64,000 nucleotides of DNA from Longimicrobiales bacterium. GTDB taxonomy: Bacteria > Gemmatimonadota > Gemmatimonadetes > Longimicrobiales > Gaopeijiaceae. Within the stretch, counting starts at the first letter, position 1. Each line of letters opens with the position of its first letter. The position numbers were made by a program, and so were the translations under genes. A model generated the notes under the pieces. The model did not search any database and was not told the DNA's origin. It was given only the letters and a program-made list of their open reading frames with translations. Where the stretch lies: contig JAPKBW010000010.1 in assembly GCA_028823235.1 (NCBI GenBank), forward strand, positions 1-64,000. Direction: 5' to 3'. Positions 1 to 64,000 of the stretch are shown here, in pieces.

Positions 1-1
1 G

Positions 2-142
2 GACGAGGAGCGACGGGACCGCGGTCTCGTAGCACTGTCCGAACTTTCGAAGACTCGGCAAGTCTTTGCCTTCACCTGCCATCCGGATACGGCCGCTCGG
101 CTCGAACAGCTCGGGGGCCGCATACTCAGGCTCCAGCGATGA
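2..142 (+). CDS. C-terminal end of an SMC/YhaN-like ATPase (partial)
   Basis: Open frame entering from the left edge and ending in TGA that overlaps the next start (ATGA). The 46 visible residues contain RQVFAFTCHPDTAARL followed by a glycine pair and a short hydrophobic end. A strand ending in FTCHP after a helical segment is the usual last strand of the ATPase head in YhaN-type and related SMC-like proteins, where it follows the D-loop. Only this tail is in the window, so the full domain order, Walker motifs and partner nuclease cannot be judged. The overlap implies translational coupling with the hydrolase that follows. Confidence 0.5.
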   Translation, partial: DEERRDRGLVALSELSKTRQVFAFTCHPDTAARLEQLGGRILRLQR

Positions 143-1008
143 CCAGCCGGGTCGTTCGCACGTCGCTCCCGCTTTCGGTGACGGAGGTGACCTCGCCGGA
201 TTCGGCCTCGGGGAGCCAAGATCAAGGCGGGGACAAACCGACCTTCCTACTGCTCCACGGATATGGCGGCAGTTCCTATACTTGGCATGCATGGGCGCCC
301 CGACTCGCCCTGTTCGGGAGGGTAATCAGCGTCGACTTCATGGGGTTCGGCGACGCCCCGAAGCCGGCCGATGGGACGTACACGCCAGCGGAACAGGCGC
401 GTCTCGTCAAAGAACTCGTCGGCGAAATGGACCTCGGCCGAATCACGCTGATCGGTCACTCCATGGGCGGAGGAATCGCCCTGCTTTCCACCCTGATGCT
501 GATTGATCAGGGGGCTCTGCCTGTCGACAGACTCGTACTGGTCGCGGCGGCGGCCATGCGGCAGCCTCTACCGCCCTTCGTTGCAATGGCGCGTTACCCA
601 CGGTTGTCGCGATTGGTGCTTCTCGTCGTCGGTGCCCAGCGTGTCATCGGAGTCGCGCTCAAGCAGATCGTTCATGACCCCGACTCCATCACCCGGGAGC
701 AGATCGAGACCTATGCGCGCCCGCTGCAGGAGCACGGCGGAGCCCGAGCGGCCCTGGCGATGGGGAAGGAGATCCTCCCGGACGACATCGACCATATCAC
801 CGGTCGCTATCCGGAGATCACTATTCCCACTCTTCTTCTTTGGGGAGAGCATGACCGCGTCATCCCACTCTGGGTCGCAAAGAGACTCGAGGAAGCAATG
901 CCAAACGCTGAGCTCACCGTGCTGGAGGCATGTGGGCATATCCCCCCGGAAGAGCTTCCCGACAAATCGTGGGAGGCCGTTGAGCACTTCCTCGCACGCT
1001 ATCCGTGA
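139..1008 (+). CDS. alpha/beta-fold hydrolase
   Basis: 289-residue serine hydrolase of the alpha/beta fold. Visible landmarks are the oxyanion loop HGYGGSS at residues 40-46, the nucleophile elbow GHSMGG with Ser108, the acid strand LLLWGEHD with Asp239, and the catalytic His267 in CGHIPPE. No signal peptide or membrane segment is seen, so it should act in the cytoplasm. Its ATG overlaps the stop of the preceding ATPase. The motif set is shared by esterases, haloalkane dehalogenase-like enzymes and C-C hydrolases, and nothing in the sequence or context fixes the substrate. Confidence 0.85.
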   Translation: MTSRVVRTSLPLSVTEVTSPDSASGSQDQGGDKPTFLLLHGYGGSSYTWHAWAPRLALFGRVISVDFMGFGDAPKPADGTYTPAEQARLVKELVGEMDLGRITLIGHSMGGGIALLSTLMLIDQGALPVDRLVLVAAAAMRQPLPPFVAMARYPRLSRLVLLVVGAQRVIGVALKQIVHDPDSITREQIETYARPLQEHGGARAALAMGKEILPDDIDHITGRYPEITIPTLLLWGEHDRVIPLWVAKRLEEAMPNAELTVLEACGHIPPEELPDKSWEAVEHFLARYP

Positions 1009-1044
1009 GACCCTGATCTCGAGACCCAATTCACAGAATCCAGC

Positions 1045-1740
1045 TTACCGCAGGCGTTCCCGAGCCAGTGTGTAGAACATCTTCGCTCCAACGCGTATCG
1101 ACATCATGAGCGAGCCTGAAATTTTTGACTCTCCCTCCGCACGACGGCGATGGGCAACCTCTGTTTCGACGATACGCAGTCCCTGTCGAGCCGCCCGGAT
1201 CTGCATCTGCAGGGTCCAGCCCCAGTTCCGATCGTCCATCTCCAGTTCCAGCAGTCTCGAGAACCGAATGGCTCGGAACGGCGGCAGGTCGTCGAAGGAC
1301 TCGCGAAACATGAGACGAACGAGTCCGAGAATCAGGCGGTTGCCCAGACGGGCGTGAGGAAGGATCGTGCCGACGTCACCGTCTACTCCCTTTCGCACAC
1401 CGAGCACGAAGTCTGCGCGGCCCTCCAGGATTGGCGCCGCCACGCGCTCGATGTCCAACGGATCGTCGCTCCCATCGGCATCCATGAACACGAGGACTTC
1501 CGGATGCACGTCCAGGCTGGCCAGATGACGAATCCCGGCGAGGCAAGCCGCGCCGTAGCCGCGCTCGGCTTCGTGGACGACGTCCGCCCCAGCTGCCCGG
1601 GCCACGGCAACCGTGCCATCGGTCGATCCGTTGTCGGCGACCACGACGCGATCGACGGATGCTGGCATCGCGGCCAGAATGGCGGGAAGCGCCTCCTCCT
1701 CGTTCAGGGCCGGCATCATCACGGCGAGGCGCCCACTCAC
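1045..1740 (-). CDS. family 2 glycosyltransferase
   Basis: GT-A fold glycosyltransferase of about 231 residues. After the first strand the protein shows PALNEEE at 10-16, DNGSTDG at 36-42, RGYGAA at 60-65 and the metal/nucleotide motif DADG at 87-90, the pattern of dolichol-phosphate-mannose-synthase-like GT2 enzymes. I chose the GTG at 1740 because homology begins immediately after it. A longer frame to 1917 adds an Arg-rich stretch and would run into the divergent neighbour starting at 1773. It lacks the C-terminal membrane helices of some DPM synthases. It faces a membrane mannosyltransferase-like gene, so it may make the polyprenyl-phosphate sugar donor for it; that link is inferred. Confidence 0.82.
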   Translation of the reverse strand: MSGRLAVMMPALNEEEALPAILAAMPASVDRVVVADNGSTDGTVAVARAAGADVVHEAERGYGAACLAGIRHLASLDVHPEVLVFMDADGSDDPLDIERVAAPILEGRADFVLGVRKGVDGDVGTILPHARLGNRLILGLVRLMFRESFDDLPPFRAIRFSRLLELEMDDRNWGWTLQMQIRAARQGLRIVETEVAHRRRAEGESKISGSLMMSIRVGAKMFYTLARERLR

Positions 1741-1772
1741 GAGAGCAGCACCTGCATAGCGGCCATCGGAGC

Positions 1773-3164
1773 ATGAAGAAGTACCTGTTGCTCGGGTACG
1801 GTCTGGCGATGACCGCGGTAATCGCGACGCTGGCATGGTTCCCTTCCGTGCATGCGTTCCCTTGGCCAAGCCTGCCCATCTTCGGGCTCGCATTCTCGAT
1901 CTACGTGATGGCGGCACGGGTCGCCCGCGATCAGGCGAACGAACCCCTCACGCTGCGAGCGATCTGGCTCGTAGCCGTCGCGAGCCGGGTCGCGTTGCTG
2001 CCACTGGCCCCAGGCCTCACCGACGACTTCTATCGGTATCTGTGGGACGGGCACGTGCAGTTGTCGGGCCTGAACCCCTACCTCTTCGCCCCTGGGGCCG
2101 CCGAGGTCGAAGGCCTCCGAACCGTCTGGCATAGTCTGATCAATAACCCGACGGTCCCGACGATCTATCCGCCACTGGCTCAGATCGCCTTCCTCCTGAT
2201 CGCGGGTGTCGGGTCCAGCGTGCTTCTCATGAAGTTGCTCTGGGTCGGTTGTGACCTTGCTACCGCTTGGGTCATCAGCCGCATCGCGGTCGACAGGGGA
2301 GTCGAGCCAGCGCTGCCATTGTTGCTGTACGCCTGGGCCCCTCTCCTCATTGTCGAGGTCGCATGGAACGGTCACCTCGAACCCCTCGGGCTGCTCATGC
2401 TCGCTATGGCGATATGGGCCAGCGACCGAGTCCCGGCCTCTCGTGACGCGAGCCGGACCACCTCCCATCCCGCCCCGGATAGGGCTGGTCCGGTGTGCTC
2501 AGCAGGCGGTGCGCCGGCGCACGGGCAACAGATTGTAGCCATTGCCGCAGGCGCGGCGCTGGCACTCTCCGCGCTGACCAAATTCGCTCCGGCTGCCGCT
2601 CTTCCTGGACTGGTGCGACGGCTCGGATGGCGAGCCTTCATGGGGTTCTCGCTCGTGATCGTCGCCCTGTACTCACCATACCTGTCGGCAGGCTCCGCTC
2701 TGTTCGCCGGCCTCCGCACATACAGTGAGAACTGGTGGTTCATGAAGGGGCCGTTCACCGCGCTCGAAGTGCTGACCGGCGATCCGGATGAGGCGCGTCG
2801 GGCGGCTGCCGCAATCATGATCGGGGTCATCGGTTGGTCCGCATGGAGGCGCTTCGATCTCGAACGTACGCTGCTGTGGGTACTCGGAACGGGCATGGTC
2901 CTGACCCCGACCTTCCATCCCTGGTACATCCTCTGGATGCTGCCGATGGCCGCTCTCCGCGCGAACCGGCCCTTCGTTCTCCTAAGCGGCCTCGCATTCA
3001 TCGGCTACTACGGCCTCGGAGCATATCGAGACACCGGGGATTGGGTGCAGCCCATCGGCGCTCGCATGGCCCTCTGGATACCGTTTCTCATCTTTCTTTT
3101 TTTCGATGCCTGGCAGGCGTATCGAGGCGAGGCGACGGGAGATGTGCGACTGAAGAACCGGTAG
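1773..3164 (+). CDS. multi-membrane-span glycosyltransferase (GT87/GT-C-like)
   Basis: About 463 residues, mostly hydrophobic helices, starting at ATG 1773 (MKKYLLLGYG). The loop DDFYRYLWDGHVQ followed by GLNPYLFAP and then TIYPPLAQ is characteristic of polyprenyl-phosphate-sugar-dependent GT-C transferases (GT87/MptB-like), in which the paired acidic residues sit in the first periplasmic loop. It would transfer a sugar from a lipid carrier on the outer face of the inner membrane. It is divergent from the GT2 gene. A low-complexity loop rich in Ala, Arg and Pro lies near residues 215-250. Its last 61 codons overlap the end of the convergent CESA-like gene. Acceptor unknown. Confidence 0.75.
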   Translation: MKKYLLLGYGLAMTAVIATLAWFPSVHAFPWPSLPIFGLAFSIYVMAARVARDQANEPLTLRAIWLVAVASRVALLPLAPGLTDDFYRYLWDGHVQLSGLNPYLFAPGAAEVEGLRTVWHSLINNPTVPTIYPPLAQIAFLLIAGVGSSVLLMKLLWVGCDLATAWVISRIAVDRGVEPALPLLLYAWAPLLIVEVAWNGHLEPLGLLMLAMAIWASDRVPASRDASRTTSHPAPDRAGPVCSAGGAPAHGQQIVAIAAGAALALSALTKFAPAAALPGLVRRLGWRAFMGFSLVIVALYSPYLSAGSALFAGLRTYSENWWFMKGPFTALEVLTGDPDEARRAAAAIMIGVIGWSAWRRFDLERTLLWVLGTGMVLTPTFHPWYILWMLPMAALRANRPFVLLSGLAFIGYYGLGAYRDTGDWVQPIGARMALWIPFLIFLFFDAWQAYRGEATGDVRLKNR

Positions 3165-4577
3165 CCCCAGGGCCATGTAGCCGGACAGGAACAGGACGAT
3201 AAAGGGCAGCTGGCCCCAGTACCCACCAGCTATGGCACCGAGGAGGTACCCCGTCATCAGGAAGGCCATAGAGACCTTGGCGATGGTCCCGAACGGAAGC
3301 GGCACGGCCGCCGCGTAGGAGGCCATCCCAGACGAGCCGCGTTTCGGTGTCCGCTCGAAAGCGTCCTCGGTACCACGCAGCCCTCGCAGGACCGCGTGCG
3401 TCACCGGCACCGACAGGCCGATCCCCATGGCGAGCGTTCGCAAGACGCTTCGAAACCGACCCCTGCGTGCGACCCCGCGCTCCTCCCCGGCCATCCAGTA
3501 GAAGAGGATAAACGGAACGGTCGCAGCTCCAAAGAGGAACACATCCAGACCGAGAAGGTGATCAAGCCCGAGAGCCCGTCGTGCGATGGCAGACGGGAAA
3601 AGGAGGAGCGCCAGAAGCCACGTGAGCGGGTGGGCCATGTGTCCGAACAGATGAATGACGGCTTCGGTCTTCACCGCGAAGGGGAACGGTCCCCGCAACA
3701 GCGCCGGGAGCACTTTCCGCCCGGTCTGAACACCGCCCTGTGCCCAGCGCCGTTGCTGCAGTTCGAGTGCCATGACCGAATCCGGGATCTCGGCAGGGAC
3801 CTGTACATCGTCGAGGTAGGCAAAGCGCCAGCCCGCCATCTGAGCCCGATAGCTGAGATCGAGATCCTCGGTCAGAGTGTCAGACTGCCATCCTCCGGCA
3901 TCCTCCATACAGGTGCGTCGCCACAACCCGGCCGTGCCGTTGAAGTTGAAAAACCGTCCACCTCGATATCGCCCACCCTGCTCGTACAGAAAGTGCCCGT
4001 CAAGCAAGAAGCCTTGCGATTCCGTGAGCCAGTTCGTGAAGCGATTCAGATGCGACCAGGCGGCCTGCACCATGCCCACATCGGGGTCCTGCATGGGCAT
4101 GAGAAGGTCGCGTAGCGTATCGGGCGACGGCACAAAGTCCGCGTCGAGGACGAAGAGAAACTCTCCCCGTGACCGCGCCACACCCTCTGAAAGTGCTCCG
4201 GCCTTGTAGCCGGTCCGGGCGTCACGCCTGACCTGCTCGATCTGAACCCCGCGTGCCCCCCACCAAGCGACCCGCTCGGCGACCAGCGAGACCGTGATGT
4301 CGTCGGAGTCATCGAGCACCTGGATCTCAAGCAGAGCACTCGGATAGTCGAGCTGGGCGGCCGCGTCGATGACCCTGGCCGCAACCTGTCGCTCATTGTA
4401 CATGGGGAGTTGAACGGTCACCCTCGGCAGGTCTTCTTCCGGCCACGGGTCACGGATCTCGTCGCGCGCGCGACGAGCCAGAACGAGCAGGTACGAGCGG
4501 TGGATCGCGAACGGAATCAGGAACGCGAAGACCGCGGCGGTTGCCGCGAGTACGATCATTGCGATGAGGTTGGTCAT
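2982..4577 (-). CDS. processive CESA-like GT2 glycosyltransferase
   Basis: 531-residue membrane glycosyltransferase: an N-terminal helix (1-22), then a GT2 domain with PMYNERQ at 58-64, DDSDD at 89-93, DAD at 145-147, TED at 236-238 and QQRRW at 274-278, followed by at least four C-terminal membrane helices. The D, DxD, TED, QxxRW set is that of cellulose-synthase and glucomannan-synthase-like processive enzymes. Start ATG at 4577. The C-terminal extension after LPGIEKKK is charged, has no helix, and lies antisense over the last 183 bases of the preceding gene, so the natural stop may have been lost. Product polymer unknown. Confidence 0.85.
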   Translation of the reverse strand: MTNLIAMIVLAATAAVFAFLIPFAIHRSYLLVLARRARDEIRDPWPEEDLPRVTVQLPMYNERQVAARVIDAAAQLDYPSALLEIQVLDDSDDITVSLVAERVAWWGARGVQIEQVRRDARTGYKAGALSEGVARSRGEFLFVLDADFVPSPDTLRDLLMPMQDPDVGMVQAAWSHLNRFTNWLTESQGFLLDGHFLYEQGGRYRGGRFFNFNGTAGLWRRTCMEDAGGWQSDTLTEDLDLSYRAQMAGWRFAYLDDVQVPAEIPDSVMALELQQRRWAQGGVQTGRKVLPALLRGPFPFAVKTEAVIHLFGHMAHPLTWLLALLLFPSAIARRALGLDHLLGLDVFLFGAATVPFILFYWMAGEERGVARRGRFRSVLRTLAMGIGLSVPVTHAVLRGLRGTEDAFERTPKRGSSGMASYAAAVPLPFGTIAKVSMAFLMTGYLLGAIAGGYWGQLPFIVLFLSGYMALGLPVLQSHISRRLASIRLPGIEKKKDEKRYPEGHASADGLHPIPGVSICSEAVVADECEAA

Positions 4578-4679
4578 ACGCTCAGGGGCATCAGGCTCAG
4601 GACCACTCGTTCAAGTTACAACGGGGCAATAGCTACCCTCCGGACTTGCCTGGCTATGAGCCATCACGAACTTCTCACT

Positions 4680-4856
4680 ATGAGGAAGAGTCGATGGATG
4701 ATGCTACTGGTCCTCGGAGCATGTGGGGATGAGGTAACCACCCAGTCCACGCCCGCTCCGGAAGCGAGTTGGGTCGGGACGACCGAGTGCGCAAGTTGCC
4801 ACGTCGACGACCGGGCCGAGGGTCAGCAGAATGAGCCGAGCCAGCTTCCATACTAG
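4680..4856 (+). pseudogene. truncated heme-binding (CxxCH) lipoprotein remnant
   Basis: A 58-codon frame begins MRKSRWMMLLVLGAC, a lipoprotein signal with lipobox LGAC (Cys15), continues through a short Pro/Thr linker to WVGTTECASCH, a c-type heme attachment motif, and then stops after a polar tail at 4856. Multiheme or TPR-containing cytochrome-like lipoproteins with this opening usually run for several hundred residues, so this looks like the 5' end of a truncated gene. The bases up to 4976 are pyrimidine-rich and hold no continuation in any frame. It could alternatively be a very small real lipoprotein, but the heme site without any partner His or Met makes that less likely. Confidence 0.5.
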
Positions 4857-4964
4857 TGGGCAGCACTGGTCGATCCATCGATAAATATGCCCCCCCCCTC
4901 CCCAACACCCTCCCTCTCCTGCAAGATTATTTCCCCTCCCGCCAACAAACCGAACAACGAGTCT

Positions 4965-4970
4965 GAGAGG
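4965..4970 (+). promoter_or_regulatory. ribosome binding site for the aminotransferase
   Basis: GAGAGG lies six bases before GTG at 4977. It selects this GTG over an upstream in-frame ATG at 4887, which would add 30 residues of Pro/Ser-rich sequence unlike any PLP enzyme. Confidence 0.6.
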
Positions 4971-4976
4971 TCTACT

Positions 4977-6467
4977 GTGACTGGTGTCCTTGAGCAGCTT
5001 GAAGCGATCCGTTCCAGTGCCGGCGAGCGGCGCACCGTCGGTCTCGACGACACCACTGTGTGTCAGTTCGTCACCAGCGACCCGACCTTGGCCGAGGCCG
5101 TCAACGCGGCCACGGAAGAGTTCGAATCACTGAACCGAGAATTCCCCGAATTGATGGCGATGGGGGAAGTCGAGCAGGTCGCGGAAATCGAAAGGAATAT
5201 CGTCAACTTCTACGCAGACGATACGGTCAACCCTTATGTGTCGCTGGCTGCTTACGGGCCGTGGATCGTGACGACAAAAGGTGCTGTCCTGCACGACAAC
5301 GGCGGCTACGGCATGCTCGGCTTCGGACATGTTCCGGGGACGATCATCCAGGCCATGACCAAGCCACAGGCAATGGCGAATGTCATGACGCCGAGTCCCG
5401 CTCAGTACCGCCTCACCAAGGCTCTCGAAAAAGAGATCGGCCAGACGCGCGAGCATGGCTGTCCGTTTACGCACTTTATCTCGATGAACTCCGGTTCCGA
5501 GTCGGTCTCGGTCGCGACACGTATCGCAGACGTGAACGCCAAGGAGATGACAGACGAGGGTGGGCGACACGCCGGTAAGCCCGTGAAGAAGCTGTCTCTC
5601 GCTGGCGGGTTCCACGGTCGGACCGGACGACCTGCTCAATTTTCTGATTCGTGTGTCGGCTCCTACGCGAAGCATCTCGCCACCTTCCGCGACGCAGAGT
5701 TGCTGACGGTCGAAGCGAACGATGTGGATGGATTGAAAGCGATGTACGCCGATGCCGGTGCTAACGGCTACTTCATCGAGGCGTTCTTCATGGAGCCCGT
5801 CATGGGCGAGGGGAACCCGGGTGTCGCGATTACGCCCGAGTTCTACTCGACTGCACGCGCCCTCACCAAAGGTCACGGCACGATCCTGCTGGTTGATTCC
5901 ATTCAGGCGGGTATCCGCACCACTGGGTACCTCTCCTTCATCGACTATCCAGGCTTCCGCGAGATGGAGGCGCCCGATCTCGAGACGTATTCGAAGGCGC
6001 TGAACGCTGGGCAGTATCCGCTCTCGATTCTGGCATTGACGGCCGAGTCGGCGGACCTGTACCGGAAGGGCATCTACGGCAACACAATGACCGGAAACCC
6101 CCGCGCCATGGACATCGGCAGCGCGGTACTTGACATGGTCACCGATGAGATCCGCGAGAACATCGTGGATCGCGGCCATGAATTCGTGGAGAAGCTGAAG
6201 GCCCTCGCGGTTGAGCTCGACGGTGCGATCACAAAGGTCGAGGGCACTGGACTGCTCTTCTCGTGTGAACTCGAGCCACGATTCAAGGCCTACGGAACGG
6301 AGAGTGCAGAGGAGTTCATGCGACTGAAGGGTATCGGTGTCATCCACGGAGGTGAGAACTCCCTCCGCTTCACACCGCACTTCCAAGTGACGTCGGCCGA
6401 GGTAGATCTGATCGTGGATTGCGTACGAAACGCGGTACTCCACGGCCCACAGGCAGGATCAGCCTGA
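4977..6467 (+). CDS. class III PLP-dependent aminotransferase
   Basis: About 496 residues of fold-type I aminotransferase. Visible features are the phosphate-cup region NSGSES, the aromatic/His motif GGFHGRTG, the acid that pairs with the PLP nitrogen in LLVDSIQAG, and the Schiff-base lysine in YSKALNAG (about Lys340). GNTMTGNPRA supplies the usual Thr contact from the second subunit. The FHGR segment resembles lysine and ornithine aminotransferases, but I cannot assign a substrate. The start is the GTG with the GAGAGG site. No co-directional metabolic partner lies beside it. It is followed directly by a protease remnant. Confidence 0.82.
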   Translation: MTGVLEQLEAIRSSAGERRTVGLDDTTVCQFVTSDPTLAEAVNAATEEFESLNREFPELMAMGEVEQVAEIERNIVNFYADDTVNPYVSLAAYGPWIVTTKGAVLHDNGGYGMLGFGHVPGTIIQAMTKPQAMANVMTPSPAQYRLTKALEKEIGQTREHGCPFTHFISMNSGSESVSVATRIADVNAKEMTDEGGRHAGKPVKKLSLAGGFHGRTGRPAQFSDSCVGSYAKHLATFRDAELLTVEANDVDGLKAMYADAGANGYFIEAFFMEPVMGEGNPGVAITPEFYSTARALTKGHGTILLVDSIQAGIRTTGYLSFIDYPGFREMEAPDLETYSKALNAGQYPLSILALTAESADLYRKGIYGNTMTGNPRAMDIGSAVLDMVTDEIRENIVDRGHEFVEKLKALAVELDGAITKVEGTGLLFSCELEPRFKAYGTESAEEFMRLKGIGVIHGGENSLRFTPHFQVTSAEVDLIVDCVRNAVLHGPQAGSA

Positions 6468-6623
6468 CCGAACTCGCCAACGATCGGCAGGGCGCGGCTG
6501 TTCGCAGCCACGCTCGCTGCGGTTCTGGCTCCAGTGACCATCCTCGCCCACGAGGGTGGTCACTTTTTCGGATACGTCATGTTCGCATCTCCGGCGCTGC
6601 GCACAGCAACGCGACCACAATGA
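6468..6623 (+). pseudogene. remnant of an HExxH membrane metalloprotease (M50-like)
   Basis: Directly after the aminotransferase stop, an open stretch without a start codon reads as a hydrophobic helix (LFAATLAAVLAPVTILA) followed by HEGGH and FFGYVMF, then a stop at 6621-6623. A membrane helix running into HExxH is the first catalytic element of site-2-protease/M50-type membrane peptidases. The rest of such a protein (about 150 residues or more, including the NxxPxxxxDG motif) is missing. It is therefore a gene fragment, left between the aminotransferase and rnhA. Confidence 0.45.
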
Positions 6624-6635
6624 GAGTTGCGACCA

Positions 6636-7301
6636 CTAGAGCTCCGACCGCCTCCACGCCGTCGCGAGCGAATCCGCATACTCGTTCCACAGTGAGCCAG
6701 CGTGCGCACGCATCCACTCGAGTGGGCAATCTGGATGCGCCCGGAAGAGCTCCAGCAGCTCCTTCACCAGATCTAGATTCTTCAGTGGCCCACTCTTGCG
6801 CGTCCAGCCAGCCCGTTCCCACTTCGGAGCCCAGTCGTTGATCGTGTTCACGCACAGCTGGCTATCGGAGAATACCGTCACGGTCGTATCCGCTGGGAGG
6901 GCTTTGTAGGCCTCGATCAGCGCCTTCAGCTCCATGCGATTGTTCGTCGTATCGTCAGCGGCACCGTACCCCTCGCGCTGGATGTCACCCTCCGTCACCC
7001 AGACGAAACCCCACCCGCCAGGCCCTGGATTGGGGTGACTGCTGCCATCGGTGAACACACCGGTCTTTGGGCCGGCCGTGTACTTCTCCAGCACTTCGGC
7101 ACGCGTGAGGTTCTCCTCCCGCGTCGCTGAGGCTGCGGGCCGCGGTTTCTTCGCAGCCTTCTTCTTCGGCTTTGCCGCAGAGTCTTTCTTGTTCGGAGAA
7201 TGCTCTCGGCAATACTTCGGCTCCCAGCCCGGGAACTTCTCCAGAGCTGCCGCAGGAACGCTGAACGATTCGCTGCAAACGCTACAAATGAACTGCGGCA
7301 T
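6636..7301 (-). CDS. rnhA: ribonuclease HI with N-terminal zinc-finger-like domain
   Basis: 221 residues. The C-terminal half (about 78-220) is an RNase H fold with catalytic acids Asp85 (FTDGSSHPNP), Glu124 (NRMELKAL), Asp146 (VFSDSQ) and Asp210 (LWNEYAD), so it should cleave RNA in RNA-DNA hybrids. The N-terminal 35 residues carry CSVC and CREH (Cys6, Cys9, Cys31, His34), a probable zinc knuckle, then a Lys/Ala/Pro-rich linker (44-57). This front end is not the Cauli-VI-type hybrid-binding domain of longer RNase H1 proteins, but could serve the same nucleic-acid tethering role (inference). Start ATG at 7301. Convergent with the fragment before it. Confidence 0.88.
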   Translation of the reverse strand: MPQFICSVCSESFSVPAAALEKFPGWEPKYCREHSPNKKDSAAKPKKKAAKKPRPAASATREENLTRAEVLEKYTAGPKTGVFTDGSSHPNPGPGGWGFVWVTEGDIQREGYGAADDTTNNRMELKALIEAYKALPADTTVTVFSDSQLCVNTINDWAPKWERAGWTRKSGPLKNLDLVKELLELFRAHPDCPLEWMRAHAGSLWNEYADSLATAWRRSEL

Positions 7302-7439
7302 CTTTCACAACTCGACTATTATCGACGGACCGCTCAACTGCGCTCTGCGATCGGGGCAACGCAAGATATCGAGATCAGGAACCGATTACGTAGTGCCCCT
7401 CGATCCCGTGAGATCCGGTGGAACGGACTCGCGCCCAGC

Positions 7440-7767
7440 TCACGACCTGGATCGGTCAAGCATTGTGGCGTTTGAACACTCCTCTGGCCCCACGTACCTT
7501 GAGAACAGTCACGGCGATATCACCGGCCAAGGAGTAAACATTTTCGAAGCCCAGGTCGGCGTCGCCGCGCGGTGCAGCCGCATCGCCTTCAACGAGAGCT
7601 CCACCTTCGGAAACTGGGACTGGGATGTGACTCGGTGGGAGCGTTCCGTCGGATATCGAATCACACTGCACGCTGGCATCATGGCGAGCTACACCTTGAC
7701 GTCGGACGTCGGGCCTGCAGATCCTCGTGACAACCTCACCGCCGTTCGACTCTAGTGGGGATTCTGA
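7440..7767 (+). pseudogene. C-terminal remnant of an outer-membrane beta-barrel protein
   Basis: In the frame that ends at TAG 7753-7755 the last 90 codons read like barrel strands with alternating hydrophobic residues: GVNIFEAQVGVAAR, then TFGNWDWDVTRWE, then VGYRITLHAGIMASYTL, then a turn and NLTAVRL. The TAG is followed in frame by TGG GGA TTC TGA, i.e. Trp-Gly-Phe-stop. Terminal Phe is the classic BAM signal of outer-membrane proteins, so the TAG appears to interrupt the natural last strand four residues before its end. No convincing upstream barrel or start codon is seen before the divergent rnhA at 7301, so most of the gene is gone. Confidence 0.5.
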
Positions 7768-7778
7768 GGCCGGCACAC

Positions 7779-8684
7779 ATGCTCGACACTCAGCCCGCCA
7801 CGACGCACACGTCCGACGCACGACTCCTGACCTTCACGGCGTGGCACGCACGGGCCGCTTCACATCTCGAGCGCGTGCAGCGATGGACTCTTCCATACAA
7901 AGAGCGGCGCTCTCGCCACGAGAAGCACCCGGTCCACGATTTCCTTTTCCAGTACTACATGTACTCACCGGGGAAGCTCGAAGCCTGGCACCCCGCCCCA
8001 TCGGAGTCCCTCGCAGACTCTCCCCAAGCCCGCGATCGCTTCGGAGCTCCGGAGTACCGCGTAGATGCCGGTGTCCTCACGCACGACCTCGGCGCCCTCT
8101 CCCACAAGGGCCGAGAGCAACTGCACGAGGTGGTGGACGTTCTGGTCGCCACGCAAAGTCGACCCGCGAACTTCGGGTGCTACGGGGTCCACGAGTGGGC
8201 GATGGTCTACAAGGGCGACGACGTTCGTCACGCCGGAATCGCGCCGCTTCGACTACCCCAGGAAGAGGTCGACGAGTTCGTCGAGAGCCGACCCGTCGCA
8301 TGCAGTCACTTTGACGCCTACCGGTTTTTTGCTCCGGAAGCGAAGCCCCTGAACCGCATTCAGCTCGAGTGGTCGACCCGGCACGAGATGGAGCAGCCCG
8401 GCTGTATCCACGCCAACATGGATCTGTATCGCTGGGCCTACACAGCGATGCCCTGGATCGGGAGCGACCTCCTGCTGGACTGTTTCGAGTTGGCCGCGGA
8501 TCTGCGCGTGCTCGACATGGAGGCCAGTCCGTACGACCTCCAAGACCTCGGCTTCGAGCCGGTACGGGTGGAGACGCCAGACGGACGCGTCGAGTACCAA
8601 CGTCGGCAGAGAGAGTTCAGCGTGAGGGCTGAGGCGCTGCGGGCTCGGCTGATTGGAGCGGTGAAGGGAGTGCTCTCGGACTAG
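7779..8684 (+). CDS. conserved protein of a family often labelled 3-methyladenine DNA glycosylase
   Basis: 301 residues, starting at ATG 7779 behind a GAGG site nine bases upstream; a GTG at 7755 lacks such a site. The N-terminal block HPVHDFLFQYYMYSPGKL followed by EAWHP is the hallmark of a family that occurs in Actinobacteria and others, named 3-methyladenine DNA glycosylase by automatic annotation. I see no helix-hairpin-helix or other recognised glycosylase motif, so enzymatic activity is unproven. Conserved-looking His, Asp and Arg residues around HEWAMVYKG and CSHFDAYRFF suggest an enzyme. Soluble, no signal peptide. It stands alone, with the barrel remnant upstream. Confidence 0.6.
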   Translation: MLDTQPATTHTSDARLLTFTAWHARAASHLERVQRWTLPYKERRSRHEKHPVHDFLFQYYMYSPGKLEAWHPAPSESLADSPQARDRFGAPEYRVDAGVLTHDLGALSHKGREQLHEVVDVLVATQSRPANFGCYGVHEWAMVYKGDDVRHAGIAPLRLPQEEVDEFVESRPVACSHFDAYRFFAPEAKPLNRIQLEWSTRHEMEQPGCIHANMDLYRWAYTAMPWIGSDLLLDCFELAADLRVLDMEASPYDLQDLGFEPVRVETPDGRVEYQRRQREFSVRAEALRARLIGAVKGVLSD

Positions 8685-8705
8685 CACCTGGCTCGAGGGC
8701 TCTCT

Positions 8706-8710
8706 GGAGG
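8706..8710 (+). promoter_or_regulatory. strong Shine-Dalgarno before a 40-codon ORF
   Basis: GGAGG, six bases before the GTG at 8717. Its strength and spacing are the main reason for listing the small ORF that follows. Confidence 0.4.
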
Positions 8711-8716
8711 TGTGTT

Positions 8717-8839
8717 GTGAGCGCGCGTCCCGCTGACTCAGACGCTAACGGACCCCGCCTGCCAGAGCCCCACGAGAACTTCAACCTCATCGTTCGGTCT
8801 ACGGTACTCCGAAGATCCAAGCTGCACGGCCTCAATTGA
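8717..8839 (+). CDS. possible 40-residue protein
   Basis: Short frame from GTG 8717 to TGA 8837-8839 with a perfect GGAGG site. The product begins with a polar stretch rich in Ala, Asp and Pro, then PEPHENFNLIVRS, and ends basic (LRRSKLHGLN). No signal peptide, helix or known motif. It could be a genuine small protein or the surviving 5' end of a lost gene. I do not recognise it. Confidence 0.3.
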   Translation: MSARPADSDANGPRLPEPHENFNLIVRSTVLRRSKLHGLN

Positions 8840-9088
8840 TGACCGCGCGCAGCCGCGCGCGACCCGACCGCAGAATTGATGTGTCCGCTAGGTCATGCGA
8901 AAAACTAGGTCCCATAGACTAGACGGAAACACTACGCCTTGCGGCCCCTCTCAAGTTAGCGCCCTTGCTCATGCAGCATGCGGTCGACGATGGGCGCACT
9001 TACCCGACAACCCGTCGGATACGGTGGGGGACGCTCTCAGTGTCCCAACACTCCTCCCAACATCCCCCTCCCCAGACTTCGTCTCGAC
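8840..9088. other. non-coding stretch
   Basis: No frame here reads like protein. It contains an alternating CGCGCGC repeat pair near 8843-8860 that could fold as a hairpin but lacks a T run, and no promoter I would defend. It ends at the stop of the OsmC gene on the other strand. Confidence 0.4.
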
Positions 9089-9553
9089 CTAGTTCTCCAA
9101 AAACTCCACCGACCAGGTAATCTCCACTGAGTCCTTGATCGACTGCGCCGTGGGGCACTTGCTCACGTGAGTCTCCAAGGCCCGAGACACCTTGTCCTCC
9201 GGGGCTTCTGAGGGCAGACGGATCGTATAGTGCATATGGATCTTCGTCAGCAGAATGATCCGTTCTACGACCTCATTCGTGCCTTCAGCCGTACAGCTGA
9301 TATCACCATTCGGAACCGTAATCCCGCGCACCTCCAGTGCGCCATTGAGTGTCCCGAGTAGTCAGCCGGCGGCTGCCGCGACGAGATAGTCGACGGGCAG
9401 CGGTAGGTTCGGCTGGGAATCCATGCCGTAGTGAGCTTTGATGGGGCCGTGAATTCCGAACTCCAGTTCGGTCCCGTCTTCGAGCGTGCCGCGCCGGTGC
9501 AGTCCGTCGACCTTGTCGACCGTTGCCCGCGCGATGTAGAGAGGTTCACTCAT
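9089..9553 (-). CDS. OsmC-family protein, probable selenoprotein (UGA at the catalytic Cys codon)
   Basis: 154 codons read through one in-frame TGA at 9364-9362 (codon 64). Residues 1-63 (MSEPLYIARATVDKV ... PLPVDYLVAAAAG) and 65-154 (LLGTLNGALEVRGI ... WSVEFLEN) are the two halves of one OsmC/Ohr-like domain in the same frame with no gap. In OsmC proteins the residue after the AAxAG helix turn is the peroxidatic Cys, and the second conserved Cys is present here as Cys133 (SKCPTAQSI). The single stop thus falls exactly on the catalytic thiol, the hallmark of selenocysteine, and a SECIS-like hairpin follows. OsmC-like selenoproteins are known from marine metagenomes. Expected role: thiol/selenol-dependent reduction of organic hydroperoxides. 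The ATG overlaps the end of the upstream gene. Confidence 0.8.
9326..9342 (-). promoter_or_regulatory. candidate bacterial SECIS element
   Basis: On the minus-strand RNA, GCGCAC (9342-9337), loop UGGAG (9336-9332) and GUGCGC (9331-9326) form a perfect six-pair stem with a five-base loop. The loop begins 26 bases after the UGA, inside the roughly 16-37 base window reported for bacterial SECIS elements, and has G as its second base, as the rule requires. It would recruit SelB with Sec-tRNA. It lies within the coding sequence, as bacterial SECIS elements do. Confidence 0.7.
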
Positions 9554-9823
9554 TTCTGCGTTGCGTCTCCTGACGGGTGTAGTGGCGTCGGACACCAGAG
9601 GCGAGCTCCGTAGCCAACTGGCCTAGCTCATCGCTTATGCCACGAGCGATGTCCTCGGGAGGAATCGAGTCGGTGCCGAGAACGAAGTCAAAGCTGTTCC
9701 GCTCCAGGCGCCCGAGGCATCGAGTCGGATTGGATCCAACGAAACGTCTACCTGAAGATCGCGGCCGTCGGAGTCGCGGCGGACTTCGATGCTGGGTCGG
9801 CGGGAAGAAATCGACATGCTCAC
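9546..9823 (-). pseudogene. small hypothetical gene with one frameshift, upstream of the OsmC gene
   Basis: From ATG 9823 the frame reads a short soluble protein (MSISSRRPSIEVRRDSDG, then LQVDVSLDPIRL). Around 9715-9735 the coding character moves to the next frame, which continues ERNSFDFVLGTDSIPPEDI, then ISDELGQLATELASG, and ends in TGA at 9548-9546. Joined, this gives about 90 residues. The corrected end overlaps the OsmC ATG by eight bases, so the two were or are translationally coupled. I do not recognise the family. The lesion is a single one-base indel, so an assembly error is a real alternative to decay. Confidence 0.45.
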
Positions 9824-9868
9824 GAAGTGAACTTACATCCTCAACTGTCGGAAGGCATTGCCCGCATG

Positions 9869-10069
9869 CTATCCCCCTGGTGTGGGCTCCTCATCCTGGA
9901 ACCCCACACACCGGAGAACCGGAAGTGGGGGGTACCGCCGATATCGTTGATCCGTGCTGGCGCGCTCGCAAAGATAGAAACGTGACCCGCGGCGGTTGCC
10001 CGTGATCCGGTGGTGCTTGCACGTGACACACAGGCCGATCCGGCGCCGAAGTCGTTCCGCGTCGGTCAC
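9869..10069 (-). CDS. 66-residue four-cysteine protein linked to pgeF
   Basis: Small basic protein that starts at a GTG overlapping the pgeF stop (GTGA), so it is translated with it. Cysteines occur as CVTC (14 and 17), in YLCERA (34) and in LRCVGF (54), with KHHRITGNRRGSR between the first and third. The spacing suggests a single zinc site, and the Arg-rich middle could bind nucleic acid or phosphate (inference). No known name. Overlap and length consistency make it a real gene rather than a chance frame. Confidence 0.6.
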   Translation of the reverse strand: MTDAERLRRRIGLCVTCKHHRITGNRRGSRFYLCERASTDQRYRRYPPLPVLRCVGFQDEEPTPGG

Positions 10070-10902
10070 GTCACGTCGTCCGGATGTCTCGAGCCCCTAG
10101 GCATGCGCTTCGCTATGTAACCGACCTGCCGACAGGCGTCTCCGCTTCGGTGGGAGAAGAGATTACTCGCGGAGCACTTGGTGCAATGTGTGGAGATGGT
10201 GATCTGCTCCTTCGGGACGCCACTCTTCGTCGCCCGCGCCGCGAGGACCCCCCTCAGGTCGATCGGTCGGGAAGCGTCGGGCACCATTTGGCCAAGCGCC
10301 TTGAAGACCTCCGGTCCCACCTCGTAACACGCGTCGCAAATCGCGGGGCCCAGGTGCATGTGCAGATCGGCAATCGCTGAATCGAACCGGCTCACGAACC
10401 CATCTAGTCCTGTCTCGAGAACACCAGCTGCAGCGCCTCGCCACCCAGCATGTACCTCGCCAACCGTCTCTGTAACAGGATCTACGAGAAAAACCGGGAC
10501 ACAGTCAGCGGTGGCTACAGTTACAAGGACCCCGGCTTCATCGATGACCTGGCCGTCGCAGGGCTCGCTGAGAATCGGAGGCTCGGCGGGACCGATGGAG
10601 TCGCCATGCCGTGACGAATGCAGAAACACGTCGGCGCCGTGTACCTGACGCTGGTGCCAGGCGGCATAGCATCCCGTTCGCCTGACCAGATTCTGCCAGT
10701 TGCTGCGCACGACCGGTTCGGAGCTGCCACTGCTGAAAAGGCCGAGGTCGAAAGGTGCCGCGCCGCGGCCTCGCGTGGTCGTCCCCTGGACCAACCACGG
10801 GAAGCGATCCACCCATTCCGGGTGGACCAGGGCCGGCACTTCCTCGAGTACGAATTCAGTCACGCGCCTGATGCCACCGTGATCTCCTACGGGCCTAGTC
10901 AT
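10066..10902 (-). CDS. pgeF: laccase-domain purine nucleoside phosphorylase / peptidoglycan editing factor
   Basis: COG1496 (YfiH) family. Conserved signatures: HQRQVHGADV near the N-terminal third, TADCVPVFLVDP, GEVHAGWRGAAAG, and HLGPAICDACYEVG. His and Cys in the VHGAD, ADC and HAGWRG motifs form the zinc site. The family includes enzymes with purine nucleoside phosphorylase/adenosine deaminase activity and E. coli PgeF, which removes wrongly incorporated residues during peptidoglycan synthesis. I use ATG 10902; TTG 10944 is a poorer option. Divergent from sucA, with about 110 bases between starts that must hold both promoters. Coupled to a four-Cys mini-protein. Confidence 0.85.
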   Translation of the reverse strand: MTRPVGDHGGIRRVTEFVLEEVPALVHPEWVDRFPWLVQGTTTRGRGAAPFDLGLFSSGSSEPVVRSNWQNLVRRTGCYAAWHQRQVHGADVFLHSSRHGDSIGPAEPPILSEPCDGQVIDEAGVLVTVATADCVPVFLVDPVTETVGEVHAGWRGAAAGVLETGLDGFVSRFDSAIADLHMHLGPAICDACYEVGPEVFKALGQMVPDASRPIDLRGVLAARATKSGVPKEQITISTHCTKCSASNLFSHRSGDACRQVGYIAKRMPRGSRHPDDVT

Positions 10903-11011
10903 GAGCGAAGTTAGGCCAACGCATACGATCCCTCCATGCACCAAGGAAAATGCTTTACTTTAAGCGTCCGCGGGGGCGGAGACCCCTCTTCATTGCTTGG
11001 GCCATCGGACC

Positions 11012-13942
11012 GTGACGGACGACACCCTTTTCGACAGTCTGAACGCCGCCTACGCACAGGCGATGTTCGAAGAATATGCTCGCAACCCGGAGGCTCTGCC
11101 CCCGGAGTGGCGCAAACTCTTTGAGAACGGCGGGAGCTTGGCAATGGCCGAGGGTCTCTTCGTGCCCGAGCAGATGGACACCGGTCGTCCGCTCGACGCG
11201 CCTGTGGCTGCCCCAGCCCCTCCAGTCGCCCAGACGCCGGCAGCGACTACCGCCTCAGCCCCGGCAGATCCGCCCGCGGCTCTTCCACCCGAGCCGTTGA
11301 CCCCAGGCGCAGCACTGATTCCGTCTCAGCTGGACTCCGATTCACAAGCACTCCTGAGGCTACTGCCTGCGGTGTCGCGTGCCACGGCATTGATTCAGGC
11401 ATTCCGAGATCACGGGCATCGGCTGGCTGCGGTCGATCCATTGGGAAGCGAGCCTCCGGGACATCCGCAGCTCTCTCCTGCATTCTTCGGTACGTCTCAG
11501 GAGGAGCTAGGGGCACTGCCAGCCTCGTTGGTCCTGACTGAGAACAGCGACCACGGTGATCGCTCTGTGGCAGACGCCCTCACGGACCTCGGTGAGGTCT
11601 ACGCCGGCTCGATCGGCTACGAGTTCGAGCATCTCGACGACCACGTCACGGTCAACTGGCTCTGGCAGCAGGTCGAGGCTGGGTCCCACCTACCCGAGCT
11701 GACCGCGTCCGACCGACGTGCGCTTCTTCAGCGCATCAGCGAAACGGAAGGTCTCGAGCAGTTCCTGCACCGGACGTATCTCGGGCAGAAACGATTCTCG
11801 ATCGAGGGCAACGACATGCTCGTGCCCATGCTCGACCTCCTGATCGAGGAAGTCGGAAGAAGCGGTGGCCATGACGTCGTCCTGGGGATGGCGCACCGGG
11901 GGCGGCTGAACGTCCTTACACATACCCTTGGCCTGTCGTACGGCGAACTGCTCTCCGAATTCGAGGGACCCTCATTCAAGGGCGGCCAACTCGATGTCGC
12001 GGGCACGGGAGACGTGAAGTATCACCATGGCGCCCGCGGAACGCGGCGTGTGGACGGTGCTGATGTTCGCATCACCCTCGCGCCGAACCCAAGTCACCTC
12101 GAGTTCGTGAATCCCGTGGTTATCGGGATGGCACGAGCGCTTCAGTTTGAGAATCTGGCCAAGGGTGCCGAGCCGGACTTCGACTCGGTAGTACCCGTAC
12201 TCATGCACGGCGATGCAGCTTTCGCAGCCGAGGGCGTCGTCGCCGAGACGCTCAACATGGCTCGCCTGCATGGCTACAACGTCGGTGGGACCATTCACGT
12301 CATCGTGAACAATCAGGTCGGCTTCACCACAGACCCGCGAGACGGACGCTCGACACACTACTCCAGCGATCTCGCGAAGGGCTACGGCATTCCGATCATC
12401 CACGTGAACGCGGATGACCCCGAGGCCTGCCTTGGTGCGATCCGACTCGCGATGGCGTTCCGGCGCGAGTTCCACGACGACTTCGTGATCGACCTCGTCG
12501 GCTATCGCCGACACGGTCACAACGAGGGCGACGAGCCAGCATACACGCAGCCCGTAAAGTACCGGAAGATCACGGCGCATCAGACGGTTCAAGAGCTCTA
12601 CTCGGCCCGACTCATCGACGAGGGCGCGATCAACGATGCTCAGGTCGCTGACATGCGTGCCGCGATTATCGACCAGCTCCGAGAGGTGCAGGACAACGTT
12701 CGCGAGTCGGATCCAGTCGTGGACGACGAGCCCGATGAGAGGCAGGAAGTACCCGTCGTGCCGGAATCGACAGGCGTCGCGCTGGAGGTGCTTGAGAGAA
12801 TCAATAAGGCTACGGTCGACGTGCCGGACGGCTTCACGCCCCATCCCAAGCTGTGGCGGCAACTCGGGCGTCGAGAGAGCGACTTCTCGCCAAATCGCAC
12901 CATCGACTGGGGTTACGCGGAAACGCTCGCCTTCGGCAGCCTGCTGCTGGAGGACATACCCATTCGCTTCACGGGGCAGGACGTGCAGCGGGGCACGTTC
13001 AGTCATCGCCACGTAGTGCTGCACGATTCCAAAAATGGAGACGAATTCGTGCCGCTCGCCGCGATGGCCGGGGCACGCCTCGAGGTGCACAACTCTCCCC
13101 TCTCCGAGACGGCCGTCATCGGTTTCGAGTACGGCTACTCGGTGGCCGCAGACAACGACGTCGTGTTGTGGGAGGCGCAGTTCGGTGACTTCGTGAACGT
13201 CGCCCAAGTCATGATCGACCAGTTCCTTTCGTCAGGTCTGACGAAGTGGGGACAATACTCGCGACTCACCCTGCTTCTGCCTCACGGTCAGGAAGGCCAA
13301 GGGCCCGAGCACTCAAGCGCTCGACTGGAGCGGTTCCTTCAGCTGTGCGCTGAGGACAACATGCGGGTCACCTATCCGACGACTCCGGCCCAGTATTTCC
13401 ACATGCTTCGCCGCCAGGCCCTGCGACGGCCTGAACGACCGATGATCGTGATGACGCCCAAGAGCCTCCTGCGCCATCCGAAGGCGACGTCCACGATGTC
13501 GGAACTCGCGGAGGGCGGCTTCAAGCACGTCCTCGATGACCCGACCACGGAGAGTCTGGATCAGATCACGAGACTCGTGCTTTGCTCCGGGAAAGTCTAC
13601 TACGACATTCAAGGCCATAGCCGCCGGGCGGGCTTGCCGCACGTCGCAGTCGCCCGCGTGGAGCTTCTCTACCCGTTCCCCACCGAAGCGCTCACCGCGC
13701 TCCTCGGGCGCTTCCCCAACCTGAAGGAAGTGGTCTGGGCACAGGAGGAACCGCGGAACATGGGCGGCCTCACGTTCGTGGGCCCGCGTCTTCGGGCCGT
13801 CGTCCCTCGGAAAATCCCACTTGCCTACGCCGCTCGGCCCGAACGGGCCAGTCCAGCTGAAGGGAAGGCGTCGACGCACGCCGCGGCACAGGAAGCCGTC
13901 GTCCTCGAGGCCCTTGGCATCGAGGCGGAGGACGCCGAGTAG
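11012..13942 (+). CDS. sucA: 2-oxoglutarate dehydrogenase E1 component
   Basis: About 976-residue thiamine-diphosphate enzyme that decarboxylates 2-oxoglutarate and passes succinyl to E2 in the TCA cycle. Visible: the E1o N-terminal E2-binding segment (LFDSLNAAYAQAMFEEYARN), an Ala/Pro linker (about 60-105), GMAHRGRLNVL, the ThDP motif with GDAAFAAEGVV and later NNQVGFTT, and the C-terminal transketolase-like portion with HGQEGQGPEHSSAR. I prefer GTG 11012; TTG 10999-proximal at 10997 adds only five residues. The size is normal. Neither E2 (sucB) nor E3 follows, unlike the common sucAB arrangement. Confidence 0.95.
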   Translation: MTDDTLFDSLNAAYAQAMFEEYARNPEALPPEWRKLFENGGSLAMAEGLFVPEQMDTGRPLDAPVAAPAPPVAQTPAATTASAPADPPAALPPEPLTPGAALIPSQLDSDSQALLRLLPAVSRATALIQAFRDHGHRLAAVDPLGSEPPGHPQLSPAFFGTSQEELGALPASLVLTENSDHGDRSVADALTDLGEVYAGSIGYEFEHLDDHVTVNWLWQQVEAGSHLPELTASDRRALLQRISETEGLEQFLHRTYLGQKRFSIEGNDMLVPMLDLLIEEVGRSGGHDVVLGMAHRGRLNVLTHTLGLSYGELLSEFEGPSFKGGQLDVAGTGDVKYHHGARGTRRVDGADVRITLAPNPSHLEFVNPVVIGMARALQFENLAKGAEPDFDSVVPVLMHGDAAFAAEGVVAETLNMARLHGYNVGGTIHVIVNNQVGFTTDPRDGRSTHYSSDLAKGYGIPIIHVNADDPEACLGAIRLAMAFRREFHDDFVIDLVGYRRHGHNEGDEPAYTQPVKYRKITAHQTVQELYSARLIDEGAINDAQVADMRAAIIDQLREVQDNVRESDPVVDDEPDERQEVPVVPESTGVALEVLERINKATVDVPDGFTPHPKLWRQLGRRESDFSPNRTIDWGYAETLAFGSLLLEDIPIRFTGQDVQRGTFSHRHVVLHDSKNGDEFVPLAAMAGARLEVHNSPLSETAVIGFEYGYSVAADNDVVLWEAQFGDFVNVAQVMIDQFLSSGLTKWGQYSRLTLLLPHGQEGQGPEHSSARLERFLQLCAEDNMRVTYPTTPAQYFHMLRRQALRRPERPMIVMTPKSLLRHPKATSTMSELAEGGFKHVLDDPTTESLDQITRLVLCSGKVYYDIQGHSRRAGLPHVAVARVELLYPFPTEALTALLGRFPNLKEVVWAQEEPRNMGGLTFVGPRLRAVVPRKIPLAYAARPERASPAEGKASTHAAAQEAVVLEALGIEAEDAE

Positions 13943-13946
13943 GGCG

Positions 13947-14405
13947 TTGCCCGATTTCTCCCGCATCCTCGGCGCCTTCAGAAAACGAGAGCCGGCCAAG
14001 GCTCGATCCAGCGGTGTGGTCCACCGTGACCCGGAGCACTTCATGGCCTATTTCCATCTGGGTCGGTACTCCGAGCAATTGGGCCGGATAGGTGAAGCTG
14101 TCATGTACCACAGGGCGGCAGCAGAGCTCTCGGGACGTGCTCCCTGCCTGATCCGCGTTTCTTGGACTGGTCCTCGTACTCGTCGGAGACCGGAACGAAG
14201 GGGAAGACATCGCGAACGACTTGGAGCGCTCCTCATTCGCCTGCGCCGAGTGGACGAGGGTCTCGCGTGGCTGGAAACGGCACTAAGGGCGAAGGAAGAG
14301 CTTCTTCTCCTTATAGATACTCCGTGGCTCCCTCTCCCCGAAGTCCGGCATACGAAGCGCTTCCGATCTTTGTGCGCACGTCTTCCCGAGACTCGCGAAC
14401 GCTGA
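13947..14405 (+). pseudogene. frameshifted TPR-domain remnant
   Basis: Immediately after sucA, one frame reads a tetratricopeptide repeat (FMAYFHLGRYSEQLGRIGEAV, shortened here to the repeat core AYFHLGRYSEQLG). The repeat pattern then shifts to another frame (LGLVLVLVGDRNEGEDIANDL, core GDRNEGEDIANDL at about 14160-14225), and returns to the first frame for VDEGLAWLETALRAKEE and LPEVRHTKRFRSLCARL, the usual tail of large bacterial TPR proteins. At least two compensating indels are needed. The kinase or cyclase domain that normally precedes such repeats is absent. Confidence 0.5.
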
Positions 14406-14421
14406 CTACCTTCTCCGCCCC

Positions 14422-15195
14422 ATGAAACTTCCTTTCAAGCTTGACCGCCCCCTCGTCTTCTTCGACCTCGAGACCACCGGCCTCGACATCAAGAAAGACC
14501 GCATCGTCGAACTGGCGTTCATCAAGTGGACGCCGCACGGCGACGTCCTCGAGCGCGAGCGTCGTTTCAATCCTGAGATGCCGATTCCGGCAGAGGCTAC
14601 GGCGGTTCACGGCATTACCGACGCCGATGTCGCGGACGAGGCTCCCTTCTGCCGCACAGCAAAGTCCCTCGTCGACATGCTCGAAGGCTGTGATCTCGCG
14701 GGGTTTAACGTGCGTCGCTTTGACATCCCAATGCTGATGTTCGAGTTCGACCGGTGTGAGACGAGCTTCTCGATGGAAGGGCGCCGCGTGGTCGACATGC
14801 AAAACATCTTCCACCGTGAGGAGCGTCGTGATCTGTCCGCGGCTGCGCGCTTCTACCTCGACCGCGAGCATGAGGAAGCCCACACCGCCCTGGGGGACAT
14901 CCGGACGTCGGCTGGCGTTCTTGGGGCTCAACTGCTCCGATACCCTGACATTCCTCAGGACCTCGACGGACTCCACGCCTACTGCGAAGAGTACTCCCCG
15001 ACACGGACGGAAGTGGACCGCTGGTTCAGTCCCGAGGCAGAGGGGCGCGTCTTCCGCCGAGGCAAGCACAAGGGGGCCGCGCTGGCCGAGGTGGCCGGCG
15101 AAGCCCCTGACTATTTGAAATGGATGATGAGTGCCGACGACATGGACGAAGACGTCTTGACGATCGTGCGCGCCGCTCTCGCAAAAAAGGACTAA
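14422..15195 (+). CDS. DEDDh 3'-5' exonuclease with ExoX-like C-terminal domain
   Basis: 257 residues. DnaQ-like fold: DLETTGLD (first two acids), TAVHGITDADV, LAGFNVRRFDIPML (third acid) and HTALGDIRTS (His and last Asp of DEDDh). After about residue 200 a second module reads FRRGKHKGAALAEVAGEAPDY and then LKWMM, the small domain found at the end of exodeoxyribonuclease X and related proteins. It should degrade single-stranded DNA 3'-5' in repair or proofreading. It is not embedded in a polymerase. It is followed by the secreted propeller gene after five bases. Confidence 0.85.
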   Translation: MKLPFKLDRPLVFFDLETTGLDIKKDRIVELAFIKWTPHGDVLERERRFNPEMPIPAEATAVHGITDADVADEAPFCRTAKSLVDMLEGCDLAGFNVRRFDIPMLMFEFDRCETSFSMEGRRVVDMQNIFHREERRDLSAAARFYLDREHEEAHTALGDIRTSAGVLGAQLLRYPDIPQDLDGLHAYCEEYSPTRTEVDRWFSPEAEGRVFRRGKHKGAALAEVAGEAPDYLKWMMSADDMDEDVLTIVRAALAKKD

Positions 15196-15200
15196 GAATC

Positions 15201-18170
15201 ATGACTCGTGCATCGTTCGGCTTCGGCCTCGTCGCAGTAATCGCCCTCGCCTCGCCGACCGCGGCCACTGCGCAAGCGGCGATCTCGACCTCCGACATGG
15301 CGACCATGTATCCCCGCCAGATCGGCCCCGCAGTAACCGGCGGACGCATCCACGATGTCGAGGCGCTACCGAACGACCCGTCGACGATTTTCGTAGGCGC
15401 CGCTTCGGGTGGACTCTGGAAGACCACCAACCGCGGGCAAACATGGGTGAACGTCTTCGCTGATCAGCCTGTCAGTACCTTCGGCGACATCGCGATCTCT
15501 CGGTCGAATTCTGATGTCATGTACGCGGGGACGGGCGAGCAGCAGAATCGACAGTCTACGTCGTACGGAAACGGCGTCTATCGCTCCGAGGACGGAGGGG
15601 ACAGCTGGACCCATCTCGGCCTCGAAGAAACACGGCACACCGGAAAAATCGTCATCCACCCGTCAGACCCAGATGTCGTGTACGTCGGGGCGCTCGGGAA
15701 CCTGTGGGCGGGCTCTGATGATCGCGGTGTATACCGCAGCACGAACGGAGGACGGAGTTTCGAGAAGGTTCTCTATATAGACGAATTCACGGGTGTGATC
15801 GACATGGCAATCGATCCGTCCAACCCGGACAACGTCTACGCGGCCACCTACCAGAGGCTGCGTCGGACGTGGGGCTTCAACGGCGGAGGGCCCGGGAGCG
15901 GCATCTGGAAGTCGACCGATGGCGGAGACAACTGGATCGAGCTCGAAGGAGGCCTGCCCTCGGGCGACAAGGGCCGCATCGGGATCGCGCTCGCAGAGTC
16001 GAACCCGCAGGTCCTCATGGCGTTGGTCGAGAGCGCAGACTCCGACGCCCAGGGCGTCTATCGCACGGAGAATGGCGGCCTCCTCTGGGAGAAGGTAAAC
16101 GACCAGAACATCCGCCCGATGTACTACTCGCACATCTTCATCGACCCCACCGACGATCAACGTGTCTACACACTCGCAACCCGCTCCTTCGTTAGCGATG
16201 ACGGGGGGCGATCCTTCGAGAACATTGCCCTGGCCCCCACGTACGACGTCGGTGTTCACGCAGACCACCACTCCATCTGGATCGACCCCAACGACCCGAA
16301 CCATCTCTTTCTCGCGGGCGACGCCGGGCTGAACGAGACCTACGATCAGGGCGTGACTTTCCGGCGCATCAACAACTTCCCGATCTCCCAGTTCTACGCG
16401 ATCGCGGTCGACATGCGCGACCCTTACTACGTCTACGGAGGCCTGCAGGACAATCACTCGTTCTTCGGTCCGTCCGAGACGAGACGCTGGGCTGGAATCC
16501 TCAACGACGACTGGAGGCAGAACGGCTTCGGTGACGGTATGTACTGGCAAGCCGACCCAAGCAACGAGCGCTACAGCTACGGGAGCTCCAACGGTGGTAG
16601 CTATTTCCGCTACGACACCTATACCGGAGACATCCAGGACATCTCTCCGCACGCGCCGCTCGGCACGAGCTATCGGTTCGACTGGACCTCACCGATGATG
16701 CTCTCCGCGCACGATCCTAGCGTTCTGTACGTCGCAGGGAATCGATTCTTTACGTCGAAGGACCGGGGCAGTTCTTGGACTGCAACCGAGGAACTCAGCC
16801 GTGCAATCGATCGCGACGAGCTGGAATTGATGGGCGTGCTTGGGCGAGACATTACGATCTCGCGCAACGACGGCACGGGATCGTTCGGTGAAGCCGTCAC
16901 GCTCGACGAATCTCCGATCGATCCGTCGGTCCTCTGGGTAGGATTCGACGATGGAAATCTCCAGGTGAGCCGGGATGCCGGCACGTCCTGGGCCGAGGTC
17001 TCGAGGAACGTACCGGGACTCGCAGCTGGCACCTATGTGAGCCGGATCGCGGCGTCGTTCGATGCACCCGGCACAGCCTACGCGACCTTCGACGGCCACC
17101 GCGACGGGGACTTCAGACCCTTCGTCTTCCGGACGACCGACTTCGGCATGTCCTGGGAACCCCTCCACGCAGGGCTTCCACAGATGGGTGTCGTGAACGT
17201 CATCGTAGAGCACCCTGACAATACCCAGGCTCTCTTTGTCGGTACCGAGCACGCAGTGTTCGTGAGCACAAACGCCGGCATGAACTGGGCGAAAGTCCCG
17301 AACCTGCCAACCACGCACTACGACGACATGGTGATCCATCCTCGTGAGAGGGATCTGATCCTCGGGACACACGGCCAGGGCATGCTCATCCTGGACGACA
17401 CACGCGCGATCGCCGAGTGGGGTGCCGCGTCCGCGCCCATCACGGTCTTCTCGTCCGCGATGGGAACGGTTCAGATCTATCGGAAGGACACTTCCTATCG
17501 AGGACAGGACGCCTTCGCTGGCACAAATCCTGTCGACGGAGTGGAAATCACCTACCGGATCACGTCCGGAAGTGGCCGCGCGACCATGCGCGTCACCAAC
17601 CGGTCCGGAGTGACGGTGCGTGAGTTGAGCGTCCCAAGTGGGGTGGGGACGCACCGAGTCAGCTGGGACCTCCGGCACGGCACTGATGATTCCGAGCAGT
17701 GGGCACGCTGGGAGAATCCTGCCCTCGCAAGGAACATTGGAAATCGCGGTCCGTGGGTCTCGCCCGGCGAGTACGTGGTCACCGTCGAAGCCGGCGGTGA
17801 GCATGGGACTACGCACGTAGCGGTGCGCGGCGACCCCGCCATGCCGATCAGCCAGGCTATGTACATCAGCCGTGAGCAGTTCATGCTCGACGCCATGGCC
17901 CTGACCTCTGAGATCCAGACGTTCTCGCAAGCGAACGATATCGGTGGCGGTGGACGCGGACGCGGTGGTTTCGGTCGCGGGGGGGGCATGCCGACCACCC
18001 CACAGGAGAAAGTCCAAGCTGCCGGTCGTCTCGTGCAGCAGGTTTACCAGGCCTTGAACGGCGGGCAGGTTCGCCCCGGGACGCTTTATCCCCCGACGCA
18101 GACACAGAGAGGCCAGGTACTGGATGCTCGTCGGCTTTTCGATGAGGCCCAGGTGGAGTTAGGGGGTTAG
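15201..18170 (+). CDS. secreted Asp-box (sortilin/VPS10-like) beta-propeller protein
   Basis: 989 residues with an N-terminal signal peptide (MTRASFGFGLVAVIAL ... ATAQA). At least nine Asp-box turns of the S-x-D-x-G-x-x-W type are visible, e.g. RSEDGGDSW, STDGGDNW, TENGGLLW, SRDAGTSW, TTDFGMSW and STNAGMNW, which build two large propeller modules like sortilin/VPS10 or GH74/BNR proteins. A FlgD-like beta domain (VSWDLRHG) and a Gly/Arg-rich linker (about 911-925) follow, then an alpha-helical end. Such proteins are abundant in Gemmatimonadota; pipelines call them glycosyl hydrolases, but GH74 catalytic Asp positions cannot be assigned here. Extracellular or periplasmic binding role inferred. 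Confidence 0.8.
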   Translation: MTRASFGFGLVAVIALASPTAATAQAAISTSDMATMYPRQIGPAVTGGRIHDVEALPNDPSTIFVGAASGGLWKTTNRGQTWVNVFADQPVSTFGDIAISRSNSDVMYAGTGEQQNRQSTSYGNGVYRSEDGGDSWTHLGLEETRHTGKIVIHPSDPDVVYVGALGNLWAGSDDRGVYRSTNGGRSFEKVLYIDEFTGVIDMAIDPSNPDNVYAATYQRLRRTWGFNGGGPGSGIWKSTDGGDNWIELEGGLPSGDKGRIGIALAESNPQVLMALVESADSDAQGVYRTENGGLLWEKVNDQNIRPMYYSHIFIDPTDDQRVYTLATRSFVSDDGGRSFENIALAPTYDVGVHADHHSIWIDPNDPNHLFLAGDAGLNETYDQGVTFRRINNFPISQFYAIAVDMRDPYYVYGGLQDNHSFFGPSETRRWAGILNDDWRQNGFGDGMYWQADPSNERYSYGSSNGGSYFRYDTYTGDIQDISPHAPLGTSYRFDWTSPMMLSAHDPSVLYVAGNRFFTSKDRGSSWTATEELSRAIDRDELELMGVLGRDITISRNDGTGSFGEAVTLDESPIDPSVLWVGFDDGNLQVSRDAGTSWAEVSRNVPGLAAGTYVSRIAASFDAPGTAYATFDGHRDGDFRPFVFRTTDFGMSWEPLHAGLPQMGVVNVIVEHPDNTQALFVGTEHAVFVSTNAGMNWAKVPNLPTTHYDDMVIHPRERDLILGTHGQGMLILDDTRAIAEWGAASAPITVFSSAMGTVQIYRKDTSYRGQDAFAGTNPVDGVEITYRITSGSGRATMRVTNRSGVTVRELSVPSGVGTHRVSWDLRHGTDDSEQWARWENPALARNIGNRGPWVSPGEYVVTVEAGGEHGTTHVAVRGDPAMPISQAMYISREQFMLDAMALTSEIQTFSQANDIGGGGRGRGGFGRGGGMPTTPQEKVQAAGRLVQQVYQALNGGQVRPGTLYPPTQTQRGQVLDARRLFDEAQVELGG

Positions 18171-18173
18171 GAG

Positions 18174-18812
18174 ATGAACCAGACACTCCTCCTTCTGGCT
18201 TCCGTCACGCTCGTCGGGTGCGGAGCTGATGGTAGCTCGGCGGCGACCCACGAGCCGTCTACTCCGGCAGAGGGCGTGTACGGCCAAGCGCCCTCGGCTA
18301 GAAGCGGGGTTCCGGCAGCCGTCGTGATGGCACCCGCACCGACTGCTCAATCGGAGGTCGGCGTCTCTCCGTTCGCCTTTGACAACCCGGTGATCGATCA
18401 ATTCGGGCTGGTCTTCTCCCCCACTCAGCTGGTCGTCGAGGCGGGAACCACACTCGTGTTCATGAACAGCGAGTCAGCTCTCACTCACAACGTCCAGGTG
18501 TGGGACCCTGCCGCAAAGACAATGCTGCTCGACAGCGATGCTCTGCCCGGCGATCGAATCGAAATCACGCTCACCGAGGTGGGTGGCTACGACATCCTGT
18601 GTGACGAACATCCGGGAATGAGGGCCTTCGTGTTCGTGACTGCGAGTCCCTATGCGGTGTTTGCCGACCCGGATGGCGCCTTCGAACTGGGCGTCGCCCC
18701 AGTCGGCGACTACCTCGCCCGGGTCTGGACCGTCGATGAAGGCTTTGGACCAGAGGTGCCAATTTCGGTGGCTGAGATCCGCACCGGCGTGGACATGAGG
18801 CCGGGCGGTTGA
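18174..18812 (+). CDS. cupredoxin-like lipoprotein
   Basis: 212 residues. Lipoprotein signal with LVGC (Cys16), a low-complexity linker to about 65, then a cupredoxin fold with type-1 copper ligands His105 (THNVQVW), Cys143, His146 and Met149 (LCDEHPGM). A short carboxypeptidase-regulatory-like beta domain follows (DGAFELGVAPVGDYL). It is probably a periplasmic or surface-anchored electron carrier. The spacing Cys-x2-His-x2-Met matches plastocyanin-like proteins. It starts three bases after the propeller gene, implying co-transcription. Redox partner unknown. Confidence 0.78.
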   Translation: MNQTLLLLASVTLVGCGADGSSAATHEPSTPAEGVYGQAPSARSGVPAAVVMAPAPTAQSEVGVSPFAFDNPVIDQFGLVFSPTQLVVEAGTTLVFMNSESALTHNVQVWDPAAKTMLLDSDALPGDRIEITLTEVGGYDILCDEHPGMRAFVFVTASPYAVFADPDGAFELGVAPVGDYLARVWTVDEGFGPEVPISVAEIRTGVDMRPGG

Positions 18813-18908
18813 GTCTCGGACCGCACAGCGAGACGCACTGCTAGATTCCTCTTCGACATCACGGGCGCGGTGCCCGTAACGCGGACGATCAACCCCGGGC
18901 TAACGATC

Positions 18909-19295
18909 ATGCTTCTTCATGCACATTCGGGCTTCCGATACCTCGTTCTCCTTCTGGGGATCCTCGTCATTCTCTACGCGGCGTACGGAATCGCCACGGG
19001 GGCTGGGTACGACAAAAAGATGAAGATCCTTTCGGCAGCATTCACGGGAGTCATCGATGTCACGATCCTGCTCGGTTTCATGAACATCTTCTTCGGCGTT
19101 GGCTTCTACCCGCAGTTGGGTGGGCACATCGTGATGATGGTTCTCGCCGCAACTGTCGCACACATAGTCCACGGTATCATGAAGCGCCGGCCGGCCGAGC
19201 AGCAGACGTTCGCACCGCATCTGGTAGGCGCGCTGGTCGCACTCGGGTTGGTCGCGGCAGGCATCATGGCTATCGGCCGGCCGATTGTGGGGTGA
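18909..19295 (+). CDS. small four-helix membrane protein
   Basis: 128 residues, nearly all in four hydrophobic helices: LLHAHSGFRYLVLLLGILVILY, a second from about 40, VMMVLAATVAHIVH, and LVGALVALGLVAAGIMAI. His residues occur near the membrane faces (LLHAHSGFRY, VAHIVHG), as in heme-binding or cytochrome-oxidase-associated small proteins, but I cannot prove heme binding. ATG 18909 is preferred over GTG 18870. Its stop overlaps the patatin start (GTGA). Confidence 0.6.
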   Translation: MLLHAHSGFRYLVLLLGILVILYAAYGIATGAGYDKKMKILSAAFTGVIDVTILLGFMNIFFGVGFYPQLGGHIVMMVLAATVAHIVHGIMKRRPAEQQTFAPHLVGALVALGLVAAGIMAIGRPIVG

Positions 19296-20482
19296 CGGCT
19301 CCCGGCATCGACCTGCTGGTGCCGTCTGCGGGTGCGCATACCGGTCACGGACCGGATGACCTCGGCCTGATCATGGGGGGAGGGGGTGCCCGGGCCGCGT
19401 ACCAGGTGGGATTGCTGCGCTGCGTCGCCCGCCGCTTCCCCGACCTGCACCTTCCCTACATCACCGGCGTGTCAGCCGGAGCGTTGAACGCCGCGCTGCT
19501 GGCATCGCACCACGGCACATTCCTGCAGGCGGTCGACGAGCTGTCCCACCTGTGGTCCACGCTCACCGTCGATCATGTATTTCGAGTCGACGCCCGGTCG
19601 CTGGCCATGAACAGTATGCGGTGGCTAAAGCGACTCGGGTCCGGTGGAATCGGAGGAGCCCGCAGCCAGGTCCGTGGACTCGTCAACACGCAGCCGCTGC
19701 GCAAGCACCTCACCGAGGCGCTGCACGCGGTGGACGGCGAAGTGACGGGCATTCAGTACAACATCGACCGCGGTAAGCTCAAGGCGGTCGCGCTAAGCAC
19801 GACGAGCTACTCGACCGGTTCTTCCGTCACGTGGCTGCAGGGTGACAACATCGAGCCGTGGTCGCGCCCAGGGAGGCTTACACGGGACACGACACTCACG
19901 ATCGAACACATCATGGCATCGGCCGCGCTCCCTCTGCTCTTCCCGGCAGTGAGACTGGGGAACGAGTGGTACGGTGATGGCGGGATCCGCCTCACTGCAC
20001 CTTTGTCCCCGGCGCTGCACCTCGGGGCACGCCGCATCATGGCAATTTCGACACGGTACGCCCGGACCGAGGACGAAGCTTCTACCTCTGCGATACAAGG
20101 ATATCCGCCCCCGGCTCAGGTCGCCGGCGTACTCCTGAACGCGGTATTTCTCGATCAGCTCGACAACGATGCACTGCGACTCGAAAGAGTGAACCGCCTC
20201 CTCGAGACACTGCCCGAAAAGCAACGACATGGCCTGGAGCCTGCAAAGCTTCTCGTGCTCCGCCCGTCGGAGGACTTGGGAAAGCTCGCCTCTCAATTCG
20301 AAGCCCAGCTCCCAAGGTCCTTCCGTTTCCTGACGCGAGGGCTCGGTACCCAAGAGACAGAGAGCCCCGACGTGCTCAGTATGATTCTCTTCCAGCCTGA
20401 CTATCTGACGGCTCTGATTGAGATCGGCGAGAAAGACGCCCGCGATCGAGCCGACGAGATCGGCGAGTTCCTTCTGGGCTGA
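19292..20482 (+). CDS. patatin-like phospholipase
   Basis: 396 residues. Patatin signatures: glycine-rich anion hole GGGGAR at 29-34, nucleophile GVSAG with Ser61, and the dyad Asp229 in YGDGGIRL. The enzyme should hydrolyse acyl esters of phospholipids or related lipids. No signal peptide is obvious at the GTG start, so it is cytoplasmic or delivered otherwise. The C-terminal half contains helical repeats and a LLVLRPSEDLG strand. Translationally coupled to the small membrane protein. Confidence 0.88.
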   Translation: MTAPGIDLLVPSAGAHTGHGPDDLGLIMGGGGARAAYQVGLLRCVARRFPDLHLPYITGVSAGALNAALLASHHGTFLQAVDELSHLWSTLTVDHVFRVDARSLAMNSMRWLKRLGSGGIGGARSQVRGLVNTQPLRKHLTEALHAVDGEVTGIQYNIDRGKLKAVALSTTSYSTGSSVTWLQGDNIEPWSRPGRLTRDTTLTIEHIMASAALPLLFPAVRLGNEWYGDGGIRLTAPLSPALHLGARRIMAISTRYARTEDEASTSAIQGYPPPAQVAGVLLNAVFLDQLDNDALRLERVNRLLETLPEKQRHGLEPAKLLVLRPSEDLGKLASQFEAQLPRSFRFLTRGLGTQETESPDVLSMILFQPDYLTALIEIGEKDARDRADEIGEFLLG

Positions 20483-20608
20483 CCGTCCGTCTACCGACTA
20501 CCGAGTCGAGTAACCTCACTCGCTGTTAGATTTTAGAACGGCCACAAACACCCCGAATCGACGGCGGGACACGGCCTCGAACTGGTACTCAGGGCAGGAA
20601 ACAGCATC

Positions 20609-22540
20609 ATGGCAGATGAAAAGAAGCTCGCTACCGAGCTCGAATCGAGAGAAGTAGCCGAGCAGGCGCGTGAACAGAACTGGGAGAAGCGGAGCTTCGC
20701 CCGCGCACTCTTCGAGGGCCGCTTCGATCTCGACCTCATCTACCCGCTCCCCACGCCGGACGCGGAAGAGCGAAAGCGAGCCGCCGCGTTCATCACCGAG
20801 CTCGAGGTCTTCGCCCGAGATCACATCGACGGCGACACGAACGATCGCGAGGGGCACGTTCCGCAGGCCGTGCTGGATGGACTCGCCGAACTAGGTGCCT
20901 TCGGAATCAAGACGCCGCAAGCGTACGGTGGACTGGGACTCTCTCAGATGTCGTACAACCGCGCTCTAGCGATCGTGGCCTCACGCTGCAGCGCTACGGG
21001 AGCGTTCCTGTCCGCTCACCAGAGTATTGGTGTGCCAGGACCACTCCTGAAGTTTGGGACTGAGCAGCAGAAGAGCACCTACCTGCCGCGCCTCGCCAAG
21101 GGCGCACTGTCCGCTTTCGCCCTCACCGAAAACGACGTGGGTTCTGATCCAGCCAACCTGTCGACCACAGCCGAACTTTCGGAAGACGGCTCGCACTGGA
21201 TCCTCAACGGCGAGAAGCTCTGGACCACGAACGGCCCCCGAGCCCAAATCATCGTCGTGATGGCCCGTACACCAGGGAAGGAAGGCGCACGCAAGAAACC
21301 CATCACCGCGTTCATCGTTGAAACAGAGTGGGAGGGAGTCGAGACGGTCATCGAGTGCTCTTTCATGGGGCTGCGAGCACTGTCGAACGGCGTGATCAAG
21401 TTCACGAACGTGAAGGTCCCGCGTGAGAATCTGCTCTGGGGTGAGGGCAAGGGGCTGAAGCTCGCACTCATCACCCTCAACACGGGTCGCCTCGCCCTGC
21501 CCGCGTTTTGTGGCGCAGCAGCAAAGAGCTGCCTGGAAATGCTACGAGACTGGTCGAACACACGCGTCCAGTGGGGTCTTCCCGTCGGTCACCACGATGC
21601 TGTCGCTCAGATGCTCGGCAAGATGACCGCCGACACCTTCGCACTCGAATCCGTCGTCGAGCTCACAGGTGGGATGGCGGACTCCGGCCACTTCGACATT
21701 CGACTAGAAGCGGCGATCGCCAAGCTCTGGGGCTCGGAAACTGGCTGGACCCTCGTAAACGACGCACTCCAAGTGCGTGGCGGACGCGGCTATGAGACCC
21801 ACGAATCGCTGGAGGCACGCGGCGAGACTGCATACCCCATCGAACGCTGGCTCCGGGACATGCGCATCAACACGATCTTCGAGGGATCGTCGGAGATCAT
21901 GCGCCTATTCATCGCGCGGGAAGCTGTGGACCGGCACCTGTCGATTGCGGGCGACCTGGTGAACCCGAAAGCTCCCCTGGGGGCCAAGGCCGCCGCTCTC
22001 GTGCGCGCCGGTCTTTACTACGCCTGGTGGTACCCGACCCGGTTTCTCGGATGGGGCGCCTGGCCGAAGTACTCTCAGTTCGGCACCCTCGCAAAGCATC
22101 TCCGCTACATCGAGAGAACGTCCCGGCGGCTCGCCCGAGCGACGTTCCACACGATGGTTCGGTTTGGACCGGGACTAGAGAAACGACAGGCCGTCCTCGG
22201 TCGCGTGGTAGACATCGGCTCGGAACTCATGGTCATGTCGGCGACCATCGTGCGTGCGAAGTCGCTTACCGCAAAGGGGAATGGGAAGACGGGAGCGGAG
22301 GCCCTCGCCGACGCCTACTGTCGACAGGCACGACGCCGGATCTCACAGCATTTCCGGCTCCTGTTCGGCAATGACGATGTGGCCACGTACTCTGTGGCCC
22401 GCCGCTTCCTTGAAGGAGAATTCGAGTGGCTGGAGGAGGGCGTCGTATCGCTCGAAGGCTACCGAAAGGCTGCTCAGGCGACGGCCCCTTCGCCCACGTC
22501 TGAGTCGACCCTTTCATCCGAACCTTTGGCGGCCGGCTGA
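20609..22540 (+). CDS. acyl-CoA dehydrogenase with C-terminal extension
   Basis: 643 residues, longer than the usual 380-400. Central ACAD domain: LGAFGIKTPQAYGGLG, SAFALTENDVGSD (FAD/substrate binding), WTTNGPRAQ, and VRGGRGYETHE with MRINTIFEGSSEIMR near the flavin. An extra helical domain of about 150 residues (from about 480) resembles the C-terminal part of very-long-chain and ACAD9-type enzymes. Role: first oxidation in fatty-acid or branched-chain acyl-CoA degradation; chain specificity is not readable. Start ATG 20609. The ctaA gene starts four bases after its stop. Confidence 0.9.
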   Translation: MADEKKLATELESREVAEQAREQNWEKRSFARALFEGRFDLDLIYPLPTPDAEERKRAAAFITELEVFARDHIDGDTNDREGHVPQAVLDGLAELGAFGIKTPQAYGGLGLSQMSYNRALAIVASRCSATGAFLSAHQSIGVPGPLLKFGTEQQKSTYLPRLAKGALSAFALTENDVGSDPANLSTTAELSEDGSHWILNGEKLWTTNGPRAQIIVVMARTPGKEGARKKPITAFIVETEWEGVETVIECSFMGLRALSNGVIKFTNVKVPRENLLWGEGKGLKLALITLNTGRLALPAFCGAAAKSCLEMLRDWSNTRVQWGLPVGHHDAVAQMLGKMTADTFALESVVELTGGMADSGHFDIRLEAAIAKLWGSETGWTLVNDALQVRGGRGYETHESLEARGETAYPIERWLRDMRINTIFEGSSEIMRLFIAREAVDRHLSIAGDLVNPKAPLGAKAAALVRAGLYYAWWYPTRFLGWGAWPKYSQFGTLAKHLRYIERTSRRLARATFHTMVRFGPGLEKRQAVLGRVVDIGSELMVMSATIVRAKSLTAKGNGKTGAEALADAYCRQARRRISQHFRLLFGNDDVATYSVARRFLEGEFEWLEEGVVSLEGYRKAAQATAPSPTSESTLSSEPLAAG

Positions 22541-22543
22541 CCC

Positions 22544-23425
22544 ATGCTGCATCCGAGAGCGTTCAAGGTCACCGTAGTCTGGACTCTCGCGCTTCTCTTC
22601 CTCGGTAGTGTCGTTCACGCGACCGAGTCGAGCCTGGCGTGCCCGGACTGGCCAACCTGTTTTGGCACCATGGTCCCCGAGATGTCCGGTGGCGTCTTCT
22701 GGGAGCACCTGCACCGGCTGGTGGCAGGCGGCCTGGTCCTCATGTTCGTCCTCGCGACATGGCTCGTGCGGCGAGAGGTTACCGACCGACCGTGGATGTT
22801 CAAAGCATGCCTCGCGGGCATCGCCTTGCTCCTCGTCCAGTCGGTGGTCGGCGGACTGACCGTGATTTACCAGCTCCCGGACATGGTCTCAACGACCCAC
22901 TTGTCGCTCGCGTTCCTCTTCCTGTCCCTCGCGACGTTCCTGGCCGCCTCGACGCACCAGCGCGCGCCCGAGGAGACGATCGAGATATCGACCTCGGTCG
23001 CCGCCAGTCTACGCCTGTGGGCGGCAGTTGGGGCCGGATTTATTTTCCTCCAGTCGGCCCTCGGAGCACTTGTCCGACACACCGACGGTGGCATATCCTG
23101 CCCCGATTTTCCTCTTTGCCTAGGACAGGTCATTCCTCCGCTCATCAATGTGCAGATCACGTCACACTTTTTTCACCGGGTATTCGCGCTGCTCGCGACT
23201 CTGCTCGTCATCGGAATCGCCCTCTGGGTTATGCGCCAAGAGGTCCCTGGAATCTTCCGACGGCTAGCGTGGTCTGCTGTCGCACTGGTCGTGGCTCAAG
23301 TCGCTCTCGGTGTCGCTTCGGTACTGACGATCCTGGCCGTACCGTCGGTGACACTCCACACGCTGGTCGCTGCTACTCTGCTTGCGAACCTCGTGACACT
23401 CTCCACGATCGCGGGGCGCGCATGA
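22544..23425 (+). CDS. ctaA: heme A synthase (COX15/CtaA family)
   Basis: 293 residues with eight membrane helices in two similar four-helix halves. His ligands appear as EHLHRLVAG and STTHLSLAF in the first half and HFFHRVFALL and VTLHTLVAA in the second. Each half also has the Cys-containing loop (SSLACPDWPTCFG and GGISCPDFPLCLG), the CtaA signature. It converts heme O to heme A for aa3-type cytochrome oxidase. Overlaps the following DUF420 gene by ATGA, so the pair form a cytochrome-oxidase maturation unit. Confidence 0.92.
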   Translation: MLHPRAFKVTVVWTLALLFLGSVVHATESSLACPDWPTCFGTMVPEMSGGVFWEHLHRLVAGGLVLMFVLATWLVRREVTDRPWMFKACLAGIALLLVQSVVGGLTVIYQLPDMVSTTHLSLAFLFLSLATFLAASTHQRAPEETIEISTSVAASLRLWAAVGAGFIFLQSALGALVRHTDGGISCPDFPLCLGQVIPPLINVQITSHFFHRVFALLATLLVIGIALWVMRQEVPGIFRRLAWSAVALVVAQVALGVASVLTILAVPSVTLHTLVAATLLANLVTLSTIAGRA

Positions 23426-23859
23426 ACGTGACCGAGGCCGGCGACATGCTGGCCCTCATCAACGCATCACTGAACGCAACGAGTGCCATCGCGCTCATGA
23501 CCGGCTTCATCTTCATTCGGAAGAAGGTGGTCGACCGTCACCGGAAGGCCATGCTGACGGCCGTGGGCGCCTCCGGGATTTTTCTCGTCTTCTATGTGAC
23601 TCGGGTCATCCTCACGGGGACTCACGAGTTCGCAGGGGAAGGCCTGGCTCGGATCGTATACCTCAGCGTGCTCTTCTCGCACGTGACTCTGGCGATCGTC
23701 GTCTTTCCCTTCGTACTTCGTGTGCTCTACCTCGTGAGGCAGAAGCGCTTCGAGGACCACAAGCGATTGGCCCGCTTCGTCTTCCCGGTGTGGGCGTATG
23801 TCTCGGCGACTGGCCTGATCGTGTACATCCTGCTTTATCAGGTCTACGGGTACGTGTGA
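23422..23859 (+). CDS. DUF420 membrane protein
   Basis: 145 residues with four membrane helices and the conserved charged loop KKVVDRHRKAMLTAVG and later RFEDHKRLARFVFPVWAYVS. DUF420 (CtaM-like) proteins assist assembly of heme-copper oxidases and are commonly encoded beside ctaA/ctaB. Its ATG overlaps the ctaA stop, and its own TGA overlaps the GTG of the next gene. Confidence 0.85.
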   Translation: MNVTEAGDMLALINASLNATSAIALMTGFIFIRKKVVDRHRKAMLTAVGASGIFLVFYVTRVILTGTHEFAGEGLARIVYLSVLFSHVTLAIVVFPFVLRVLYLVRQKRFEDHKRLARFVFPVWAYVSATGLIVYILLYQVYGYV

Positions 23860-24788
23860 CCTCCGGTCCCAATCGCCTCCGTGGATATGCAGAGGCCGTA
23901 GCAGCCGCGTCGCTCTGGGGTTCGTCCGGAGTCTTCGCGGTCAATCTCTTCCGGATGGGGCTCCCACCGGAAAGCCTCGCGCTTCTTCGGCCTGTGGTGG
24001 GAAGTCTGATCCTTCTCGCAGCGGTAGTCCTGCACAAGCCAGCTGCCCTGCGCATCGACCTGCAGGGACTCGCGATCCTCATGCTCGGGGGAGGATTCGC
24101 CGTAGGCGTCTTCCAGATTGCCTACCAGTTCTCAACCGATGCAGTCGGTGTGCCATCAACCGTCGCAATGCTCTATCTCGCGCCCGCCGTCGTCGCAGCC
24201 TCTTCCGGACCACTGCTCGGTGAGTGGCCGGACCGCACTCGCCTCATTCTTCTCGTAGTTACGCTACTCGGAGTCTGGCTCTCCGTATTCGGAGCCAAGG
24301 AAGTTCCCGGCCTTTTCGACTCGAGCGGCTTCACTTGGGGGATCCTAGCTGGGGTGAGCTATGGGGCCTACACGCTCTTCGGACGATTCGCGGCCCCCCG
24401 CTACGGGTCACTCCCCACCGTCGTCTACAGCACTCTGGGTTCGTGCCTATTTCTGGTCCTGGTCGTTCCAGCAACGACGGGCCCCATCGTCCTCCCCAAC
24501 TCCGGTCCCGCCTGGGCTCTGCTCTTCACGTTCAGCTTTCTGACCATGGCTGTGGCTCACTTCCTCTTCTTCGATTCGCTTGCCCACATCGACGCAGGCC
24601 AAGCCTCGATCGCAACGGCCATCGAGCCTGTTATAGCTGCGGTTCTCGCGACCGTCCTGCTCTCTCAAGGCCTTAGTCCGGTCGGATGGCTCGGCATCAC
24701 GCTGGTCGTCGGTGGCGTCGTGGGGGTGGGCCTGACATCGGGTGTCGCGTCAGACGCGACCGGAGGCGTAGGCAGGAATACTCCGTAA
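23856..24788 (+). CDS. EamA/DMT-family transporter
   Basis: 310 residues, ten membrane helices in two EamA repeats. The first begins AEAVAAASLWGSSGVFAV, the second GFTWGILAGVSYGAYTLFG, and it ends in the typical IEPVIAAVLATVLLSQG segment. Drug/metabolite transporter superfamily, usually exporting amino acids or small metabolites; substrate unknown. GTG 23856 overlaps the DUF420 stop. Confidence 0.87.
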   Translation: MTSGPNRLRGYAEAVAAASLWGSSGVFAVNLFRMGLPPESLALLRPVVGSLILLAAVVLHKPAALRIDLQGLAILMLGGGFAVGVFQIAYQFSTDAVGVPSTVAMLYLAPAVVAASSGPLLGEWPDRTRLILLVVTLLGVWLSVFGAKEVPGLFDSSGFTWGILAGVSYGAYTLFGRFAAPRYGSLPTVVYSTLGSCLFLVLVVPATTGPIVLPNSGPAWALLFTFSFLTMAVAHFLFFDSLAHIDAGQASIATAIEPVIAAVLATVLLSQGLSPVGWLGITLVVGGVVGVGLTSGVASDATGGVGRNTP

Positions 24789-24863
24789 AACTGAGGCGAC
24801 CCCAAGCTCCGCAGATCTTGCAGCTGTTGCGATATCCACCATTGGGCGGATAAGCTCGCCACC

Positions 24864-25325
24864 GTGGACTCGCTCAATGAAATTCGCCGCGTCCTCCGGG
24901 AATCATCCGATCCGGACAATCCGACGGCGGAACGGCTCGCAGAACTATTACGCGATGTGCAGCATGTCGCAGTTGTTGGCCTGTCGAGACACTTGGAAAA
25001 GCCGGCGCGACGGATCCCATCATACCTGGCCGCGAAAGGCCTCGACATGATACCCGTGAATCCACACGCGAAGCGCCTTCTCGGCCGCGAGTGTTACCCA
25101 TCGCTTGGTGAGGTTCCTGAGACCGTCGACCTGGTCCTGGTCTTCCGACCGTCCGAGGTCGCCGGTGAGTTCGTCAATGCTGCGCTGGCTCGGCCGGACA
25201 AGCCAGCCATCTGGCTTCAGACTGGGCTACGGTCCGACGACGCGGCGGGGGAAGCTCGCGACACTGGGCGCACGGTTATACAGGACCTCTGCATTTTCAG
25301 AGTGTACCGAGCGTTGATCGCCTAG
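24864..25325 (+). CDS. CoA-binding-domain protein (YccU-like)
   Basis: 153 residues, single Rossmann-like CoA-binding domain: VQHVAVVGLSRHLEKPARR, YLAAKGLDMIPVNPHA, ETVDLVLVFRP, and a C-terminal ending with a conserved Cys (QDLCIFRVYR). This is the stand-alone YccU type related to the succinyl-CoA synthetase alpha N-terminal domain. Exact role unknown. Start GTG 24864. Convergent with the peroxiredoxin. Confidence 0.82.
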   Translation: MDSLNEIRRVLRESSDPDNPTAERLAELLRDVQHVAVVGLSRHLEKPARRIPSYLAAKGLDMIPVNPHAKRLLGRECYPSLGEVPETVDLVLVFRPSEVAGEFVNAALARPDKPAIWLQTGLRSDDAAGEARDTGRTVIQDLCIFRVYRALIA

Positions 25326-25332
25326 AGTCGGT

Positions 25333-25791
25333 TCAGGCCCCTAGCAGCTCCGCCAGCATTGCGACGTGTCCTTGGGCCTTCACACCACGCCATACATGCT
25401 CGAGCCGACCCTCTTCGTCGATCAGGAAAGTCCCTCGCTCGATGCCCAGAAGAGGTGATCCATCCACCATGCGCTCGCCCCACACGCCATACTGATCGGA
25501 GACGACTCCGCCTACGTCGGCAAGCAATGGAAAGGTCAAGACGAATTTCGCTCGAAACGCGTCGTGAGAATCGACATGGTCCGCTGACACACCTAGGACC
25601 AATGTATTGACCGCGTCGAAGCGAGACAGACTGTCTCTGAAGTCGCAGGCCTGAATTGTACACCCAGGCGTGTCGTCCTTCGGATAGAAATAGAGGACGA
25701 CCTTCCGGCCACGCAGCGACGAAAGCGTGATCGACTCACCGCCATCACGGTCGAGTGTGAAGTCAGGCGCAACGTCTCCCTGCTGAATCAT
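25333..25791 (-). CDS. bcp: peroxiredoxin of the BCP/PrxQ type
   Basis: 152 residues, thioredoxin fold. The peroxidatic Cys44 lies in PKDDTPGCTIQA and the resolving Cys49 five residues later, the PrxQ arrangement. It reduces H2O2 and organic hydroperoxides using thioredoxin. Its ATG overlaps the stop of the preceding hypothetical gene (ATGA). It keeps Cys, not UGA, at the active site, a useful internal contrast to the OsmC gene. Confidence 0.93.
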   Translation of the reverse strand: MIQQGDVAPDFTLDRDGGESITLSSLRGRKVVLYFYPKDDTPGCTIQACDFRDSLSRFDAVNTLVLGVSADHVDSHDAFRAKFVLTFPLLADVGGVVSDQYGVWGERMVDGSPLLGIERGTFLIDEEGRLEHVWRGVKAQGHVAMLAELLGA

Positions 25792-26492
25792 GCATCCATC
25801 CCATCGAGGTTCAATTCGTCATCGTCTGCGACTTCCTGCAAATCGACCGTGATCGCCGCGCTCACGATCTCACCCTCCCATCTGCACAGATCATGGCCTC
25901 GGCCCTGACAGAGCGAGTGGGTCATCTTCGCAGTACCGCCAAACGTCTGCTCAAGGATCTGCTCTCCGAAGCCCAACAACAGGTGGCACGCATCACCACC
26001 GGGATCTGCTTCGACGAACAGGAGTGTGCGTCCTTCGATTACGAAGGGTCCCCGCCCAAAGCCACCGACGTGACGGCCGAACAACTTCTTGAGCGCCCGA
26101 CGAGCGTGCCTGCGAGCCAGGCGGTACTGCACACTCTGTGGCAATATTCTTGCTATGCGTGCGGGCCGTTCGGCCTCGGCGAGCAATCTTCCGACGCGGT
26201 GGAAAACCTGAGCCCCGTCCGGCCGCCGAATTACAAACCGAAACAACCCCCTCACGTCCTCGTCGGTAAGCCGCACCCGTTTGCGAACATCTTCCCTATG
26301 CGTGCGGATCTGGCGGTCGACGACATCGCTCAGGCCAAAACGCCTGGGCATGGTCCTCGTCGTATCCTCTTCTTCGAGGAACTCGGGGGGCAGGTCCATG
26401 TCACGCATGACCTCGAGCAGTCTGAGAGCGACGACGGCCTGGATCCGGCGAGATCGAGGAGGTGAAGCTAGAGCGGGCGCGGCGTCCGTCAA
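25788..26492 (-). CDS. hypothetical protein coupled to the peroxiredoxin
   Basis: Up to 234 residues (TTG 26492), or 206 if ATG 26408 is used. Arg-rich N-terminal half, with a compact C-terminal half that reads FVIEGRTLLFVEADPGGD, then FGGTAKMTHSLCQGRGHD and LCRWEGEI. Paired Cys in SLCQGRGHDLCRW and the late position resemble the Cys-containing end of V4R/heme-NO-binding-like domains, which I note only as a similarity. It overlaps bcp by four bases, suggesting a redox-linked function. Confidence 0.5.
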   Translation of the reverse strand: MTDAAPALASPPRSRRIQAVVALRLLEVMRDMDLPPEFLEEEDTTRTMPRRFGLSDVVDRQIRTHREDVRKRVRLTDEDVRGLFRFVIRRPDGAQVFHRVGRLLAEAERPARIARILPQSVQYRLARRHARRALKKLFGRHVGGFGRGPFVIEGRTLLFVEADPGGDACHLLLGFGEQILEQTFGGTAKMTHSLCQGRGHDLCRWEGEIVSAAITVDLQEVADDDELNLDGMDA

Positions 26493-26791
26493 CGGACCTC
26501 GACGAGTCGATGGGACTGGAAAAGTACAATCTCAAAAAAGTTGCACGGATGAGCAACGCGTAGCGATTCAGTCAATTTCAAAACCGTACCGAATTGAGAG
26601 TGACACTCCTCGCGGCCGACCGTACATAGAGGCTTCGACTCCGGCTAACGTGAGCGGGGGAGTGTGAAGGTAATCTCGTTGGCCCACGCTCGGGGGGCTG
26701 CTTCTTCCTGACATCGAGACCTTTCATCTCCCCCGTTTCTTATGTCCCCACCTCAGTACCGGGGCCAAGGCGCTTCTCCTAACTTTCTTCC
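26493..26791. other. non-coding divergent region
   Basis: About 300 bases between divergent genes, with less GC than the surroundings near 26525-26600. No convincing ORF. Must hold promoters for both neighbours, but I cannot place them with confidence. Confidence 0.4.
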
Positions 26792-27919
26792 ATGAAGCGA
26801 TACCCCGCGTTCGATCCCCCGGAATACCTCCACTGGACCGCAGATCCGAAGCTCATCGAGGCTTTCGGGGCTACGCTCGATGCTGATCCGCAGCGCGCTG
26901 AAATCATTGCAGCGCTGACAGAGGACGACCTCCTCGCGATCTACCGGGACCTGCTGCGCACCCGCCTGCACGACATCGGGTTGAAGCGTTGGGTGCGCAC
27001 TGGCGTCATCTCGAAGGCATGGCTCGGCACCGGCGAAGAGGCGGTGACGGTCGGAAACGTCAGTGCCCTCAATCCGGACCGTGACGTCGTCTCTCCGATG
27101 ATCCGCAACGCGGCCGCACTTCATATGATGGGTATGCCGCTCTCCGACATGTTCCGTGGCTACCTCGCGACATCGGATTCTCCGAGTGCGGGTCGAGATC
27201 TCCACATCGGCGATCTAGAAGCGGGCATCGTCCAGCCGATCAGTCACATGGGCACCAGCGTCACGATCGTCGCCGGAATCGCCATGTCATTCCGGGCGCG
27301 GCAGGAAGACCGGGTCGCGATCACGTGGGTGGGAGATGGCGCGACCAAGTGCGCGGCCGCGCATGAGGGGATCAACCTCGCCGCGGTGCAGGACCTCCCT
27401 GTCATCTTCGTGATCCAAAACAACCAGGTTGCCCTCGGGACGAGGGCCACAGCTCACGGGGCCGGAGATCTTCACGCATGGCCCGCCATGTACGGCATCG
27501 ACGGTATGATCTGCGACGGCAACAACGTCCTTGACGTCTATGCGGCGACGCGGATCGCTGCTGACAAGTGCCGTGCGGGAAATGGCCCCGCCATGATCGT
27601 TGCAGACACGTTCCGGATGGGAGGGCATGCCACGCACGATGAGCGTGAAGCCCGCGAAGCATTCGACGAGGAGTTGTTTGCCGCCTGGGGACAGCGGGAT
27701 CCTGTCGGCCTTTTCGAGGCCTGGTTAGGGGCGCGGGATGTCGAACCGTCAGTCCTCGAAGAGATCGAGAATGAAGTGACGATCGAAATGGACCAAGCGG
27801 CCGATGAGGCACTCGAATCCAAAGACCGGATCCCACCACCTGAACAAGCTTTGTACTCAGGATTCTCCGAAGGAAGCACGCTCGTAGGCCTCGAGGGACG
27901 TCCGATTCAGATCGGTTAA
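26792..27919 (+). CDS. 2-oxoacid dehydrogenase E1 alpha subunit (pyruvate or branched-chain type)
   Basis: 375 residues. ThDP-binding GDG at 181-183, with EGINLAAVQDLPVIFVIQNNQ closing the motif; substrate/phosphorylation-loop equivalent FRMGGHATHDEREA; and AWLGTGEEAVTVG near residue 76. This is the alpha chain of alpha2beta2 E1 enzymes. The beta chain (transketolase pyrimidine domain), E2 and E3 are not adjacent, so the partner must be elsewhere. Size fits. Pyruvate versus branched-chain substrate cannot be told. Confidence 0.85.
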   Translation: MKRYPAFDPPEYLHWTADPKLIEAFGATLDADPQRAEIIAALTEDDLLAIYRDLLRTRLHDIGLKRWVRTGVISKAWLGTGEEAVTVGNVSALNPDRDVVSPMIRNAAALHMMGMPLSDMFRGYLATSDSPSAGRDLHIGDLEAGIVQPISHMGTSVTIVAGIAMSFRARQEDRVAITWVGDGATKCAAAHEGINLAAVQDLPVIFVIQNNQVALGTRATAHGAGDLHAWPAMYGIDGMICDGNNVLDVYAATRIAADKCRAGNGPAMIVADTFRMGGHATHDEREAREAFDEELFAAWGQRDPVGLFEAWLGARDVEPSVLEEIENEVTIEMDQAADEALESKDRIPPPEQALYSGFSEGSTLVGLEGRPIQIG

Positions 27920-28059
27920 GGAATGGCCCAAATCGTGCGATTTCTCGCGCATAAGTCGCGACACCACGACTTGAACGGCATGGCTATTTCGGACATCTTA
28001 TAGGTTAAGCATTCCTACGATTTGACCCGTGGCTGGCTCCGCCCTTTGGGATATGACCC

Positions 28060-28689
28060 ATGGTCAACACCAATCCAGATAACGTGAGCCAGATTTTAGC
28101 TGAACGTCCCCTCGACGACCTCACCGACGAAGAGCTCGTAACGGCCCATCTCGATGGCCGCCCAGGCGCGTTTCAGCGCCTGTATGACCGATATCGGGAT
28201 CGCCTGATTCATTTCATCACCCGCAAGACAGGCGATGCGGATCGGGCACAGGATCTCGTGCAGGAGGCGTTCATTCGCGTGACGCGACACCTCCACAGGT
28301 TCGACACCACCAAGAAGTTCTCCACGTGGGTCTACACCATCGCTGGCAACCTCTCGAAGAATGAGCTCCGGAATCGTTCGCGGAGTCCGCTTGTGCTATT
28401 CCAGCGCCTGACCGGGAACTGGGACGACGATCACCGGCCGATTCAGTTCGAGGATTTCTCGATGCGTCCGGATGACCTCTATCGGAAGCGCTACCTGCGT
28501 CGCCTGGTTGAGGACACGGTCCAGACCCTGCCCGAGCATCATCGACTCGTTTTCCGGCTGCGTGAGCTCGAAGGGAAGAGCTACGAGGAGATCTCCAAGA
28601 TTACCGGCGTGAACCTCGGGACGGTCAAGAGTCGCCTCCACAGGGCTCGAAACTCCTTCGCCCAGCGCATCGAACCCCATTTGAACTGA
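28060..28689 (+). CDS. ECF-type RNA polymerase sigma factor
   Basis: 209 residues. Region 2 reads LYDRYRDRLIHFITRKTGD, QDLVQEAFIRV and FSTWVYTIAGNLSKNELR; region 4 reads LPEHHRLVFRLRELEG, SYEEISKITGVNLGTVKSRLHRAR. No anti-sigma gene is beside it; the next gene encodes a coiled-coil protein. It probably reads a regulon of its own, perhaps including this pair. Confidence 0.92.
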   Translation: MVNTNPDNVSQILAERPLDDLTDEELVTAHLDGRPGAFQRLYDRYRDRLIHFITRKTGDADRAQDLVQEAFIRVTRHLHRFDTTKKFSTWVYTIAGNLSKNELRNRSRSPLVLFQRLTGNWDDDHRPIQFEDFSMRPDDLYRKRYLRRLVEDTVQTLPEHHRLVFRLRELEGKSYEEISKITGVNLGTVKSRLHRARNSFAQRIEPHLN

Positions 28690-28773
28690 AGCACCCACCC
28701 CACTCGTTTCCTGGAGTGAGGTACGATTCTGCTTCGGCGGTCATACGCCGCTAATCGCTCGGAGGTTGGGCCG

Positions 28774-29436
28774 ATGTTCGAAGACCTGCGCGATGCCTTC
28801 AAGGAGGCGCTCGACAACTTCAACAAGGAGTTGAGCCGCGATAACGTGTCCGGCACAGCCGATCAGATGTTCGCCGGCATGAAAGGCGAGCTTGCGAGCG
28901 AGAAGGCCCAAGTCTCCGGCCTCGAAGATCAAATCACGAAGACGATGGAGCACATCGAGCGCCTGTCGGACGAGGTTGCGACCGCTCGCCGCCGGGAAGA
29001 GATGGCTCGGGAGATCGATGACAACGAAACCGTGAAGCTTGCGGCGGAATTTGCCACGAAGGCTGAAGGGTATATCACCGTCCTGCAGAAGAAGCGCACA
29101 GCGTTGGAAGAGGAACTGGTCTTCCGTGTCCGGACTGTCGAAGAGATGTGTGCGCAGTTCAATGCGGCACGCGAGAAGCGCGACAGCCTGACCGCGACGC
29201 CTGGACGCACGGATGCCCGTGAGAGCATCTCAGCCGCAAATGACCTGTTCTCTCAGTTCGACCGAATGGCAGAAGCGATCGGAGGAACCAAGGCAGAAGC
29301 TGAGGCGGCTCAGGCGTTTGACGAACTCGACCAGCCGTCCGAGTTCCGCGTGGACATCAATGACACGCCTGTCCCAAGGGAGCTGGACGTCGACGCAGCG
29401 CTCGAGGAACTCAAGCGTCGGATGGGCGAAGACTAG
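28774..29436 (+). CDS. coiled-coil protein, weakly PspA-like
   Basis: 220 residues, mostly long alpha helix. Heptad-like stretches run from about 35 to 150 (QVSGLEDQITKTMEHIERL, ELVFRVRTVEEMCAQF), and the first 30 residues could form an amphipathic helix (FEDLRDAFKEALDNF). The length and layout recall PspA/IM30 family membrane-stress proteins, but I see no diagnostic motif. It lies 84 bases after an ECF sigma gene. Confidence 0.55.
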   Translation: MFEDLRDAFKEALDNFNKELSRDNVSGTADQMFAGMKGELASEKAQVSGLEDQITKTMEHIERLSDEVATARRREEMAREIDDNETVKLAAEFATKAEGYITVLQKKRTALEEELVFRVRTVEEMCAQFNAAREKRDSLTATPGRTDARESISAANDLFSQFDRMAEAIGGTKAEAEAAQAFDELDQPSEFRVDINDTPVPRELDVDAALEELKRRMGED

Positions 29437-29930
29437 TCGCCTTCGAGCACTTCGCTGGCCAGTTCTCGCAGGAAGAGTAGACCCGCGCATTCCCCTGCGA
29501 GGAAGATGATGTCCTCTCTCGTGGTCGAGGGAAGCGTCGTCGTTCGAGTGGTCCCGCCGTCCACATAGAGCGTCCAGATTCGTCCATCGTCGGCCCCGAG
29601 AAACAGAACCAGTCCATCGGCCTCCAGGTCGACGAGAGACGGCCCATCCTCCGGCCCAAAACGCGGGAGGCGAGCGGTGTCAACCTCCGTCCGAGCCGGA
29701 TCGGCAGCGAGGTCTAGTGCCACGAACGCGGCGGTCGCCCCCGGGTCCTTGATCGAGGACCACAGGATCAGGCCCCGCTCCGCCTGTGAAAGATGGATGA
29801 TTCTCCAGAGTGGGAGCGCGAAACCCGATCGCTCACCGTCGGCTCCCCAGAGTGCCATCGACCCTCGTGACAGATCGCTTGCGGGTTCCCGCTTGATGTA
29901 GCGGGTCAGGTCGATGATTTCGTCAGCCAT
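29433..29930 (-). CDS. hypothetical protein, convergent with the coiled-coil gene
   Basis: 165 residues, soluble, predominantly beta (FALPLWRIIHLS, RGLILWSS, DGLVLFLGADDGRIWTLY, IIFLAGECAGLLFLREL). Repeated strand-turn patterns suggest a small barrel or sensor-like fold. The last four bases overlap the convergent gene. Not recognised. Confidence 0.5.
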   Translation of the reverse strand: MADEIIDLTRYIKREPASDLSRGSMALWGADGERSGFALPLWRIIHLSQAERGLILWSSIKDPGATAAFVALDLAADPARTEVDTARLPRFGPEDGPSLVDLEADGLVLFLGADDGRIWTLYVDGGTTRTTTLPSTTREDIIFLAGECAGLLFLRELASEVLEGD

Positions 29931-30060
29931 CACAGAATGAACAAGGACCGACCGGGCCAGTCAAACACCCCACTTGGTCTGGCTCTCCCCAAAATGTTCG
30001 GGTAACTTCGTGTGGCGTGATCTTGCGCCTTGGAACGACCCACACACCTCAGTATCCGCT

Positions 30061-30339
30061 ATGCAGAACTGGATCGGCATCGCCATCTGGATCATTATGG
30101 GCTCCTCGATCGGCCTCGTGATGAGAGCCGTCATCAGCCGCCCGGAGGAACAACCCGGACATGCTCAGATCATTGCCGTTCTCGGTGCATTTGCCGCCGT
30201 CATTGGTGGCATGCTTGGCGTGGGGATCTTCCACCTGTACGATCCGCTCGCGCTGAGCAGCGGCGGAATGGCTGGAGCGGTGCTTTTCGCGCTCCTGATG
30301 ACGTTCATCTACCGCTGGGGCCTGCGGACGCTCATCTGA
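30061..30339 (+). CDS. GlsB/YeaQ/YmgE-family small membrane protein
   Basis: 92 residues with three hydrophobic helices (WIGIAIWIIMGSSIGLVMRA, IIAVLGAFAAVIGGMLGVG, AGAVLFALLMTFIYRW) and glycine-rich turns, as in transglycosylase-associated/YeaQ proteins induced by stress. ATG 30061 fits the first helix; an upstream GTG adds polar residues. Confidence 0.65.
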   Translation: MQNWIGIAIWIIMGSSIGLVMRAVISRPEEQPGHAQIIAVLGAFAAVIGGMLGVGIFHLYDPLALSSGGMAGAVLFALLMTFIYRWGLRTLI

Positions 30340-30429
30340 GTCCAAGTCGGGTCCATGGATCCGACGACGCAGCACCGCCCTCGCGTATGACCAGCGGACC
30401 TTGGTCCGCGCAACCGCTGACGGGCACTC

Positions 30430-31794
30430 ATGTCGGATGCACTTCGCTTCATTGACGACAACCTTGGGCGCTTTCGGTCCGAGCTATACGACTTCCTCCG
30501 CATCCCATCGATCTCGGCGAAGTCCGAGCACGACGGGGACACGCGCGCGACTGCGGAGTGGTTCCACGACAAGTTGATCGCAGCGGGCCTGACGTCGGAG
30601 ATCATCGACACACCCGGGCATCCAATCGTTCTCGGCGAGTGGCGAGGAGCCGGCCCTGATGCACCCACCGTGCTGATCTACGGTCACTACGACGTGCAGC
30701 CACCCGAGCCGCTCGAGTTGTGGACATCCCCGCCCTTCGAGCCGACCGAGCGTGATGGTCGGATTTACGCCCGCGGATCGGCAGACGACAAAGGGCAGCT
30801 CTACATGCACGTGAAGGCGCTCGAGGCCCATCTCGCCACGGGCTCGGAGCTTCCGATCAACATCGTCGTCCTCGCAGAAGGGGAAGAGGAGATCGGGTCC
30901 CCCAACCTCGTGCCGTTCGTCGAAGTGAACGCTGACCGACTCGCGTGCGATGTGGTCCTGATCTCCGACACCGGGATGTACGCGGAAGGTCGGCCTTCAG
31001 TTGGCTTCTCTCTTCGCGGCCTCGCCTACTTCGAAATTCATGTGCACGGCGCGAACAGCGACTTACACTCGGGTGAATACGGCGGAGCCGTGGCGAATCC
31101 AGGCAACGCGATCTCCGCGATCATCGCTTCGCTGCACGACGCAGATGGCAGGGTCGCCATCCCGGGTTTCTACGATGCCGTCCTCGACTGGGACGCGGAA
31201 ACGCGCGCCCGAATCGGCTCGCTTCCGCACTCTGACGACGAATATGCGAAGAGCCTCGAGGTGGCGGAGCTAACCGGCGAGTCAGGGTACGGAACGCTGG
31301 AACGACTTTGGATCCGCCCCACGTGCGACGTTTGCGGGATCCTTTGCGGCTATACGGGCGAGGGCGCAAAAACGGTGCTCCCGAATCACGCGATGGCCAA
31401 AGTGAGCTTCCGCCTGGTGCCCGATCAAAATCCAGAGAAGGTCAAACAGCTTCTCGAGGCGCACGTGCGTTCCGTGACACCGATCGGCGTTTCGGTCGAG
31501 ATCGTCGAATTGCACGGCGGGAGGCCCTGGAAAGCGAGTGTGTCGGGAAGGGCCTTCGAGGCAGCAGGTGCCGCCCTTGAGGAGGCCTTCGGGACCAAGC
31601 CAGTACCGATGGGAGGCGGTGGATCGATCCCGATCGTGGTGGAATTCGAAGAGAAGCTCGAAGCCACGGCACTTCTGGTCGGCTTCTCCCTCCCGGGCTG
31701 CAACCTGCACGCCCCTGACGAGTGGCTGCCGATCGACAACTACGAGAAGGGAATCGGTGCGCTGGCCCTGCTCTATGAAAAGCTGGGCGAGTGA
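30430..31794 (+). CDS. M20-family metallopeptidase (dipeptidase)
   Basis: 454 residues. Zinc site motifs: VLIYGHYDVQP (His and catalytic Asp), ARGSADDKGQ (bridging Asp), LAEGEEEIGS (general base Glu then ligand Glu), ISDTGMY, and the final His in CNLHAPDEWLP. A dimerisation domain is inserted between about 185 and 330. The pattern with HYDVQPPEPLELW matches CNDP/PepV-like dipeptidases of the M20 family. Cytoplasmic, acts on peptides from uptake. Confidence 0.9.
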   Translation: MSDALRFIDDNLGRFRSELYDFLRIPSISAKSEHDGDTRATAEWFHDKLIAAGLTSEIIDTPGHPIVLGEWRGAGPDAPTVLIYGHYDVQPPEPLELWTSPPFEPTERDGRIYARGSADDKGQLYMHVKALEAHLATGSELPINIVVLAEGEEEIGSPNLVPFVEVNADRLACDVVLISDTGMYAEGRPSVGFSLRGLAYFEIHVHGANSDLHSGEYGGAVANPGNAISAIIASLHDADGRVAIPGFYDAVLDWDAETRARIGSLPHSDDEYAKSLEVAELTGESGYGTLERLWIRPTCDVCGILCGYTGEGAKTVLPNHAMAKVSFRLVPDQNPEKVKQLLEAHVRSVTPIGVSVEIVELHGGRPWKASVSGRAFEAAGAALEEAFGTKPVPMGGGGSIPIVVEFEEKLEATALLVGFSLPGCNLHAPDEWLPIDNYEKGIGALALLYEKLGE

Positions 31795-32179
31795 TCCAAA
31801 CTTTTCGGGCCATGGAGATCACCCCGCGAGGGTCGTAACCGCCAAATTCCTACTGCACGGTACCTTAACCGCACGTTTCACGAATCGCGTACCAGGCGCC
31901 CGGATTCGTTTGCGGCTTAGGTCTAGTCGATGCTGTGCAGGCGCCTCACCACGCCCCAGGAAGTCGGCATTAAGTAGCTCAGCCTAGGATGACGTAGCGC
32001 AGACCTGGATGGACTTCGCGAAGATGGAATTGTTGAAGGGAAGCCGGGACCCCAGGGCCCCCATCGAACGGCCCCTGGAGAGCGGAACTGCTGAAATCGA
32101 GATCCGCGCCTGGCTCTGAGGCCAGAGACAACGGAGGTGCTGCTGCGGGCGACTCAAATCAATCGATCACCGCCTGGAT
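31795..32179. other. mostly non-coding region
   Basis: A 36-codon frame from ATG 32009 to TGA 32117-32119 (MDFAKMELLKGSRDPRAP) ends in AEIEIRAWL and reads like the tail of a protein, but is too short to name. The remaining bases show no coding signal. Confidence 0.35.
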
Positions 32180-32576
32180 TCATTCGACAGGAATCTGATA
32201 CGCTCCCCGAAACTCGTCCGCGGCCACGGCGACATCAACGGACGCCATCGCCATCGGCTGACCCTTCACGTTATCGGTTGTGAGCACCACATGGCTGAAC
32301 ACGAAGAGAGCATCCCGCAGTTGCTCAATCTGGCGCACAACGTTGCAGCCAAAAAAGTCTCTAGGCATCCCCATGATCACTTCCGAGAAAGGAGTGACGG
32401 GCCCATTCTTCGGCGCCCACAACGGATTCTAGGAGGAATCCGAAGGGCGGTTCCGCTAGCTTCGCGTACATCGTAACAGCCGTATCGACATCGAATAGAA
32501 ACTCCCGCCAGACCGGCACGAGGATCGCACCCTCGGCCATGGCGGAAAATCGATCGAAGGAAGGAAAGAGCCGCAT
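32180..32576 (-). pseudogene. trpE: decayed anthranilate synthase component I (trpE) remnant
   Basis: From ATG 32576 the frame gives the TrpE N-terminal domain: FPSFDRFSAMAEGAILVPV, FLFDVDTAVTMYAKL, then FGFLLESVVG and WARHSFLGS. It stops at 32361, but another frame picks up FFGCNVVRQIEQL and DALFVFSHVVLTTDN, the equivalents of the GYDVVRxxE and ALFMF segments that normally lie about 70 residues further on. The catalytic chorismate-binding domain is gone. So there has been a deletion, a frameshift and a 3' truncation. Tryptophan synthesis would need another trpE elsewhere. Confidence 0.6.
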
Positions 32577-32621
32577 GAGGGGAGCACCTATTTTCGAGTC
32601 GTCACCGAAGGAGGGCAACCG

Positions 32622-34646
32622 ATGAGCGCCGGTATGTCCGGCGGACCGGAACGGGCGTCAACGCCGCTACTCGCGGTCGACACGGGTGGCACTTTTACCG
32701 ACCTCGTTTTGCTCGAGTCAGGAAATATTCGAACACTCAAGGTCCCGAGTACTCCACACGATCCCTCGCAGGCGGTGCTCGACGGCATCAGAGAGATTCT
32801 GGGAGAATCGGCGACATTCGACCTTCTGCACGGCTCGACCGTCGCGACTAATGCCCTGCTCGAACGTCGTGGCGTACGTGTCATGCTGGTTACCAACGAG
32901 GGCTTCGAGGACGTGATCGAGATCGGTCGCCAAGACCGTCCCCAGCTGTACGCTCTGGTCGGCCATCGCCTCCCTCCCCTCGTATCGCGCGAGGATCGCA
33001 TCGGTGTCCCAGGACGCGTCGGCCCCCATGGTGAAGAGATCGCCCCTCTGGATACGGCCCGGCTCATGGGCCTGGCAGCAGAAGCGACCGAACGTGGCGC
33101 AGAGGCTGTCGCGATTTCACTGCTCCATTCGTACGCGAATCCATCGCACGAACGCGCAGTAGCGGAAGCCCTAAAAGCTGGACTTAGCGACGATTCGATT
33201 CCGATCTCGGTGTCGAGCGAGATCGTGCCGGAATTTCGAGAATACGAACGCACATCGACCACCGTTATCAACGCGTACGTCGCCCCTCTCATGGACCGAT
33301 ACCTGGGCCGCCTCGCTGATGAGGCGGGCGCGAGGCGTGTCACGATCATGGGGTCAAACGGCGGCGCCCTGCCGATCGATCGAGCTCGGCGCGAGCCAGT
33401 GCATACGGTGCTCTCAGGACCTGCCGGCGGCGTTGTCGGCGCTCTGTCGTGGGCGAAGCGGGCAGGCCACGACTCCATCATCTCCTTCGATATGGGCGGT
33501 ACCTCGACCGACGTCTCCCTGTGTCCCGGACGGCCCCTTCGCACGCGCGAGTTTTCGATCGCGGACCAACCGGCCGCGATCCCGGTACTCGACATTCATA
33601 CGGTGGGCGCAGGTGGCGGGTCGATCGCCCGTGTGGACGCGGGCGGCGCACTCCGGGTCGGACCCAGGAGTGCAGGAGCGCAGCCCGGACCGATCTGCTA
33701 TGGGAACGGCGGCACCGCGGTCACCGTCACCGATGCTCACGTCTGGCTTGGCCGGCTGCCCGCTGCGGCCTTTCTAGGCGGCGATCGCACTCTGGATCGA
33801 GAAGCGGTGGAGGGACCACTGCGCGAGATCGCGGAGGCGCTCAACAAGAGCCTCGATGAGGCTGCAGAAGGAGTGCTCGCCGTCGCTGACACCGCCATGG
33901 AGCGCGCGCTTCGAGTCATATCGGTCGAGCGTGGATATGATCCGGTCGACTTCGCGGTCGTCGCATTCGGGGGCGCTGGCGGACTTCACGTAGCTGAGCT
34001 CACTGACCGAGTGGGTGCCTCCAAGGCCCTGATCCCCCCGGACCCAGGCCTCCTGTCCGCGTACGGAATGCTGGCTTCACCCGTGACGCGTGAGGTCTCT
34101 CGCACGGTGCTGCTGGACACCAACGAACCCGATCTGGACGCCCGACTCTCGACGGTACTCGACGAACTTGAGAGCGGCGCCCGTGCCGCAATGGAAAAAG
34201 AGGGGCTCGCGGCCTCCATACTCGTCTCGGAACGTTGGATCGACGCCAGGTACCAGGGGCAGAGCTTTGAACTCGGAGTACCTGAGGCCGGCTGGAGAGA
34301 GGCCTTCCACACGGCCCATGAGGAGCGATACGGATACCGACGAGACGAGGCACCTCTAGAAGCAGTCACTCTTCGCGTCACTGTGACCGGTCCCGAGCCG
34401 GAGCTCGGTCAATCACCGATCGAGCCAACCGACGGCCCTCCACCTATCTCTAGCGTCAAGGTCGTATTCGGGGGCACCGAACATGAGGCGACGAGCGTCT
34501 GGCGCACCGACCTGAGAAACGGTCACACTCTCGATGGCCCTCTCATTGTCCAAGAGTACTCCGGTACGACTTGGGTCCCACCGGAGTGGCAGCTCCAGGT
34601 CGACCGCTGGGGCACTCTTCACATGACACAGGCGACCAACACCTGA
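32622..34646 (+). CDS. hyuA: hydantoinase/oxoprolinase subunit A family protein
   Basis: 674 residues with the actin-like ATPase layout: LLAVDTGGTFTDLVLLE phosphate loop at about 12-27, LLHGSTVATNALLERRG, IISFDMGGTSTDVSL, and VGAGGGSIARVD. The family hydrolyses hydantoins or 5-oxoproline with ATP, or carboxylates acetone/acetophenone, as the A chain of an AB complex. The B subunit normally follows directly but is absent here. Start ATG 32622, divergent from the trpE remnant. Confidence 0.88.
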   Translation: MSAGMSGGPERASTPLLAVDTGGTFTDLVLLESGNIRTLKVPSTPHDPSQAVLDGIREILGESATFDLLHGSTVATNALLERRGVRVMLVTNEGFEDVIEIGRQDRPQLYALVGHRLPPLVSREDRIGVPGRVGPHGEEIAPLDTARLMGLAAEATERGAEAVAISLLHSYANPSHERAVAEALKAGLSDDSIPISVSSEIVPEFREYERTSTTVINAYVAPLMDRYLGRLADEAGARRVTIMGSNGGALPIDRARREPVHTVLSGPAGGVVGALSWAKRAGHDSIISFDMGGTSTDVSLCPGRPLRTREFSIADQPAAIPVLDIHTVGAGGGSIARVDAGGALRVGPRSAGAQPGPICYGNGGTAVTVTDAHVWLGRLPAAAFLGGDRTLDREAVEGPLREIAEALNKSLDEAAEGVLAVADTAMERALRVISVERGYDPVDFAVVAFGGAGGLHVAELTDRVGASKALIPPDPGLLSAYGMLASPVTREVSRTVLLDTNEPDLDARLSTVLDELESGARAAMEKEGLAASILVSERWIDARYQGQSFELGVPEAGWREAFHTAHEERYGYRRDEAPLEAVTLRVTVTGPEPELGQSPIEPTDGPPPISSVKVVFGGTEHEATSVWRTDLRNGHTLDGPLIVQEYSGTTWVPPEWQLQVDRWGTLHMTQATNT

Positions 34647-34704
34647 CTGGTTATCTTCGAGGCTTAGTACAGCCCTGTGGGCACCTCATGCGATCCAAGC
34701 ACGT

Positions 34705-37011
34705 ATGACCTCTTCTGACGAAAAGCTGTCGCCTGCGAGCGACGACGACTTCCAGCCGCCCTACCAGGCGGCTGCCATCGCCGGGGGCATGGTGTTCGGG
34801 CTCTACGCGCTCACCCTGTCTCCAACGACCGCGTTCTGGGACACGAGCGAATACATCGCTACGGGCGAGATCATGGGCATTCCCCATCCTCCGGGGAATC
34901 CTCTCTTCGTCGTGCTTGCACGGGCCTGGTCCATTCTTCTGACTCCGCTCGGCCTCACGGCTGCGGTGAAGATCAATCTGTTCAGCGCCCTGATGAGTGC
35001 GTCCGCGCATGGGCTCTGGTTCCTGGTCGTCCACCACGTACTGCGCTTCTTCTCGGAAGACCGATTCTTCCGTCTGGCCGGTGCGTCTGCGGCAGTGCTA
35101 GTCAGCTCGACAGCCTACACCGTCTGGAATCAGTCGAACGTGAACGAGAAGGTGTATACGGTCTCGCTTCTCACCATCGCGCTCCTTTCCTGGCTGGCAG
35201 TCCGGTGGCAGGAGAACCTCGGGAAGGGGAAGGACGACAACCTTTTGATTCTCATGGCGTTCGTTCTCGCCTTGAGCGTTGGAAACCACTTGATGGCCTT
35301 TCTCGCGGCGCCCGCCATCGGCCTCTTCATTCTGTATGTGCACCCCCAGTCCTTGCTGAACTGGCGGCTCTACGTCGCAGGAATCGGGGCGGCCATGCTC
35401 GGGCTCACCATCCATCTCTTCCTGCCGATTCGTGCGGGACTGAGTCCGGTCATCAACGAAGCCGCGCCAACGTGCCCGGATATCGGATCGGCGATCGGTG
35501 CTGTGGTCACGTACGGGAAAGCCGGGTGCGTCGCGCTCGCTGAGGCGATCAGCCGCGATCAGTACTCGAAGCCACCGCTGGTGCCTCGACAGGCTGCCCT
35601 GTCGTCACAGTTCGTGAACTACCTGCAGTATTTCGACTGGCAGTGGGCCCGGTCACTGGCGGGAGACGATACGGTATTTCCACGTATCCGACTCCCATTC
35701 ACGATGCTCTTCACCGGCTTCGGCGTCTGGGGGGCTATTGAGCACGCCCGGCGCGACAAGGCCAGTTTCATCTACCTCGCGACACTCTTCGGGACGCTGT
35801 CAGTCGCGCTGCTCTACTACATGAACTTCAAGTACGGCTACTCGCTACAGGCGCCGGTAGCCGACCGTGCTCTCCATGAGGTACGTGAGCGTGACTACTT
35901 CTTCATCGTCAGCTTCTCGGTGTGGGGTCTCTGGGCGGGCATGGGCATCGCGACGCTGTGGCAGGAAGCGGCTCGCGAAATAGGGAGCACCCTCAAGAAG
36001 GTCAGTCCAATTCTACTCATGGCGTGCATCCCGCTTGTGTTCAACTGGGGATGGGCCTCGCGGAACGACGACTACTCAGCGCGCGACTGGGCATATAACC
36101 TGCTGATGAGTGTTGAACCGTACTCGGTGCTCTTCACCAACGGCGACAATGACACTTTCCCGCTCTGGTATCTGCAGGAGGTGGAGGGTATCCGCCGCGA
36201 TGTCACGGTGGTGGTCACGTCGTACCTGAACACTGCGTGGTACACGAAGCAGCTTCGCGACCTCACCACGCCCTGCGAGGTGGGTGTCGACCCGTCCGAC
36301 GACTGGACCGTGATCCAGTGTCAGCGCCCGTACACGTTCGAGAATACAGACGCTGCCTACGTGACCGACGCCGGTCAGGCGAACGGGAAGACGTCGATCG
36401 TAGTCGCGCAGATCATGACGCCGACCAAGTCGATCATCCCGCTCGACGATCAGCAGATCGAGGAAGCGGCGGCGGCGTATTCGCGAATTGATCAGGCCGT
36501 CACCCTCCAGATCGGTCAAGTGCAAGCCCGGCTTCCCGGCGATCAGTACCTGGCTCCGTGGCAGCGATTCGCGCTCACGCTCATGGTCGAGTCCATCGAC
36601 GATCGCCCGATCTACTTCGCTTCCAGCGGAAACGCAGCAATCTCCCTGGGCGTGCAGCCTTATCTGGTCAGGCAGGGCCTCGCTTTCCGTATGAACGACG
36701 GTGCGCTGACCGACAGCATGGAGGCAGCCACGGCGCTTGAGCCGTCACCGTACAGCAGCGTGACCGGCAACTGGCTGGACGAAGCAAGGACCAAGATCCT
36801 TATGGAGGAGGTCTTCGTGCACCGCGGCGGAATCCCACATGAATGGGATCATTGGCCGGATATTGCGACGCTTGGTATTCCCAACTACTACTCATGGGTC
36901 TACACGGCACTCATGCAGGGTGCCAATCAGTCCGCCAACATCGAAGCCGCAGAGCAGTACCGGATCGAGGCAGAAGCGTGGCTGCAGCTAGGAACACCGG
37001 CGGGCAGTTGA
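34705..37011 (+). CDS. DUF2723 membrane protein (GT-C-like)
   Basis: 768 residues. N-terminal multi-span region with the DUF2723 signature SPTTAFWDTSEYIATG and IPHPPGNPLFVVLAR; the Asp and Glu of this loop correspond to catalytic acids in protein O-mannosyltransferase-like enzymes. Further helices follow to about 460, then a soluble periplasmic part (FTNGDNDTFPLWYLQEVE, RDVTVVVTSYLNTAWY). Common in Bacteroidota and Gemmatimonadota; likely glycosylates an exported acceptor, unproven. Confidence 0.85.
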   Translation: MTSSDEKLSPASDDDFQPPYQAAAIAGGMVFGLYALTLSPTTAFWDTSEYIATGEIMGIPHPPGNPLFVVLARAWSILLTPLGLTAAVKINLFSALMSASAHGLWFLVVHHVLRFFSEDRFFRLAGASAAVLVSSTAYTVWNQSNVNEKVYTVSLLTIALLSWLAVRWQENLGKGKDDNLLILMAFVLALSVGNHLMAFLAAPAIGLFILYVHPQSLLNWRLYVAGIGAAMLGLTIHLFLPIRAGLSPVINEAAPTCPDIGSAIGAVVTYGKAGCVALAEAISRDQYSKPPLVPRQAALSSQFVNYLQYFDWQWARSLAGDDTVFPRIRLPFTMLFTGFGVWGAIEHARRDKASFIYLATLFGTLSVALLYYMNFKYGYSLQAPVADRALHEVRERDYFFIVSFSVWGLWAGMGIATLWQEAAREIGSTLKKVSPILLMACIPLVFNWGWASRNDDYSARDWAYNLLMSVEPYSVLFTNGDNDTFPLWYLQEVEGIRRDVTVVVTSYLNTAWYTKQLRDLTTPCEVGVDPSDDWTVIQCQRPYTFENTDAAYVTDAGQANGKTSIVVAQIMTPTKSIIPLDDQQIEEAAAAYSRIDQAVTLQIGQVQARLPGDQYLAPWQRFALTLMVESIDDRPIYFASSGNAAISLGVQPYLVRQGLAFRMNDGALTDSMEAATALEPSPYSSVTGNWLDEARTKILMEEVFVHRGGIPHEWDHWPDIATLGIPNYYSWVYTALMQGANQSANIEAAEQYRIEAEAWLQLGTPAGS

Positions 37012-37067
37012 TCGCTGTCCGTTGGATTGATCGAGCGATCCAGATCCACTAATCGCGTGATCGCGCT

Positions 37068-38036
37068 CTAGAGGTCGACCAGCACGCCAAGCCCCTCCCG
37101 CTCGGCTGCATGAAGCACTCTGGACGCGACTGCTACGTCCTGAACAGCATTTCCCACCGACTTGAAAAACGTGATCTCGTCCGGTGATGTGCGCCCCGCG
37201 ACAAGACCCAGCACGACCTCCCCGATCTCGCCCGCCATTACGGATTCATCGACGTCTCCATCACGGATCGGACCCACGATGTCGCCAGCCTCGTCCATGA
37301 TGGCCTCTCGTTGATCGACGATGACCCGGGCACGCTGAATCAGAGCCGTGTCCACCTCTCGCATCTCGGTGGTGAACGAACCCACTCCCGTCACATGCGT
37401 GCCTGGCTCTATGCTGGTTCCGTCGAACACCGGCACAACACTGCTCGTGGCCGCGATCACAATGTCCGCTCCCCGCACTGCCTCGTCAGGGTCAGTCACC
37501 TGAATCGCAGCAACGCCCTCGAGCTCAGCGACCAGCGTCGCGGCGCTCGACCCACTTGGCGACACGATCCTCACCTCCGATATCTCCCGCACGCATCGGA
37601 CCGCCTGCAGCTGCGTGCGCGCCTGCACCCCGGCTCCGAACAACGCAACCGTCGAGGACTCCGGGCGAGAGAGCAAATCGGCCGCTAGGCCGCCGACTGC
37701 TCCGGTGCGCAGCGCGGTAAGCCAGGTCCCATCCATGACCGCTGTGGTTTGTCCTGTCACCGGATCAATCGCAAGCACAACGGCGTGAATCACCGGCAGC
37801 CCCTCCGCGGCATTTCCGGGATTCACAGACACGACCTTCGCGCCGGCAACTCCGGTATCCTTCAAGTGGGCGGGCATGAAAAGTGTGACGCCATGCTCGG
37901 ACTCGAGCGGCAGTCGGACAGGGACTGTGGCGCCTCCCTCGGACAGCGTTGCGAATGCCTGGCGCATCGCCTCGATGGCCACCGGCATGTCGATAGCAGC
38001 GCGGACATCAGCACCGGACAGGATCCTGATTTGCAT
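37068..38036 (-). CDS. ornithine cyclodeaminase / mu-crystallin family protein
   Basis: 322 residues from ATG 38036. Landmarks: the NAD-binding loop VALFGAGVQARTQLQAV, KVVSVNPGNA with the substrate Lys, TGAVGGLAADLLS, and ITFFKSVGNAVQDVAVA near the end. Family members deaminate ornithine to proline or reduce imines such as pyrroline-2-carboxylate. Divergent from an FAD amine oxidase and RidA, a context that fits imine/enamine chemistry. Substrate unknown. Confidence 0.85.
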   Translation of the reverse strand: MQIRILSGADVRAAIDMPVAIEAMRQAFATLSEGGATVPVRLPLESEHGVTLFMPAHLKDTGVAGAKVVSVNPGNAAEGLPVIHAVVLAIDPVTGQTTAVMDGTWLTALRTGAVGGLAADLLSRPESSTVALFGAGVQARTQLQAVRCVREISEVRIVSPSGSSAATLVAELEGVAAIQVTDPDEAVRGADIVIAATSSVVPVFDGTSIEPGTHVTGVGSFTTEMREVDTALIQRARVIVDQREAIMDEAGDIVGPIRDGDVDESVMAGEIGEVVLGLVAGRTSPDEITFFKSVGNAVQDVAVASRVLHAAEREGLGVLVDL

Positions 38037-38110
38037 GAGACTCGTGTCGCTTACAGAGTAACGGAGGCGGCGCATCGCGCCGCGCACAACCTACTCCACC
38101 AGGGCCCCGA

Positions 38111-39319
38111 TTGGACACATTGAGGCGACATCAGCCAACGGCCCTCGTCGTAGGAGCCGGAGCCTTCGGTGTAGTTTCCGCCCTCGAGCTCGCACACCGT
38201 GGATTCGCGGTCACGATTCTTGACCGAGGGCCTACGCCACATCCCGAGGCATCGTCCACGGACATCAGCAAGATGCTGCGAATGGACTACGGCTCCGACG
38301 TGTTCTATCACGAACTTGCCGAAGCAGCTCTCGACATCTGGGATGAGTGGAATAGAGCTTGGTCTCGACCTCTCTACCACGAAGAAGGCTTCCTGGTGCT
38401 GGCCCCCGGACAGATGCGAGCCGGCGGCTTCGAGTACGAGAGCCATCGTGTTCTCACGGAGCGCGGATACAAGCCACAGCGAGTGGACAGCGCTTATATG
38501 GCACGCCATCACCCGGAATGGTCTTCTGACCGATACCCTGATGGCTACATGAGTCCTCGCGGAGGCTGGGCAGAGAGCGGGGCCGTAGTCGCCGACCTCC
38601 TCGAGCAGTGTGTGGACAGCGGCGTGCAAACGATGACCGGCACGTTCGTTCGACTCCTTAGCCACGGGTCCCGCGTGAGTGGTGCTCTCGTTCGTACCGG
38701 TCACAGCGAGCAAACCATCAAGGCCGATTCGGTCGTCCTGTGCGCTGGTGCCTGGACGCCCTCTCTAGCACCATGGCTATCCGAGGTGATGAAGGCCGTC
38801 GCCCAGCCGGTGGTTCACTTCGCCGTCAATCGAACCGAGTCGTTTGGTGGCTCCGCCTTCCCGCCCTTTTCCGCCGACATCTCGGGAAGCGGCTGGTACG
38901 GCTTTCCTGTTCTCGCCGACGGCCGATTCAAGCTCGGGCACCACAGTGATGGTCTTGTAGTCGACCCATCCCAGCGCGGCACGGTCGGGCCGGGCCACAT
39001 CGAGAAAGCCCGCGACTTTCTGAGAGAGTCGATTCCATCGATCGCCGAAGCTCCCGTCATCGACTCCAGAATCTGCCTATACTGCGACAGCATCGACGGT
39101 GACCTCCTGCTCGATCGAGATCCGGAAAGAGAGGGACTGGTCGTGGCCGCCGGTGGTAGCGGCCACGGTTTCAAATTCACACCGATGATCGGGAAGATCG
39201 TCGCGGATGCGGTCGAGGGTCGCGCCAATCGATGGCAGCCGCGATTTTGTTGGCGTACAGGCGGTAGCGCCGCGGCGGAAGAAGCTCGCCACAGACAACC
39301 TAAGGACCAGAAAGGCTGA
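38111..39319 (+). CDS. FAD-dependent amine oxidoreductase (DAO family, sarcosine-oxidase-like)
   Basis: 402 residues. The N-terminal dinucleotide fold reads ALVVGAGAFGVVSALELAHRG then VTILDRG, with a second flavin contact in VVLCAGAWTP and the C-terminal VVAAGGSGHGFKFTPMIGK, as in monomeric sarcosine oxidase and related N-methyl amino acid oxidases. Start is TTG 38111, since homology begins soon after. It would oxidise an amino acid to an imine. Its stop overlaps the RidA start (TGATG). Confidence 0.85.
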   Translation: MDTLRRHQPTALVVGAGAFGVVSALELAHRGFAVTILDRGPTPHPEASSTDISKMLRMDYGSDVFYHELAEAALDIWDEWNRAWSRPLYHEEGFLVLAPGQMRAGGFEYESHRVLTERGYKPQRVDSAYMARHHPEWSSDRYPDGYMSPRGGWAESGAVVADLLEQCVDSGVQTMTGTFVRLLSHGSRVSGALVRTGHSEQTIKADSVVLCAGAWTPSLAPWLSEVMKAVAQPVVHFAVNRTESFGGSAFPPFSADISGSGWYGFPVLADGRFKLGHHSDGLVVDPSQRGTVGPGHIEKARDFLRESIPSIAEAPVIDSRICLYCDSIDGDLLLDRDPEREGLVVAAGGSGHGFKFTPMIGKIVADAVEGRANRWQPRFCWRTGGSAAAEEARHRQPKDQKG

Positions 39320-39699
39320 TGAAAATCGTTTCCACTCCCGACGGCCCCACGCCGGCCGGGCACTACAGTCAGGCCGTTGTTTACGGAGGGGTCGTCTACG
39401 TCGCCGGAATGTTCGGCAAGGACCCGGCCACCCCAGACACCCCCCTGGGTGGTGCAGGCGAGCAGACCCGCACTGCCCTCCGTAACGTGTCGACGGTACT
39501 CGAGGCAGCTGGCTCAAGCCTCACATCTATCATCCGGATGACGGTGTACGTCTCGGACATCGACTATTGGGGTGAGGTCAACGAGGCATATGCAGAGGTC
39601 ATGGGCGATCACAAACCCGCTCGAGCGATCGTAGCGGTGAAGAACTTCCCTGACCCATACATAGTTGAGATTGTCGCGACGGCAGCGCTCGGCGGATAA
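39319..39699 (+). CDS. ridA: RidA-family enamine/imine deaminase
   Basis: 126 residues. YjgF/RidA signatures: GPTPAGHYSQAVVYGGVVY, QTRTALRNVSTVLEAAGSS, IIRMTVYVSDI, and the Arg-containing KPARAIVAVKNFP followed by EIVATAALGG, with Arg and Glu positioned as in active deaminases. It hydrolyses reactive enamines or imines from amino acid oxidation. Translationally coupled to the FAD oxidoreductase, opposite an ornithine-cyclodeaminase relative. Confidence 0.92.
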   Translation: MKIVSTPDGPTPAGHYSQAVVYGGVVYVAGMFGKDPATPDTPLGGAGEQTRTALRNVSTVLEAAGSSLTSIIRMTVYVSDIDYWGEVNEAYAEVMGDHKPARAIVAVKNFPDPYIVEIVATAALGG

Positions 39700-39726
39700 A
39701 TCTCGCGACGGCGGTACTTGCCTTCG

Positions 39727-40068
39727 TTAAATCGCAAGACACGAGGCCGTCATGTTGTCGAGGAAGAGCCTGTCGCGTGAGGAGAGCGACTTCATGCCGT
39801 AAACATCGACGACATCGAGGACCCGGCCGACCTCGTCCGCGTTCAGGGGATGCAATACGCCGGTGTTGATGTCGCCCCAGCTCCCTCGGTCTTCCTGATT
39901 TCGCACACCAGTCGGCGAATGGTGCGGGTTCGGCACTTCAGCGCATCGGTGCGCCTCGATTCGACGTTTCCGCCAACTCCCGTGCCACAACTAGGCACCG
40001 CCGCCGCTCGTCACCAGAACGGCTATAGCAGATACGAGATAGTTCATCATCAGAAAAAGCTTCGACAT
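39727..40068 (-). pseudogene. fragmented exported-protein remnant
   Basis: ATG 40068 opens a signal-peptide-like stretch (MSKLFLMMNYLVSAIAVLV) that stops at a TAG after 25 codons. The frame then ending at 39727 contains coherent segments (WGDINTGVLHPLNADEVG, VLDVVDVYGMKSLSSRDRL, LFLDNMTASCLAI). Together they suggest a broken gene for a secreted protein of unknown family. No stronger evidence. Confidence 0.35.
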
Positions 40069-40183
40069 CGTCCAACGTAGAGGGGGGGGCCTGACCACGC
40101 CTTCCACATCTCTTACGACGAATAGTGAGACGGAAACGTTACAGGTTCGGACCCCTGCCCGACTCGTGCACTGAGCACGAGTC

Positions 40184-42694
40184 TCAACCTGCCCGATGCC
40201 CCCTTGTTTTCAAGGGCTCTTGACCGACAGAAGACATCAAAGTCACTCGACCAGGACCGGCCGGAGCGGGGCGCAACATAGGTCCTGACAGCGAACCCTC
40301 CTCGCGGACCTCGAGCACATAGTCGAACAGCTCTGGCCGGGCCTCGACCACGTCACCGCGGCTGAACAGGACGATTCGCGGCACCTCCTGAAGCAGGTCC
40401 TTGGTAAGGAGCAGCGTCCGCAGGCGAGCCTCCTGATCCAGACGATCGAAGGGCTGCTCAATCGGAATGGAGGCCACGATCCGTCCTCGCGCCGCGACCA
40501 GTGAAGCAGCAGCGAGACGGATGGCGACTCGACCCGCAGCGAGGTCCTCTTCAGACAGTGGCGTCAGCACTCCGACACTCCCCTGCAGATGAACGGTGTC
40601 GTCATCCCAGGTCATCGCCAGAATGCGCGCACCGGAGATCCGCGACACGAATCTCGAAGCACGGTCCAGTAGCATATCTGTGGCGCGTGCACGGCGCGCA
40701 AACCGTACCCTGAGGAGGGCAGAGACCACATCTCCGGCAGCGCCTTCCGGTAACGATATCGGCCGGTCCGTGCGCGAACCCTCCAGCTCCCGCAGTCGAG
40801 CTCGCAGGAGCTCAACACGTTCCGACCCTGCTTCGAGCGCCGCATGAAGGGTGAGTGACCGACGCTCAAGCTCCTGGAGGTGAACCGGCTTGGGCTCGAG
40901 CTGCTCCCAGCGACTCTTCCACCAGCTTCCGTCCTGTACGACAGACTCCCATTCGTCGCGTAGCTCATCAAGCACCTCATCGTAGTGTGACTCGAGGACA
41001 CGGCCACACATCGGGCAGGGAGCCTCACTTCCCATCGATTCCATTCGACGAATTCTCGCCCGCAATTCTCGGGCGCGATCCCGATATGCGAACAACGTCG
41101 TCTCTGCGTCCTGCCGCTCTCGATGCCAGTCCATGGTGGCGACCTCGAGGTCGCCATCGCTCTCAGTTACGTCTGCCCGGGTGGACATCAGTTCCTGTCC
41201 AGCATTTCTGAACTCCGCAGCGACTACATCGGGATCGATCCGTACGGCACCGCGTGCGGGCCGGGCGGCGATGGTCGGGTCGGGTGTCGGTTCCGGCGCA
41301 TGAGCGCCTAGTGCCTCGAGCGCCGCGTCGATCAGCCCGAGCCCTCGACTCTCGGCCACGGCATCAATTGCCCGACGAAGCGCGCCATCGAGCGTCTCCG
41401 CTTCGACGCCAGACCACCATCTCCGGATCGCTCCGTCAGGTCCTGTCCTCCCGGCCTTCAGGTACAGGTCTGTTACGGCACGACGAGAGCGCCCCCCGCC
41501 CCCGAGAATCGCAGTCAGTCCTAGGGGAATCGACGTGCTCAAGCGACCAGCCCCAGGAAGCGTTCCGTCCAGGGCGTCTATCTGGCCGTGTGCGGTCTCT
41601 TCGTGTCCCTCGCTCAAGTCGGGGATCACCTGAGCCACGAGCCGAGCAGCCTCGGCATTGTCCGTGCCGTCCCGCGTCAGTTCGGCGAGGACCACGTCCC
41701 GAACCAGGGCTGGGGCATCGACAGGCCGCCAAGCCTCCGAAGGCACGTTGATATCCTTGCCCGCCTCGATCGCCAGATGAAGAGCCTCACCGCGAAAGGC
41801 CCGAAGAGGCTCCCCCTGGAGAGCGAGCAAGTCGGATGGGGCTGCGCCCTGCAGTCTAATCCGGACGATCTTGTTCGCGATCCCACCGGGGACTTCGGTG
41901 AGTACCTCGTGCACCTTTCGCCGAACGCGATCGGGGTCAGCGGTCACGATCTTAACCGGCGCTAGGGCTACGACGGGGCGTCCGGGAATCGCGTGGAAAC
42001 TCACCTTGCCGGTCGCGAGATCTACGGTGAGGAAGCCCTTCTCGTCGGCCGCCTCGTCCCACGGATCGAGCGCGACTCGTTCGAGAGACCCCGGATATCT
42101 CACCCGATCGCTGAGCTTGGTGTGTCGATGCTCTCCACCCAGTGCGACGTAGTCCCACTCGGCGGGATCAACCAGAACCCCGCCATCGGAGCCTCGACCC
42201 GCCTCTGCGTGCATGATCAGAACATTCCACTTCATTCTCGGATCGGGATCCGGGATCGCCGGCTGATGACGCCGAACAGCGCGGTACGGAACCAGGCAGG
42301 CGTGCAGGCCGAGACGTTCGATTGATACCGATCGAGTCAGGCCGGTCGCCGCCTCGACATTCTGGAACGTATCGAGGACCGCGAGCGCCCCTGGCTCACC
42401 ACCCCGCCGCGACGTGTCCCGCGGCCCGGCCACCATGAACACCGTCGTCTCGGGTAGAGAGACACGCAGCGTTTCCAGCCCCCGAGCCAAGGCGACCACC
42501 GCGCTGGCAGGTGGGTCCGGTCGATCGAACACATCGCCAGCCACCACGACGGCCCCTGGCTTGAGTCGCACAACTTCTTGCACGGCCCGCTCGAACGCTG
42601 CGGCTACGTCTCGTTCCCGCATGTCCGCGCCACGCTCGACCCTTCCGTGTGCCCGGAAGCCAAGGTGGAGGTCGGACAGATGCGCGATGATCAT
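40184..42694 (-). CDS. Mre11-like nuclease domain fused to a Rad50-like zinc hook and ATPase tail, both degenerate
   Basis: 836 residues from ATG 42694, overlapping the upstream stop (ATGA). Residues 1-200 are an SbcD/Mre11 metallophosphoesterase: SDLHLG (Asp8, His10), GDVFDRP (53-59), then GPRD (90-93) where GNHD is expected, MHAEAG (His162) and GGEHRH (His189, His191). A capping domain follows to about 330. The second half is helical with CPMCGRVL (560-567), a Rad50-type zinc hook, then the C-terminal ABC-ATPase lobe with LSEEDLAAGRVAIRLA replacing LSGGE and IPIEQPFDRLD replacing the Walker B/D-loop. No Walker A lobe is present. So catalytic His/Asn of the nuclease and key ATPase residues are missing. 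A DNA-end-binding or regulatory role is more likely than an active MR nuclease (inference). Confidence 0.72.
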   Translation of the reverse strand: MIIAHLSDLHLGFRAHGRVERGADMRERDVAAAFERAVQEVVRLKPGAVVVAGDVFDRPDPPASAVVALARGLETLRVSLPETTVFMVAGPRDTSRRGGEPGALAVLDTFQNVEAATGLTRSVSIERLGLHACLVPYRAVRRHQPAIPDPDPRMKWNVLIMHAEAGRGSDGGVLVDPAEWDYVALGGEHRHTKLSDRVRYPGSLERVALDPWDEAADEKGFLTVDLATGKVSFHAIPGRPVVALAPVKIVTADPDRVRRKVHEVLTEVPGGIANKIVRIRLQGAAPSDLLALQGEPLRAFRGEALHLAIEAGKDINVPSEAWRPVDAPALVRDVVLAELTRDGTDNAEAARLVAQVIPDLSEGHEETAHGQIDALDGTLPGAGRLSTSIPLGLTAILGGGGRSRRAVTDLYLKAGRTGPDGAIRRWWSGVEAETLDGALRRAIDAVAESRGLGLIDAALEALGAHAPEPTPDPTIAARPARGAVRIDPDVVAAEFRNAGQELMSTRADVTESDGDLEVATMDWHRERQDAETTLFAYRDRARELRARIRRMESMGSEAPCPMCGRVLESHYDEVLDELRDEWESVVQDGSWWKSRWEQLEPKPVHLQELERRSLTLHAALEAGSERVELLRARLRELEGSRTDRPISLPEGAAGDVVSALLRVRFARRARATDMLLDRASRFVSRISGARILAMTWDDDTVHLQGSVGVLTPLSEEDLAAGRVAIRLAAASLVAARGRIVASIPIEQPFDRLDQEARLRTLLLTKDLLQEVPRIVLFSRGDVVEARPELFDYVLEVREEGSLSGPMLRPAPAGPGRVTLMSSVGQEPLKTRGHRAG

Positions 42695-44001
42695 CCGATG
42701 GGCCCTCCAGCTGATAGTCTCCGAAATTCGTCGAAAGCTTCCGGCCATTCGCCGTCATCGCCTCGGCATAACAGGACAACCTCGGTTTCGTCACGCCCGG
42801 CATCAGATCGCTCATACTGTACGTGGTCCCATCCATCGGGTATTTCGGGCGCTCCTGGCTCTGGGCGGCGAGGGCCCCAGACCAAGAGCCCACCCGGGTT
42901 CAATCCTGTCTTCAGGCGAGTCACGCTCGCCTTCGAGAGAGCCCCCACCCCGCCGATGGGCGCCAGTGCGGCACGATCGAACACTACGATGTCAAACTCG
43001 GGCTCTAGCGATTCGATCAGATCATCGAGATTGCCCGCGTAGACCGAGAGCCGGTCGCCCCGCTCGATGGCCAGCCCGGTGCCGAAGTGATCTCGCCCCA
43101 ACTCGACGACCGCTCCGGTGCGCTCTAGGGCATCCACACTGGCGAGCGGGTGCTCGCTTACAATCGCCTGGGGCGCGGACGAGGCACCTCCTCCGATGAA
43201 GACGATACGGATCGAAACATCGAGATCAGGTAGTAACTGGCGTGTAACAACAACATCCCAGGGTAGCCGGCGCGTTGGCTCGAAAGGCATGACGCGCCTG
43301 ATGTGCATGTCCTCCCGAAGCTCCAGCGCCGCGAGGTCATCAGCGGGTCGGCGGCGGACGATAACGGACACACTCCCCGAGCGAGCCGGCCGCCGGGCGA
43401 GCTCCTCGACGTCAGTTCTCGAAGCGAGCACAGTCCCAAAGATCATGCCACCGAGAGAGAGCATGACGAGGCACGCTACGAGCAGGTATGCCGGCACCGG
43501 CGCACGCGGGAGGAGGAATCCCGTAAGGACAAAGCCAAAGGCGGCGCCCACTGCAGCCGCTGAGCCGGGGCCCGTCAGACGTCGACCCAGATCGGTCCTC
43601 GCCGCAACCGCCAGTCCGCCAAGCACATTCCCGGCCGAGTAGAGCGGGAGTGCAGCGAGTACCGCAAGTCCGGCGCCCCGCACCCACCGGGCCTCACCCA
43701 GCACCTCGATGCCCCACAGTGTCCCAAAGACCGCGGCGGCGAGATACGCGAGCATGCAAAGCAGCCACCGGCGCCGCAGGCGCTCGACCAGGTCATGATC
43801 GCCTCGCGGGGCGCTCCACATGCCACCGGCGAACGCAGTAGCCTCGACCGCAAGAATCGTGGTGAGCGAGCGCACCAGCCCCACGCCATCGTACAAAAGA
43901 ATTGCCATTGCTACCTCAGCGGCAACCGCCGCAGAGGCCCCCACAAGCAGAGCGGGCAGAAAACCACACCGTGGAGGACGGACCTCCGCCCCGGCCCCCA
44001 C
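42691..44001 (-). CDS. membrane-anchored spermidine-synthase-like protein
   Basis: 436 residues from GTG 44001. About six hydrophobic helices fill residues 10-200, followed by a soluble half that begins VIVRRRPADD and contains a Rossmann-like SAM/dcSAM-binding core (SIRIVFIGGGASSAPQAIV, VDALERTGAVVELGRDHFG, FDIVVFDRAALAP). The layout matches membrane-fused aminopropyltransferase-like proteins (COG4262 type), but the Asp of the usual D-x-R catalytic motif is not obvious. Located between the flavin reductase and the Mre11-like gene, coupled to the latter. Confidence 0.6.
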   Translation of the reverse strand: MGAGAEVRPPRCGFLPALLVGASAAVAAEVAMAILLYDGVGLVRSLTTILAVEATAFAGGMWSAPRGDHDLVERLRRRWLLCMLAYLAAAVFGTLWGIEVLGEARWVRGAGLAVLAALPLYSAGNVLGGLAVAARTDLGRRLTGPGSAAAVGAAFGFVLTGFLLPRAPVPAYLLVACLVMLSLGGMIFGTVLASRTDVEELARRPARSGSVSVIVRRRPADDLAALELREDMHIRRVMPFEPTRRLPWDVVVTRQLLPDLDVSIRIVFIGGGASSAPQAIVSEHPLASVDALERTGAVVELGRDHFGTGLAIERGDRLSVYAGNLDDLIESLEPEFDIVVFDRAALAPIGGVGALSKASVTRLKTGLNPGGLLVWGPRRPEPGAPEIPDGWDHVQYERSDAGRDETEVVLLCRGDDGEWPEAFDEFRRLSAGGPIG

Positions 44002-44003
44002 TC

Positions 44004-44507
44004 CTAGTCCCCACTTATCGAAAAACGCCCACGATGAAAGACCAGAGCAGGCCGGTCCGAAACTGTGGCGTGCGTCACTCGCCCAAGGATGATCGAATGA
44101 TCACCCCCACTGAGGATCTCCTGGATCGAGCACTCGAGGGCCGCGACCGCGTGTTCAAGCAGCGGCGCACCGGACGGCCCCTCCGACCATTCGACGGAGT
44201 CAAATCGGCCATCTGAAGGGTCGCTCGCAAACTTCGAAGCGATCACAGACTGATCCCCTGCAAGCACATTCACCGCAAAGTGCGAACCACTGACCAATCG
44301 GTCGTGACAGCTCGACGTGTGCCCAATGCAGATCAGTACCAGTGGTGGGTCGAGCGACACCGAGGTGAACGAATTGATCGTGAGACCAAATGGCAAGCCT
44401 CCGTCCTCCCGCGCCGCAACGATCGTGACGCCGGTCGGATAAGAACCCATGACCTCGCGAAGCGAGGCTTTTCCTTCGTGAGGACCGTCCATTATCAGCT
44501 TGCTCAC
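44004..44507 (-). CDS. flavin reductase family protein
   Basis: 167 residues, split-barrel FMN-binding fold: REVMGSYPTGVTIVAA, GLTINSFTSVSLDPPLVLI, SHFAVNVLAGDQ and HSIILGRVTHA are the classic flavin reductase (RutF/HpaC-like) segments. It reduces FMN or FAD with NAD(P)H for a partner monooxygenase, none of which is adjacent. Start GTG 44507 or ATG 44492. First gene of a three-gene minus-strand run. Confidence 0.85.
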   Translation of the reverse strand: MSKLIMDGPHEGKASLREVMGSYPTGVTIVAAREDGGLPFGLTINSFTSVSLDPPLVLICIGHTSSCHDRLVSGSHFAVNVLAGDQSVIASKFASDPSDGRFDSVEWSEGPSGAPLLEHAVAALECSIQEILSGGDHSIILGRVTHATVSDRPALVFHRGRFSISGD

Positions 44508-44581
44508 CGGGGGGGCAACGCTAGGTTGTGAACCTCAGGATCCAACTGCGGATCCGGGTGCGTACCGACCCCAAGGGCTTG

Positions 44582-45568
44582 ATGCGAAAGCACTTACTCA
44601 TGCTCACGGTGATGTTAACCGTGGGTACCGGCTGCGACAATGTAGAGTGGGGCGGCATCGACGTTGAGTTGAAGCCTCCCCCGGAATCTGCGCGTCCAGT
44701 CAGCGTCGAAGCTGGGCAAAACGACCCGCCTGGCCCGAAGAACTATTCGGGGCCCCTGCTCTTGGCTGGCATTCGGAACGGAGAACGGGCTGACTTCGTC
44801 GTGGTGGGGGAGGTTCATCCTGACGTGCTCAGAGAGTTCCCCGACGCTCGCTTTCCAGAGGACCAAGGTCGACTTGCCGCGTTGACCGCACCGGGAACCG
44901 AGTGGGTCCTGTTTTCTGATGGAGTTCGGGTGGGTCGGATGGTGACAGAGGCCTCGGGCCCAGCCCAGGGATTCTGTGGCTCACGTACGGAGGTTTCGGG
45001 CGTGGTCGAACTGGTGCCGAGTGCGGCAGGTGCCGAGCGCCTTCTCGCCATGCCGGCATCGGATGTGAGCCCTCGTCCCTACGAGCCCTATCGCGCGATC
45101 AGACACCAGTACGACCAGCGAGTCGCCACTCTCACGATCGCGGGCGATGCGCTGCGCGACTACTCAGCAGTCTATCCACCGCTGGGCATGCTCGACGCCC
45201 GCGACCACATCCAGGCTTATCAGCTAAGACACGCGCCAGGTGAGGCGGTCGCGGCAACTTTCATGCACGAGGACGAGCTGGCAATCGCACCGCCAGGCCC
45301 TCGCGCGTACGCACTGTTCGTGATCGGAGAACAGGACGGTGCGGAGTACGACATGGCGTACTCCTGGTATCGCGAAGTGGACGCCGAGGGTAAGGGCGCA
45401 CCGCGTTACTTCGATCATCTGGACTGGGATAACGACGGGACTGACGAGATCCTGCTGGATGTCCTCGGAGCCAACCGGCGTTGGTTCGCAGCTCTTGGAC
45501 GGCGGGATGGGACCTGGGCTCGAACGTTCCAGGATTCTTGTGGATCGAGCTCAGCCGCAGGAGGCTGA
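44582..45568 (+). CDS. hypothetical lipoprotein
   Basis: 328 residues from ATG 44582. Lipoprotein signal LLMLTVMLTVGTGC, then an extracytoplasmic domain. Near the end DHLDWDNDGTDEILLDV is an FG-GAP/EF-hand-like calcium loop of the DxDxDG type, seen in propeller blades. Paired Cys (FCGSRTE and DSCGSS) could form a disulfide. No family recognised. Confidence 0.55.
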   Translation: MRKHLLMLTVMLTVGTGCDNVEWGGIDVELKPPPESARPVSVEAGQNDPPGPKNYSGPLLLAGIRNGERADFVVVGEVHPDVLREFPDARFPEDQGRLAALTAPGTEWVLFSDGVRVGRMVTEASGPAQGFCGSRTEVSGVVELVPSAAGAERLLAMPASDVSPRPYEPYRAIRHQYDQRVATLTIAGDALRDYSAVYPPLGMLDARDHIQAYQLRHAPGEAVAATFMHEDELAIAPPGPRAYALFVIGEQDGAEYDMAYSWYREVDAEGKGAPRYFDHLDWDNDGTDEILLDVLGANRRWFAALGRRDGTWARTFQDSCGSSSAAGG

Positions 45569-45591
45569 CCAAGAGCCGCCGCAAAGCACGA

Positions 45592-46518
45592 CTAGCGGAC
45601 TGCGTTCTCTTCCGCTTCCGCCCTCAGGGTCTGATAGCTCACGTATCGGGACTCGGCGATATGACTCTGCTCGACTCCGTCACGGACTGCGCAGTCCGGT
45701 TCATTCAGGTGGGCACAGCCACGAAAGCGGCAGCCGTCTCTCGCTTCCGCGAACTCGGGGAAGCAGGCTTCGACCTCATCCGGTGGAACGGCCCATAGCC
45801 CGACATCTCCAAAGCCCGGTGTGTCGGCCACGAGTCCGCCGCATGCTAACTCGATCAAGCGAGACCCGACCGTGGTATGTCGGCCAGTTCCGGTCTTCTT
45901 CGATAATGCACCGGTCTTCAGATCCAGCGCTGGATCAATGGCATTGAGCAGCGACGACTTTCCTACGCCGGACGGTCCGATGAAGGCAGACGAACCGGCG
46001 CACATCGCCTCATGAAGCTCTGCGAGGCCGCCCTCCGACTTGGCACTCGTTACCAAGACGTCGTAGCCGACGGACTCGTATAGCGGCCGAAGCCGCCGCT
46101 CAACTTCTTCCGCGTCGGGAAGGTCGGACTTGTTCAGAACGAGCGTTGGCTGCATCCCGCTCGATTCAACCAGAACGAGCAGTCGATCGATCAGCTGCGT
46201 CGTTGCAACGGGCCCGCGGAGAGCAACGATGACGAAGACGCGATCGAGATTCGCAACCAGTATCTTCGCTTCACGTCCCCCACGACCACGGCGCACCAGC
46301 TCGGACTGCCTGGGTTCAACCGACTCGATCGTCCAGGTGTCATCCGATGGAGAGATCTCTACGCGGTCACCGATCACAACCCGCCCCCCCGTGCGGACCT
46401 CCCTCTTGAGTCGTCCACGCAGCGACGCCTCGACGTGCGGACCGTCTGCCGTCGCTACAACGTACACACCCCCACCCGTCCGGTGAATCGTACCGGACAC
46501 CCGCCGCGGCTCAGTCAC
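45592..46518 (-). CDS. rsgA: ribosome small subunit-dependent GTPase A
   Basis: 308 residues. OB fold at the N-terminus, then a circularly permuted GTPase with motif order G4 (LNKSDLPDAEE), G5 (VTSAKSEGG), G1 (GPSGVGKSSLLNAI), G3 (DTPGFGD). A C-terminal zinc knuckle reads CFPEF, CRFRGCAHLNEPDC. RsgA matures the 30S subunit by releasing assembly factors. Convergent with the lipoprotein. Confidence 0.93.
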   Translation of the reverse strand: MTEPRRVSGTIHRTGGGVYVVATADGPHVEASLRGRLKREVRTGGRVVIGDRVEISPSDDTWTIESVEPRQSELVRRGRGGREAKILVANLDRVFVIVALRGPVATTQLIDRLLVLVESSGMQPTLVLNKSDLPDAEEVERRLRPLYESVGYDVLVTSAKSEGGLAELHEAMCAGSSAFIGPSGVGKSSLLNAIDPALDLKTGALSKKTGTGRHTTVGSRLIELACGGLVADTPGFGDVGLWAVPPDEVEACFPEFAEARDGCRFRGCAHLNEPDCAVRDGVEQSHIAESRYVSYQTLRAEAEENAVR

Positions 46519-46643
46519 GCTCTAGCCTTCTCGCCTGGTATCGTGGACGCACGAGCCCCCTGCCGGGACTGCAGTCCAGACAGGGGGCTCATCGATCGAC
46601 TTTCGATCATATACCAGCTATCGGGACCAGGTCCCGGTGACTA

Positions 46644-47549
46644 TCACGCCGCGAACGACTCCAGCGCGGTGCCTTTTTCGCCTTCACGGAGACGGCGAAG
46701 TGCACGGTCACGCAACTGGCGGATCCGCTCACGCGTCACCCCCAGCATGTTGCCGATCTCTTCCAGCGTATGCTCACGCTCGCCCTCGAGGCCGAAATAC
46801 AACCTCAAGACCTTCGCATCACGCGCTTCAAGCGTCGAAAGCGCAGCCGTGATCATCTCTGTGAGGAGACGGCTCTCGACTTCCACCTCGGGCTCGGCGG
46901 CTTCCTCTGTAATGAAGCGCTCGACGAGTTGTGAATCTTCAGAGTCTCCGATCGGTGCGTCGAGACGAATCTCGGCGGCGTTCAGCGTCTGAAGGGACTC
47001 GACCAGCTCAGGAGTCAGATGTGTTGCCTCAGCCAACTCCTCCGTCGTCGGCTCACGCCCCTTCTCCTGCTTGAGACGCTCTTTCTCACGAAAAATCCGA
47101 GCCAAGTCGCTAGCGCGATTCAACGGCACCCGCACTGCCCGGCCGTGATTGGCCAAAGATGCGAGGATCGCCTGACGGATCCACCAGACCGCATAACTGA
47201 TGAACTTTACGCCCTGCTCGGGATCGAACTTCCGGGCAGCGGTTACGAGGCCGACGTTCCCTTCCTGGATCAAGTCCGTGAGGGAGACGCCTCGGTTCTG
47301 ATATTTTTTTGCGACGCTAATGACGAAGCGCAGGTTTGCTCGCGCGAGCTCCTGGATCGCCTCCTGATCGCCCAACTGGGCAAGAGCACCGAGTTCTTTC
47401 TCACGCTCAGGCGTGATAAGCTCGTGGCGGCTCACATCTCGGAGGTACTGATCGAGGGCGCTCTGCTCTTCGACACTGGCATCAAAGCCGGAAAGGACAT
47501 TGCCCTTTCCCCGACGCTTCTGACGCTTCGTAGTCGGGGCAGCAGCCAT
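46644..47549 (-). CDS. sigma-70 family RNA polymerase sigma factor (RpoD/RpoS-like)
   Basis: 301 residues without the large region 1.1. Region 1.2/2: SALDQYLRDVSRHELITPE, ANLRFVISVAKKYQNRG, LTDLIQEGNVGLVTAARKFD and FISYAVWWIRQAI; region 3 follows; region 4: TLEEIGNMLGVTRERIRQLRD. Size and layout fit a group 2 factor or a short primary-like sigma. I cannot decide which. Confidence 0.9.
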   Translation of the reverse strand: MAAAPTTKRQKRRGKGNVLSGFDASVEEQSALDQYLRDVSRHELITPEREKELGALAQLGDQEAIQELARANLRFVISVAKKYQNRGVSLTDLIQEGNVGLVTAARKFDPEQGVKFISYAVWWIRQAILASLANHGRAVRVPLNRASDLARIFREKERLKQEKGREPTTEELAEATHLTPELVESLQTLNAAEIRLDAPIGDSEDSQLVERFITEEAAEPEVEVESRLLTEMITAALSTLEARDAKVLRLYFGLEGEREHTLEEIGNMLGVTRERIRQLRDRALRRLREGEKGTALESFAA

Positions 47550-47961
47550 CGCTATTTGTTCTCCATGGGGGTGCTCTCTCGTTCGCCGGCCATCCGACAG
47601 TCCAAAGAGGCACTTGGTATCAGGAATAAATGACCCATCCTAAGCCGTCTATCGTTGGGGCTCAGGACAAAGATGTCAAGTCGATTCACTAAAACGACCC
47701 TGCCAACTTTACCGAACCGACCGTCGCAGGACCGCGAATCTGAGCCCTTACAGGCCTCGATTCTGCACCACGGTACAACAGTTCCAACACCGCTACAGGT
47801 TAGTAACCTTCATATGGGGGCCAGTTCCTCATCGCGCCACCCCCGAGCGTCAAAAAGTCCCGTATTTGCTAGAGAACCTCTATCCTTTTTATCTTGCACC
47901 CTGTCCGGTACCAAGGCCTCGTGCCTACGGCCCCCCCGACTTGCCTCACTCCCTCCTTGTC
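47550..47961. other. non-coding, lower-GC region upstream of the sigma gene
   Basis: About 410 bases with no convincing reading frame on either strand and less GC than its neighbours. It must contain the sigma gene promoter on the minus strand. Confidence 0.4.
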
Positions 47962-48710
47962 ACCGATTCTTCGGACATCAGACGAATCCGGCAGCGGAAC
48001 GAAGACTCATTCGCTTGGCGCCGTAACAAGTGGTAGCCGTCGTCGCTGACGGGGTGAGCGGACACCCAGATGAAGACGTAGCGAGTCGCATCGCAGCAGA
48101 TGTCACACTCGAGTTACTGCGGACGACAGTGAGGGCGGCGGTAGGGATCTCGTATCGCGGGTCCAGTCCGCCATGGAGCACGCTGTCATAGCAGCGCACG
48201 AGAGTATCCGGGCTCACGCTAAAGTCGAGCCTGACCTGGCCCGCATGGGCGCGACGCTGACCGCGATGGTCGCCAACGGGGAGGCGGGAGCCTTCGTCGC
48301 GGTCCACGTTGGCGACTCACCCGCCTATCTATTCCGGATCGGAGTGTTGGCTCAGATCACACGTGACGACACCTGGGTCCAACAGAAGATCGAGAACAAG
48401 TGATGGGCCCGGACCAGGCACGGCGAAACCCCTACGCCCACCTGCTGACACCGTGCCTGGGGCTCGAGGAGCCCCCCATCCGCAGGTGCCTTCTGGCCAG
48501 TCCGCTCCTGACGATACCTACCTGCTTTGCACAGACGGCCTAGTCGGGATGCTGCAGGATCAGGGATTAGCAACGATCCACTCGGAAACCTTCCGGTCGC
48601 CGGGGAAGGCAGAGGAACAATGCACCAAAGCGCTGAACGCCATGCTTGAAGCTGCGAGCGAAGCGGGCGGGCGAGACAACATCTCGGCAGCAATGATTCG
48701 GTTCGGCTAG
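47962..48710 (+). pseudogene. decayed PP2C-type protein phosphatase
   Basis: Fragments of a PP2C phosphatase occur in the correct order in different frames: RQRNEDSFA (N-terminal motif) near 47990, VAVVADGVSGHPDEDVA near 48030, MGATLTAMVANGEAG and AFVAVHVGDSPAYLFR near 48245-48330, QARRNPYAHLLTPCLG near 48415-48465, and DTYLLCTDGLVGML plus GGRDNISAAMI at the end. At least three frameshifts are required. All metal-binding acids of the family would be recoverable, so decay is recent or sequence errors are present. Confidence 0.65.
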
Positions 48711-48717
48711 CCGTCAG

Positions 48718-50016
48718 TCAGGGCGTCGAGACCGGGCGCGTGATGCGCTCTAGTACCTGTTCCGCTGCCACCTCGCGGCGCTCGAATGTAAAGACCCTCA
48801 GGACACGCGCCGTTGCATAGAGTTCTCGAGCGACCTTGGGCAAGTCGAGCATTCCCTCGACCCCATCCATATCGAGTCGCTTGATCTCACCGCCACGCTG
48901 TTCGACCAGTAGATCCAGCTGGAACATGGCCGGCTTCACGGGAAAGTCGATCATGACCTCCCCGGGCTCCAAGCCGAGATCACTGGCGAGATCGTCCTCG
49001 ACCGCCCGTTTCCACGGTGAGTCGCCAACCGCCCAGTCTTCGACCTGGCGCCCTGCGAGGTCAGCCGCGGTCAGTTCGAGAGCCCGCTTCGGGAGCTTCC
49101 GGTGTCGAAGGGCTGGAAGCCACCGGGTGGCGATCCGCTCCGCGACCTCGCTGTCAGCGTCGAGGACGCGGCGCCCGATCTCATAAAGGAGCTCCTCATC
49201 GGTGGGCCCAATGAGTTCTTCGGAGTCGATGAGCCCACCCCGGACAGCCTCTTCGACGATCCGTTTGTAGAGAGCCGTTGCTGCACGCACAGCGTGATGC
49301 CAATACACATTCCGGAACATCTGATACTTAGCAAACAGAAGGCTCTCGAGTGAGGCTATCGCCTTCTCGTGCACCCCAACCTCATAGCGCCCCGTGACCG
49401 GGTCCTGAAGTAGCTGAAGCCCCTGAAGGAGGCGGGACACGTCCACCTCCCCGTAAGGAACGCCACAGAACCGGGCGTCCCGACGCAGGTACTCCATCTT
49501 GTCCAGATCGAGGCTGCCGCTGACGAGTCCGCGAAGCGGGATGTCACTCTCGCCTCGAATCAACTCCGCAATCCGATCAGGTGCGGTGAGGCCCAAGGGA
49601 GCCATGGCATCACGGAGGGATGGCGAGGCAAAGAACCTGCGAGACACTTCCTCGTGATGTACGGGCAGATGTTCGGTCGCCAGCTCTTCCAGAGCATGCG
49701 AATAGGCGTAGTGCCCGATGTCATGCAGAAGGGCGGCGTAGGGTACCAGCTCCTCGCCGTCCCAGGCCTCCGGCGCCACTCCGCCGCGCTCCCGCAGATG
49801 CCGCAACGCGGTCTTTGTCAGGTGATAGACACCGAGTGCGTGGTCAAACCGGGTGTGCGTCGCCCCGGGGTAGACCAGGTGCGCGAGCCCAAGTTGTCGG
49901 ATGTATCGAAGTCTCTGGAACTCGGCAGTATCGACGATACGAACTGCCGTCGGATCGAGTCTGATCGTATCCCAGAGGGGATCCCGGAGGAGTTTGTCGC
50001 CGCCTGTCATCTTCAT
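48718..50016 (-). CDS. HD-domain phosphohydrolase (dNTPase-like)
   Basis: 432 residues from ATG 50016. HD metal site: THTRFDHALGVYHL (first His), YAALLHDIGHYAYSHALE (HD) and a later Asp. The opening DPLWDTIRLDPTAVRIVDT and FQRLRYIRQLG is typical of the SAMHD1/YdhJ-like class that hydrolyses dNTPs or phosphate esters. C-terminal domain is unrecognised. Cytoplasmic. Confidence 0.82.
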   Translation of the reverse strand: MKMTGGDKLLRDPLWDTIRLDPTAVRIVDTAEFQRLRYIRQLGLAHLVYPGATHTRFDHALGVYHLTKTALRHLRERGGVAPEAWDGEELVPYAALLHDIGHYAYSHALEELATEHLPVHHEEVSRRFFASPSLRDAMAPLGLTAPDRIAELIRGESDIPLRGLVSGSLDLDKMEYLRRDARFCGVPYGEVDVSRLLQGLQLLQDPVTGRYEVGVHEKAIASLESLLFAKYQMFRNVYWHHAVRAATALYKRIVEEAVRGGLIDSEELIGPTDEELLYEIGRRVLDADSEVAERIATRWLPALRHRKLPKRALELTAADLAGRQVEDWAVGDSPWKRAVEDDLASDLGLEPGEVMIDFPVKPAMFQLDLLVEQRGGEIKRLDMDGVEGMLDLPKVARELYATARVLRVFTFERREVAAEQVLERITRPVSTP

Positions 50017-50133
50017 GCCTCGAAGTCTACGCTCTTCAACGGGCAACTCGAATGCCCTAAACGGCCGCTTGGCGACCGAAAACCACCCTCCCTATCTTCC
50101 CGAAGAAACAGCGAAAGCGCCAGCCCTGATTTC

Positions 50134-50343
50134 GTGCAAGCCAACCCCACACTTCGAGAGCTCATCCGAGCCCGGGTCGAGAACCGACCCGGTATCTATC
50201 GGATGATCGGGCCCGACGAGGAATTGCTCTACGTGGGGAAATCCGTGCGAGTCCGTACCGGGTGCTGTCGTATTTTCGGGCGAACAAAGGGGAAAAGGCT
50301 TGGGAGCTGATTCGGGGAACGCAGCGGATCGAGTGGGAGTACA
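50134..50343 (+). pseudogene. truncated, frameshifted GIY-YIG nuclease remnant
   Basis: From GTG 50134 the frame reads LRELIRARVENRPGIYRMI and then LLYVGKSVRVRT, the GIY-YIG core. At about 50258 it must shift to continue LSYFRANKGEKAWELIRG and RIEWEYSD, the next elements of UvrC/Cho-type nucleases. The frame is lost at the end of the convergent DHFR-like gene. The catalytic Arg and Glu part would be incomplete. Confidence 0.55.
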
Positions 50344-50347
50344 GCGA

Positions 50348-50875
50348 TCAGCCCAGATCTGAGACGTCGTACTTCAACAGCACGATGCCAGAGTCGAATA
50401 CCTCGGAACTGTGCAAGGTGAGAGTCGCGAGGCCGTCGAGCCCGGGCAAAAGAGGGGTCCCGCTCCCAAGCAGAGCCGGGATCACGGCAACCTCGACACG
50501 ATCGACGAGTCCGGCCTCCAGCATGCTCCGAAAGAGGACACCGCCCCCGAACAGCCAGATGTCCTTCCCATCTTCGGCCTTCATTGCGGCCACCCTGCCG
50601 GGGACATCGTCTGAGACCACAGTGATGCGAGGGTCCGCGTCCGCCGGCATTGTCGTGGAAGCGACGCAGACCTTCATACCCTCAAGCACACCGGCACCCT
50701 CAGGCGTTCGTGCGATCTCCCAGGTGCCCCGACCCATCAGCAGCGTGTCGAGGGTCGACAGATACGCGGCGAAATCAATCGCGGACTCCGCGATGATCCA
50801 GTCGTACCCACCGTCTTTCGTCGCGATAAACCCATCGACGCTCGCCGCAACGGAGTACCTGAGTCGTCGAGTCAT
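50348..50875 (-). CDS. dihydrofolate reductase family protein (RibD-C-like)
   Basis: 175 residues. DHFR-like fold of the YyaP/RibD C-terminal type: RRLRYSVAASVDGFIATKD, TLLMGRGTWEIART, DIWLFGGGVLFRSMLEAGLV and VAVIPALLGSGTPLLPG. NADPH-dependent reductase of unknown substrate. It lies head to tail with penicillin acylase and opposite the nuclease remnant. Confidence 0.85.
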   Translation of the reverse strand: MTRRLRYSVAASVDGFIATKDGGYDWIIAESAIDFAAYLSTLDTLLMGRGTWEIARTPEGAGVLEGMKVCVASTTMPADADPRITVVSDDVPGRVAAMKAEDGKDIWLFGGGVLFRSMLEAGLVDRVEVAVIPALLGSGTPLLPGLDGLATLTLHSSEVFDSGIVLLKYDVSDLG

Positions 50876-50896
50876 CTCAGGATATCCGCAGGACGC

Positions 50897-53338
50897 CTAC
50901 CCCGGCAGAAGGTTCATTCGGACGGCGGTCACTTCTTCGATCTTGTTGCGGCTATAGAAGACTGGGAAGAAGTCATCGTTCGCCCAGTACTCGAAGAGAT
51001 TCCGGTAGAAGCGAGAACGCGTGTCACCACTCTGCCCCGGGGTGTTCATTCCGACCGCGCGATCCCAGTCGCCCGTGTCGATGATGATCCGGAACGACGC
51101 GCCGGATGTCTGATTGCTACCATTTCCGGTCTGGTTCACGGTCGAACCATAGCCGCCGCGCGGGAGAGGGCCGGCCTCGAGCACAGCACGGGTACTCGCG
51201 TCGACCGCGGTTCCAAGCGGGTGTCGCAGCGTCGCAGAGTGATAGGCGGCCTGGCCGTATTGCCACGCCGACATATCGGCGCCAAGGCGCCCCTCAAGCG
51301 TCGCCATCGCGGTGGTAAGCGCACCCGAGAGAAGATCATTTCGCGCGAGCATGGGTTCACGTCCCAGAGTCCCGGGTGGGACCATGATCGTCTCGATAAC
51401 CTTCCTCAGAGACAGGTTCCCACCCAGTCCCGAAGGCATCAGCGCATCTCGCGTCCGCTGCCGCAGCTCGGCCTCCCACGCGGAGTAAATTGTCGCCTCA
51501 ATGGAGTGCTTATCCATGACGTAGTCCCAATCCAGAAGCATCTGCCTCGCCCGTTCAGGCTGCCCCATCATGGCCAGGTCATCGAGCATTGGAACCAGTT
51601 GACGAGCCGGAATGGAGAGTTCGTCTGTCTGGAGGCGCATCATATCTGCCATGGAGAACCGAGTGCCGCTATCTAGGACCTCGACGATCCGCAGCCACCG
51701 GTAGGGGTCTGACCAGCTGAAGCCAACCGCATTCATGTGTTCGTAGTCACGCGGAATCAGGTCGTTATTCGCTGTGGCGAAGTAGCCATCCTCGGGATTC
51801 ACGACGTGTGGCTTGGAGATGATCGGGAGGTACCCGTCCCATTCATAGCGGCCATCACCGGGGACCGGCACCAGCCCGCTCCAGTTCCGCCGGACGGGAG
51901 CAATTCCGACCGCCTGCCAGCCGATGGTGCCGTCGCGGTCGGCCCAGATCATGTTTTCGCCCGGAATGTTGGAGTAGTTACAGGCCGCCCTGAACTCCTC
52001 CCAGTTTTTGGCCTGATCCATTCGCAGCGATGCGAGGTACGGCGCTCCGCCAACCTCCATCCAGCCGGCACGGACGGCATAGGCAAGGTTCCGGCCCCCG
52101 TCCTCAAAAACGACTGGCCCGTGGCGCGTGTACTTGAGCTCAGCAGTATGTGCGGACTGACCCCTGACCGGAATCTCCTCGGTGATCACGGTCATCTCCT
52201 CCCATTCTCCCCGATACCGGTACTGGTTCGGGTTCGACGGGTTGGTCTCGTAGACGTAGAGATCCTCTGCATCGGTCGAGAAAACAGTCAGCCCCCAGGC
52301 ACCGTACTCGTTGTGCCCAATCGACACCCCCGGAAGGCTCGGCTCACCGCCGCCGATGACGTTCCAGCCGGGACCGACGAGGTGGACCCAATAACGCAGA
52401 GACGGGGCGCCCTGCGCACGATGTGGGTCGTTCGCCATGATCGGGTAGCCACTCTCCGAACGGCTCCCGTCGACAACCCAGTTATTCGAGCCGATGTCCT
52501 GCTTCACATCGTATGCGACGACCCGAGCGGCCTCTTCCACGGCTCGTTCGAGCATGGCGAACTCGTCACTGCCCGCGCCGCGACCGTCGACGATGTCTTC
52601 GGGCGTGAACTGAATCCCTCTGCGGAATGCGTTGTAGAGTTCGAGAATGTCTTCCGACAGCGCGCTTCCGTTAATCGCTGCGTCGAGGTCCAGAAGTGGA
52701 TCCCCCGGCCCAAAACTAGAAACAGCTTTCACCGTCTCAGCGCCGACAGCAGCAACACGTCGCCCAGTGGCCAGCTCCGCTCCGATGTTGCCGAGAAGAC
52801 CCTGGTGACGGGAAACGACTACGTCCGGAGTCCAGCGGCCCGGCGTGATCCCGAGTAGATCAAACTCGATGGTCAGGAGGTCCGGATCGCTTTCGGTCTG
52901 GGCGATGTAGGCGTTGATCCCGTCCGTATACGCATTGATGATGAGCGAACCGCGGTCGTGGTAGTGGTTCAGCTCCTGCTCAAGGTCCCGTCGGAATTTG
53001 AACAGGCGCGTGCCGATGTCTCTCTTCAGCTCTCGCTCGCCGAGGATCTCCGAAACGGTCCCGGTAGCCTGCCTACGCCACATCTCAAGCTGGAACAGCC
53101 GGTCGCGTGCGGCATTCCACCCCTGAGCGAAAAATAGATCGTGCTCGGTCTCGGCATAGATATGGCTGACGCCCCACTGGTCGACCAGGATCTCGACGGG
53201 TTGCTCCAGTCCCGGGATATCGAGCGTCGTCGATTCCTGACTCTGCAGCGGCCCCGCGGCCCACATAGCGGCAAGCACGACGACACAAACAACCCTTACG
53301 CCCGTCAATCCGTTCGACCACTGAGACATCACGCGCAT
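50897..53338 (-). CDS. penicillin acylase family protein (peptidase S45)
   Basis: 813 residues. N-terminal export signal about residues 10-34 (VRVVCVVVLAAMWAAG). Alpha chain: PVEILVDQWGVSHIYAE, LFFAQGWNAARDRLFQLE. The autoprocessing site and nucleophile are in DIGSNNWVV, cleaved between Gly283 and Ser284. The beta chain includes MANDPHR, GEPSLPGVSIGHNEYGAWG and WADRDGTIGWQAVG. Periplasmic Ntn hydrolase that cleaves amides such as acyl-homoserine lactones, beta-lactams or N-acyl amino acids; actual substrate not readable. Confidence 0.92.
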   Translation of the reverse strand: MRVMSQWSNGLTGVRVVCVVVLAAMWAAGPLQSQESTTLDIPGLEQPVEILVDQWGVSHIYAETEHDLFFAQGWNAARDRLFQLEMWRRQATGTVSEILGERELKRDIGTRLFKFRRDLEQELNHYHDRGSLIINAYTDGINAYIAQTESDPDLLTIEFDLLGITPGRWTPDVVVSRHQGLLGNIGAELATGRRVAAVGAETVKAVSSFGPGDPLLDLDAAINGSALSEDILELYNAFRRGIQFTPEDIVDGRGAGSDEFAMLERAVEEAARVVAYDVKQDIGSNNWVVDGSRSESGYPIMANDPHRAQGAPSLRYWVHLVGPGWNVIGGGEPSLPGVSIGHNEYGAWGLTVFSTDAEDLYVYETNPSNPNQYRYRGEWEEMTVITEEIPVRGQSAHTAELKYTRHGPVVFEDGGRNLAYAVRAGWMEVGGAPYLASLRMDQAKNWEEFRAACNYSNIPGENMIWADRDGTIGWQAVGIAPVRRNWSGLVPVPGDGRYEWDGYLPIISKPHVVNPEDGYFATANNDLIPRDYEHMNAVGFSWSDPYRWLRIVEVLDSGTRFSMADMMRLQTDELSIPARQLVPMLDDLAMMGQPERARQMLLDWDYVMDKHSIEATIYSAWEAELRQRTRDALMPSGLGGNLSLRKVIETIMVPPGTLGREPMLARNDLLSGALTTAMATLEGRLGADMSAWQYGQAAYHSATLRHPLGTAVDASTRAVLEAGPLPRGGYGSTVNQTGNGSNQTSGASFRIIIDTGDWDRAVGMNTPGQSGDTRSRFYRNLFEYWANDDFFPVFYSRNKIEEVTAVRMNLLPG

Positions 53339-53502
53339 GACCTTTCCTCAATAGAGTTTCGCGGCGTTCAGCGTACGGTTTGCGGCGGCCCCTCACAAGC
53401 GATTCCCTGCTCTCGCTCTTGGTCACTCGACAGCTCGACGACCCGCCTCTGAATGGGCTGGCCGCGGCTGAGGCCATTCTGGTTCGGAGCAACCGCAACT
53501 GG

Positions 53503-53712
53503 CATACCCACAGGATGGGCATTGAAGGCGGTGAAGACCTCCCCCAGACACTCGAGACTGGAATGGTACTGGCTTACGAGCCGGGATTCTGGGTCGGTGC
53601 CGACGCCTACTACCTCGAAGACATGGTGCTCATCACGGACAGCGGCCATCGCGTCCTGAGCGCCAACCTTCAGTACTGGGCCTCGGACATCGAGGAAATG
53701 ATGGCCCGCTGA
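53503..53712 (+). pseudogene. C-terminal remnant of an M24 (Xaa-Pro) aminopeptidase
   Basis: About 70 codons ending at TGA 53710-53712 read HRMGIEGGEDLPQTLE, GMVLAYEPGFWV, YYLEDMVLITDSGHRVLS and YWASDIEEMMAR, the last metal-binding segment of M24 peptidases. The expected His in the GxEGHE motif is Gly here. The N-terminal domain and earlier ligands are missing, with the divergent penicillin acylase start only 165 bases away. Confidence 0.6.
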
Positions 53713-53714
53713 GT

Positions 53715-53938
53715 ACAGCGCCCAGCTCGGGTCACCCGTCTGGAGCGTGAACATACCGGTTGCACGACGCTGTCTTAGGAGTCCTTCGACCTCGCGGGCC
53801 GCCCCGACGTACATCGATACGCCCCCTACAACCGCCTCATGCGCGCGACAGCAGCCCCACTCCACCTGGACCGAGTTCCCGCTCTATCGAGTACCGTCCC
53901 GTCAGAGCGTTTTGTATCGCCAGGAAATGGGCGTCCAT
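53715..53938 (-). pseudogene. N-terminal remnant of a Ser/Thr protein kinase
   Basis: ATG 53938 opens FLAIQNALTGRYSIERELG and PGGVGLLSRA, which matches the glycine-rich loop of bacterial Hanks-type kinases (RYxIExELGxGGMGxV), then a TGA. A neighbouring frame continues AAREVEGLLRQRRATGM, similar in position to the ERFLREA helix of kinases. The rest is lost. It lies opposite to the M24 fragment. Confidence 0.45.
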
Positions 53939-53943
53939 GTGAG

Positions 53944-55617
53944 CTACGCCTGGTAGACCGTCCTGCCCCCGACTACGGTACGCACGATCTGAATCTCCTT
54001 GATCCGATCCGGATCCACGTCGTAGGGGCTCTCGGCGAGCAAAACGAAGTCACCCAGCTTCCCGGCAGTGATTGACCCCTTCAGTGACTCCTCGTGTGAC
54101 GCGTACGCCCCGTGCATGGTACAGATTTTCAACGCCTGATCGAGTGACACGCGCTGGCTCGGACCCCAGACACGCCCGGCGAAGTCCTTCCGGGTCACCA
54201 TCGATTGAAGTGCCATGAGCGGCTCATAGGGGCCCGGACTATGGTCCGACGCCGGAGCGACCATAATGCCATAGTCGAGGAAGGACTTGTGGGCGAACAT
54301 CCACTCCATCTTCTCCTCGCCGTATTCGATCCACTTCTCGCCATGATAGTGCGCGTAGGTGTAGAACGGGGCCGGGATATAGGCACCGTCTGCGATCCGC
54401 TGCAGCAACTGCGGGTTCACCAGCGAACAGTGCTCAAGGCGATGGCGGGTGTCGACTCGTGGGAATTCACTCGCCATACGCTCGTAGGCGTTCAGGACCA
54501 TGTCGATCGTGACATCACCGTTCGCATGGATCGCGACCTGCCAACCTGCACGGTGCGCGACCTCGACGGCCTCCTGAATCTCGTCTTGAGTCATCGTAAG
54601 GATGCCGAGATCGTCCGGCCGCCCTGCATACGGAGTGCTCATCGCCATCGTGCGCTCCGAGGCGGAGCCGTCAGCCGCGTACTTGACCGGCCCGATCCGG
54701 AGCCATTCGTCTCCAAACCCGGTTCGCACGCCGGACGGCCGTAACTGATCGAACAGCCCGCGGCCGGCGAAGAGGTTCATGCGAAGGCTCAGATCTCCCG
54801 CTCCCCTCGCGTCCTGGTAGGCCGTCAGATCATCCGACCCAGTACTAGCCTGATGCACGGAGGTGAGACCCGATTCGTTCATCTTGGCACATATCGCGGC
54901 AACCCCGGCTGCTCGCTCCTCAGGGGTCGCACTGCGTGGGATGGTAAAAGCCCCGCGCGCACTCTCCGCCACCTTACCCGTCAGTTCTCCGCCTTCCCGA
55001 TAGAAATGTCCGCCGAAAGGATCGGGCGTGTTCACCGTCACGGTCGCGGTTTCGAAGGCGCGGGAGTTGTACACACCCGTGTGACCTCCGCGATGCCCGA
55101 CCATGATCGGATGATCGGTGCTGACGGCATCGAGGTCGAGTCGATTGAGCGGCCGCCCTTCTTCCTGCTTCGTATCGTCGTACATGAAGCCGACGATCCA
55201 CTCACCCGGGGGGGTCACGGCCGCACGATCTCTCAGAGCAGCTTGAATGCGAACGACGCTGCCCAGATTTGTGTTGACGTTCTTGAGCTCATTCAGGCCC
55301 GCACCGGACGGGTGCGAGTGGGCATCAATGAAGCCTGGCAAAACCGTGGCACCCGCAGCGTCGATGACCTGAGTGCTGGCCGACGCCATGTTCCGGATGT
55401 CAGCACTGGACCCAACGGCCACGAAGCGATCGCCCTTGATCGCGAAGGCTTCGGCCTGCGGAGTGGAGTCGTCCTGGGTGAGCACGTTCGCGTTGACCAC
55501 GATCAGGTCCGGAGTGTTGCTCCCGCTGGACGACCCCGCCACGCATCCGGTTGTGAGCCCCGCCGCAGTTGCGGCGGCACCGAGTCCAAGAAATTGCCTG
55601 CGATCAAAGTCCGTCAT
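53944..55617 (-). CDS. YtcJ-type amidohydrolase, Tat-exported lipoprotein
   Basis: 557 residues. Tat signal DRRQFLGLGAAAT followed by lipobox TTGC with Cys25. Amidohydrolase 3 fold: FIDAHSHPSGAG (HxH), then QVAIHANGDVTID, RHRLEHCSLV and VAPASDHSPGPYEPL provide the remaining metal ligands. YtcJ-like enzymes hydrolyse amides or formyl compounds; substrate unknown. Anchored on the outside of the inner membrane. It follows the SSF symporter gene by 11 bases and ends the catabolic operon. Confidence 0.85.
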   Translation of the reverse strand: MTDFDRRQFLGLGAAATAAGLTTGCVAGSSSGSNTPDLIVVNANVLTQDDSTPQAEAFAIKGDRFVAVGSSADIRNMASASTQVIDAAGATVLPGFIDAHSHPSGAGLNELKNVNTNLGSVVRIQAALRDRAAVTPPGEWIVGFMYDDTKQEEGRPLNRLDLDAVSTDHPIMVGHRGGHTGVYNSRAFETATVTVNTPDPFGGHFYREGGELTGKVAESARGAFTIPRSATPEERAAGVAAICAKMNESGLTSVHQASTGSDDLTAYQDARGAGDLSLRMNLFAGRGLFDQLRPSGVRTGFGDEWLRIGPVKYAADGSASERTMAMSTPYAGRPDDLGILTMTQDEIQEAVEVAHRAGWQVAIHANGDVTIDMVLNAYERMASEFPRVDTRHRLEHCSLVNPQLLQRIADGAYIPAPFYTYAHYHGEKWIEYGEEKMEWMFAHKSFLDYGIMVAPASDHSPGPYEPLMALQSMVTRKDFAGRVWGPSQRVSLDQALKICTMHGAYASHEESLKGSITAGKLGDFVLLAESPYDVDPDRIKEIQIVRTVVGGRTVYQA

Positions 55618-55628
55618 GGCAGTCCTCT

Positions 55629-57119
55629 CTAGCTGCGGGTCCCAAAAACAGGACCAATGGTTTCCTGAACTGACTCGAATTCCGCTACCGCATCAGCATC
55701 TACCTTCGTCACGAGACTGACGAGCACGCACGCCAAGAGCCCCGCGATGAATCCCGGAATCATCTCGTACAGATCGTAGTAGTCCGCCTTGAACACACGA
55801 ACCCAGATCACCGTGGTCGCGAATCCGGCGATCATGCCCGCGACCGCGCCCTCTTTCGTGGTACGCTTCCAGAAGAGAGAACACAGCACCACCGGGGTGA
55901 AGGCACAGGCGATACCCGACCATGCGAAGAGCACGAAGTCGAAGATGACCCGGACCTCGAGCAGGGCGACGACGAGTCCGACGAGCCCGATTACGACAGT
56001 CACACCTTTGCCCAGCAACGAGAGCGTACGCTCGCTCCCCTGAAAGCCCAGAGCTTTCTGCATCACGTCCCGGACGACCGCCGATGACGCCAAGATCAGC
56101 AGAGAGTCCACCGTCGACATGATGGCCGCCAGCACCACGACCAGAAACACGCCCGTGAAGAAGTCCGGAAAGAACGCTGCGCTCATTTCTGGCAGGATCG
56201 TCTCCGGATCCGCGAGCCCCGGGAACAAGGTGCGACCCGCCATCCCGCCGAAGACGGCACCGACATCGAATCCTATCACGCACAGTACTGCCCAAAATCC
56301 GCCGTCCACGATCTGCTTCTGGTCTCGTGCCGCCATGAATCGCGTCAGCAACTGCGGCGACCCTAAGAACGCCAATCCAATCGCTACGGAGCCGGCTGCG
56401 CTGATCACGCCCGCGAGTGTCAGCCCGTAGGATCCCATCGGGTCGAGCAACGCGGGATCCGTCGCGCGGAGAACGGAAATCATCTCGCCCCAACCACCTG
56501 CTGCAGCGATTCCCACGATGGGCAGGGTGATCAGGCACCCCAGCATCAAGACACCCTGAAGGAAGTCGGAATAGGCGACAGCCTTAAAACCGCCCACGGT
56601 TGTATAGAACAGAACGATTCCCAGACCGATCCAGACGCCTTGAGTGTAGTCGAGTCCGAGGAAGGACTCGAAGGCCTTCCCAGACGCGGTCAACTGGGCG
56701 GCGGTGTAAGCCATGACCATGCTCAGCACGATGCTCGCCGAGACCCACCGGAAGACGTGCTTGGTATCGCGAAAGCGTTCGGTCAGGTAGTCGGGAACCG
56801 TGATGGCATCGTAGCGGTCCGTGTATTCCTTGAACGGGCGCGCGACCCAGATCCAGGCAGAGGCTACGCCGAGCACCTCACCCAAGATGATCCAGAACGC
56901 ATGGACTCCGACCGCGTACCCCATGCCGGTAAGGCCGAGAAGAAGCCACGCACTCTCACCAGTCGCATTTGAACTGAACGCTATAACCCACGAAGGCAGC
57001 TTCTTACCCGCCACGTAGTAACTCTTCAGGTCACCGGACTCTCTTCCGCCCCAAAATCCGATCAGAAGAAGGATCAACAGATATCCGATCACGACGCCCA
57101 GAATCGTGGAGGACATCAT
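55629..57119 (-). CDS. sodium:solute symporter (SSF family)
   Basis: 496 residues, about 13 membrane helices. SSF features: SWVIAFSSNATGESAWLLLGL, VPDYLTERFRD (family signature), GGFKAVAYSDFLQG, VVVLAAIMSTVDSLLILASS with the Na-site Ser/Thr and GIACAFTPVVLCSLFWKR. Closest in style to proline/pantothenate symporters. Context with a beta-amino acid transaminase and semialdehyde dehydrogenase suggests an amino acid such as beta-alanine, unproven. Its ATG overlaps the small ORF before it. Confidence 0.9.
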   Translation of the reverse strand: MMSSTILGVVIGYLLILLLIGFWGGRESGDLKSYYVAGKKLPSWVIAFSSNATGESAWLLLGLTGMGYAVGVHAFWIILGEVLGVASAWIWVARPFKEYTDRYDAITVPDYLTERFRDTKHVFRWVSASIVLSMVMAYTAAQLTASGKAFESFLGLDYTQGVWIGLGIVLFYTTVGGFKAVAYSDFLQGVLMLGCLITLPIVGIAAAGGWGEMISVLRATDPALLDPMGSYGLTLAGVISAAGSVAIGLAFLGSPQLLTRFMAARDQKQIVDGGFWAVLCVIGFDVGAVFGGMAGRTLFPGLADPETILPEMSAAFFPDFFTGVFLVVVLAAIMSTVDSLLILASSAVVRDVMQKALGFQGSERTLSLLGKGVTVVIGLVGLVVALLEVRVIFDFVLFAWSGIACAFTPVVLCSLFWKRTTKEGAVAGMIAGFATTVIWVRVFKADYYDLYEMIPGFIAGLLACVLVSLVTKVDADAVAEFESVQETIGPVFGTRS

Positions 57120-57224
57120 GTGTCGGTCCTTCGGTCTCTACGTCGAGCTCGATAGAACGCGATCTCGAGGCCGAGCCCCAAGCCCACAGCCACGACCAGC
57201 AAGATCCAGGCATCGAGCGGCATA
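57116..57224 (-). pseudogene. small symporter accessory-like membrane ORF with one-base frameshift
   Basis: ATG 57224, immediately after the aminotransferase stop, opens MPLDAWILLVVAVG, a hydrophobic helix. With one base removed from the CTTTGGGG run near 57180 it continues LGLEIAFYRARRR and ends in TGA that overlaps the symporter ATG (ATGA): about 33 residues, one helix then a basic tail. Uncorrected, it stops after 28 codons. Tiny one-helix proteins encoded before SSF symporters are a known class. The frameshift may be an assembly error. Confidence 0.5.
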
Positions 57225-58547
57225 TCAGCCCCCAACCTTGTCGACCGCTTTCCCGAGCTTCTCGATCCCCTCTGCCATCTCCGCTTCAGTGATCAGCAGA
57301 GAAGGTCCGATTCGGATCACGGTGCCGTTAAGACCACCCTGGCCAATGAGCACACCCTCGTCCCGCGTGGCGTTCATGAGCCGTGCCGTGCGTTCCGTGT
57401 CCGGCTCCTTCGAGACCGGATCCTTAACGATCTCTATACCCTGCATCAGTCCCATGCCCCGCACGTCACCGATCCAGGATGGGTGCCGCTCCTGCATCGC
57501 CAGCAATCCCGCTCGAAGCTGCTCCCCGCGCTCCTGCGCGTTGTGCGGAGCGTCGTGGAGGCGCATCTCGTCCTGCGTGGCGCACAGCGCGGCCATCGAA
57601 ACTGGATTGCCGCCGAACGTCGAGATCGTCTTTCCCTTCCAGGCATGTGCGATCTCGTCGGTGGTGATCGTGGCACCAACTGGCGCTCCGTTCGCGATGC
57701 CCTTGGCCATGACCATGATGTCGGGCACGACACCCCAGTGCTCGATACCAAACCAATGCTTTCCGGTCCGCGCAAAGCCTGACTGAACCTCGTCGATAAT
57801 GAGAAGGCCCCCGTACCGCCGAATGACTTCAGCCGCTTTTTGGAAGTAGCTTGGAGGGGGCACGACGTAGCCAGCTACGCCCATGATGGTCTCTGCGATG
57901 AACGCCGCTGGACGACCGTTGGTGGTCGTCATGATGACCTCTTCGAGGTCGTCGACGAACTTGTCGACGCAGGTGTCGTCACACGGCTGCTTGTACGGAC
58001 ACCGATACGGATTCGGGCTCTTGGCGTGCTTGATACCCGCAACCGGTGTCGCGAGAGGGCGCCAGCCGGAGTGTGCAGTCACACTCGTCGCCATGAATGA
58101 GCGACCGTGATAGCCGACCCGGAGCCCAATGATCTCGCTGCGGCCCGTCGCGAGACACGCCATCATGAGTGCCGTCTCGATGGCCTCGGTGCCGGAATTA
58201 CTGAAGAAGGTACGCTTCAGATTTCCGGGGGAGATGTCAGCGATCTTACGCGCGCCCTCGACGTGCGCCTCGCTCGCATAGAGCGTCGAGACATGTCCGA
58301 GTTTGTGCATCTGCTTCGACGTAGCCTCAAGCACTTTCGGGTTGCAGTGGCCGACCGAGGTGGTGAGGATGCCGCTGAACAGATCGAGATACTCTTTGCC
58401 TTCCGGGTCACGAACATAGACGCCTTCCCCGGACTCTAGGACGAGCGGCTCGTCATAGAGATGAAGCATCGCCGGAAGCAGAAACTCCCGCTGACCGTGG
58501 ACGGTCTCTGCGCTTGTAATTCCACTTGCCAGTCCCTGAGCACTCAT
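57225..58547 (-). CDS. class III aminotransferase (AGXT2/beta-amino acid type)
   Basis: 440 residues. PLP enzyme: YLDLFSGILTTSVGHCNP, FFSNSGTEAIETA, GYHGRSFMATSVT, IIDEVQSGF with Asp252 and the Schiff-base Lys282 in VMAKGIANGAPVG. Cys183, Cys189 and Cys193 (YRCPYKQPCDDTC) form an unusual cluster also seen in AGXT2-like enzymes. It likely transaminates beta-alanine, beta-aminoisobutyrate or 4-aminobutyrate to a semialdehyde, matching the coupled dehydrogenase. ATG overlaps the dehydrogenase stop. Confidence 0.87.
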   Translation of the reverse strand: MSAQGLASGITSAETVHGQREFLLPAMLHLYDEPLVLESGEGVYVRDPEGKEYLDLFSGILTTSVGHCNPKVLEATSKQMHKLGHVSTLYASEAHVEGARKIADISPGNLKRTFFSNSGTEAIETALMMACLATGRSEIIGLRVGYHGRSFMATSVTAHSGWRPLATPVAGIKHAKSPNPYRCPYKQPCDDTCVDKFVDDLEEVIMTTTNGRPAAFIAETIMGVAGYVVPPPSYFQKAAEVIRRYGGLLIIDEVQSGFARTGKHWFGIEHWGVVPDIMVMAKGIANGAPVGATITTDEIAHAWKGKTISTFGGNPVSMAALCATQDEMRLHDAPHNAQERGEQLRAGLLAMQERHPSWIGDVRGMGLMQGIEIVKDPVSKEPDTERTARLMNATRDEGVLIGQGGLNGTVIRIGPSLLITEAEMAEGIEKLGKAVDKVGG

Positions 58548-60031
58548 GGCTTTGTGATCCGGTGAGGATCAGCCTGGCCGACCGACCAGCGTGAGATGAC
58601 CACGCGCTGATCCGTGTAGAAGGAAATCCCGTCACGTCCGGCTGCCTTGAGATCGCCGAAGAATGACTGCTTGGAACCACCAAAGGGGAAGAACGCCATT
58701 GGTGCGGCAACGCCGATATTCACCCCGATCATGCTGATGCCGGCCTGGTAGCGGAATTCTCGCGCTGCATATCCGCTACTGGTAAAAATCGAGCAAGCAT
58801 TTCCATATCGACTCGCATGCATCATGGCGATTGCCTCCTCGACATTGTTCGCCCGATTGATGCCCGCGACGGGACCAAAGATCTCTTCCGTCGCGACGGA
58901 CATGTCCGGAGCGATGTCCTCGAAGACCGTCGGGCCAATCCAGTAGCCGCCCTCGAGCCCATCCACCGTCTGGCCTCGGCCGTCGAGCGACAACTTCGCA
59001 CCCTCGACGACTCCCTTATCGATATAGGAGTTCACTCGGTCACGATGTGCAGCGGAAATTACAGGCCCCATGTCGGTGTCCGGCTCTATGCCATCCCCAA
59101 CTCGAATCGAAGCCGCATGATCCAGGAGCCTCTCTCGGATCTGGGCATGCGCATCCCCGACACCGATCACCATGCTCCCGGCGAGACAACGTTGACCCGT
59201 TGATCCGAAAATAGACCCGGCGCACGCGTCGAGCGTCGCGTCCATATCCGCATCCGGGAGAACGATCAGATAGTTCTTGGCGCCTCCGAGGGTCTGCGCA
59301 CGCTTCCCAGACGCGGTGGCCCGGGTGTACACGATCTTGGCAACATCACTCGATCCAACGAATGACACTCCAACGATGTCCGGATGGTCGCAGATCGACT
59401 CGACCGCCTCCTGGCCACCGTGCACGATGTTCAGCACACCAGGGGGAAGGCCGGCCTGCTCAGCGAGCTCAACGATCTTCTGGTGCGTGAGCGGATCCTG
59501 CTCGCTCGGCTTGAGCACTACGGTATTGCCCGTCGCAATCGCGTATGGCCAGAACCAGAGAGGAATCATGACCGGGAAATTATACGGGGTGATGATTCCG
59601 AAGACGCCGAGTGGCTGTCGCCACGTAGCTGAGTCGATCCCCTTGGAGATCTCCTCCACGGTGTCACCCATCATCAGAGCGGGAATGCCACACGCGTGTT
59701 CGATATTCTCGATGCCCCGCTGCACCTCGCCACGCGTCTCGGCCAGGATCTTCCCGTGTTCAGTCGTGAGCTGGATGGCCAGCTCTTCTTTGTGCTCTTC
59801 CAGCAGAGTCTTGAGGCGGAACAGCACCCTCGCCCTGACGGGCGCAGGTGTCGAACGCCACATCGGGAACGCCGTCTTCGCGGCCTGAACAGCGGCATCG
59901 ACGTCCGCTCTCGTGGAGAGTGGCACACGACCGATTTCCGCACCCGAGGCCGGATTTTTCAAAGAGAGCGTGTCTGTCCCCGACGACTGTCTCCAGCCGC
60001 CACCTACATAGTTCCGTACGAGCCTGCTCAT
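58544..60031 (-). CDS. mmsA: CoA-acylating methylmalonate-semialdehyde dehydrogenase
   Basis: 495 residues from ATG 60031. Aldehyde dehydrogenase fold: ITPYNFPVMIPLW with Asn151, VLKPSEQDP, FVGSSDVAK, TLGGAKNYLIVLPDAD and the catalytic Cys282 in GSTGQRCLAGS. The usual ALDH general-base Glu (ELGGK) is replaced by the GGAKN segment, the mark of CoA-acylating MMSDH. It converts malonate or methylmalonate semialdehyde to acetyl-CoA or propionyl-CoA plus CO2. First gene of the catabolic operon. Confidence 0.93.
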   Translation of the reverse strand: MSRLVRNYVGGGWRQSSGTDTLSLKNPASGAEIGRVPLSTRADVDAAVQAAKTAFPMWRSTPAPVRARVLFRLKTLLEEHKEELAIQLTTEHGKILAETRGEVQRGIENIEHACGIPALMMGDTVEEISKGIDSATWRQPLGVFGIITPYNFPVMIPLWFWPYAIATGNTVVLKPSEQDPLTHQKIVELAEQAGLPPGVLNIVHGGQEAVESICDHPDIVGVSFVGSSDVAKIVYTRATASGKRAQTLGGAKNYLIVLPDADMDATLDACAGSIFGSTGQRCLAGSMVIGVGDAHAQIRERLLDHAASIRVGDGIEPDTDMGPVISAAHRDRVNSYIDKGVVEGAKLSLDGRGQTVDGLEGGYWIGPTVFEDIAPDMSVATEEIFGPVAGINRANNVEEAIAMMHASRYGNACSIFTSSGYAAREFRYQAGISMIGVNIGVAAPMAFFPFGGSKQSFFGDLKAAGRDGISFYTDQRVVISRWSVGQADPHRITKP

Positions 60032-60077
60032 GTCGCTTTCCGCCGAGTCGTGGGGGTTCTGATCGTGATTCGCATAA

Positions 60078-61670
60078 CTACATCCGCGGGCTGTTCTGTG
60101 AACTGCGCATGGCAGGCGAGCAAGTCGGCCATTCGCCTGGCTGCCCACCACGACCCGCAATGACCGTGCGCCTCGTGCGATCCACGAAGTTCGGGTCCTC
60201 CGAAGCCAGATATACGAGGGACGCCGTCAAGACTGCGTTGTTCTTCAGGTCGTCAAAAATGAGCTTGTCGAAGGTGTCGCGGTGTGTGTGCCATGTGTGC
60301 GAGCCGTAATCCCAGGACAAGGCACCAAGGCTGAAGCCCGGGGCGCCGTGACAGACAAACGAGGCATAGTCAGAGCCGCCCCCGCCCGGATTCCCGGGGA
60401 GATCCAGCTCGACATACTGCGAGACCTCCTGTGGGACCTGCGACATCCAGCTGGCCAGAGAGCCCGTCGCACCGGTGAGTCCCTGCGCGGAAATTCGAAC
60501 CACACGCCCGGTGCCGTTGTCCTGGTTCCAGAGGGCCTGCAATCCCTCGACGACCTCAGGATGGTCCTCTGTGTATGCGCGGGAACCGTTCAGACCCTGC
60601 TCCTCGCCACTCCATAGGCCGACGAGAATCGTGCGCTTCGGGTTCGGATACGCTTCACGCAGAATCCGCATCGTCTCCATCATGAGAACGGAGCCGGAGC
60701 CGTTGTCCGTGGCACCGGATCCACCTTCCCACGAGTCGAAATGAGCGGAAAGCATTACGTATTCGTCCGGCCACTCCGATCCCGCGATCTCGCCGATCAC
60801 GTTGAAAACCGGAACCTCACCCCGGTTCTCAGCCTCCGCAGTGAGTCGCAGTAAGGGTGCCTGCCCATTGGCGGCCAACCTGTGGACCAGGCTGTAGTCC
60901 TCACAGCCCAACTCGAAGGTCGGCGTCTCGCGATTATACGCGTTGAATACCCTCGTCGTCCCGTAGGAACCCGGCCACTGCGACGTAACGATTCCAGCGG
61001 CACCGGCCTCTTCGAGCTGAGCGTGCAGGTCTCGTCGTCGTCCGTCGGTCGAGCCGGTTGCCGCGAGGCTCTGATTCCACGCTCGGCGCACCATCGTGCG
61101 CTCTTCCTCCATGCGCTCCATCGAACCCGCCATGCCGAACTCTTCCCACTGCTCATTAGCGCGACACGTCGACTCCGGCGCGGACATCATCACCCACTTA
61201 CCGCTCACCGTGCCGAGAAAACTCTGCCAGTCCGCAGGTGAACTGATCGGCGGCAGATACGTCACTTCACCTTCGACCGGGCGTCCATTCGTCCCCGGAC
61301 TCCAGGCAAGAATCCGGCCTTCGAGGGAGCGCACGCGAGGCGAGATCAGATCCACATGACTTACGCCACGATCCCAGCCCTCCCAGGTGCCATACTGCTC
61401 GAGCTCGGCATCGACACCCCATCGCCGCATCGTCTCGACCGCCCAACGCTGGGCGGCCTCGATTCCGGGCGAGGCCGTCAGGCGAGGTCCGATTTCATCG
61501 AGCAGGACCTGTGAGAGTGCCTCGAACTGAGAGTTGTTCATGCCCTCGTCCCAGATGCCCTGCAAGACGGGGTCATCCGTCGCCAGGCGCTGAGCTTCGA
61601 CCGCGGCCGGAAACGCGGTGAGTCCGGCCACGGCAGCCGCGACCCATGTCATCGTTCGAATCTTCATCAT
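60078..61670 (-). CDS. exported M28 metallopeptidase with PA domain
   Basis: About 530 residues from ATG 61670. Signal peptide TMTWVAAAVAGLTAF. An inserted PA domain (about 120-290; AAGIVTSQWPG) precedes the peptidase: MLSAHFDSWEGGSG (His), GATDNGSGSVLMME (bridging Asp), WSGEEQGLNGSRA (catalytic Glu then ligand Glu), and HTWHTHRDTFDK (final His). Aminopeptidase or carboxypeptidase Q-like, periplasmic. Together with the P1 peptidase that precedes it in transcription, it handles exported peptide breakdown. Confidence 0.9.
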   Translation of the reverse strand: MMKIRTMTWVAAAVAGLTAFPAAVEAQRLATDDPVLQGIWDEGMNNSQFEALSQVLLDEIGPRLTASPGIEAAQRWAVETMRRWGVDAELEQYGTWEGWDRGVSHVDLISPRVRSLEGRILAWSPGTNGRPVEGEVTYLPPISSPADWQSFLGTVSGKWVMMSAPESTCRANEQWEEFGMAGSMERMEEERTMVRRAWNQSLAATGSTDGRRRDLHAQLEEAGAAGIVTSQWPGSYGTTRVFNAYNRETPTFELGCEDYSLVHRLAANGQAPLLRLTAEAENRGEVPVFNVIGEIAGSEWPDEYVMLSAHFDSWEGGSGATDNGSGSVLMMETMRILREAYPNPKRTILVGLWSGEEQGLNGSRAYTEDHPEVVEGLQALWNQDNGTGRVVRISAQGLTGATGSLASWMSQVPQEVSQYVELDLPGNPGGGGSDYASFVCHGAPGFSLGALSWDYGSHTWHTHRDTFDKLIFDDLKNNAVLTASLVYLASEDPNFVDRTRRTVIAGRGGQPGEWPTCSPAMRSSQNSPRM

Positions 61671-61727
61671 CAGGTCCTCAGTGTTCGGTTCAGTAGTTGT
61701 AATGCTGATTTGTACCACTCGCTTGGC

Positions 61728-62999
61728 TCAGCGCGAGTCATTCGCCTGATTCGCGCGTTCGATGATCACCCGGAGTCGACCCTGCGGGAGGGCCGGGACC
61801 GTATAGCCGTTGACTCCCGTAAGTGTCTCCGCAGCGAGCATGGCGTTGAGGATGGCTTCCTCGGTCGCGTGCACAGATGCGGAGATGAACGGGTTCAGTT
61901 GGTCGTTGGGAAGCATCTCGAGCCCGACCACCTGGCCACGCTCAGCCGCGGCCGCTCGGTTCGCGGTGCTAAAGCCGATGAAAATGTCACCCGACCCGTT
62001 GTAGCCCATCCCGCCAATCCGAGCGAGGCCCATCGTCGTGCGTGTGACGAGGCGCTTGATCTGCGTAGGGAGAAGGGGCGCGTCGGTGGCGAGCACGATA
62101 ATGATAGAGCCGGTGATCTCGGGTACCGGTTCGAGAATGCCGCCGGCGTCGGGCACGGTAGTAGGGGTGCTAGTGTCCAACCGATCCGAGTCCTCTGCCT
62201 CGTCGCACCACGGGGCGCCAGAACGACGCACATCCGCTGGGATCGATCGGTCTGAATAGCACGAAACGGGCTCGGGCATCATCTCGCCAACGGGCACGCC
62301 TGCAATTCGAAGGTCCCTTCTCGCACCCTGGTTGCACTGGACGAGGACGCCAACGGTGTACTCCCCGACCTGACGCGACGACGACCCGATGCCACCCTTG
62401 AAGCCGTGGCAGCGCATGCCCGTTCCGCCACCAACCGCCCCCTGGGTCACGGGACCAGACCGGGCGCCGTCAAGGGCAGCAAACGTGTGCTCCTTGGTGA
62501 CGTGAAAGCCATTGATATCGTTCAGACTTCCGTCATACGTCTCAGCGACTACGGGCAGCGCCCAAAGAAATGTCGGGTCACGCTCGCGGTTCCACTCGAT
62601 CACCGCGTCACGGACAATCCCAACGCTGTGCGTGTTCGTGATCAGGATCGGGCCCTCGAGAATCCCCGAATGCTCGATCCATGTCGTCCCAGTCATCTCG
62701 CCGTTGCCGTTGAGGCTGAACCAGGCCGCAAACGTGGAGTCGCCTGCCGCCCGCCCCCGTGGCAGGATCGCGGTGACACCCGTCCGCACCGGACCCTCGC
62801 CCACGACGAGGAGCCCCTCGCCCTCAATGATCGTCGTATGACCGACCTCTACGCCCGATACGTCAGTGATCGCGTTATAGGGACCCGGCTGGCCCTCGAG
62901 TCGAATTCCAAGCTCTCGAGCGTCAGGGACGTTCTGCCCGACGACTGGAAAGCTCGCTGCAAAAACAGCGACAACCGCCATGGCCGGGAGAGCCCTCAC
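61728..62999 (-). CDS. exported P1-family (DmpA/S58) aminopeptidase
   Basis: 423 residues from GTG 62999, overlapping the EVE gene stop. Export signal (LPAMAVVAVFAASFPVVG). Family segments: GPYNAITDVSGVEVGHTTI, GVTAILPRG, LITNTHSVGIVRDAV and GGIGSSSRQVGEYTVGVLV, where the processing/catalytic Ser lies in IGSSSR. Self-cleaving Ntn-like aminopeptidase that releases D-, L- or beta-amino acids from peptides. Confidence 0.9.
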   Translation of the reverse strand: MRALPAMAVVAVFAASFPVVGQNVPDARELGIRLEGQPGPYNAITDVSGVEVGHTTIIEGEGLLVVGEGPVRTGVTAILPRGRAAGDSTFAAWFSLNGNGEMTGTTWIEHSGILEGPILITNTHSVGIVRDAVIEWNRERDPTFLWALPVVAETYDGSLNDINGFHVTKEHTFAALDGARSGPVTQGAVGGGTGMRCHGFKGGIGSSSRQVGEYTVGVLVQCNQGARRDLRIAGVPVGEMMPEPVSCYSDRSIPADVRRSGAPWCDEAEDSDRLDTSTPTTVPDAGGILEPVPEITGSIIIVLATDAPLLPTQIKRLVTRTTMGLARIGGMGYNGSGDIFIGFSTANRAAAAERGQVVGLEMLPNDQLNPFISASVHATEEAILNAMLAAETLTGVNGYTVPALPQGRLRVIIERANQANDSR

Positions 63000-63466
63000 T
63001 TCAAGCCCGCCATCTTCGTGACATAATCGAACTCGGTCTTCTTCACGGACTGCACGGAGAGGCGACCGTATCGCACCAGTTCCATGTCGGAGAGCTTCGG
63101 GTCGGCCTTGATTTCATGCAGACTGTATGGCTCCTCGACGTTCGCGACTTTTGACACGAACTCGACGTCGACCATGGACCACCGTGGGTTCTCCGAATCC
63201 GACTTAGCGTCGAAATACTTGCTCTTCGGGTCCCAGGCGAAGTGATCGGGGTAGGCCTCTTTACAGACCTGGGCGATTCCGACGACGCCCGGCGGCTTCG
63301 CGTTGCTGTGGTAATAGAGGACTTCGTCGCCGACCTTCATTTTCCGCATGTTGTTGCGGGCCTTGTAATTCCGGACGCCGTCCCAGTGGGTGGATCCGTC
63401 TCGCTCCAGATCTGCGATGGAGTAAACGTAGGGCTCGGACTTCATCAGCCAGTACTGCTTCGGCAT
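62996..63466 (-). CDS. EVE-domain protein
   Basis: 156 residues, single EVE (PUA-like) domain: WLMKSEPYVYSIADLERDG, THWDGVRNYKARNNMRKM, VGDEVLYYHSN and GVVGIAQVCKEAYPD. EVE domains bind modified bases in DNA or RNA, as in human THYN1. Probable role in nucleic-acid modification sensing. Coupled to the P1 peptidase gene by a four-base overlap. Confidence 0.93.
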   Translation of the reverse strand: MPKQYWLMKSEPYVYSIADLERDGSTHWDGVRNYKARNNMRKMKVGDEVLYYHSNAKPPGVVGIAQVCKEAYPDHFAWDPKSKYFDAKSDSENPRWSMVDVEFVSKVANVEEPYSLHEIKADPKLSDMELVRYGRLSVQSVKKTEFDYVTKMAGLK

Positions 63467-63590
63467 GTGTGTGCTCGCGTGGAGTCAATCCGTCTTTCGC
63501 GGACGCCCATAATGGGGAGGCGAGCACAGGATCGCGAGGCAGCGACCTAGCTTTAAGCATCGGCCTCGGTGTCAGGCCGACGAGTTGTCG

Positions 63591-64000
63591 TCAGGCCGGT
63601 TTCGCGACATCGATGTCGACCTCGATGTCTCGCCACTTCTCGCGCCTGAACACGATCACGCTCAACACCGCACGAGTCATGTGACCCAGCACGATCGCCA
63701 GCCAGATATCAGACGGATCGAGGGTCGAGAAGGTCTGTATGGAGAAGCAGATGCCTAGCGGAATCACGATCTGCGAAACGATCGAGATGTACATAGGACT
63801 CTTCGTGTCTCCGGTGCCCTGGAGACCACCTGTATACGCGAGGGCCACGGTAATGAAGAGTCCCGAGACAGCGAGGTAGCGGAGCAGTTCAACACTCAAT
63901 GCGAGAACCGTCGGGTCATCCATGCCAAAGAGCCCCAGTAGCTGGTATGGCACGAGGAAGAACCACACTCCGATACCTGCTGCAACCGAGAGCCCAAGGC
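63591..64000 (-). CDS. MATE-family efflux pump, C-terminal part (5' end beyond window)
   Basis: Frame continues off the right edge; the visible part ends at 63591. Helices and loops match the C-terminal half of MATE transporters: PYQLLGLFGMDDPTVL, LLRYLAVSGLFITVALAYTG, LQGTGDTKSPMYISI and IWLAIVLGHMTRAVLSVI, followed by a short basic tail. Drug/Na+ antiporter, substrate unknown. The N-terminal half is not in the window. Confidence 0.85.
   Translation of the reverse strand, partial: LGLSVAAGIGVWFFLVPYQLLGLFGMDDPTVLALSVELLRYLAVSGLFITVALAYTGGLQGTGDTKSPMYISIVSQIVIPLGICFSIQTFSTLDPSDIWLAIVLGHMTRAVLSVIVFRREKWRDIEVDIDVAKPA

What the first reader, a model, noticed from the sequence alone, without database searches (positions are those of the whole stretch)
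9089..9553. Candidate OsmC-like selenoprotein: UGA replaces the catalytic cysteine codon
Seen: a single TGA at codon 64 splits one OsmC domain into two perfectly in-frame halves, with no indel. The TGA occupies the position of the conserved peroxidatic Cys, and the second conserved Cys (133) is intact. Known: OsmC-like selenoproteins were reported from marine metagenomes, and Sec almost always replaces a catalytic Cys. Random decay would hit exactly this codon with low probability. A homology-only annotation would call two fragments here.
Basis: partly seen in the sequence, partly recalled or inferred. Interest (0 to 1): 0.88.

Follow-up and report, generated by a model that had tools for sequence, protein, structure and literature searches.

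The report
OsmC-family selenoprotein gene of Gemmatimonadota
A gene that looks broken by a stop codon is almost certainly an intact gene for a peroxide-detoxifying protein in which the "stop" inserts selenocysteine at the catalytic site; this kind of selenoprotein was already known, but this branch seems always to carry selenocysteine and current annotation models miss it.

Summary
In detail: on the minus strand (9553..9089) one in-frame TGA at codon 64 splits an otherwise intact 154-residue OsmC-domain gene. TGA sits where OsmC proteins carry the catalytic Cys; Cys133 is intact. The interpretation also holds. The source genome (a Gemmatimonadota MAG) has tRNA-Sec(UCA), SelA, SelB and a SelD that itself carries an in-frame UGA, plus three peroxiredoxin-like UGA genes and a second OsmC UGA gene. 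All 58 distinct orthologue sequences and 10 paralogue sequences examined carry exactly one TGA at this codon. A bacterial SECIS hairpin (GCGCACU-GGA-GGUGCGC, 26 nt after UGA) keeps 475 of 476 pairs over 68 sequences, with compensatory changes, and its codons show almost no synonymous variation. No Cys form of the two subfamilies was found in 395 Gemmatimonadota genomes. OsmC-like selenoproteins have been known since 2005 (Sargasso Sea), but NCBI's model for them (NF041052) does not reach its cut-off in any of 200 genomes of the phylum. Verdict: a genuine selenoprotein gene, in a new, apparently Sec-only subfamily of a known selenoprotein kind. Sec insertion and peroxidase activity remain inferred, not measured.

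The parts
9089..9553 (-). osmC-like selenoprotein gene, 154 codons plus TAG stop; ATG at 9553-9551
   Evidence: Translation; Pfam OsmC 56.8 bits; AlphaFold2 model pLDDT 95.7; closest PDB folds E. coli OsmC and Ohr
9362..9364 (-). TGA codon 64, read as selenocysteine, at the catalytic (peroxidatic) Cys position
   Evidence: Invariant TGA in 58 distinct family-A and 10 family-B sequences; aligns with the catalytic Cys of 1ukk
9326..9342 (-). Predicted bacterial SECIS hairpin GCGCACU-GGA-GGUGCGC; 7 bp (last one U-G), apical loop GGA beginning 26 nt after the UGA
   Evidence: z = -4.4; pair probabilities 0.998-1.0 for six pairs; 475 of 476 pairs kept; synonymous entropy near 0 at codons 71-77; meets all four bSECIS constraints given in PMC13188914
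9155..9157 (-). Codon of Cys133, the intact second (resolving) Cys in the invariant CP motif
   Evidence: Invariant C133-P134 in alignment A2; aligns with the second Cys of 1ukk
10069..10944 (-). Neighbouring yfiH-like (Cu-oxidase_4) gene, neighbour also in close relatives; context only
   Evidence: Pfam PF02578 156 bits; frame cluster in 15 of 43 loci
10997..13942 (+). Neighbouring 2-oxoglutarate dehydrogenase E1 (sucA/odhA); context only
   Evidence: Pfam PF00676, PF02779, PF16870; frame cluster in 15 of 43 loci

Best explanation
The locus is a functional gene for an OsmC/Ohr-fold selenoprotein. During translation SelB, bound to the hairpin 26 nt downstream, delivers Sec-tRNA(UCA) to UGA64, giving a full-length 154-aa protein with Sec64 at the first catalytic position and Cys133 as partner. 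By analogy with OsmC/Ohr, Sec64 attacks a hydroperoxide, becomes a selenenic acid, and forms a selenenylsulfide with Cys133 that a cellular thiol donor then reduces. Shown here: gene structure, conservation, SECIS covariation, complete Sec machinery, OsmC fold of the model. Inferred: actual Sec insertion, peroxidase activity, substrate and electron donor.
For: tRNA-Sec 70.9 bits with anticodon TCA. SelA 430 bits, SelB 325 bits over cut-off, SelD 387 bits with an in-frame UGA at SHGAG-U-ACK. 58 of 58 distinct orthologues and 10 of 10 paralogues carry one TGA at this codon; every full-length match listed phylum-wide has exactly one TGA. The SECIS-like hairpin keeps 475/476 pairs, with A-U replaced by G-C on both sides in 17 sequences and C-G by U-A in one; near-zero synonymous entropy at codons 71-77 against 0.8-1.9 bits in most neighbouring codons. 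Presence of the gene goes with SelA: 31 both, 16 neither, 4 and 8 discordant, Fisher p = 1.6e-5; the four without SelA have a tRNA-Sec above cut-off, so those look like assembly gaps. Three peroxiredoxin-like UGA genes in the same genome.
Against: No protein or selenium measurement. Synonymous recoding of the same peptide gives a hairpin at least this stable in 40 of 5000 cases and all seven pairs in 356, so the peptide itself favours a hairpin. The Fisher test ignores shared ancestry. Peroxidase activity and substrate rest on fold and active-site analogy only.
Confidence: 0.96

Rival explanations
1. Pseudogene: the TGA is a nonsense mutation in a decaying osmC gene.
For: A single stop splits the domain; a homology-only annotation would see two fragments.
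Against: The same TGA in all 58 distinct orthologues and in a 36%-identical paralogue, strong protein conservation after it, no other internal stop.
Confidence: 0.01
2. Reassigned code: UGA read as Trp or another residue genome-wide.
For: UGA is read through in several genes of this genome.
Against: 23 of 40 long stop-to-stop frames of the window end in TGA (frames on both strands, not verified genes). The UGA genes seen are all at catalytic Cys/Sec positions, and tRNA-Sec with SelA/B/D is present.
Confidence: 0.01
3. Two separate proteins or programmed truncation: the UGA acts mainly as a stop, the hairpin regulates expression, and the 3' half is re-initiated.
For: A GTG at 9331 could in principle start the 3' half.
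Against: The hairpin and the residues around the UGA lie between the halves and are among the most conserved stretches; helix 53-75 of the model runs across residue 64, so each half alone would be an incomplete fold.
Confidence: 0.02

Closest known systems
OsmC-like selenoprotein of the Sargasso Sea and GOS metagenomes (PMC1088965, PMC2398784; listed in the 2026 review PMC13188914)
   Same: OsmC domain, Sec at the catalytic Cys position, SECIS hairpin just downstream of UGA
   Different: The published motif is UxxT; here it is U-L-L-G-T (T at U+4). Published cases were 3 and 5 sequences; this is a subfamily in many Gemmatimonadota genomes with no Cys counterpart found. The published sequences themselves could not be aligned here.
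NCBIfam NF041052 OsmC_like_Se (OsmC-related (seleno)protein)
   Same: OsmC domain, same Sec position expected; best NCBIfam match (39 bits)
   Different: Score far below its cut-off of 95; no genome out of 200 in the phylum passes the cut-off
OsmC and Ohr organic hydroperoxide reductases (E. coli OsmC 1qwi/1nye, T. thermophilus 1ukk, C. violaceum Ohr 6ebg/6ecy)
   Same: Fold (TM 0.64-0.78) and the pair of redox residues
   Different: About 20% identity; Sec instead of the first Cys; ULxGT signature and SECIS
Second OsmC UGA paralogue in the same genome (G000:C16:6783-7226, family B)
   Same: Same UGA position, near-identical SECIS hairpin, U-L-T-G-T-F-G-G-A-L-E-A-R-G-I
   Different: 36% identical; a separate group with different N-terminal part and a CPVY-type second motif

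Membership tests
Bacterial selenoprotein gene | In-frame UGA at a redox-active Cys position | tested here: met
Bacterial selenoprotein gene | bSECIS: apical loop 3-9 nt, stem 4-16 bp, G in first two loop positions, 16-37 nt from UGA, MFE at or below -7.5 kcal/mol | tested here: met
   Loop GGA (or UGGAG), stem 6-7 bp, 26 nt spacing, hairpin -11.3 kcal/mol (constraints from PMC13188914)
Bacterial selenoprotein gene | selA, selB, selC, selD in the genome | tested here: met
Bacterial selenoprotein gene | UGA conserved in homologues of other organisms | tested here: met
Bacterial selenoprotein gene | Sec present in the protein | not testable with these tools
   Needs mass spectrometry or 75Se labelling
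OsmC superfamily (PF02566) | Pfam gathering score and OsmC fold | tested here: met
   56.8 bits against 27.5; Foldseek best matches are OsmC/Ohr
OsmC superfamily (PF02566) | Two redox residues, one in the central helix and one in the later CP motif | tested here: met
   Sec64 and Cys133, both invariant
NF041052 OsmC_like_Se | Score above curated cut-off 95 | tested here: not met
   39 bits
Ohr/OsmC peroxidase | Hydroperoxide reductase activity with thiol or lipoyl donor | not testable with these tools
   Biochemical assay needed

The most novel reading that the evidence does not exclude
Two sister OsmC clades in Gemmatimonadota are Sec-only: they have no surviving Cys counterparts, so Sec is obligatory for their chemistry rather than an optional upgrade of a Cys enzyme, and Cys/Sec-pair discovery methods would tend to miss them. 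Together with a third, YhfA-like UGA family in the same class, the phylum would have three OsmC selenoprotein lineages.
Probability: 0.6. Interest if true: 0.5.

Novelty: new member of a known kind. Interest (0 to 1): 0.42.

Why it matters
Standard gene calling splits or truncates this gene, and the NCBI model for OsmC selenoproteins does not reach its cut-off in any of 200 genomes of the phylum searched. It adds a selenium-dependent peroxide-defence branch to Gemmatimonadota, for which text searches of the held open library found no account of OsmC selenoproteins. A Sec-only clade would be a useful case for asking why some proteins never revert to Cys.

Tried and rejected
Pseudogene, code reassignment and split-gene readings were tested and set aside (see rivals). 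Plasmid records hold no relative. A scan of the window for other in-frame TGA genes by codon usage ranked this gene fifth; the higher-ranked frames were not checked individually against protein families, and none is claimed. '2 TGA' OsmC matches in two relatives (G126, G157) turned out to be one internal TGA plus the normal TGA stop, not di-Sec proteins. The one match of the families' profile without TGA that reached 1e-15 (L138) stops at a contig end at residue 63, so it is no Cys form; L136 is a classical Cys OsmC, not an orthologue. The closeness of the 2-oxoglutarate dehydrogenase E1 gene suggested a lipoyl donor, as reported for Ohr (own knowledge), but no E2 gene was recognised among the long frames just downstream (read by eye, not tested by profile), so it is left as a weak hint. 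An alignment of only two DNA sequences added nothing.

Full report
OBSERVATION. The minus strand from 9553 to 9089 reads MSEPLYIARATVDKVDGLHRRGTLEDGTELEFGIHGPIKAHYGMDSQPNLPLPVDYLVAAAAG-TGA-LLGTLNGALEVRG...KCPTAQSIKDSVEITWSVEFLEN-TAG: one in-frame TGA at codon 64, no indel. With the TGA read through, Pfam OsmC covers residues 51-147 with 56.8 bits against a cut-off of 27.5. A profile of the family aligns residue 64 with the catalytic Cys, and Cys133 with the second Cys, of Thermus thermophilus OsmC.

ORGANISM AND SEC MACHINERY. Close relatives are Gemmatimonadota MAGs, many labelled Longimicrobiales or Gemmatimonadales. The source assembly (3.14 Mb, 90 contigs, 97% complete) has a tRNA-Sec of 70.9 bits with anticodon TCA, SelA (430 bits), SelB (325 bits, over cut-off) and SelD (387 bits). 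SelD itself carries an in-frame UGA in SHGAG-U-ACKLG, where I expect the catalytic Cys/Sec of SelD (own knowledge). Three AhpC/TSA-family genes in the genome also have one in-frame TGA, two in W-U-PYC and one in TRG-U. Of five OsmC-domain genes, three have no stop and two have one TGA.

CONSERVATION. Among 58 relatives plus the genome itself, every strong match to the protein has exactly one TGA; the 42 loci from the GTDB-based contig collection do too. 58 distinct family-A sequences, 48 to 99% identical to the query, and 10 family-B sequences (30 to 36%) all have TGA at this codon. In 395 genomes of the phylum, 116 have matches at E <= 1e-8, and all matches listed have one TGA (the table was truncated). 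The weak matches were followed up: no Cys form of either family was seen, and the matches without TGA are a contig-end fragment (L138), a classical Cys OsmC (L136) and a fusion protein (L139). Invariant residues include R20, H35, D55, residue 64, G67, T68, E74, R76, Y109, R124, H129, C133 and P134.

SECIS. RNA from the UGA folds far better than shuffles (z = -4.4). The core is GCGCACU-GGA-GGUGCGC with the loop starting 26 nt after the UGA; six pairs have probability 0.998 or more. Over 68 sequences 475 of 476 pairs are kept. One pair is A-U in 50 and G-C in 17 sequences with one G-U intermediate, and another is U-A in one sequence instead of C-G. The G-C change makes Val into Ala on the 3' side and is silent on the 5' side, so it is not simply a protein constraint. 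Codons 71 to 77 show synonymous entropies of 0 to 0.6 bits, against 0.8 to 1.9 bits for most codons before and after. The element meets the four bSECIS constraints in the 2026 review (PMC13188914). As a caution, codon-usage-based synonymous recoding of this peptide produces a hairpin at least as stable in 40 of 5000 trials and all seven pairs in 356: the conservation across sequences carries more weight than the single-sequence fold.

ASSOCIATION WITH SEC MACHINERY. In the 59-genome set, 31 have both OsmC-Se and SelA, 16 neither, 4 only the OsmC gene and 8 only SelA (Fisher p = 1.6e-5, tables; not corrected for shared ancestry). The four genomes with the gene but no SelA all have a tRNA-Sec above cut-off, so they probably miss selA through assembly gaps.

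MECHANISM. AlphaFold2 from 45 family sequences gives a confident model (pLDDT 95.7; residue 64 modelled as Cys) whose nearest solved structures are OsmC and Ohr proteins. The best reading is a peroxidase in which Sec64 is the attacking residue and Cys133 resolves it. Sec insertion, substrate and electron donor are inferred. The neighbours yfiH and 2-oxoglutarate dehydrogenase E1 recur as neighbouring frame clusters in about 15 of 43 loci, which fits vertical inheritance but does not show a functional link.

KNOWN OR NEW. OsmC-like selenoproteins were found in the Sargasso Sea (3 sequences, motif UxxT; PMC1088965) and GOS data (5 sequences; PMC2398784), and remain listed in the 2022 and 2026 reviews. 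NCBIfam has a model, NF041052, which scores this protein 39 bits against a cut-off of 95 and passes its cut-off in none of 200 Gemmatimonadota genomes. Gemmatimonadota are not mentioned in the 2026 review, and I found no paper on OsmC selenoproteins in this phylum in the open library. Hence: a new, apparently Sec-only subfamily of a known selenoprotein kind. Sec-only was tested for this phylum and for close relatives in the GTDB-based collection only.

Noticed in passing
L094 (G000:C16:6783-7226, minus strand): A second OsmC-domain UGA gene in the same genome (family B, 36% identical), with a near-identical SECIS hairpin GGCGCGCUGGAGGCGCGC.
   Followed up: yes
L144-L151 (same-class genomes G126, G157, G127, G160, G197, G188, G071, G060): A third OsmC UGA family, motif LGA-U-TSMTIALYARRK, with its own conserved hairpin TCGCGC-UGUAU-GCGCGA a short way after the UGA; it was found through weak NF041052 matches, all below the cut-off of 95.
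   Followed up: partly
L018 (G000:C10:120945-121871, plus strand; same contig as the window, outside it): selD with an in-frame UGA at the expected catalytic site (SHGAG-U-ACK), so SelD is itself probably a selenoprotein.
   Followed up: partly
L114, L115, L118 (G000:C10:118273, C2:174739, C11:3257): Three peroxiredoxin-like genes with one in-frame TGA at the active site (W-U-PYC twice, TRG-U once); typical selenoprotein motifs.
   Followed up: partly
window 7755-8684, plus strand: A 309-codon open frame with no Pfam match, between an RNase H gene and the selenoprotein gene; overlapped by shorter frames on both strands.
   Followed up: no
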